This document shows, in pieces, positions 1 through 64,000 of a stretch of 64,000 bases of DNA. Made by a program: the position numbers and the translations under genes. This DNA comes from Sphaerolaimus hirsutus (lineage: Eukaryota; Nematoda; Chromadorea; Monhysterida; Sphaerolaimidae), in the NCBI GenBank assembly GCA_964036195.1, contig OZ038456.1, forward strand, positions 19,220,001 to 19,284,000, in the 5' to 3' direction. Below the pieces are notes generated by a model. It saw only the letters and a program-made list of their open reading frames with translations. It was not told the origin of the DNA and did no database searches. Position 1 is the stretch's first letter, and the number at the start of each line of letters is the position of its first letter.

Positions 1-90
1 CTTTCTTTCACCACCAGTGTCAACCAACACAATCCATTGGATTTTCGACAGCAGCAGTAGTGGACCGAAGCCGCGCCGCGAATGCGGCTA
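1..90 (+). CDS. Alk: Possible partial exon upstream of the first MAM exon
   Basis: Frame 2 from the window edge is open (residues include TIHWIFDSSSSGPKP) and reaches a possible donor gtacga at 91. It would leave two bases (TA) that join the first base of the 908 exon to give Tyr, exactly the phase needed. The acceptor lies outside the window. The residues fit a MAM linker only loosely, so this may be intron sequence. Confidence 0.35.
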
Positions 91-907
91 GTACGATGAT
101 GAAATAACGCATCACTTTAGCACTTTCTTAATATTTATTTCTTATTTGGTTGTCGGTCACTTGTCAGCGTGTCAGGCACGTTAATTTGGGACACATTTTG
201 TCACAATTTTGTCGCTTTATTAATAACGTTAAATAACGTTAATAACGTTCACTTAATTAATTAAATGGGTGCTTTACACTTTACCACTGCTAGTCATAAG
301 ATAGCAATAAAATTGTTTTTGTTAAATTTTGTCGGTATGAAAACGGGATGGCAAGATTTTGAGATCGGATGGAGTTCATACAGACTAGAAGCTATAGCTG
401 GCTGCAAAATTATTGTTTTTTTGGGGCTTCACTTTTTTATTACCTATGTCACTTTTCCTATCACACTACCAGAGAATTTCAGTGGACATCAAAGAAAGTG
501 ACTAAGAACCCCCACTTTCAAGTTTCATATTTTTGTGGCTACATTCGTTTGCGTTGACGCATTTATAGCGTTTCAATGGGACGCTGTCCAAAGAAACATG
601 AATTAAGGGAAGGGAAGTAAGAAGTTCTTACTAAGAACAGGGAATTGTATAGGATTCTGAAATATCTGCGCGCTGTATTTGATTGTTATAATGTATCTGT
701 CCTTGTAAAGTATAAAATTAGATGAAGTAACTCACTTAACGCATCCAAAGTCAACCCGCAAACAATTTGTCAAGAATTGTACTTCAACTGTGTAAGATAT
801 CAGTACTTCTATATTACTTCTTAAAGAAAGAGTGCAAAAAGTGCACTGCCACCAGCTGGAATCGAACCTGTCCATCTCCAATAAAATCGCCCTCCCTCCC
901 TCTTCAG
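91..907. other. Non-coding interval upstream of first confident exon
   Basis: A+T-rich sequence with short tandem motifs around 215-260 (repeated AATAACGTTA). No coding-like frame of useful length is visible. It is read as an intron of the Alk-like gene if the 1-90 exon is real. A tRNA-like B-box (GGTTCGATTCC) on the minus strand at 855-865 has no partner A-box. Confidence 0.5.
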
Positions 908-27295
<26,388 letters not shown>

Positions 27296-28081
27296 TGGAA
27301 TGTCTTCATGGATTGGCTTACATTGCCCCGGTTGTCCATTTTGTGATGGAGAGATGCCAGGTTTATTGTAGATTACCGTAGATTCTTGAATAGGGTACCC
27401 CTCTGTAAGTCATACCGTTAAATAACCCCCTTGTAAATTTGACTAAAGGGGACTTATTCTAGAATATACGACATGCTCGGAATATTATAGTGCCAGAAAA
27501 TTAAGTGTCAGTGGCACCAGGGTATCTGTAAATGGCAGAAATGTTAGATTTAGGATGCTTCTATTTTCTGTCACCATTCCATAATATAAAATACTAACAA
27601 AAACTTGGAGTCACAACAAAACTTTTTTTCATATCATTACAAACGTAGTTTTCTTCATATATTTATATCTAAGTGCTTGAAAAAGTCTTGATCTTGTACA
27701 AAAATGAATTTTTGTTCCAAACCGTACGATTTCACAGTACTGGTGGAAACTTTTTCAATACACTTATATTATTTGCATTTGTGCACCTATGATCTCAGAG
27801 GTCAGAATCCTTTCTATATTTTGTTGTTTTTTACAGGTGTTTTACAGGTTTGAATCTGAATCTTGAAGTCTTCTTGTTGCATTTTATTCATTTATCAGGC
27901 TTTTTTATTTTTATTTGGCGTTTTTCATTTGTCCAATTGTCACAAATTTTGAATTATAACTTGAATTGTAACATCTACCACCTGTAAAATCATTAGCATA
28001 TTTGTTTTTGAGTTGATTTGATTATCACAGTGAAAATGTTCTCAATGTGCTACTATTCAAGCATGTGGCTTGCTACTTATT
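27296..28081. other. Intergenic, nothing coding seen
   Basis: It starts with a short CCGTTAAATAACCCCC hairpin-element fragment (27370-27470), then plain A+T-rich DNA. Any 3' UTR of the Alk-like gene would lie here; no standard AATAAA signal stands out close to the stop. Confidence 0.5.
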
Positions 28082-29036
28082 GGCGCCCCACACACTAGTT
28101 GACAAATGTGTGTCAACTGATCTGTGTCAACTCAGATTCCTGCTTCACGTGTCGCATAGTGATCTTCTGATGCACTTGTCGTAATATTTATCTTTCGACA
28201 TTGCCGCATGTGCATTCGGAGATCGCTCTGAACACGTGAAGCCGAAATCTGAGTTGACACTTTACCAGTTGACAAGACAGACATGCGTCAACATATGAAG
28301 GGTGTGCTTCTAAAAGTACCGATCTACAAAAAATAGATTTTGAGATAATCGCAATTAAAAGTTTGGAGTATGCAATACCCATACATGGGTATTGGGTATG
28401 GGAATTTTGGGTAAGGGTATTTCGGCCATATTGTTGGGTATCCACATGCATGGGTATAATCATTGATTATACACATAACACTAGCTATATAAAATTTAGG
28501 GAATTGTATTTTTGTAGTATTTACAGTACATTTTAAAGGAACAAATTGGTGATAGCGTGTAGATCGGTATTTTTAAAGCACAAAATCAGAAAGCTGTAGA
28601 TCGGTACTTTTACCCATAATAAAAAAGCACAAAATGAGTTTTTGCGCAACCGGACACCGATCTGACATCGGTACTTTTAGAAGCACAAAAAATAATGTGC
28701 AGATCAGTACATTTAAAAGAACAATTTTGAAAAAAGTGTGTAGATCAGTACTTTTAAAGACACAAAAGCTGAAAAAGCTTGTAGATCGGTACTTTTAAAA
28801 TTTCAAAAACTGTATTTTGCGATTTTTTTGCTTTTTTCGAAATTGATATCTCAAAATTGAATTTCGCGCCCCCCATATCTCAAAATTGAATTTCGCGCCG
28901 CCCACATATTATATATATTTTTGAAGCGCATTTTTATGGGGACTCCAAAAATGGTCCTAACTCAAATTTGAAAAATTTGTAGATCGGTACTTTTAGAAGC
29001 ACACCCTTCATATACAGACTAGTGTGTGGGTCGCCA
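28082..29036. mobile_element. Inverted-repeat element with a nested TA-target element
   Basis: Outer ends are GGCGCCCCACACACTAGTTG and AGACTAGTGTGTGGGTCGCC (same family as 8780-9000). Inside, 28296-29010 is a second element with ends TGAAGGGTGTGCTTCTAAAA and TTTTAGAAGCACACCCTTCA flanked by TA. The inner element holds AGATCGGTACTTTTA repeats. A truncated copy of the inner element is at 41369-41560. Confidence 0.8.
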
Positions 29037-29680
29037 TGATTGAAGTTTTATCAGCATTTGAGACCTTAACACACATAAAAACTTATTTGGTAAGTAGTGA
29101 AAAGTTGCAAGTTATGTGATCTGATCAGATAATGACAAGTAGACATAAATAGCATGTAACTTTGTAAATGACAATACCTGTCGCTGAAAGTTTACGCGTA
29201 ACTTACAACACACTTGCAGAACCAGTCACATTTATAATAATTATCAAAATCAGTGCTATTTTATTATACATAAATACTGTACAGTGTGATAGCATGTACA
29301 TATTAATGAATTTATTTTTTTATGTAAATATGTTCCATTCTCTCCTATTTTTGTGGCAAATATTTTTTTGTAAAATTCGTTGTTTGACATCATTTGCTGG
29401 TCAGTTGTGTGGATGGTGCTATATTTTTGACAGTTTAAATTCAGCTTTACCTAATCTTCTTGTTTCATGTTTTTCCCATGACAATAAATCATTGTGTAAT
29501 TCGCTATGTGCTCAGAATATTTGTAAAAAAGTGTACGCATTTGAGATCACACATTTCTGGTAAAATATATTCCATTTTTTATTTGTCTTTATACCGTTTT
29601 TTTGTTTTGTTTTTATAAAAAATAAATGTATATTTTAATTCCTCTTGAGATATAAACATAGTGGAAATTTACCATGGACA
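29037..29680. other. A+T-rich intergenic sequence
   Basis: A long open frame (29168-29563) is A+T-rich and hydrophobic, with no recognisable domain. I see no splice context and no motif, so I do not call a gene. Confidence 0.4.
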
Positions 29681-29684
29681 CCAG

Positions 29685-29867
29685 GGGGCACTCCCAGACC
29701 CTGTAAAATGCCCTGTAAAAAGTCAAATGTCATGCAAGCGTCAAAAGTCATTGAAAATGCCCTGCAAAACGTACGTTTGCCATTTTGCAGGGCATTTTCC
29801 ATGACTTTTGACACTTTGCATGACATATGACTTTTTACAGGGCATTTTACAGGGCTGAGAGTGGCAC
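29685..29867. mobile_element. Complete introner-family element outside a known gene
   Basis: It starts GGGGCACTCCCAGACCCTGT, ends GCTGAGAGTGGCAC, and is flanked by CAG (29682-29684) and CAA (29868-29870). The two halves are nearly perfect inverted repeats around TTTGCCATTTTGCAGGGC. It is the best reference for the full element. Confidence 0.9.
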
Positions 29868-29870
29868 CAA

Positions 29871-30903
29871 ATGGACACAAATATGGACACAATACATTCC
29901 CCCTACCTTCACATCGTTGACATTGACAACACTTTCTTGCGCGGAACATTTTAAGGGCATTATTATGATTGAATTTCACCTAGCCCTGGCGGCTAAGAGT
30001 TAACGAGATAAGTGTTTACCTAAGTGCCCAGGAAAGTTCCAAGTGACAAGTAGAATGGTAAGTGGTAAGTTGAACGACGAGTGAACCTAAAAGTGACAAG
30101 TAATTCTTTAATGATGTCATGAAGTATTTAAATTAATTTTCACCTGCCCAAATTTATGTAACACATTATTGGTACGTGTTTATTTGCTGAAAAAGGCACC
30201 TCATTCAACCCTATAATTTAAACTACCTTAATGCGTCTGCGTAAATTGAAAAATCTCACGTGACGTCACAGTTTTGCATGAGACGAATGACGATAATTTT
30301 CAATAGCCAGCGTAAACCCCCATAAATCACAAATAATAATAGTGGAAATGTTTACTACTCTCCAACGGATGTATTCATGAATAAACAACTTTTTCAAATC
30401 AGTTTTGCTTAAGCGACGTTTACACTGATGTTTGTGCCGCCAAAAAAGGAGTGAAAAAGTTCCATAACTCTGAAATAAGTTCCATGTCTGCTACAAAAAG
30501 CAGTGATGTATACTCACTAGTTGAGTGTACACATGCCAATTTTCTGATAATTTGTGCATGTCGTTCAAGTTTTAAAATGAATTTCAACCCATTTGGAAAC
30601 CGATTTTGAAACCGAACCGACAACTGAAATTCATTATAAAACTTCAACGACAATCACCAATTATCTGCAAATTGGCATGTTTGTACACTCAACTAGTGAG
30701 TGTACTTCATTGCATTTTCTTGCAGATATGAAACTTTATACCGGGATTATGGAACTTTTTAACTCGATTTTTTGTCGGCACAGGTAAAAAAATAACCGTG
30801 TAAACGACCCTTTAGATTACCATTTTCAATGAATGTGCTGGCATACTTTTCGTCAGAATCGAAAAAATCTCAGAAATATCCTTGCCAAGTTAAATCCCCT
30901 AGA
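29871..30903. other. Intergenic with foldback sequence
   Basis: About 30412-30815 is a foldback element: ends AAGCGACGTTTACACTG and CCGTGTAAACGACCCTTT, with inner arms (CTCACTAGTTGAGTGTACA / TGTACACTCAACTAGTGAG) pairing around 30600. The remainder is A+T-rich with no coding signal. Confidence 0.65.
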
Positions 30904-31617
30904 TACACTCCGGGAAAAATGTCTTTATGTTCCTGGATGGGAGTAAATTTTTTATCTGTCCTCCCATTTGAAATGTGACAGCTGTTGGTGTATTCCCAGT
31001 ATACCATGTCTTAAATTAAGGTTTCTTTGTGCAGCATGTCGATTTTCAGCAAAATCGATGCATCTCTAAATTTTTGGTGGCTGTCCGAAGTCAAAATTTG
31101 CATGGAAAAAAGTCTGTGTTTTTTTATTTTCAAAGAACAGTGGATAAAACACCCACTGAAGGCACCAGTGCTACTGCAGATCACACTATATGCAGCTGGA
31201 ACCCTCAGAAGTGAGTGGGGCCCCCTAAGCGAATGACTGTGCTGGCTATATAGTGCTCACTGCTGTCTGCCATCATTTTAGCTATCACTTGCAGCCAGTC
31301 ATGAGAAAGATATCGGTCAGACATTATGGCAGTGTTCAATATAGTACAAATGTGAAATGTTGGCACCATGCCAACTCTCAGCTATGCAGTTAAAGAGAAC
31401 TGCAAAAAAGCAAACAAAAAATTCTGAAGGTGCCGCACTTTCGGTGTAACCAAAATCAGCAATATACGCAGGGGGGCAGCGATATTTCTACTATGGGGTG
31501 TCGACACTATAACCACCCTTAAAAATATGTGTCAACCCGAATGAACCCATATTTGATGATTGGTATGCAACTGAACCCAAAACACCAAAAACATAAAGAC
31601 ATATTTCCCGGAGTGTA
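30904..31617. mobile_element. Inverted-repeat element (TACACTCCGGGAAAAATGTC ends)
   Basis: Left end TACACTCCGGGAAAAATGTC, right end GACATATTTCCCGGAGTGTA. An inverted partial copy lies at about 33484-33603 and end fragments near 50610 and 53265. The interior has an open frame (31027-31236) without a recognisable domain. Confidence 0.75.
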
Positions 31618-33661
31618 TGTAGGAACGTCTAAATAACCAAATAACGGTACGGTAAATGTTGATAATTTCCGATACGCGTTACGCCTTGGTAAATTTTCCA
31701 TTTGGCTTAATTAACTGACGTTTGACGCCCAACTTTTTATCCACAAAATCACACAGTTTTACCAGTTTTATCTATAGATCAACAACATGCAGTCTTGAAA
31801 ACAGTGACGCTTTTCGCATAAATATTTCACGCGCAGTATGATCCGCACGGGTGTGCCAACAACGATTAATTACCGATGGATTGGCGCCATGGTTTTGGCG
31901 CGCGCACCGCCATTTTGCGTTTTTTTGGCATGCGGCGCTATTTTTTTTCTTTCGGCGCTTTTGCCATCACTAATACATAGCTGCATGGAGCTATTTATAT
32001 GCGCTCGTGACAATTGACAGTTTACTTTACATTTATTATGACAATTGACAACTTGCATGACATTTTACATGACCTTTTTTCACTTTACAAGGTTTGGGAC
32101 TTCCCCCCCCCCAGTTACACAAAAGGAAACAGGTAGAAACTCAAGCAACAAGATGAAATTTTTTACAAAAAATGTGAATTTTTATACAATTTCACAAAAG
32201 CATGAATTTTTATACAATTTTACAAACATTCGATTTTTTCATACAATTTTTATCTTTATTTTTAAATTTTCCATTTTATTTTATTCTATTTTATTCTTGA
32301 ATTTTCCATTTTATTATTTTTTTCTGAGATTTTGCCAACCGTGTTGGCGTAGTAACAAAGCAATTTTTTTTGAAGTGTTGCGATTTTGTACTGGCGCCAT
32401 TGGCGCTTCGCGCTGGTGTTTGGATAAGCGTCAAGGCGCTTTTGGCATTTGGCGTTAAAGTCCCGGCGGTTTTTCCAGCACTAGTATCACTAGTTCCACG
32501 ACCAGATATATAAAGTTAAAACAAAGAACTGTAATCGATTTTGTTTTTGAGCATTGAAAAATTTGTATTGAGCAAATTTGTAGAGAAAAAGTGAATATTG
32601 TTGAAATGAAACGTTCGTTTTCAGCTCAAATACTAAGCGCTATTTATTGTATAAAATTTAAAGCAAATTCAAGTACCGTATTACCTCGAAATACCCCCAG
32701 GGAATTTTATATTTCGCCAGTAAAATTTGAGGGGGGGATAATTCAACGGGGGGGGGGGTTAATTCGAGGCAATACGGAATAAATTGATGCCAATATGTAT
32801 CGCAGCTACACATAACACCAGTTTGTGTAGCCATCTACCGTATTACCTCGAATTATCCCCCCCCCTTGAATTAACCCCCCCCTCGAATTAACCCCCCCTC
32901 AAAATGGGCTGGGGAAATAATAACCCCCCCCTCGAAATACCCCCCCCCCCCTTCGGAATTATGTATGTCATGTACATAATAAATACGTCATGTATGCAAA
33001 GTACATGATGTATATTACTGTTTATTTGTATTTCAGCTACACATGGACATGTTTGTGTAGCTAATCTAGGTTTTTATGTCCAAATATATCTTGTTTGGAC
33101 ACATTTATTACCTGTTTTCGGCATGCAAATGCCTACTATTTACTACGATCCTTACGAAAATTTCTGACGAAATAATAAGACCCCCCCTCGAATAACCCCC
33201 CCCCTCGAATTAACCCCCCCTCAAATTTTGCTGGCGAAATAATAAACCCCCATGGGGGTATTTCGAGGTAATACGGTACGTTGATATGTGCAAAAGTAGC
33301 CTGTTTTATCACGTTTATTACCAGTTTTGGGTATGTAAAACCCCATCTTTACTATGAGTCATCTCGAAAATTTCTGGAGAAATAATAAACCCCCCTTTGA
33401 ATAAGCCACCCCCCACAAAATACCCCCTCAAAATGTTCACCCTGAAAAAAATGAACTCCCTGGGGGTATTTCGAGGACCTTAATTGAGGACATGGTATAC
33501 CACTACCAGAAAAAAGCACCAGGAGGCAGGAGCTGTCACATTTCAAATGTGAGGACAGATAAAAATTTTACTCCCATTCAGGAATGTAAAGATATTCTTC
33601 CAGGGTCTGTAGCTGCCTCACAAATAGGTAAATACAAACATTCCTAAATTCAAATTCTCAA
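31618..33661. other. Intergenic repeats upstream of the DB-module gene
   Basis: It contains a half copy of the introner family (32007-32103), a short CCGTAT hairpin (32676-32777), a 439-bp CCGTAT element (32838-33276) and a partial one (33350-33480). The T/A-rich stretch 32150-32330 (TATACAATTTTACAAA, ATTTTATTTT) matches the interior of the hAT-like element at 51233. No coding exon is seen. Confidence 0.6.
32838..33276. mobile_element. 439-bp CCGTAT element bounded by TA
   Basis: Ends CCGTATTACCTCGAATTATC and TTTCGAGGTAATACGG with TA on both sides. The copy at 52740-53176 is close to identical in length and sequence, including the central GTACATGATGTATATTACTG segment. Confidence 0.88.
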
Positions 33662-33731
33662 ATGGATCTGAAAATTGGCCTACCTGCAATAATTCTGTTC
33701 ACAGTTATATTGTCTCTACAATGCTTCAATG
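33662..33731 (+). CDS. DB-module gene exon 1: signal peptide
   Basis: ATG opens MDLKIGLPAIILFTVILSLQ then CFNG, with one basic residue, a hydrophobic core and likely cleavage near the end of the exon. The donor is aatg|gtatga, phase 1. The 5' UTR extent is unknown. Confidence 0.8.
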
Positions 33732-36700
33732 GTATGATTTTTTAGATTTCACTTATCAGAGTACAGTAAGTGTCATACAATAATTTTCAAGTTATAACAT
33801 CTTTGAGTTTTGAAAAATTAAAAAAGTTAATGTTTCTCAATACTTTCATGGAACACTTTATAATATGTCCACTCAATGTCTCAAAAATACTACAATTTCA
33901 TGATATTTTCGAAACAGTGAATCAGCATCAATCTTCATAGGTAGTTACACTTCTCAGCGCTTCACGATGCATCACACCCACTTTTTTGCTGTGAAAAAAT
34001 AGCCATCCAAAATGACCCCAAAATTACCCCCCCCAGCCAACAGCGCGCAGTGCTCCAAAAAGAAGAACCTATGTTCAGTCTATGGCAAGTGCTACCGTGA
34101 GTGCACCAGGTGCCAATCCCAGACTCTGTAAAAGTCCTGTAGAATGTCAAATGTCATGAAAAGTTTCAAAAGTCATCGAAGATGCCCTGCAAAATGGCAA
34201 CTCGGTTGCCATTTTGCAGTGCATATTCCAAAACTTTTTACACTTTGCTTTACATTTTACATTTTACAGGGCTTTTTACAGGGTCTGGGAGTGCCACCAG
34301 AATGCAAAAAAATGACTTTACCTGCGAAAATGGCCAATGCTGCTGCAAAAACAGGGGGGAGGATAGTGGAGAGGGAGAGGGGGAGGGGGAGGCACAGGGG
34401 GAGGCACATACTGATGATGGGGGTGGTAGGTTGTTGGTGTTGTTTTTTTAAAAACACCAATATTTACCAAAAAACAGGCTTTTCGAAATAAGCTGTTTCA
34501 AAAAATAGCAGCTAGAATTTTCAGTAATTATTCACCAGAGTTGTTCAAATTACTGAACTTTTTTAAAAGTAAATGTAAACGTAAAGTATTTTTATTTTAC
34601 TCATCAAAGAGTATAGAAAACATAAAATACTTTTCTTTTACTCGTACGTACGCGTAAATGCGAGTACAAATTGAGTGTAACAATAACATAAATAACAAAA
34701 CCTTCAGTTTGTGTTCTGTGAAATGCAGAACACACGTTAAAACAATGACGGAGTCGCGTTAGAACAGGGTTTATATACCATCTATATTTACATACTTATA
34801 TAGGTAACTCTATAAATACATAGGTATACTCTTGTACTTGGTGAATATTTTCTACCTCAGCGTACATGACAAACAACGAATTAGCGCTGATAGTTCCAAA
34901 ACATTCTGGCGAAGTAATAAACCCCCCTCGAAATACCCTTGTTTAACCCACCCCCCCTCAAAATTAACACTATGAAACAATTTCGAGGGCTTTGCGAGGA
35001 AATAGAGTACATTGCAGTGTAGTCGGGGGTCCACTGATACGCACATCTGCCCGATACGCACATTTGCCCCTTTTTTCACTTGATACTTTTTCAAGTGATT
35101 TTCAGATATGAGTAAAGTGAAAAAAGTTGCGCAATGACATTAGTGAACTTTTTTCACTTCACTCATATCTGAAAATCACTTGAAAATGTGTCAAGTGAAA
35201 AAAACGGGCAAATGTGCGTATCGGGCAGATGTGCGTATCAGGCCTGCCCCGTGTAGTCACCTTATAAATATGTCCCACATTGACTTCACAGAAATACGTT
35301 TTCTTTACGCGTATGCTTCAAAAACGTACGCGTACACGTGAGTACATTACTTTTTTTAAAGTATATGTAAACGTATTTACCGCGTACTCGCGTACGCGTA
35401 TTTTTCGAGTAAACGTACGTACCTTTTAACAACTTTGTTATTCACTAGGAAATTCATAACACCTTGTAAAAAGTACTTGAAATCAATAAAAATACCGTAT
35501 TTGTTTGAATAGTTCCCCCTCGAATCACCCCCCCTGTAAGACGAGCGAGGAAATAATAATTCCCTCCTTGAATAACCCCCCCCCCCTGAAGAGATCTGAT
35601 CAATTTGTTGTGCCCAATTTGAAGAAAAATGGCACATTATTGTGTCAATAAAGCATATATCATTGAATGAGTTAAATACTGGTACTGGTACTACTGGTAA
35701 AAATACTGGTACTCACGTACTCGCGCACTTTATGAAAGTACGCGAGTATGGAAAACGTATTTTAAGGGGACAGAAAATGTCATTATTCCAGACAGAAAGT
35801 GAGAAAAATAGAAAAAAAATTACTAAGAAATACTTATCAGGAGAGAAAACACATTTTTGATGTATTCCAGAGTGAACATCAAAAAAGATGCTGATTTTTA
35901 CATTATTTTTGTGAGAGTAAATACCCACTTTTACGTTTTCTCTGGAAAAAATAGTCGTTTTACCGTTTTCTCTGAAAAAAAAATATTTTACGCACATTTA
36001 CGCAGTGTAAAAGTATTTTTAAAATTCTTTACGTTTTCTGTACTCAACTGTGAGTGAAAAATAAATACTTTACGTTTACGTTCACTTTCAAAAACATTCA
36101 GTACTTTTAACAACTCTGAAAAAAACCATAGACCATCCCTACATGCACCCCCCCCCCCACCTCTTTCAGATACTGGATCCGGAGGGGAATCTCTCAGTGG
36201 TATTGCTGAAGCAAAATCTGGTAGTGGTTCGAAACCGAAACCGAAACCGAAACCGAAAACCAGCAGTTCAAAGCCAACAAGTAATGGCGGTAGTAGCAGT
36301 AGCAGTAGTGGGGTTAGTGCCTGGTGGGGGCAGTCCCGGACTCTGTAAAAAACACTGTAAAGTGTAAAAGGCCCTGTAAAGTGCCATGTGTCATGTAAAA
36401 GACCCCTTAAAGTGTCATGTATTCAAATATTATTGTATCGCATCCAAAAGTTATGCTTTTTGTATAAAAATCTTACCTTTGGACATAAGATTTGGATACA
36501 AAAACATAAGAATTGGACATGATGCGATTGAGGCGTCTAATTCTAAAAGTCGACAAGTCCACAAAATGCGATTTTGAGTAAATCGCATTTTAAGTTTCAT
36601 TTCGAATTCCAGGTCCGTGGTGCGTGTCCAATGGGGCCTCTCTCATGCTCTACCTGAAGTTCCAAATGTTAACAATAAAGCGGGAATTAGAGCTCAGTCA

Positions 36701-39700
36701 CGACGTCATTTCACGTCATCATTTCACGTCGAATCGACGCTGAGCTCTAATTCCCGCTTAAAGTGTCAAATTTTCAGCCCCTGCTTTCAACGTATAATGG
36801 AAAAATTGTGTGTCTATAAAATTCTACTCGGACAGAACAAAACCGTTTTGGGGAGGAAAATGCACTTGTCGACTTCTTGCACTCGAGAACATTTTTTGTT
36901 CCCGTCCGCGTCCTGCCTGCCTTATGGGAAATTTATGGACTTGTCGACTTTTAGAAATCGGTGTCCATGATGGACTTGTCACATTTCTTGCATTTTTTCC
37001 CATCAAATAAGGCTGCGGAAGGTGGACTTGTCGACTTTTAGCCCAAAACTAAATGGACTTGTCAACTTCTTGCCAATTTTTTTGCAGTTTTCCCTGAAAA
37101 TGTCAAATTTGGCACTTTGCCATATGGGCATGTGAGGTCAAAAAATTCATGGAAAATGATGAAAAATGTGCGGAAGAAGCCCCAGATGACGTTTCCGGGC
37201 CTAACTCAAAATTTTCATATTTTGGACTTGTCGACTTTAAGAATTGGACGCCTCAATTATATTTGGATACATATGACACTTAACAGGTCTTTTTCGTGAC
37301 ACCTGAAACTTTACAGGGTCTTTAACATGACACATCACATTTCACAGGGTCTTTCACAGGGTCTGGGACTGGCACCTGGGGTTGCCTATATTTTGGGATG
37401 GCGGTTGGGTCCAGGGGCCAGTTCCGCAAGTAGACAAGTTAAGAGTTAAAAGTTAAGAGTTGAGTTAAAGGTTAAAAGTTGAGTCAAAAGTTGAGTTAAA
37501 AGTTAAGAGTTGAGTTAAAGGTTAAAAGTTGAGTCAAAAGTTGAGTTAAAAGTTAAGAGTTGAGTTAAAGGTTAAAAGTTGAGTCAAAAGTTGAGTTAAA
37601 AGTTAAGAGTTGAGTTAAAGGTTAAAAGTTGAGTCAAAAGTTGAGTTAAATGTTAAGAGTTGAGTTAAAGGTTAAAAGTTGAGTCAAAAGTTGAGTTAAA
37701 TGTTAAGAGTTGAGTTAAAGGTTAAAAGATGAGTTAAAAGTTGATTTAAAAGACAAATGGGTCATTCGTTGCAGAAGCGCGATACGCTGATCTTCAATCA
37801 TATTTTGTCCCCGCAAGGCCATTTTGAAACAACGTTCGCGATTTTTTTTTTTGCGATAATTTTTTTGGATACGTTGTTTTCAAATGTCGTGCATACAACA
37901 TTGGCAGCATGCCAGCGAACAGCCGTATCAATACCAATTTCACATTTTTATTTTTTTACCATCATTTTCCACTTGTCTCTTAACTCAACTCTTAACTCTA
38001 CTCTTAACTCAACTCTTAACTCTTAACTCAACTTTTAACCTTTAACTCAACTCTTAACATTTAACTCAACTTTTAACTCAACTCTTAAATTTTAACCTTT
38101 CTCTTAAACTTTAACTTTTCTCTTAAACTTTAACTTTACTCTTAACTCGCCATTTGTCATTTTACTCAACTCTTAACTTTTAACTCTTAACTTGTCCACT
38201 TGCGGAACCGGCACCAGTACAATTTCGGAACCATGTAAAAATGAAAGTGAAAGTGTAAAAGTGTAGGTAATGTTATTTATAGTTATGACATTCCACAGAG
38301 CACGGCACCAGCCCATGATGTTCAGTGTTGATTTCAAATTACAACCATTTAGACAACAGCCGCTAACTACCCCCTTAAATAACTCCCACGGGGAGCTTAT
38401 TCAAGACTTTTCGGTACATGTTCTCTATATTACCTAGTTGATTAGCCGAATCACCTAAAAGTGAATTCATCCCGACAAAAACACAGGGTTCAACCGATGA
38501 CGAAATCGAAGAATGCTGCGACAAGAAAGGCTTGCCGTCGGGATGCAAAAAATACTGCAATGTGAAAAGCTTCACCGACTCCACTGTACGTCATCAGATT
38601 TTTAAGTGTTCCTTTCAACAAAAACTCAACCTAAAATTTGGGTGGTAAAACAAAACAACTTGTCAACTTGACAACAACAACATGACACAGAACTTCATTC
38701 AAGCAGTGACATTATTTTACTCAGTGACAATGACTAATAGTGACGTTAAATGATGTTAAATTGACATGGAATTCACGCCGCACATTGAAAATGGCGCCAC
38801 GGTGCTTTTGGCACTGGCAGAACACAATGTTGTAAATGGTTACCGCCGTAAGAAAGAGGCCCAGTGAAAACACTCTGGGTTTTCACAACAGTAAATCATA
38901 GTTGTTAAAACGTATTTACGTTTACTCGATAAATACCGATACTCGAGTACTGTGTAAATACGTTTACGTTTCCTCCCAAAAAAACCGGTTCTCACTTACT
39001 CGCGTACTTTAAAAAGTATGCGCATACGGAAAACGTATACCTATCTAACCGGCTTTTTCATGGGCTTTATTAAAGTATAAAGGAAAAAGAAGGAGAGAAA
39101 GGCTAAAAACAGAGATAAAGTATCGAGAAAAAACCCATTAATATAGGCAAAAATATATTTACTTTTGAATTTGGTGGTGAAAAAGTTTGAAAATTACTGA
39201 TTTGAGCAAAAATTGTGGCTAAATTTCTCAAAAATACCTACCGTATTTCCTCGAAATACTCCCCCCCCCTAGAAATACCCCCCTCGAAATACCCCCCCCC
39301 CCTCAAAATGGGCACTATGTATTTGTGGTCCGGGAAATGCATAACAGACGTTCAAAACACTTACTGTGTTACGTTAGAACATCGTTTATACCATCTACCG
39401 TATATCCTTGAATAAGACCCCCCCTTGAATAATACCCCCCTTGAATAACACCCCCCTGTTGGCCAGGTGAGGAAAAAATAACGCCCCCCCTTGAATAACT
39501 CCCCCTTCTTGAATAAGTCCCCCCTCTGGGTAAAACGACAATGTGTATTTGAATGATTCAGACGCCGATGAACACGAATTTTAGGATGGATACGTTGTTT
39601 TTGTTCTTGTTGAACTGGTCATTTTCTGCATTACATGTGTTGACGGAATGCATACAAACAATGAATAAAGTGAAAGTTTTCCTGGAAGTTCTGAGGAAAA

Positions 39701-40986
39701 AATAACTCCCCCCCTTGAATAGTACCCCCCCTTGAATAACTCCCCCCTCCAAAACCTCTGACGAAATAATAACGCCCCTGGGGTCTTATTCAAGGATATA
39801 CGGTACATCATTATAAAAAACAGTAAAAACTTATAAATGGTGGTTATTGTTGCATTTTTCACGTTTTTCTCTCAAAAATTCCACTCTGAAAAAATAAACC
39901 CCCTGGGGGTATTTCGAGGAAATACGGTACTTTTACGTTTTCCTGGGACGTTTACTTATGAGTAAATGTAAAAAAATAAATACTCTACGTTTTCTGTACT
40001 CAGCTGTGAGTAAAAAATAGCTACATTACATTTACGTGGTACTCTCAAAAAAGTTCGGTACTTTTCACAACTCTGCAGTAAATACGACATTGTCCGCATT
40101 TCAAATTGTTGCTGCACACACTAGTTTACTCAAATTGGGTGCTCAAAAATCAGCTTTGAACGTATTCGAGTTTATCAGATTGAGTTCTTAAAAAATATCG
40201 TCAACTGTAGTTCACAGACATCTCATTCTGGGGCCAGTTACGCAAGTGTAAAAGTTAAAAGTTAAAACTTAAGAGTTGAGTAAAATGACAAATGACAAGT
40301 TATGAGTAAAGTTAAGAGTTAAGAGTTGAGTAAAACGACAAATGATTTTACTCAACTCTTAACTTTTAACTTTACTCTTAACTTATCATTTATCATTTTA
40401 CTCAACTCTCAAGTTTTAACTCTTAACTTTTCCACTTGCGCAACCGGCACCTGGTAAACTAAAATGCTATCAGACGATTTACGAGTTCACAACATCCCGA
40501 GTTCCCAGTAAAATACTGTGTGCAGCGTCAGCACTCGACGCATTCAAACGGGCCAAAAAAACACATCCTAAACCCCCCTCCCATCGCAGCTGACCAAACT
40601 GTACCTGAACAAAGACTCCGGCTGCGGCCAGGTGCCAATCCCAGACCCTGTAAAAAGCCCTCTAAAATGTCAAATGTCATGCAAAGTGTCAAAAGTCATG
40701 GAAAATGCCCCGCCCTGCAGGGCATTTTCCATCACTTTTGACACTTGACATACATTTGACATTTTACAGGGCATTTTACAGGGTCTGGGACTGCCCCCAG
40801 TCCGACATGCAGCAATTGACAATCTGCATCCAACGAGAAAAGGACCATACGGATTGTTGTGAAAGTGCCGGTGTCCAAGACATGTGCATCACTTTCTGCG
40901 ACATCAAAGGGGGTCTGCCGAATTTGGGCGCCAAGCATTTGAAGTGCAGAGACGACGTGCCCAAGATGCAGAATTGTTTCAAGTGA
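33662..40986 (+). CDS. Secreted Cys-rich protein with a DB module (whole gene, 7 exons)
   Basis: Seven exons (70, 73, 125, 143, 99, 42 and 186 bp) join in phase to a 245-residue protein. It has an N-terminal signal peptide (MDLKIGLPAIILFTVILSL, QCFNG), a small Cys-rich segment (about residues 28-60), an acidic Glu/Gly run, a Lys-Pro/Ser linker, and a complete DB module with CC-x(3)-G-L-P-x-G-C near its start and DCCESAGVQDMC-x-x-F-C near its end. The DB module is a small disulphide-rich domain known from secreted nematode and arthropod proteins; its function is unknown. The product should be extracellular. Its second and sixth introns are each a single introner-like element. No promoter motif could be recognised; the ATG at 33662 is chosen because it opens the signal peptide. 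Confidence 0.85.
34037..34109 (+). CDS. DB-module gene exon 2: Cys-rich segment
   Basis: The acceptor is acccccccccag. The product is ANSAQCSKKKNLCSVYGKCY then RECTR. It ends exactly at CAG before the introner element at 34110 (donor cag|gtgcca). A gtgagt at 34097 looks like a better donor but gives the wrong phase for exon 3. Confidence 0.82.
34110..34300 (+). mobile_element. Introner-like element forming the whole intron 2
   Basis: The 191-bp intron is one inverted-repeat element (GTGCCAATCCCAGACTCTGT ... GTCTGGGAGTGCCAC, 34110-34297) plus the duplicated CAG (34298-34300). CAG also precedes it (34107-34109). The element's first two bases give the GT donor and the duplicated target gives the AG acceptor, so splicing restores ...CACCAG-AATG.... 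Confidence 0.9.
34301..34425 (+). CDS. DB-module gene exon 3: Cys and acidic segment
   Basis: The frame is MQKNDFTCENGQCCCKNRGE, then DSGEGEGEGEAQGEAHTDDG. The M here is internal. The exon ends at a donor gtaggt (34426); gtggta three bases earlier would delete one glycine and is weaker. The GAGGGGGAGGG run is simple repeat and may vary in length. Confidence 0.8.
34426..36169. other. Intron 3 of DB-module gene, repeat-filled
   Basis: It begins a CAGAGTTGTTCAAATTAC hAT-like end at 34537, and a matching AACAACTCTG end lies at 36118; no clean 8-bp duplication, so probably several nested elements. It includes a perfect foldback (35035-35240) and CCGTAT fragments (34905-35010, 35495-35600). Confidence 0.65.
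35035..35240. repeat. Foldback repeat
   Basis: TGATACGCACATCTGCCCGA on the left is answered by TCGGGCAGATGTGCGTATCA on the right, and the inner arms (CAAGTGATTTTCAGATATGA) also pair. The arms are about 90 bp with a short spacer. Confidence 0.9.
36170..36312 (+). CDS. DB-module gene exon 4: Lys-Pro/Ser linker
   Basis: The acceptor is acctctttcag. The product is DTGSGGESLSGIAEAKSGSG, then SKPKPKPKPKTSSSKPTSNG and GSSSSSSG. The donor is ggg|gttagt in phase 0. The (AAACCG)n and (AGTAGC)n stretches are simple repeats. This low-complexity linker separates the Cys-rich segment from the DB module. Confidence 0.75.
36324..37375. mobile_element. Long introner-family derivative with CTG duplication and nested element
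   Basis: It starts GTGGGGGCAGTCCCGGACTC, ends GGGTCTGGGACTGGCAC, and is flanked by CTG (36321-36323, 37376-37378). A second element is nested at about 36527-37258 (ATTGAGGCGTCTAATTC ... GAATTGGACGCCTCAAT), which itself holds a palindrome near 36678-36762 (AAGCGGGAATTAGAGCTCAG and its complement) and repeated TGGACTTGTCGACTT. Confidence 0.88.
37415..38214. mobile_element. Second CAG-target family element, 800 bp
   Basis: It starts GGGCCAGTTCCGCAAGTAGA, ends CTTGCGGAACCGGCAC, and is flanked by CAG (37412-37414 and 38215-38217). The left interior is a tandem array of 62-bp units made of AAAGTTGAGTTAAAAGTTAA-type blocks (37440-37750), and its complement occurs at 37975-38190. Confidence 0.9.
38487..38585 (+). 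CDS. DB-module gene exon 5: first part of DB module
   Basis: The acceptor is caaaaacacag. The product is GSTDDEIEECCDKKGLPSGC then KKYCNVKSFTDST. C-C-x(3)-G-L-P-x-G-C-x(3)-C is the opening of a DB module. The donor is act|gtacgt, phase 0. Confidence 0.9.
38897..40075. mobile_element. hAT-like element (TSD CAGTAAAT) with two levels of nesting
   Basis: It starts CATAGTTGTTAAAACG, ends CTTTTCACAACTCTG, and is flanked by CAGTAAAT (38889-38896 and 40076-40083). Inside is a CCGTAT element at 39241-39927 (TA on both sides), and inside that a second at 39398-39803 (CCGTATATCCTTGAATAAG ... CAAGGATATACGG, TA on both sides). Confidence 0.93.
40231..40450. mobile_element. Second CAG-target family element with CTG duplication
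   Basis: It starts GGGCCAGTTACGCAAGTGTA, ends CACTTGCGCAACCGGCAC, and is flanked by CTG (40228-40230 and 40451-40453). The arms are made of AAGTTAAGAGTTGAGTAAAA in inverted orientation. Confidence 0.92.
40590..40631 (+). CDS. DB-module gene exon 6 (42 bp)
   Basis: The acceptor is cccatcgcag. The product is LTKLYLNKDSGCGQ. It ends at CAG directly before the introner element. It is far shorter than the ORF cut-off but links exons 5 and 7 in phase and supplies one of the DB cysteines. Confidence 0.85.
40632..40800 (+). mobile_element. Introner-like element forming the whole intron 6
   Basis: The 169-bp intron is GTGCCAATCCCAGACCCTGT ... GGGTCTGGGACTGCCCC (40632-40797) plus a duplicated CAG (40798-40800); CAG also precedes it (40629-40631). 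It is homologous to the intron at 34110 along its whole length. It folds as a near-perfect hairpin around GCCCCGCCCTGCAGGGC. Confidence 0.93.
40801..40986 (+). CDS. DB-module gene exon 7: end of DB module and stop
   Basis: The product is SDMQQLTICIQREKDHTDCC, then ESAGVQDMCITFCDIKGGLP and NLGAKHLKCRDDVPKMQNCF, K, stop (TGA). H-T-D-C-C-x(3)-G-V-x(3)-C-x(3)-C closes the DB module. A CCGTAT-like hairpin element starts about 40 bp after the stop, so it probably lies in the 3' UTR. Confidence 0.93.
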   Translation, partial: SDMQQLTICIQREKDHTDCCESAGVQDMCITFCDIKGGLPNLGAKHLKCRDDVPKMQNCFK

Positions 40987-42140
40987 TATGGAGGGAATTT
41001 GTTGCGAGTATTTTTTCATTTATACTATCGTATTTCATCGAAATACCCCCAGGGGGTGATTGTTTCAGAGTGAAAAATTTGAGGGGGTTAAACGAGGGGG
41101 GTATTTCAAGTGGGGGGCTTATTATTTCGCAATTATTAAAGTTACGGAAAATCGCAATTGGATAGGTTATAAGCGTACACACGTATCACAACTCACAACA
41201 CTGTCTTCAATCAATGAAAAAATCCAAAAGCACTGTGTGTTCTCAGGTCAGAAATAAATACTACAAGATTATATCATTTTTGAGACTGTGCAGTGTCCAG
41301 TCTTTTGCAGCTAAAGCCATAATACACAGAAGCCAGATAAACAGCAAAAAATGGGCAAATAAAAGGACAAATGAAGGGTGTGCTTCTAAAAGTACCGATC
41401 TACAAAAAATTGATTTTGAGATAATCACAATTGAAAGTTTGGACTTTGGAGTATGCAATACCCATACATGGGTATTGGGTATGGGAATTTTGGGTATGGG
41501 CATTTTCGGCATATTGTTGGGTATCCATATGCATGGTGTTACCTGCATACCCATACCTGTGCTCACCCAATACCTGTGTTTACACCTGTGCATACATACC
41601 TATACCTAATTATAACATGCATTTACACACCTGTGTACCTACATACCTACATGCTTAGCAGCTAATTTATTCTCTTCACACTTACATTTGGAAGTTGTGC
41701 ACATCCGGTAAAATAACTCACAAAAACTGTCTGTTTAAAGAAAACACAATAAATGCATGTTTAACCCAATAAAACGCTGTGCATTTTCTACAATGCTAAT
41801 TATAAGTGAAAAGAACACTCAAATATGTGTTTCCGACAGAATTACAGTCTTTTGCTTGTATCATGTGTTTCAGAGGACGCCCTATGTTTCTATCAAAACG
41901 CATTTTTGTCATACGATTAAGTTTTGCAAATTTTTTCGCCTATTTGTCAAACTGAATATTTGTCATACACACAGGCAATTTGCCAGTTGATGAGGGCAAT
42001 TTGTCATAGCATTGATTTTCAAGTGCAGGCAATTTCTCATACTAACAGAATATTTATCATACTGCAAGGTATGGCGCTCTATTCAAAGGAATATAAGTGA
42101 AAGTGTAAATATTTTGGAAAGTTGACACGGTAGTCGCGAC
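40987..42140. other. Intergenic; contains empty-site segment
   Basis: 41028-41120 is a CCGTAT-like hairpin fragment. 41148-41368 is a repeat segment whose paralogue near 60.4-62.0 kb carries two insertions, so this copy preserves their empty sites. 41369-41560 is a truncated TGAAGGGTGTGCTTC element. Then A+T-rich DNA follows; frames rich in His/Tyr at 41430-41665 come from a (TACC) repeat. Confidence 0.65.
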
Positions 42141-43204
42141 TAGGGTGTCAAAAAATTTTTTTTACGGAAAACGGAAAACGGAAAGGTAAATTTTTTTCAC
42201 TTTACGGAAAACGGAAAACGGAAAGGTAAAAAAAAAATTTCTGCCGGAAAACAGAAAACGGAAAGGTAAAAAAATTTCACTTAGCGGAAAACGGAAAACG
42301 GAAAGGTAAAAAAAAATTGTCAGCCGGAAAACGGAAAACGGAAAAATGAAATGCCGGAAAACGGAAAACGGAAAGCAAAATTTTCACGGAAACGGAAAAA
42401 AATAAGGTGAAATTAGCACAGTAATAGAAAAATTGGCAGAAGGAAAACCTGCATGCAGGTTTGCCTGTTTGGCTTTGATTGTGGTAGCTGTACATTCTGC
42501 AACTATGGATCATGCCTGTAACTTCACTTGTAGTTCATGTAGTCATGAATGAAATAGCAGAAAACGACAGGAGTCCAAAGGTGAATAAAATTGTTGCAGT
42601 AATGGGCATGAAATAAAATCACGGAACGGACATGCTGGCAATATCAACACCAAAATTGCAAATTGACAGCATCACAACACCAACCAGACAAAACTTGAAT
42701 AAATTATTGGTGTCAGCATATGACCCAATTGGGTTCACAGCACCTGTTTCACTGACCCTGAAATCCCAGTTGTCAATGCTGCTCCAAGAGACAAAAACAA
42801 CACAATGGGATGAGCCTAAGGATGGGAGGAGATAAATACAGATTTGAAAAACAATGGAAAAATGCCAGAAAACTGAAAATCGAGCCAGAAAATGGAAAAA
42901 TGGCCTGGTAAAACGGAAACGGAAAGGTAAAAATTTTTCAGCCGGAAAACGGAAAAATGGGCCGGAAAAACGGAAACGGAAAGGTAAAAAATTTTCAGCT
43001 GCCGGAAAACGGAAAACGGAAAGGTAAAATTTTTTCGGCTGCCGGAAAACGGAAAACGGAAAGGTAACATTTTTTCAGCTGCCGGAAAACGGAAAACGGA
43101 AAGGTAACATTTTTTCAGCTGCCGGAAAATGGAAAACGGAAAGGTAAAAAAATTTCCTGCGGAAAGGCGGAAACGGAAAACGGAAACGGAAATTTGACAC
43201 CCTA
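42141..43204. mobile_element. hAT-like element (TSD GTCGCGAC) built of GGAAAACGG repeats
   Basis: It starts TAGGGTGTCAAAAAATTTTT, ends GGAAATTTGACACCCTA, and is flanked by GTCGCGAC (42133-42140 and 43205-43212). The arms consist of GGAAAACGGAAAACGGAAAG tandem units of about 50 bp on both sides of a central 440 bp that includes a retrotransposon fragment. Confidence 0.93.
42632..42835 (+). pseudogene. BEL/Pao retrotransposon polyprotein fragment
   Basis: The frame (68 codons) reads NLNKLLVSAYDPIGFTAPVS, LTLKSQLSMLLQETKTTQWD then EP. [LI]-x-[SA]-x-[YF]-D-P-[LI]-G-[FL]-x-[AS]-P-x-[ST] ... K-x-x-x-Q-x-L ... W-D-[DE]-P is the conserved block between RT and RNase H of Pao elements. It sits alone inside a hAT-like element, so it is a captured or inserted remnant. 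Confidence 0.7.
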
Positions 43205-43628
43205 GTCGCGACTGCGATATTTTCAGTAAACTTTGTTTTGTCAAGTTCAATGAAATATGGTAGCTGCAGAAACCATTATTTGATTTGCCACTAAACATGA
43301 AGCTCGCCCAAATTTGATAAATTACCTAGACCAAATTTACAAACCAACTAAAAAATATAATGAACACCTGGTGCAAGTTCTGGTAAAAAGTAGAGAGTAA
43401 AAATTGGAGAGTAGAGTAAAAATTGGAGAGCAAAGTAAAAATTGAAAAGGAGAGTAAAAAGTAAAGAGTTACGTAAAAAGTAAAGTGGAAAGTGAAAAGG
43501 AGAGTAAAAAAATAAAAAGTAAAGTAAAAAGTATAGTAAAAAGTAGAGTAAAGGGATCAATTAAAAATAACGATAAAATTTAAAAAAATAGAAAAGCGTG
43601 ACATGTTGTGCTTCGGACATTGCTTTAT

Positions 43629-44260
43629 GGGGGCAGTCCCAAGCCATATAAAGTGTTAAATGTAAAGAGAAGTTAAGTGTCAAATGTAAAGTCAAATGTG
43701 AAGAGAAATGTCAAATGTAAAGTAAATTGTCAATTGTGTATCCAAAATCTTATTTTTTTTGTATCCAAATTTTATGTTTTTGTATCCAAATCTTATTTTT
43801 TTGACATAAGATTTGGATACAAAAACATAAGATTTGAATACAAAAAATAAGATTTGGATACACAATTGACACTTTACATTTGACACTTTTCAGTAAAGTA
43901 GAGTAAAGGGATAAATTAAAAGTAATGATAAAATTTAAAGAAATAAAAAAGCGTGACATGTCGCACTGGACATTGCTTTATGGGAGCAGTTCCAAGCCCT
44001 GTAAAGTGTAAAGTTAAGTGCCAAATGTAAAGTCAAATGTGAAGAGAAATGTCAAATGTAAAGTAAAGTGTCAATTGTGTATCTAAATCTTATTTTTTTG
44101 TATCCAAATTTTATGTTTTTGCATCCAAATCTTTTTTTTTGACATAAGATTTGGATACAAAAACATAAGATTTGGATACAAAAATTTGTTTGGATACACA
44201 ATTGACACTTTACATTTGACACTTTACTTTACATTTGACATTTGACTTTGCATTTGACTT
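43629..44260. mobile_element. Two adjacent introner-family copies (variant interior)
   Basis: Copies start GGGGCAGTCCCAAGCCATAT (43629) and GGGAGCAGTTCCAAGCCCTG (about 43983). Both hold GTATCCAAATCTTATTTTTT in inverted orientation and lack a clear right TIR. The tandem arrangement includes duplicated flanking sequence (AATTAAAAATAACGATAAAA and relatives). Confidence 0.7.
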
Positions 44261-45287
44261 CCTTTGACAAATTCCTCGGGATCCCCATTGGAAACTACTG
44301 TATACTATTTAAATCCAAATCCAATTTTTTTTCTTTTATATTTTATCGTTATTTTCAATATATCATTGATCTCTACTTTTTTTATTTGTTACTCTACTTT
44401 TCAATTTTCCCTCTACTTTTTACTTTACTCTTACATTTTTATTTTTACCCCACTTTTCAATTTTTACTCTACTCACAGCAAAAAAATAGATCCGTGAAGC
44501 GTGTGGAAGCTGGCTGGATGCGCGTGAAGCGGCGCGCTTTCACACGCTTCCACCAACATCACGAGATTCTGGGTGAAGTGTCTTCCACACGCTTCACCTA
44601 GCTTCACTGCGCGCTTCACGCGCATCCAAAATGTGGAAGACACTTCACGCCGCTGGCGTTTCCACACGCTTCCCCCGCGTATAAATTTGCATGGGAGCGT
44701 CATATTAAGAAGCGTGAAGTGCCTTCACGCATTTTTTCGTGATGTGTGTGGTAGCGCTGGCATGCCTGGTGAAGCGTTCGGGAAGTGTTGGCGTGAAGAC
44801 ACTTCCCGACACTTCCCGACACTTCACCGCGCACCGTGAAGAGAGTAAAAATCGGAGAGTAGAGTGGCAAATGGCAAGTAAATACATCATGTATTTACAT
44901 TGCATACATGATGTACATCATTACGGAGGGGCGGTATTTCGAGGGGGAATTGATTATTTCCCCAGCCCATTTTGAGGGGGGGGGGGGTAATTCGAGGGGT
45001 GCTAATTCAAGGGGGGGGGATAATTCGAGTAAATACATCCATACATGGCCAGAGCTCTTTAGTAATAGGTGCATACGTATCCCAAATTTGTTTTGAACGT
45101 CGAATTTTTTCGCAGTTGGCAGTCATCTTAATTTCATCCGACATTTTTTCACCTGTCATGGAAATTTCTACCGTATTTCATCGAAATACCCCCCCCCCCC
45201 AAATTCAGTGTAAAATTTGGTGGACCGCAAAGCATGCGTTCACAAAATTAATGATAATTAGTTTAGTCAATAACGCAGAGTAGGATA

Positions 45288-45388
45288 CCGTATTTCCTCG
45301 AAATACCCCCCGTGGGGTGATTGTTTCATAGTGCTCCCGAGAGGGGGGTGGGGGGTTAAACGAGGGGGGGTATTTCGAGGAAATACGG
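45288..45388. mobile_element. 101-bp CCGTAT hairpin, simplest complete form
   Basis: CCGTATTTCCTCGAAATACC ... GGTATTTCGAGGAAATACGG bounded by TA (45286-45287, 45389-45390). The two arms pair almost perfectly. Confidence 0.9.
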
Positions 45389-45399
45389 TACTTCTGAAC

Positions 45400-45519
45400 A
45401 CACTTTCACAAAAACGCGTAGAGCGATGAATGGCTGGTCGCGAGGGTTCCGCACGGGGGTTTCCACACGCAAGCGCACAAAAACGCATTGCATGGACTAC
45501 AAGTGCACTGAGCAAGTTT
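45400..45519 (+). other. Coding-like frame, possible terminal exon
   Basis: An open frame reads RAMNGWSRGFRTGVSTRKRT then KTHCMDYKCTEQV and stops at TAG. The G+C level is above the surroundings. No acceptor or homology could be established, so it may be chance or an element remnant. Confidence 0.2.
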
Positions 45520-45716
45520 AGGGGGTGAAATTGTTTAGTTTCGGAAACATATTCTGGAATTTCATTGACCAGAATTGGATTGCATCAGCCTCCAGGTTTT
45601 TAGTTTGTGACTTGAATGCATTGATGTTTGCCTTCAGCAACAAAACTTGCATATGCGATTGATTGCATTGTATTCCATTCTACACTCTTTTCTATTCGGT
45701 ATGTAGGTAGTCTATT

Positions 45717-45916
45717 NNNNNNNNNNNNNNNNNNNNNNNNNNNNNNNNNNNNNNNNNNNNNNNNNNNNNNNNNNNNNNNNNNNNNNNNNNNNNNNNNNNN
45801 NNNNNNNNNNNNNNNNNNNNNNNNNNNNNNNNNNNNNNNNNNNNNNNNNNNNNNNNNNNNNNNNNNNNNNNNNNNNNNNNNNNNNNNNNNNNNNNNNNNN
45901 NNNNNNNNNNNNNNNN
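45717..45916. other. Assembly gap (200 N)
   Basis: Exactly 200 N bases, a conventional placeholder, so the true gap size is unknown. Confidence 0.99.
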
Positions 45917-47989
45917 ATAGGTTTTCATACTAAGTGTGCTGTCCGCTGCGTATAGCCAGCGCGTCGCCAGCACGTTGCCGGGACACATTTGGCAACGTTT
46001 TGGCGACCATGCCACTATTCAACATTGGTAAACAGTCTTGAAAACTGGCGACATGGGCGAGGTTTCGCCATGCATCACCAGTTTCCATCTTTGAATGAAC
46101 ACCAAAATAAACATTTTGAAAACTGAATGGCAATGCGTACAGCGACATTGGCGACGCGTCGCCTCTGTCGCATTGAAGCGTCGCCATACAGTTTTCAAAA
46201 ATGTTCTGCAAAACAGAAATCTAGACAAAAAATTTGATTTGCCGAAACCATTAATCACATATCATTACAATTTTTGAAAACTAAAAAGGCCAATTTACTC
46301 ATTTAGAAAACTGTAAAGCGACGCATCGTCATTGAGTTTCAAAGTTGTTTCCATTGTTGTTAAAACATATTTACGTTTACTCGATAAATACGGATACTCG
46401 AGTACTGCGTAAATACGTTTACGTTTCCTCATGAAAAAAATACCACTACTCACTTACTCGCGTACTTTTTGAAAGTACGCAAGTACAGAAAACGTAATAT
46501 AGTAAATTATTGAATGCATAAAAAGTGTCTGCAGTGTTATTTATCTGCAGTTACTCAGGGTTTAATATGCAATATTTGTGCTGGACACGTTTTTAAAAAC
46601 ACAATTACCTCAAATGAATCAAAACGGCTGCGAAAACGGCAACAGGAACCCGCTTTTACATTTTTTCTGGAAATAATAGATAAGTTTTTACGTTTTCCTT
46701 GAAAAAAATGCGAAATTTTACGTTTTCCCTGCAAAAAAGAAATTTATGCACGTTTTACGCAGCGTAAAAGTATGAAGTATGAAAAATCCCCCCTTGAATT
46801 AACCCTGTCCCCTTGAATTAACCCCCCCCCCCTCAAAATGCGCTGGGGAAATAATAAACACCTCCTCAAAATACCCCACCTCCGGATTATGTATATCATG
46901 TATGCAATGTAAATACATGATGTATTAATTACTGCTAATTTGCATTGCAGCTACACATACACTAGTTTGTCGTTTTTCTACACATCTACTTTTTATGTCC
47001 AAATGTATCCTGTTTGGACACATTTATTGATGCATCCATTGCAATACTTACATGGGTTGGATTTTTTTGACATCAGAATGACATCATTGCAGGAACAAAA
47101 ATTCACAAAATTCACACTTTGAAATTTGCCAGACTAAATTTTTCAATGCAGGCATTTTAGAGGTATGGTTATTTACATAACTTTAAACATCAAACCCTTC
47201 CCTTTAAAGTATCTAATAGTGTTAAAGTCTTTACCAACTCTTAAAGTGCCTAATAAAAAAGTTGCGAAAAGTGAAGGTTTTTGTCATCCATCATTTGCGT
47301 GGGTATTTTTTAGAATTTTTTCACATTAATCTCACATTATTGAATAGTGTATAGTAGGGGAGGGGTGTTGGTAACACATTACCAAAATTTTAGATTTATA
47401 CCCCTCCCACAGCTCAAAAAGCAGTGGGTGCCGGACCTGTGTTGGACACCAAAAAAGCCAATGACAATTTTAAACTTAGCTCGACCCACCCTGTTAGGGG
47501 TCGCGGCAACCCCCCCATGTCATGCGAATTAGGGGGGGGGGGGGTTGCGCCAATATCTCCCCCAAGTTTCAGCTTCTGGCAGATCATAAACTGAGAACGA
47601 CTGACTGTTGTACTGCCAAATTGGTAAATTTGCGGATTCGAATTGTCTTTATTCCATTTTTATCCACTTCAAAAATATTTCCATGGGTAGGGAGAAGTGT
47701 AATTTTATCATGTCATTGTCATATAAGTAATAAGTAGGTGAGTCCGTATCCTTTGTCCCTCTGTGGCATACAAATCTCATATGTAATTAAGTATGATTTT
47801 TACAGTGAATTTTCGTTGTTCCTTGTCTCGTTTTTGTTGAATACATACTGGAGAAAGTGAATAAACAGGCGAAATGTGTGCACTACAGTGCTGGAAATAT
47901 CTTCAAGCAATAGCGGCATAACATACGCACATATTTTTCTTGGCTCTTGGCGCCCTTTTTTCTGGCGCTTTTCCATCCACTACTCGCTA
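45917..47989. other. Intergenic repeat block after the gap
   Basis: 45940-46240 contains CGTCGCCAGC / GGCGACGCGTCGCC inverted motifs. 46360-46770 matches the interior of the CAGAGTTGTTAAAA hAT-like family. 46780-46880 is a CCGTAT fragment. 47130-47560 is a decayed relative of the palindrome at 24832. No convincing exon is seen. Confidence 0.5.
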
Positions 47990-47997
47990 ACCATGAC

Positions 47998-49119
47998 CAA
48001 CGATGGGTAAGTTCTCCAATAAAAAACACTTTCTGTGTTTTGAGTTTTTCAAAAATGAATACCTGTGTTTTGAGTTTTTTTGACAAAAAAAACTTGAGTA
48101 ACTCTGTTTTTATTTCTGTGTTTTTTGTAAAAACTTGAGTTCTTTGAGTTTTTTCTAAAAAAACTCGAGTTTTTTTTCCAAAAAATTCAAGTTTCCCCGC
48201 AAAAAATTCTGATTTACATCATTTTGATCTGGAAACAGTGGTTTTCTTATAAAATATTGGTTTTACACATGTTTAACCCCACATAACATTTGTGTATTCA
48301 TTCAAGTGTGAAAAAAGTCTTTAAAAATGTCCACAATGAGGACATCAACATCACAACACCAGCAACAAAATGCCCAGAATGACAATTTACACAGTACTCC
48401 AAAATTCTGCAATGGATGTGCACTGTATTGAAGAATTGGATTTGATTTGAACTACAACTACCATATTTCCTCGAAATACCCCCATGAGGGTTTATCATTT
48501 TGTCAGAAAGTTTTGTAAGGATCATAGAAAATAGTAGGCATTTATGTACCCAAAACAGGTTATAAATGCATACAAACAGGATATATTTGAAATAAACATG
48601 TAGATAGCTACACAACCTAGTACAGTCTGTGTAGCTGTGATTCGAATTAGCAGTAATAAATACACCGTGTTCATTGGATACATGATGTACATCATCCCGG
48701 GGGGGTTTATTATTTCATCAGTCCATTTTGAGGGGGGTTAATTTTAGGTAATAAGGTATACTTAAATGTCGAAACTTAAATTGTCAAATCCACCATGAGA
48801 TGTGCACACCATCTTTAATTTCTTTATTGTACCATTATATGAATACATTATGTACATATTTACATACTATACATGCATATCTTATGATGGTTAGTTTAAC
48901 TGAATTAATGTGCATTCAACCGCTTCGCTAAAAAAACACACAAAAACTCAAAAAACTTTTCTGTGTTTCCGTGTTTCTGTGTTTCTGTGTTCTCCAAAAA
49001 AAAACTCATTTGAGTTTTGAGTTTTTCAAAATTTATGAGTTTCCGTGTTTCTGTGTAAAACAAAAACACAGAAACTCAATGAGTTTCTGTGTTCAATTTC
49101 TGTGTTTTTTCCATCGTTG
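47998..49119. mobile_element. hAT-like element (TSD ACCATGAC)
   Basis: It starts CAACGATGGGTAAGTTCTCC, ends TTTTTTCCATCGTTG, and is flanked by ACCATGAC (47990-47997 and 49120-49127). The interior is CTGTGTTTTGAGTTTTT repeats plus a nested CCGTAT-type element (about 48459-48758). A second copy begins at 63319 and runs off the window. Confidence 0.94.
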
Positions 49120-50107
49120 ACCATGACAGTTATACTCAGCGTACCGCAAAGAATCCTACCATAATTTTATGAATAAAATCATAAATTTCATAATTATTTA
49201 TTCAATAGTAAAACGAAATACTGTATTTCCTCGAAATACCCCCGGGGGGTTTATTGTTTCATAGTGAGAATTTTTAGGGGGGGTTAAACGAGGGGGGTAT
49301 TTCGAGGGGGGGGGTTATTATTTCGCCAGAAATTTTTTGAAAACCAAGTACTAAATTGTCGTCTGAAACGTACGCAGACGTCGAAAATGCAACAAAAATC
49401 GCCATTTATAAGACTCTAAAGACTTGTATAAGTGTGTAGACGTATAATCACTGTTCTCACATAACAGAGTCATCGTTTTTAACGTGTGTTTTGCATTACC
49501 CAGATGACAAACCGCAGCCTTTGCCATTTACGTTCTCTATACACTAATTTTTTTTTTTGGGGGGGTATTTTGAGGGGGGGTTTATAAGTTCATAGTGTCC
49601 ATTTTGAGGGGGGGGGGTATTTCGAGGGGGGGGGGGGTATTTCGAAGGGGGGGGGTATTTCGAGGAAATACGGTATTATGATTAAAAAAACTGTATAACT
49701 TTTGGTTCATCATTCAGATGGGTAATGGTAGGTTTCCATACTAAGTGTGATGTCCAGAGTATGCATACCGTATTTCCTCGATATACCCCCTCAAAATGGG
49801 CACTACAAATAAATACCGTATTACCTCGAAATACCCGCATGGGGGTTTATTATTTTGCCAACAAAATTTGAGGGGGGGGGTTAATTCGAGGGGGGGGGGG
49901 TTTATTCGAGGGTTTTTTATTATTTTGTCAGAAATTTTTGTAATGATTGTAGTAAATAGTAGGCATTTGCATACCCAAAACAGGTAATAAATGTGTCCAA
50001 ATGGGATATATTTGGACATAAAAACGTAGATAGCTACACAAACTAGTCTATGGGTAGCTGCAATGCAAATTAACAGTAATATACATCATGTACATTGCAT
50101 ACATGTA

Positions 50108-50475
50108 CCGTATTTCTCCGTGTAAAGGACCCCCCCGTGCACAACACCCGGGGTGTTATACAGCTGCATAGCACCCCGGGGTGCTATGCTAGGTTTCAAA
50201 AAATCACTGATTTGAATTGCTTAAATATCGCTTAAATGGCGCGCGCCACTCATTGTAATTCCGCGGCGCACATTTTTCCATTGGATTGCTGCACGCTGGG
50301 AACCGAAAAAGCAATCATAAATTTAAAACAAAAGCACACTTTTTTAGTTTAGTCCAGTTTCCGTGTATAACACCCGTGACCTAACACCCGGGTGTTATAC
50401 AAGTTTTTAAAAAAGGTTGCTGGAAAGGGTCTCGATTTTGTATAGCACCCGGGTGCTTTACACGGAGAAATACGG
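50108..50475. mobile_element. CCGTAT element, GTGTAAAGGAC variant
   Basis: It starts CCGTATTTCTCCGTGTAAAG, ends CTTTACACGGAGAAATACGG, with TA on each side (50106-50107, 50476-50477). Internal CACCCGGGTG motifs are repeated. It shares termini but not interior with the CCTCGAAATACCC type. Confidence 0.9.
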
Positions 50476-50763
50476 TAGTATTTATTATGTACATGACGTA
50501 CATCATTCCAAAGGTGGGTTTAATTCAAGGGGGGGATAATTTGAGGTAATATGGTAGACCCCTCCTCGAATTACACCCTCCCCCAAATTGAGTGTAAAGA
50601 AAACATACACTCCTGGAAAAATGTCTTTATCCCTTTGATTTTTTCAGTTCAATCGCGAACCAAACATTTAATATGGGTCACTGAGAGGTGAAACCTATAC
50701 ATAGGCGGGGTAATTATATCAACCCCCCAACAGTAGTAGTATGGCCCCCCTAGTGCGTATATA

Positions 50764-51207
50764 CCGCAAATCCTCGAATAAGACCCCCCCTCGAATAACT
50801 CCTCCCCCTTGAATAACTCCCCGCTCAAAAACACTGGCGAAAAATAACTCCCCCCTCGAATAACTCCCCCTCTTGAATAAGTCCCCCCTCTGAGTGAAAA
50901 ATATTCTATAAAATACCACAAAAATGATTGACGAAAATACAAAAGAATGTTAACATATGTTAACATAGCAGATACATGACATGTACGCAGTGTATAAACA
51001 CCTTTTTGTTGTTGTTGAACTGTTAAATACCTGGATTACATAAGTTGACAGAATGCATTCATACGATGAATTCAGTCCAAGTTTCTGAGGAAAAAATAAC
51101 TCCCTCCCTTGAATAACTCCTCCCCCTTGAATAAGTCCCCCCTCAAAAACTCGAAAAACGAAAGACGAAAAAATAACTCCCCTGGGGTCTTATTCAAGGA
51201 TATACGG
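50764..51207. mobile_element. CCGTAT-like element, CCTCGAATAAG variant
   Basis: Left CCGCAAATCCTCGAATAAGA, right TCTTATTCAAGGATATACGG, TA on both sides. The interior has repeated ttgaataactccccc. Confidence 0.8.
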
Positions 51208-51232
51208 TAGTCAATATGTTGTTAACCATGAA

Positions 51233-52283
51233 CAGGGTTGGCAAAATCTCAGAAAACAATAAAAATAAAATAAAAATAAAATGGAAAATTGAAGAATAAA
51301 ATAAAATAAAATAAAATGGAAAATTTCAAAATAAAAATAAAAATTGTATAAAAATTTGAATTTTTGTAAAAATTTTGTAAAATTGTATACAAATTCATAT
51401 TTTTGTAAAAATTGTATAAAAATTTATATTTTTTGTAAAAAATTTTTCCTGTTGTTTATAGTTCAACCTGTTCATTCGCGGAGCTGGGGCAGTCCCAAGC
51501 CATGTAAAGTGTCAAAATGTTATGACAAATATAAATTATATGACAAATATATGTCATGAAATGGAATGGAAAGTGTCAATTTTCATGAAAATGTTAAGTA
51601 AAGTGTCAATTGTCATGACAAATATAAATTAAAGTGGAAACTGTAAAGCAAATTGTATCCAAATCTTATCTTTTGTATCCAAATCTTGTTGTTTTTGTAA
51701 CCAAATCTTTTGTGAACATTTGGATACAAAAACATAAGATTTGGATACCAAAATATAAGGTTTGGATACCAAACCATAAGATTCAGATACACAATTTACA
51801 CTCTGCTTGACATTTGTCATGACAATTATACTTTGCTTGACATTTGAGATGCCAATTGACTCTTTACTACATTTGTCATGACAATTGACACCTTGCATGA
51901 TGTTTTACAAATGCGCCATGCACACTCCAGTAATCCTTCTACTGAAAATGCAAACCATTCTTATCGATAATTGTAACTTAACACTTGCAACTAGCTAACA
52001 ATACCTACTGCATGCAACTTTTGCAAAGTAATGGAAAAATTTGTCACACGTTTTTCATGTTTAGGTTAAATTATCACATTTTTCTGACCTTGCATGCAAG
52101 ATTCTGATTTTTTGTAAAATTTCTGTAAAATTTTTGTAAAATGGTCCATTTTATTATTTTATTATTATTTTGGAATAAAATAAAATAAAATAAAATGAAA
52201 CAAGAATAAAATTAAAATAAAATACATTTTTATACAATTTTTATACAATTTGTATACAAATGATTTTTATAAAACCAACCCTG
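51233..52283. mobile_element. hAT-like element (TSD ACCATGAA) with a nested introner-family copy
   Basis: It starts CAGGGTTGGCAAAATCTCAG, ends TTTATAAAACCAACCCTG, and is flanked by ACCATGAA (51225-51232 and 52284-52291). The interior is AATAAAATAAAA and TTTTGTAAAAATT repeats; 51486-51912 is an introner-family copy (GGGGCAGTCCCAAGCCATGT, preceded by CTG) with TTTGGATACAAAAACATAAG arms. Confidence 0.94.
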
Positions 52284-52460
52284 ACCATGAACATCTGCCT
52301 TTGGCGATTTTTTCTTGCTTTTTTACATTTCGCTTAATGTGCGCAGTCATGAGCTGGCACAGTGCCAACATTTCGCTTAGCTCATAAATTCCCGCCGGGC
52401 CGGGTCAATATATGTCTGCCAACCGATTTTGAACATGATGCGAAATCAATGTGAGTGCAG

Positions 52461-52732
52461 AGTACGAAGTCCACTGCGTATACAATTTTGAATACAAATT
52501 GGCAAAGTGATAAATATTTGAGCAGTGCATCGTTTTATTTACGTCACATCACAGCCTTTTTCGTCGTTTTACCATGTTTTTATCTTTGTTTCAACATAAG
52601 CATAAGGGATGACGACTTTTTTCCAGCGGAAATTTGACTTTTGATCGCTATCAAACGAGCAGCAAAGCACCCAGGAACCTAAAAATCGACATGTGGCATA
52701 AAGGCACCTTTATCTACAAGAATTCATCCAAT
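52461..52732 (+). CDS. Two candidate exons of an unrecognised gene
   Basis: A possible exon 52461-52506 (acceptor gtgagtgcag, donor aaa|gtgata) reads YEVHCVYNFEYKLA and joins in phase to 52627-52732 (acceptor gacttttttccag, donor aat|gtaaat), which reads GNLTFDRYQTSSKAPRNLKI then DMWHKGTFIYKNSSN. The second exon is open in only one frame and looks like coding sequence with an NLT sequon. No family is recognised. A CCGTAT element begins 8 bp after its donor. A further open frame at 53655-53786 (ANGQVEERVRHEIERYTVFQ, L, stop) might belong to the same gene. Confidence 0.35.
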
Positions 52733-52739
52733 GTAAATA

Positions 52740-53176
52740 CCGTATTACCTCGAATTATCCCCCCCTTGAATTAACCCCCCCCCCCTCGAATTAACCCCCC
52801 CTCAAAATCGGCTGGGGAAATAATAAACCCCCCCCCTCGAAATACCCCCCCCTTCGGAATGATGTACGTCATGTACATAATAAATACGCCATGTATGCAA
52901 TGTACATGATGTATATTACTGTTTATTTGTATTGCAGCTACACATGGACATGTTTGTGTAGCTAATCTACGTTTTTATGTCCAAATATATCTTGTTTGGA
53001 CACATTTATTACCTGTTATGGGCATGCAAATGCCTACTATTTACTACGATCCTTACGAAAATTTCTGACGAAATAATAAGACCCCCCCTTGAATAAACCC
53101 CCCCTCGAATTAACCCCCCCTCAAATTTTGCTGGCGAAATAATAAACCCCCATGGGGGTATTTCGAGGTAATACGG
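52740..53176. mobile_element. 437-bp CCGTAT element, near-identical to 32838-33276
   Basis: It is bounded by TA (52738-52739, 53177-53178); same ends and central segment as the 32838 copy, with few differences. Confidence 0.88.
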
Positions 53177-53178
53177 TA

Positions 53179-53838
53179 TGTAAAATCCCGACACAGGTCG
53201 CACGTTAGCAGGGGAGACATTGAATTTTTTTGTTCCCGATCAGGAGTATAGAGACATTTTTCCAGGAGTGTACATGACAAAAACTGTAGTTTGTGTTCTG
53301 TGTAGTGAAGAACACACGTTAAAACCATGTCGGAGTCACGTTAGAACAGTTTTTGTACCATCTATTTACATACTAATATTAGTCTACAGAAGCCTCTACA
53401 TGTCAGTTTTTGTTGCATTTTTATACCTCAGCGTACGTTACAAACAACGAATTTCTACTGGGATTTCAAAAAAATTTCTATAGCCCCCCCCCCCCTCTCG
53501 AGACCACTATGAAACAAACACCCCCGGGGGTATTTCGAAAAAATATGGTATATTGAAAAAAGGAGTAGGTAAACTGACCTTGAGTCGGTAATCGGAAAAT
53601 GTTTGGTTCGGAATAGGTTTGGCGGCGTCGAACGTTTTGACGGGGACTTTTAATAGCCAGCGCCTGATTGTTTAAAAGTCAAATCAATCAATCACTGATT
53701 CAATTGGATATTTTTGCGAACGGCCAAGTCGAAGAACGCGTTCGGCACGAAATTGAAAGATACACGGTGTTTCAGCTGTAGTTATGTTTCTGCACTAAAA
53801 TTGACCACACCCAGGCCCAGAGATTTGATTATTTTTTA
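53179..53838. other. Intergenic, end fragments of several elements
   Basis: It holds an end of the 30904 family (53225-53275, CATTTTTCCAGGAGTGTA), a CCGTAT-like fragment (53480-53550) and the coding-like frame at 53655-53786. Otherwise nothing is recognised. Confidence 0.4.
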
Positions 53839-54433
53839 TACCATATTTCTTCTAATAGAAGAGCGTTGTTCTATTTTTTTGGTCAACTTTTTACCTGCCA
53901 TTCTATTGGAGGTGCCGTTCTATTAGAGGCTGCCGTTCCGTTCTCTTCACCAGTTTTTTCACACATCTTTTCACTTAATATAGTTTCATTTTTAATAAAA
54001 CTAGAGCAACGTTTTTCATATCTAAGCGTCAATTTTACATTTAATATAGGTAAATATCTGAATGGTTTGGATGTTCTCGCCATCTGTTCATATTTCATAG
54101 TTGTATGTTATGGCACTCTCCCAAGGCAATTTCTGCCTGCCGTTCTATTGCAAGTGCCATTCTGTTGGAGGCTGCCATTCTATTGTTTTCGTGACCGTAA
54201 AAATAAGCCAAAACCTGCCATTCTATTGGAGGCGCCGTTATATTGGAGGCATGTCGTTCTATTGGAAGAAATATGGTATTTTCCGATGTTTTCTGAAAAA
54301 TAAATCTCCCACAGCATTTCTCGATGTGCTGAGATTTCTTGAGATGCTGATACAGTATTTATTCGAATGTAAAAGCGCCCTTCTATTTTTTCACTAACTT
54401 TTTTCCCACTCTTCTATTGGAAGAGATATGGTA
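53839..54433. mobile_element. CCGTAT-like element, AATAGAAGAG variant
   Basis: It starts TACCATATTTCTTCTAATAG and ends CTATTGGAAGAGATATGGTA. The interior has repeated TTCTATTGGAGGTGCCGTTC. A fragment with the same left end is at 1266-1360 in an Alk intron. Confidence 0.82.
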
Positions 54434-56387
54434 GATAACGGTGAACATATTTTTAAAGAGTGATCTGAATCTAAATACCCGCATTTAAAGCTTAAAAGTA
54501 AAAATAGTTACAATTTTTTTGAAAACTATTAAAGAAATTCGAAAACTACCCCAAAAAATTGAAAACTGCCCAAAAAATTCAAAAACTACCCAAAAATATT
54601 CAAAAAATCGAAAACTAAATTTGAAATTCGAAAACTATCATGAAAAAAACTTGAAAATTCGAAAACTCATTTTGGGAAAATACTTTTAAAAATTAACACT
54701 TTTTTCAGACAGTTTGCCATCGTTATTACTGAGTAAATACAATTACATTTCCTGCAGAAAATACCTGTACTCCAGAGTTGCGAAAGCGTATTTACGCTTA
54801 CCCGAAATACCCGGGTAAATGGGTATTTATACTGGCAGATTCCTGATGCGGACCTGCGCGTTGCGTACCTGTACTGATGAGAACACAATTAGTGTTCCCA
54901 TCTGTACATGAGGGATTCCTTACAGTCAACATATCAATTACCATAAAAAAGCTTGCCTGGTTGCGTATCCACCTATCCACCGAACACCACCCAACACTTG
55001 ATTGATTGATTGATTGATAGGTTTTTATTTACCTACACCCGTGCACCGAAGTAAATAGATAGGTATGGTATTTAACTGTGTGTCACTGCGTCTGTTTCAC
55101 TGCACCGAAAAAAACGCCCATCTATGGCGTTCCGGGTTGGAAATCAGAAAAACATATAAATATTTTTATAAATTTTTGTACCAGGAACGCTACCGGAATT
55201 GGAACCGGAATCGAAATGTATAATTCCGGGTTGTTTTTAGGAACACTAGTTCAGTCAATTAGTTCTCAGTCGTTAAAATGTACGTACATTTACTTTTCAA
55301 AAAAGTAATGTACTCAATTTTACGTGTACATTTTATTTTATTTTATTCTTAAATTTTCCATTTTATTTTTTTTTACTAAGATTTTGCGAACTCTGGTTGC
55401 GACATGTCAATTGAATGATTGTCGAATATTGATTGCACTTAAACAGCTGCGTCAACTTTCTAATCCCCTATACTTTGATCTAACCGCGTACAGCTCAGGT
55501 TTCGATTGTTTACACATGGAGCTGGATGCACCACTAGAATTGAGGTTCCCTATGGAATGGTACATGAACGTTCCCTTATGCTACATCGACGGTTCTCTAT
55601 GCTACATTGCAAGTTTTGAGGGTTCCCATAGGTACATAGTCGAGGGTACGCATTGCAGGGGTTCCCAACAGTACCCTCCCTTTATACTAACGCTTACACT
55701 TACGCTTTCGTAAAATACCCATACGCTCTTTTACGCTTTCCCAGCCAAATTACCCGGGTACTAAAAGCGTAAAAAACGTTTCACACGGTCCAGTTTCATG
55801 CTTTAAAAAAGTGTAAAACAACAAAAAAAGAAATGAAAGAAAACGCGTACAAAAAAACTGACTGCCTGTGTGCAGTATCACACTAAAAACAACGGCAAAT
55901 GTACACAATTCTGTTGAAATACAAATGTCTTGTTAAACTTGACTAAACATAAATGCATCACCCTGCAATGCAATGTTCCAATTCTGTTATGTGTATAGAG
56001 TTATGCATGAAAATAAAATAGCAATCAAACATCAATGCAGCCTAACAGATGCCCCTGTCAGTGGTGTTCCAATTACATTACGTATACAATAGTCTGTATA
56101 CAATATACTATTACAATAGGGACGATATAGTCCTCACCAGCGAGGACTATTTACACCCAGTCGGGGGATATAGTCCTTGAGGACTTTATCTACCCAGGGG
56201 GAAGATGTCCATGGGGGATAGTGTAAGTAACCCTTTGGCACGTTGTGGAAGTATAAAGAGACCCTCTCCAATAATGCGACCCACTCCAATAATGCGACCC
56301 CCAAAGAAAAACAAAAAATGGACGTAAGAAAATGATGTCGCAATCTTCGGACGACGCTTATTCGGCGGACAAGGTGGCGGCCAGCTC
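54434..56387. other. Intergenic, mixed element fragments
   Basis: 54436-54720 ends TTTGCCATCGTTA like the element at 58328 and has AAAATTCGAAAAC repeats. 54782-54850 and 55680-55760 match the GTAAGTGTAAATAC/CGCAACTCTG hAT-like family. An open frame at 55324-55713 shows no domain. Confidence 0.5.
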
Positions 56388-56395
56388 GCCAGAGC

Positions 56396-57264
56396 CAGAG
56401 TTGTTAAAAGGTACGTACGTTTACTCGAAAAATACGCGTACGCGCGTACGCGGTAAATACGTTTACATATACTTTTAAAAAAAATACTGTACGCACTCGT
56501 ACGCGTACATTTTCAAAGCATACGCGTACATAAAATGTATTTCAGAAAATTCAATGTGGGGGATATTTATAAAGTGACTACAGTGCTATGTATTTACAGA
56601 CGTGGTTCCGTTGAATATAAAAGATACGCGGGGGTAGCGCGCTTTAAAAATAAAAAAACGCAACCAAATCGAAATGGCTGCGGAGACAATCAAAGTGGAA
56701 ACGAGTCGCGAGAGCGACGATGGAATGGATGATTCATCCGGTACCGCTGAAATCCCAGCTGGGGATGAACTGGGCTGGATGAAGCTGGGCACTGGTTTGT
56801 GTTGGGAAAAGGTTGCACCTCGCTCCCGAAACATTAGAGAAGGAGCTTTTCAGTCGCTTCAATTATAAGAAGTGTTTCTAGTGATTTACCAGATTTGGAT
56901 GAGTTAGGTTGTATTTTTGTTGCCGCTATTCTTGCTATTTTTATCTCCTACAATAAAGAGACCCTGAAAACTATGTTTTCTATCATTTTCTTAAACAAAA
57001 ACATAGGTATGTTGTGCGGTACACGCATGAAAAAGTGCCCACTTTACACCCACTTGAAATAATATTGACGCCTCACGAAAGCTGTAGCGTCAGGAATGAC
57101 GAAAAGTGGTCGTTTCTACACTTTCAAGAAAAGTACCCAAATTTACGCGTACGTATGAGTAAAAAAAAAGTATTTTACGTTTTCGATACTTTGTGGTGAG
57201 TAAAAAAAAAATACTTACGTTTACATATACTTTTGAAAAAAGTTCAGTAATTCTAACAACTCTG
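56396..57264. mobile_element. hAT-like element (TSD GCCAGAGC) carrying a coding-like segment
   Basis: It starts CAGAGTTGTTAAAAGGTACG, ends GTAATTCTAACAACTCTG, and is flanked by GCCAGAGC (56388-56395 and 57265-57272). The interior holds an open frame (56674-56868) unlike the simple A+T-rich interior of its relatives. Confidence 0.93.
56674..56868 (+). CDS. 64-residue acidic open frame inside a hAT-like element
   Basis: ATG opens MAAETIKVETSRESDDGMDD, SSGTAEIPAGDELGWMKLGT, GLCWEKVAPRSRNIREGAFQ, then SLQL and a stop. Composition is protein-like (acidic, with Trp, no simple repeat). No family is recognised. It could be a captured host exon or chance; no flanking splice sites were needed to read it. 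Confidence 0.35.
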   Translation: MAAETIKVETSRESDDGMDDSSGTAEIPAGDELGWMKLGTGLCWEKVAPRSRNIREGAFQSLQL

Positions 57265-57272
57265 GCCAGAGC

Positions 57273-58327
57273 CAGGGGGCAATTCACAAGGGTATACTCG
57301 GCAGACATGATACTATACAATGAGTCGCATGATGTCATATCATGCACGCTGTATCCAACCCGTAGAACTCTGTTTTGGTGACTCGTGCTTACGCATATAC
57401 GGAATGAAACTATTCAATTGTGCCCGCACAATTCAAACCCCCGTCAAAGTGTAGTTGAGTTTTTTGGCATGATGCCATCCAAGCGTCGTCTGGATTGACA
57501 GCATCTGAATAAATACAAAGAGGGAACGTTTTCTGAATTCAAAATTTTGAACGTAACAAGTTTTCGTCAAAATGAATCGATAGCGTGTAACTTTTCTAAA
57601 TATTAATTAGATTAAACGTAGGTAAACGTATATTCAAAAATTTGCAGCACCTATCGGCACAAAAATTGGAGTAAACGAGTGCGTAAAGAACAGCACATTT
57701 TTATTTTCCTTCTTACTATCTTTATATTTTCTTTTTTACTAAATTCCTTTCTCCTTCGCTCTACAAGAACAAAATATAACTTTCCAATTTTGTAGAATGA
57801 TATGTCCGTCGACTATACATATTGACATATTTACGACCCACTGTGCACCGTTTTTCTACCGTATTTAAGATGTATCGCACTTCGCTGTTCAGTAAGATGT
57901 TGAATTTCATTGACGCTTAGCGAAGCGAAACATAAGTGGACCAAACCTGTGTAATATCATGTCTGCCAACTATATATATATATTGCTAGATTGCAAGGGC
58001 AATATTTGTTTACAATGCCATGCTCATACTAGAGTTACATGAACAGTCGAGTTGTTGAGGTGTCGAAAAATACAATGTGACCCTCTCCAATAAAGCGACC
58101 CCTCCAATAATGCGACCCCCAAAAATGTGCTGAAAACAATAATCCGACCATCGCCGCCTTATTGGAGCATTTACGGTATACATCTATGTAATCGTTCGAT
58201 TTTCCTACATCTGCATATGGGGAATTTCCGAAAATTTCTGGCGAAATAATAGACCCCCCTTGAATAACCCCCTCTCGAATTATCCCCCCCTCAAATTTTG
58301 CTGGCGAAACCATAAACCCCCTGGGGG
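57273..58327. other. Intergenic, nothing coding recognised
   Basis: It includes a fragment of the AAAGTCGGCAGACG element (57740-57850) and, at 58078-58175, repeated CCAATAATGCGACCCCC ending TATTGGAGCATTTACGGTA, a further CCGTAAA-type end. A CCGTAT element half runs into the insertion at 58328. Confidence 0.5.
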
Positions 58328-59318
58328 TAACGATGGCATAAAAAGATTCGAAAATTCGAAAATATTTTCGAATTTTCGAATTTTTTCATAATTTTCGAAT
58401 TTTTATTTCACCCCTAGAAAAAACACTTAAAAATCGATTTATTTTTTAAAAAATTCGAAAATTCGAAAATTCGAAAATAGTTTTCGAATTTTTCAGGTAA
58501 TTCAAGGCGACAAAACACAGTCTTAAGTTCAGCGTGCTAAATAAAGCGACAATTGATATGCGCTGGGTCTGAAAAAATCTCATGTAATGAAAAAAACCCA
58601 TTAAAAAGCATTGAAATGGCGTCCGTGGCGCAGCAGTAGACCCTATCAAATCCGTTTAGGAGTGCACACTGCACAGAGCCGCCCAAACAATTAGAAAGTA
58701 CCACGGCGAGCTACTTCCGCGGATACAGATACCAATTCAAAAAATCGCTCGCGGGTCATCGGAGGGGCAGTTACACAAACGTTTTTTGGAAGACATTCAG
58801 CCCCAGCGAAAATGGTGCAAGCTGATACACATACCGTATTTCCTCGAAATACCCCCTCGCAATACCCCCCTCTCGAAATACACCCCCCTCAAAATGGGCA
58901 CTATGAATTTATTAACCCCCCCCTCGAAATACACCCCCTCGTTTAACCCCCCTCAAAACTTCCACTCTGAAAAAATAAACTCCACGGGGGTAGCGCGAGG
59001 AAATACGGTAAGTGTTTCTACCATTTGTCATGTTAAAGTGAAGTGAAACTGTCATTTCATGCTTCATTTACAGTGAAATAAAGGTTAAAAGGGGCTCCAA
59101 ACATGAAAACAGTCAAAATACTGTGTTTTAAGCTTCAAATTCAATATTTAACTTAAAAAATTCGAAAATTGCCAAAAAAGATTCGAAAATTCGAAAATTG
59201 AAAATTAAATTCGAAATTCGAAAATTAATTTGGGAAAAAATTCGAAAATTCGAAAATTCATTTTAGAAAAAACACTTAAAAATTTAAATACTTTTTTCTG
59301 GGAGGTTTGCCATCGTTA
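58328..59318. mobile_element. hAT-like element (TSD CCTGGGGG) inserted in a CCGTAT element
   Basis: It starts TAACGATGGCATAAAAAGAT, ends GGAGGTTTGCCATCGTTA, and is flanked by CCTGGGGG (58320-58327 and 59319-59326). Outside, the host hairpin text CCCTGGGGGTATTTCGAGG reads through once the insert and one duplication are removed. Inside are AAAATTCGAAAATTCG repeats, a nested CCGTAT hairpin (58834-59008), and a coding-like frame near 58673-58830. Confidence 0.93.
58673..58830 (+). pseudogene. Coding-like fragment inside the hAT-like element
   Basis: One frame reads AAQTIRKYHGELLPRIQIPI, QKIARGSSEGQLHKRFLEDI and QPQRKWCKLIH. It is G+C-richer than the element and lacks simple repeats. The spacing of I-R-K-Y ... 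E-L-L ... R faintly recalls the first helices of histone H3, which is not enough to assign it. Confidence 0.3.
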
Positions 59319-59384
59319 CCTGGGGGTATTTCGAGGTAATACGGTAGGTGTTTTTTACGTCTTCACTTGCGAAATTGGCACCTG

Positions 59385-59517
59385 GGGGCATTCGCAAGCC
59401 CTGAAAAGTGTAACGTCAAGTGTCAAATGTAACGTCAAATGCAAATGCCCAGTTTACTTTGCATTGACTTTACATTTGACACTTTACTTTACACTGTACA
59501 GGGCTTGGGACTGCCAC
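59385..59517. mobile_element. Short introner-family element with CTG duplication
   Basis: It starts GGGGCATTCGCAAGCCCTGA, ends CAGGGCTTGGGACTGCCAC, and is flanked by CTG (59382-59384, 59518-59520). At 133 bp it is the shortest intact copy. Confidence 0.9.
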
Positions 59518-59579
59518 CTGGCTTAATGGAACCATCACCATGGCACCGCTCCATCATTTCTTGTTAGTGATTGTGACGT

Positions 59580-60199
59580 AAAGTCGGCAGACGTATCGCC
59601 CTACAAACATTTGCGTCAGTCTCTCCAGTGGAGAGTGCATGACGGCATTAGGTATTGTGACGCAATATTTTAACCATTGGAATAGATCGGGTCACGTATG
59701 AAAACTTGGCCCTTATCCCAGTTACCAGTTGCGTATTATACAAATGAGAGTGAAAACTCAAAGTTAGCTAAAAATCGTTAAAATTTGCTTCGCTTTGCCA
59801 ATTTCCACCTTCATAATCGCTATTTTTGTTGTTATACATGGTTATATTTCTATTGTGAGCCTATTTTATTCATATTAATAGCGGATTTCGAAATTTTGGC
59901 TGGCTGCCAAGTTCTCTTTTGTTGGAACGGAGCCAACGAATGAAAAATAAAATAAAAACAAAAACGGCAGTTTGAACGGTAAACGGTCGTTTGAACGGTC
60001 AAATTATTTACGAGCAACGTTGAAAATGTAGATAACTAGGGTGTGGCACGCACGGACGCAGCGAAACGTCCATTTTTCTTTTAATATGATTTTCTTTTTC
60101 TATTTCTAGCATCCGCGTGGGACCCAAGTTTCGTTGTTCGCTCTATTCACGAGCGAATTCTAACTCTCCGATGTTGTAGGGTGAAATGTCCGCCGACTT
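59580..60199. mobile_element. Second copy of the AAAGTCGGCAGACG element
   Basis: It matches 12959-13578 over its whole length, with the same ends and internal GCTGGCTGCCAAGTTCTC and CGAGCGAATTCTAACTCTCC. Confidence 0.9.
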
Positions 60200-60442
60200 G
60201 AAATAGATCCTCAAAAACATTTTCAAAAATAAAAACTTAGAAATTAATATTTTTGTGGATGCAAGTAAACTTAATTAGTATTTTGGAACTGATTGCCACC
60301 ATGTTGCAAATGTAGATAAATTCAGTTGTTTCTAGGCAAGAAGCCATCGTCAGTTTCTCAGTTATGTAAAGTGCAAATTGTAAAATGTAAATATTGCGAA
60401 TTGGATAAACTATAGTTCATAAGCATACACACGTATCACAAC

Positions 60443-61366
60443 TAGTGATGTAAAGGCACCGGGGCACCGGTGCCCCGGTGCTGTGCACCGAAGGGCACCA
60501 GCACCGGTGCTGGTGCGGTGCCATTGTAATCGTCACGGGTGCCCTGCCGGTGCCGGTGCCATTTTTTTCAGAATAGCACCGGTGCCGGTGCGGTGCGGTG
60601 CCATTTTTTTGCCGGTGCCAAAGGTGCTAGCACCAGGGCCAAAGTAAAAGGCACCGGGAAAGGCACCGCGAAGGCTTCATGTGCTGTGCAATTTTGTCCA
60701 TAGTAAATATGTGCTTATTCATATTTCAAAAAACAGCAATATATTTACCCAACCGTTTTTTGGCTTATTTTGTAAACATCCCATCAAATAAATATACCTA
60801 CTGTGAAATCCATTATACCCGATACGTGATCTGATGAGCGAATCTAAAATTTGGGTGAATTTTAAATCATTTTTATATTTTATATGTGTTTTACTTTTTT
60901 GTTCAAAATTTGTTGTCAGTTTATGACAGGGATAGTTCCGTTCTCTGTACAGCAACGACTCCGAACAGCAGACAATAGTGTATTAAATATTTTATCTTTC
61001 ATTTGTAATCACTGTAATTGCCTCATAAATGTGATCGCCACATCATTTTGATCATTTTAAGTGCTCAACCATTAAAATCGGTGGAAAATTCATGGAAATA
61101 TGCACTTCCGAAGGTGTCTCCACTGAGAAACTGCCCGATATTTACTTCGGAAATTCCAGCCCGGTGCGGTGCCTTTCGGTGCTAGCACCGGCAACCCGCG
61201 GGTGCCCTTCGGTGCCGGTGCCATTTTATCCCAATGGCACCGGTGCCGGTGCGGTGCGGTGCCATTTTCCGGCCGGTGCCCCAGGGTGCCAGGTGCCCTT
61301 TTCATGCGTTGGCAAACGTGCCGGTGCGGTGCGGTGCTATTTTTTCCGGTGCCTTTAACATCACTA
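60443..61366. mobile_element. hAT-like element (TSD ATCACAAC) rich in GGTGCCGGTGC
   Basis: It starts TAGTGATGTAAAGGCACCGG, ends CCGGTGCCTTTAACATCACTA minus its last base in a 20-mer view, and is flanked by ATCACAAC (60435-60442 and 61367-61374). The uninterrupted target is preserved at about 41183-41190. Both ends carry GCACCGGTGCCGGTGCGGTG arrays in inverted orientation. Confidence 0.95.
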
Positions 61367-61453
61367 ATCACAACTCACAACACTGTCTTCAATCAATGAA
61401 AAAATCCAAAAGCACTGTGTGTTCTCAGGTCAGAAATAAATACTACAAGGTTA

Positions 61454-61871
61454 CCGTATTACCTTGAATTATCCCCCCCCCCCCTCGAAATACCCCCCCC
61501 CCTAAATTTCGGCTGAGGAAATAATAAACCCCCCATCGAAATACCCCCCCCCCTAAAATTGAGTGTAACGTGAACGTACATGACAAATACCGCAGTTTGT
61601 GATCATTGTACTACGCAGAACACACGTTAAAACTGATGATTAAGTGACGTTAGGGAAGGGTTTTTGTGTATATACAGTAATATATGCCTATAAACACATA
61701 AATCTATGTGATTGTTCGATTTTTCTACGTCTGCGTATGGGGAATTTCCAAAAATTTCTGGCGAAATAATAGCCCCCCCCTCGAATAAACCCCCCCTCGA
61801 ATTATCCCCCCCCCCCTCAAATTTTGCTGGCGAAATAATAAACCCCCTGGGGGTATTTCGAGGTAATACGG
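61454..61871. mobile_element. CCGTAT element with a preserved empty site
   Basis: It starts CCGTATTACCTTGAATTATC, ends TTTCGAGGTAATACGG, bounded by TA. Removing it and one TA yields ctacaag-tTATATCATTTTTG, which matches the uninterrupted paralogue at 41261-41281. This fixes the target duplication as TA. Confidence 0.93.
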
Positions 61872-62025
61872 TATATCATTTTTGAGACTGAACAATGTCC
61901 AGTCTTTTGTAGCTCAAGCCGTAATACACAGAAGCCAAATAAACAGCAAAAAAGTGGGCACATAAAAAGGGCAAATATAACTTGCATTGCAAAAAATCCA
62001 CAGTTAAACTGGGATGTGTGCAGAA

Positions 62026-62108
62026 TCACTTTGTAATATGTTCATCTTTCAATCCTTCTTGAGTACCACCCGTTTGAGGTTTCTCATCAGCTAGAAGCTG
62101 CCCAACAG
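62026..62108 (-). CDS. Minus-strand gene, terminal exon
   Basis: 83 bp coding to TGA. Phase matches the exon before it. Confidence 0.65.
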
Positions 62109-62355
62109 CTAAAAAAAGAATTTTTTACACAAATTCAACAAAACAAAACATTGTTTCAAAAGGATCTCACCTTGAAAAGCTTTCTGCATTTGCTCCATAT
62201 CCCTCAAAAGTCTGGCAACTTTTTCTTGTTTATTCTCACTCTGACTAATACCCATTTCCTCAGGGAGCTGTGTATCACTTTGACTAGTACCAGATATTGC
62301 AAACGATTCAAGGCATGATATCAGATCAGGTGGACAATCACTTGCATGTCGGTGT
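62026..62355 (-). CDS. Last two exons of an unrecognised minus-strand gene
   Basis: On the minus strand an exon at 62355-62171 (acceptor gtcttctgattgcag, donor caag|gtgaga) reads HRHASDCPPDLISCLESFAI, SGTSQSDTQLPEEMGISQSE and NKQEKVARLLRDMEQMQKAF, Q. It is joined in phase across a 62-bp intron to 62108-62026 (acceptor ctttttttag): VGQLLADEKPQTGGTQEGLK, DEHITK, stop TGA. The product end is acidic, with a short amphipathic, coiled-coil-like helix (residues KQEKVARLLRDMEQMQKAF). Upstream exons lie beyond 62355 and were not found; the next intron carries an introner-family element. The family is not recognised. Confidence 0.7.
62171..62355 (-). CDS. Minus-strand gene, penultimate exon
   Basis: 185 bp; it starts with the third base of a codon and ends with the first base of the next, so 61 full codons are inside. 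Both splice sites are strong. Confidence 0.7.
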
Positions 62356-62406
62356 CTGCAATCAGAAGACATCACATTAACCTCTCTATGTATTTTTTTG
62401 TGAATA

Positions 62407-62560
62407 CTGGGAGCAGTGCCAACCCAAGCCGTGTAAAGTGTAAAGTCGAGTGTCAAATGTCAATTAAAAAAAGAGATTATATTACAGAAGTTTGCAATTG
62501 ACAATTTCCGACACTTTGCATGTCAATTGACAATTTTACACTGTTATACCTGTTTTATAC
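62407..62560. mobile_element. Introner-family element upstream of the minus-strand exon
   Basis: It is preceded by CTG and starts GGAGCAGTGCCAACCCAAGC, followed by GTGTAAAGTGTAAAGTC; the interior arms are GTCAAATGTCAATT / AATTGACAATTT. The right end is degenerate. It is within the intron next to the 62355 acceptor. Confidence 0.65.
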
Positions 62561-62581
62561 TGTTATGTTGACAATGTTATA

Positions 62582-63000
62582 CCATATTTCCTCGAAATAC
62601 CCCCCCCCCTTGAATTAACCCCCCCTCGAAATACCCCAGGTGTTTTTGAGCTGGGGAAAAAATACCCCCCCCCTCGAAATACCCCCGTCTGTAATGATGT
62701 ACATTATGTATGCAATGTACATGATGTACTTTATGTGGCCAATTTGCATCATAACTACACATAGACTAGTATGTGTAGCAATGTACGTCTATATGTCCTA
62801 ATATATTTGTCTATATGTCCGAATAATATATTCGTCTATATGTCCTAGTTATGGGTACGTAAAAACCCATTCTCTACTACAATAGTTTACGAAAATTTCC
62901 GGCGAAATAATAACCCCCCTCGAAAAAGCCCCCCTCAAAATACCCCCCTCAAAATTTCCACTCTGAAAAAAAAACCTGGGGGTATTTTGATGAAATACGG
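62582..63000. mobile_element. CCGTAT-like element
   Basis: Left end CCATATTTCCTCGAAATACC, right end GGTATTTTGATGAAATACGG. The interior has the same GTACATGATGTACTTTATG region as the 439-bp copies. It is followed at 63003-63055 by a right half of an introner-family element (ttactgggcttgagattggcac). Confidence 0.75.
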
Positions 63001-63175
63001 TGACACATTTGCCACCTGACATTACACTTTACTGGGCTTGAGATTGGCACATGGTTGAATGCTGCAATAGTTTCTAGCATTCATGCCGATTTTCTGCTGA
63101 AATTTCAAAAACATTGAAAACTCATAAATCAGCTTTGAACATGTTTAAGTTTACCAGAATAAGTGTCTGTCAACC

Positions 63176-63310
63176 AGGGCCGTATCCAGGGGGGCGGGGG
63201 GGGGGCTGCAGCCCCCCCCCTTCCCGGGGTGAGACCAGAAAGTGGCCGGAAAATGCCACTTTTCAACATCAGCGTAAAAAATTTTGCGCGCGCATTTTTC
63301 ACTAGGCGTG
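63176..63310. repeat. G/C-run element fragment
   Basis: CCAGGGCCGTATCCAGGGGG followed by G-runs and GCTGCAGCCCCCCCC: the end of a widespread inverted-repeat transposon type, truncated here by the following element. Confidence 0.5.
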
Positions 63311-63318
63311 ATGTATCA

Positions 63319-64000
63319 ACGATGGGTAAGTTCTCCAAAAAAAAACACTTTCTGTGTTTTGAGTTTTTCAAAAATGAATACCTGTGTTTTGAGTTTTTTC
63401 TCAAAAAAAACTTGAGTAACTCTGTTTTTATTTCTGTGTTTTTTGTAAAAACTCAAGTTTTTTCGAGTTTTTTCTCTAAAAAACTTGAGTTTTTTCCAAA
63501 AAATGTGAGTTTTCCCCCAAAAAGTTCGATTTACAGCATTTCTATCTGGAAACAGTGGTTTTCTTATAAAATATTGGTTTTACACATGTTTTAACCCCAC
63601 ATAACATTTGTGTATTCATTCAAGTGTCAAAAAAAGTCTATAAAAATGTCCACAATGAGGACATCAACATCACAACACCAGCAACAAAATGCCCAGAAAC
63701 GACAATTTACACAGTACTCCAAAATTCTTCAATGGATGTGCACTGTATGGAAGACTATGGAATTGATTTGAACTACAACTACCATTTACCTCGAAATACC
63801 CCCATGGGGGTTTATTATTTCATCAGAAAGTTTTGTAAGGATCATAGAAAATAGTAGGCATTTACGTACCCAAACAGGTTATAAATGCGTACAAACAGGA
63901 TATATTTGAAATAAACATGTAGATAGCTACACAAGCTAGTACAGTCTATGTGTAGCTGCAATGCAAATTAGCAGTAATAAATACATCATGTACATTGGAT
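63319..64000. mobile_element. Second CAACGATGGGTAAG hAT-like element, cut by the window end
   Basis: It starts CAACGATGGGTAAGTTCTCC and follows the copy at 47998 closely, including the nested CCTCGAAATACCCCCATG hairpin (about 63783 on). The right end is outside the window. Confidence 0.88.

What the first reader, a model, noticed from the sequence alone, without database searches (positions are those of the whole stretch)
34107..34300. Transposon that is exactly an intron (introner-like element), case 1
Seen: CAG|GTGCCAATCCC ... GGGAGTGCCAC-CAG|AATG. The element (34110-34297) has terminal inverted repeats and is flanked by CAG on both sides. One CAG ends exon 2, the other supplies the acceptor AG. 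Removing the intron gives the sequence expected before insertion, with no change of frame. Known: introners are transposons that create introns by carrying splice sites and using target duplications. Inference: this intron arose by insertion of this element into a coding CAG of the DB-module gene.
Basis: partly seen in the sequence, partly recalled or inferred. Interest (0 to 1): 0.95.

Follow-up and report, generated by a model that had tools for sequence, protein, structure and literature searches.

The report
Palindromic transposon that makes introns
A 188-base palindromic jumping element has landed inside a gene at the letters CAG so that its ends look exactly like the ends of an intron, and sister copies in the same animal genome sit the same way inside other conserved genes, so this looks like a transposon family that manufactures introns.

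Summary
Confirmed and extended. Window 34110-34297 is a 188-bp near-perfect hairpin flanked by CAG; with the second CAG it is exactly intron 2 (34110-34300) of a seven-exon gene model (33662-40986; leader, Cys-rich region, DB module). Intron 6 of the same model (40632-40800) is another copy, and four DB paralogues fetched from the same genome run through that position uninterrupted. In the 348-Mb genome 2504 exact copies of the end CAG|GTGCCANTCCCAGAC exist (reversed control 0). Of 40 scored copies, 29 have identical CAG or CTG duplications; removing element plus one duplication restored a Pfam domain across the junction in 7 of 20 loci chosen by eye (SLC12, galactosyltransferase, OSCP1, MFS, laminin EGF, cuticlin, amnionless), each with CAG on the coding strand. 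The CWG target and GKG ends match the NuwaI group of PHIS (PIF/Harbinger-like) transposons; no matching transposase was shown. There is no RNA evidence, and by simple splice-site scores the flush pair is not the best in-frame choice, though the internal GTAAAA donor and, in case 1, both TTTTACAG acceptors lie inside the stem. Best reading: a genome-scale introner family from a CWG-targeting transposon, in an unnamed animal.

The parts
34107..34109 (+). left CAG, last three bases of exon 2 (target duplication, copy 1)
   Evidence: sequence; coding frame
34110..34297 (.). 188-bp palindromic element, ends GTGCCAATCCCAGAC / GTCTGGGAGTGCCAC
   Evidence: self-alignment, fold, 40 copies with consensus
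34298..34300 (+). right CAG, supplies the acceptor AG (target duplication, copy 2)
   Evidence: sequence
34110..34300 (+). inferred intron 2 (191 nt, GT-AG), case 1
   Evidence: gene model, stop on read-through
33662..33731 (+). exon 1, ATG and hydrophobic leader
34037..34109 (+). exon 2, Cys-rich
34301..34425 (+). exon 3, Cys-rich then Glu/Gly-rich
36170..36312 (+). exon 4, low-complexity linker
38487..38585 (+). exon 5, first part of DB module
40590..40631 (+). exon 6, DB module
40632..40797 (.). second copy of the element (166 bp)
40632..40800 (+). inferred intron 6 (169 nt) = element plus CAG; absent from the four paralogues fetched
40801..40986 (+). exon 7, end of DB module and stop
23333..23524 (+). 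possible third case: degenerate copy plus CAG in the tail of an ALK/LTK-like gene; reading frame not resolved
   Evidence: sequence; kinase exons
29685..29867 (.). copy outside any exon that I recognised, flanks CAG/CAA
59385..59517 (.). related element with CTG on both sides

Best explanation
The thing is an introner: a non-autonomous, palindromic DNA transposon (MITE) whose insertion creates a spliceosomal intron. Shown: the element has inverted ends beginning GKG, and most copies examined are flanked by a duplicated CWG. Inferred from that anatomy: when the target is CAG on the coding strand, the first CAG stays as the exon end, the element's own GTG supplies the donor GT, and the second CAG supplies the acceptor AG, so splicing returns exactly the pre-insertion codons. 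Inferred: the RNA of the element folds into one long stem that hides internal GTAAAA and most TTTTACAG sites and brings the two terminal sites together at its base. Inferred: mobilisation by a NuwaI/PHIS-type transposase that targets CWG.
For: Window: element, duplication, frame and DB module; two copies flush in one gene; DB score of the flush product 57.8 bits against 52.5 for +6 aa and 50.7 for -4 aa. Paralogues: the four fetched exons over the case-2 position are uninterrupted. Genome: 2504 exact CAG|GTGCCANTCCCAGAC ends, reversed control 0. Of 40 copies (37 distinct sites), 19 CAG/CAG and 10 CTG/CTG. 7 of 20 chosen junction peptides hit Pfam across the junction, e.g. SLC12 1e-34 and OSCP1 3e-19 with no net length difference to the profile. 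12 of 12 copies that I took as exonic carry 1-6 in-frame stops. Oriented by CAG, GT is at the 5' end in 21 and at the other end (reverse complement) in 7 of 26 unique clean copies; discordant 18 v 4, P 0.004. The internal GTAAAA donors and three of four TTTTACAG acceptors are paired in the predicted folds.
Against: No RNA. The flush pair ranks 11th of 27 (case 1) and 8th of 30 (case 2) in-frame donor-acceptor pairs by a linear matrix of recalled human-like frequencies, and the acceptor has no pyrimidine tract. The upstream gtgagt (34097) is predicted more open (0.61) than the flush donor (0.34). Two other in-frame products of case 2 score about as well for DB (57.7, 57.2). Some copies in flanks that look coding to me have CTG on the coding strand (L002; L015/L020), which gives no flush AG. 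12 of the 20 peptides had no Pfam hit at E<=0.01. No paralogue or relative shows case 1 without the intron.
Confidence: 0.88

Rival explanations
1. The element is removed by splicing but with other sites: the upstream gtgagt at 34097 (or gcaagt at 34085) with an internal TTTTACAG (34269 or 34281), or the GTAAAA 18 nt inside the element as donor, so some element sequence is exonised.
For: The upstream-donor pairs keep the frame and score higher by a linear matrix; gtgagt at 34097 is predicted unpaired at 0.61 against 0.34 for the flush donor.
Against: In case 1 the GTAAAA donor and both TTTTACAG acceptors have an unpaired probability of 0.01-0.02 (in case 2 one TTTTACAG is at 0.23, near the flush acceptor's 0.28). 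The gtgagt route drops one of eight cysteines. For case 2 the +6 aa product scores 5 bits lower. In SLC12, OSCP1 and Glyco_transf_7C the junction lies in stretches that align to Pfam with no net length change, where six extra residues would stand out.
Confidence: 0.08
2. The insertion is not spliced: it is a recent disrupting allele or the gene is a pseudogene.
For: No RNA evidence; donor and acceptor are weak.
Against: All seven exons are open and joined with GT-AG; two copies are flush in the same gene; 12 of 12 copies taken as exonic, 7 of them in Pfam-supported genes, would truncate the protein if retained. Case 1 differs by 10.6% from the consensus of 40 copies, a weak argument against a very recent event.
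Confidence: 0.02
3. An old intron was already there and the element later replaced or filled it.
For: Such elements do lie inside larger introns; two do in this gene model (36327-37375, 37415-38214).
Against: Element plus one CAG is the whole intron in both cases, with CAG on both sides; the case-2 position has no intron in the four paralogues fetched.
Confidence: 0.02

Closest known systems
Introners of DNA-transposon type (Gozashti et al. 2022, PMC9860276; section 7 and passages seen)
   Same: Non-autonomous elements, some with TIRs and 3-9 bp target duplications; some carry one splice site and take the other from the duplication; most families leave mRNA length unchanged; 5 to more than 2000 copies per family.
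   Different: Among animals and land plants that survey found introners in only two groups, both animals; the string CAG does not occur in its main text. Here the duplication supplies both the exon-final CAG and the acceptor AG, and the consensus is a perfect palindrome.
Introner elements of Amoebophrya (PMC7789003; passages seen)
   Same: Inverted repeats predicted to fold into a hairpin that joins the exon boundaries; 3-5 nt direct repeats at the boundaries.
   Different: Those are mostly non-canonical introns with 8-20 nt inverted repeats in a dinoflagellate; here GT-AG ends and a stem over the whole length.
NuwaI transposons, PHIS superfamily (PMC4482050; passages seen)
   Same: 5'-CWG-3' duplication; ends usually GGG (here GTG or GGG); reported only from animals.
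   Different: Those families were identified through a DDE transposase; none was linked to this element here, and intron formation is not mentioned in the passages seen.
Micromonas and Aureococcus introners; Fritillaria borealis introns (recalled; only citations and short mentions seen)
   Same: Transposon-like insertions that act as introns.
   Different: Other lineages; their targets were not compared here.

Membership tests
Introner / introner-like element | Many similar copies, each being a whole intron of a different gene | tested here: met
   7 of 20 chosen joined loci rebuild a Pfam domain across the junction, plus DB case 2; that they are introns is inferred from coding continuity
Introner / introner-like element | Removal restores the pre-insertion coding sequence | tested here: met
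   SLC12 69 residues on 69 positions, Glyco_transf_7C 71 on 71, OSCP1 50 on 50
Introner / introner-like element | Intron-free homologue at the site | tested here: inconclusive
   Met for case 2 (four fetched paralogues uninterrupted); for case 1 no homologue was found
Introner / introner-like element | Spliced in RNA | not testable with these tools
   no reads available
NuwaI (PHIS) | CWG target duplication | tested here: met
   29 of 40 copies identical CAG or CTG on both sides; 4 CTG/CAG; 7 imperfect
NuwaI (PHIS) | TIR 12-61 bp, first three bases usually GGG | tested here: inconclusive
   ends begin GTG or GGG; the inverted repeat covers the whole element
NuwaI (PHIS) | DDE transposase plus Myb/SANT protein in an autonomous relative with the same ends | tested here: inconclusive
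   PF13359 has at least 163 matches (150 of 306 candidates scored); the families looked at have other ends (GGCCCC...); Myb/SANT not searched
PIF/Harbinger proper (Tourist-like) | TWA-type 3-bp duplication (recalled) | tested here: not met
   duplication is CWG

The most novel reading that the evidence does not exclude
In this unnamed animal a CWG-targeting, perfectly palindromic transposon is converting coding CAG triplets into introns on a genome scale: the target preference alone fixes both splice-site contexts, the stem masks internal splice sites, mainly sense-CAG insertions with GTG at the 5' end persist in exons, and insertions at CTG can become introns by a single T-to-A change in the second duplication (CTG..CAG in 4 of 40 copies, CAG..CTG in none).
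Probability: 0.45. Interest if true: 0.85.

Novelty: new variant of a known kind. Interest (0 to 1): 0.77.

Why it matters
How introns arise in bulk is a long-standing question, and a survey of 3,325 genomes found introners in only two groups among animals and land plants (PMC9860276, passage seen). Here one chromosome-scale animal genome holds thousands of copies of one element end (2504), the 40 copies examined being 4-11% from their consensus, with a simple geometric rule: CAG target plus GTG end equals intron. That makes intron birth, early selection and the role of an RNA hairpin in splicing directly testable by counting copies by target strand and end type and by reading RNA.

Tried and rejected
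Considered and rejected: CACTA or hAT origin (wrong duplication, recalled); a 5-bp duplication ACCAG at case 1 (breaks the symmetry of the ends; other copies give 3 bp); the abundant DDE_Tnp_4 families as the mobiliser (other ends). A blind scan for inverted ends with equal flanking triplets did not single out CWG: CTG had 5 and CAG 4 pairs, behind TTC 47, AAA 45, AAT 25 and others, which I put down to low-complexity repeats; a second scan likewise (24 of 1303 pairs with equal flanks; CCC 4, CAG 3, CTG 3). Protein search with the DB protein: 2333 candidates, none at E<=0.001. End pattern in the viral and prokaryotic collections: 0 and 0 (records of this genome may be left out there). The ALK-tail copy (23333) could not be fixed to one reading frame. 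Ends outside the focal copies gave no significant CAG/GTG association (17,6/14,9, P 0.53) against 21,5/13,19, P 0.003 for the focal copies; the focal set was drawn by similarity to a query that includes its CAG flanks, so that contrast is indicative only. The 20 peptides sent to Pfam were picked by eye: 15 CAG-sense (7 hits across the junction), 3 CTG-sense (L002, L008, L020; no hit), 2 from CTG/CAG loci (L026, L034; no hit), so 7 of 7 CAG-sense is open to selection. L020 looks like PGAP2 to me (recalled). Of six genome matches covering the case-2 position I fetched four; the other two (C4:17508369 with one TAA; C15:11039695 at E 0.55) were not read. The counts for CTG|GTGCCA, CAG|GGGGCA and CTG|GGGGCA did not complete.

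Full report
What is there. Window 34110-34297 is a 188-bp inverted repeat over its whole length. It aligns to its own reverse complement from end to end, and as RNA folds at -95.9 kcal/mol against a shuffle mean of -39.7 (z -13). CAG flanks it on both sides. Two other full copies lie in the window at 29685-29867 and 40632-40797, with degenerate or related ones at 23333, 1725, 36327-37375, 59385 and elsewhere. Of the 22 family ends with at most 4 mismatches to the end consensus (my count from the rows), 11 have CAG or CTG beside them, against 2.6% expected (P 1.7e-12); of all 43 rows up to 7 mismatches, 13. A blind scan over all triplets did not single out CWG among the window's many repeats.

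The gene. Seven exons joined with GT-AG give one 245-aa protein from 33662 to 40986: leader, Cys-rich part, low-complexity linker, and a full DB module (PF01682, profile 1-97 of 97, 54.2 bits). Intron 2 (34110-34300) and intron 6 (40632-40800) are each exactly one element plus the second CAG. Their lengths, 191 and 169 nt, are not multiples of three, and reading through meets stops. The DB module spans the intron-6 junction. The flush product scores 57.8 bits, the +6 aa product 52.5, the -4 aa product 50.7, a fourth product 49.6, and two other in-frame products 57.7 and 57.2, so the domain score excludes some but not all alternatives.

Caution about the boundaries. Because the element begins GTG and the target is CAG, any insertion into a coding-strand CAG looks like an intron. 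The flush ends are therefore not independent evidence for splicing. A linear splice matrix (frequencies recalled) ranks the flush pair 11th of 27 in case 1 and 8th of 30 in case 2. In a predicted fold of the pre-mRNA the internal GTAAAA donor and both TTTTACAG acceptors of case 1 are buried (mean unpaired probability 0.01-0.02) against 0.34 and 0.49 at the flush donor and acceptor, but the upstream gtgagt is more open (0.61). In case 2 one TTTTACAG (40769) and an internal AG (40720) are at 0.23, near the flush acceptor (0.28), and two exonic sites are more open than the flush ones (donor 40601 at 0.69 v 0.51; acceptor 40812 at 0.46).

Genome. The window is G000:C9:19220001-19284000 of a 348-Mb, 762-contig assembly with contigs up to 34 Mb. 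The end CAG|GTGCCANTCCCAGAC occurs 2504 times exactly, the reversed control 0 times; the matching counts for CTG and for GGG ends could not be obtained. I read the 40 scored copies, of 2635 first-look candidates, with about 1.5 kb on each side; three repeat another site, so 37 are distinct, and one is case 1 itself. Lengths are 188-190 bp. After correcting two boundaries, 19 have CAG on both sides, 10 CTG on both, 4 CTG left and CAG right, and 7 are imperfect. The consensus of the 40 folds into one unbroken stem of about 94 pairs apart from its last few end bases, -163.8 kcal/mol; copies differ from it by 4-11%, case 1 by 10.6%.

Copies in other genes. I removed element plus one duplication and translated across the junction in all frames (32 of the 40 loci). 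From these I chose 20 peptides by eye for Pfam; 8 had a hit at E<=0.01 and in 7 it crosses the junction: SLC12 1e-34, Glyco_transf_7C 1e-26, OSCP1 3e-19, MFS_1 3e-17, EGF_laminin 4e-15, CUT_C 9e-9, Amnionless 4e-5 (the last below its curated cut-off). The eighth, TPR_17 in L038, ends at the junction and is below its cut-off. SLC12, Glyco_transf_7C and OSCP1 align with no net length difference. In these 7, and in the DB gene, the coding strand reads CAG. Of the 20 peptides 15 were CAG-sense, 3 CTG-sense and 2 from CTG/CAG loci; the last two groups had no hit. In 12 copies taken as exonic (the 7 plus L005, L023, L025, L038, L039, judged by eye) the incoming frame meets 1-6 stops inside the element; 7 of the 12 introns are multiples of three in length.

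Direction. In 26 unique copies with clean duplications, oriented so that the target reads CAG, the 5' end begins GT in 21 and the other end (reverse complement) in 7; 18 v 4 discordant, P 0.004. In ends outside the focal copies 49 of 69 have CWG beside them and no association of CAG with GTG was seen (P 0.53). This fits retention of copies that give a GT donor, with the caveat that the 40 were drawn by similarity to a CAG-flanked query. Four copies are CTG..CAG and none CAG..CTG. L032 and L034 have GT at the 5' end of the longer open strand, while L012 and L026 have GG there, so the idea of a T-to-A rescue is suggestive only. A related hairpin in a high-copy Harbinger-type element (L063 724-915) is also CTG..CAG and its removal joins an open frame of 143 aa.

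Intron gain. Searching the genome with the DB protein gave 15 matches. Six outside the window gene cover the case-2 position. I fetched four (L066-L069), and all four run across it in one open exon (28-45% identity over 75-81 columns). Two of them, L066 and L068, keep the YL and the Cys before the junction that flush splicing keeps in the window gene. The other two matches (one with a TAA, one at E 0.55) were not read. No match to the case-1 region other than itself was found in the genome, and no homologue in the protein database.

What it works like and what it is. It works like a DNA-transposon introner (PMC9860276, section 7 and passages). The CWG duplication is the hallmark given for NuwaI elements of the PHIS superfamily, whose ends usually begin GGG (PMC4482050, passages). 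The transposase was not identified: PF13359 gave at least 163 matches, but the families examined have other ends. A hairpin joining exon boundaries was proposed for Amoebophrya introners (PMC7789003, passages). None of the 8 papers listed, of 27 found, with two of the terms NuwaI, introner and intron gain holds the word NuwaI. A 2025 paper on horizontal transmission of introners (recalled) is not held, so the family may be known there. The host is an unnamed bilaterian (recalled distribution of ALK-like receptors; best kinase hits are annelid, mollusc and spider).

Noticed in passing
window ~5000-24850, + strand: An ALK/LTK-like receptor gene (glycine-rich domain and tyrosine-kinase exons) fills much of the left third; a degenerate copy of the element flanked by CAG on both sides sits in its tail at 23333-23521.
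   Followed up: partly
window 37415-38214, 23829-24040, 40231-40450: A second hairpin family with ends GGGCCAGTTNCGCA and CAG or CTG duplications; the ends do not begin GT, so flush introns are not expected.
   Followed up: partly
window 36327-37375: A roughly 1-kb relative of the element (ends GGGGCAGTCCC / GTGCCAGTCCC) with CTG after its right end and CTG three bases outside its left end, inside intron 4 of the DB gene model.
   Followed up: no
L063 724-915 (left end also in L061, L062; both ends in L064): A related hairpin element, CTG..CAG, lies inside the coding region of a high-copy Harbinger-type transposon; removing it joins a 143-aa open frame, as if one transposon had become an intron of another.
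   Followed up: partly
L012, L026, L032, L034: Four copies have CTG on the left and CAG on the right; none of 40 has the reverse.
   Followed up: partly
window 14460-20900: Satellite-like arrays with 115-116, 145 and 465-bp periods between ALK kinase exons.
   Followed up: no
window 34037-34355: The Cys-rich part of the DB protein has eight cysteines and only weak similarity to solved structures (coprisin, E 0.016).
   Followed up: partly
L041-L060: A very abundant DDE_Tnp_4 family, many copies nearly identical, with ends GGCCCCACGCACACTAG and apparent introns.
   Followed up: partly
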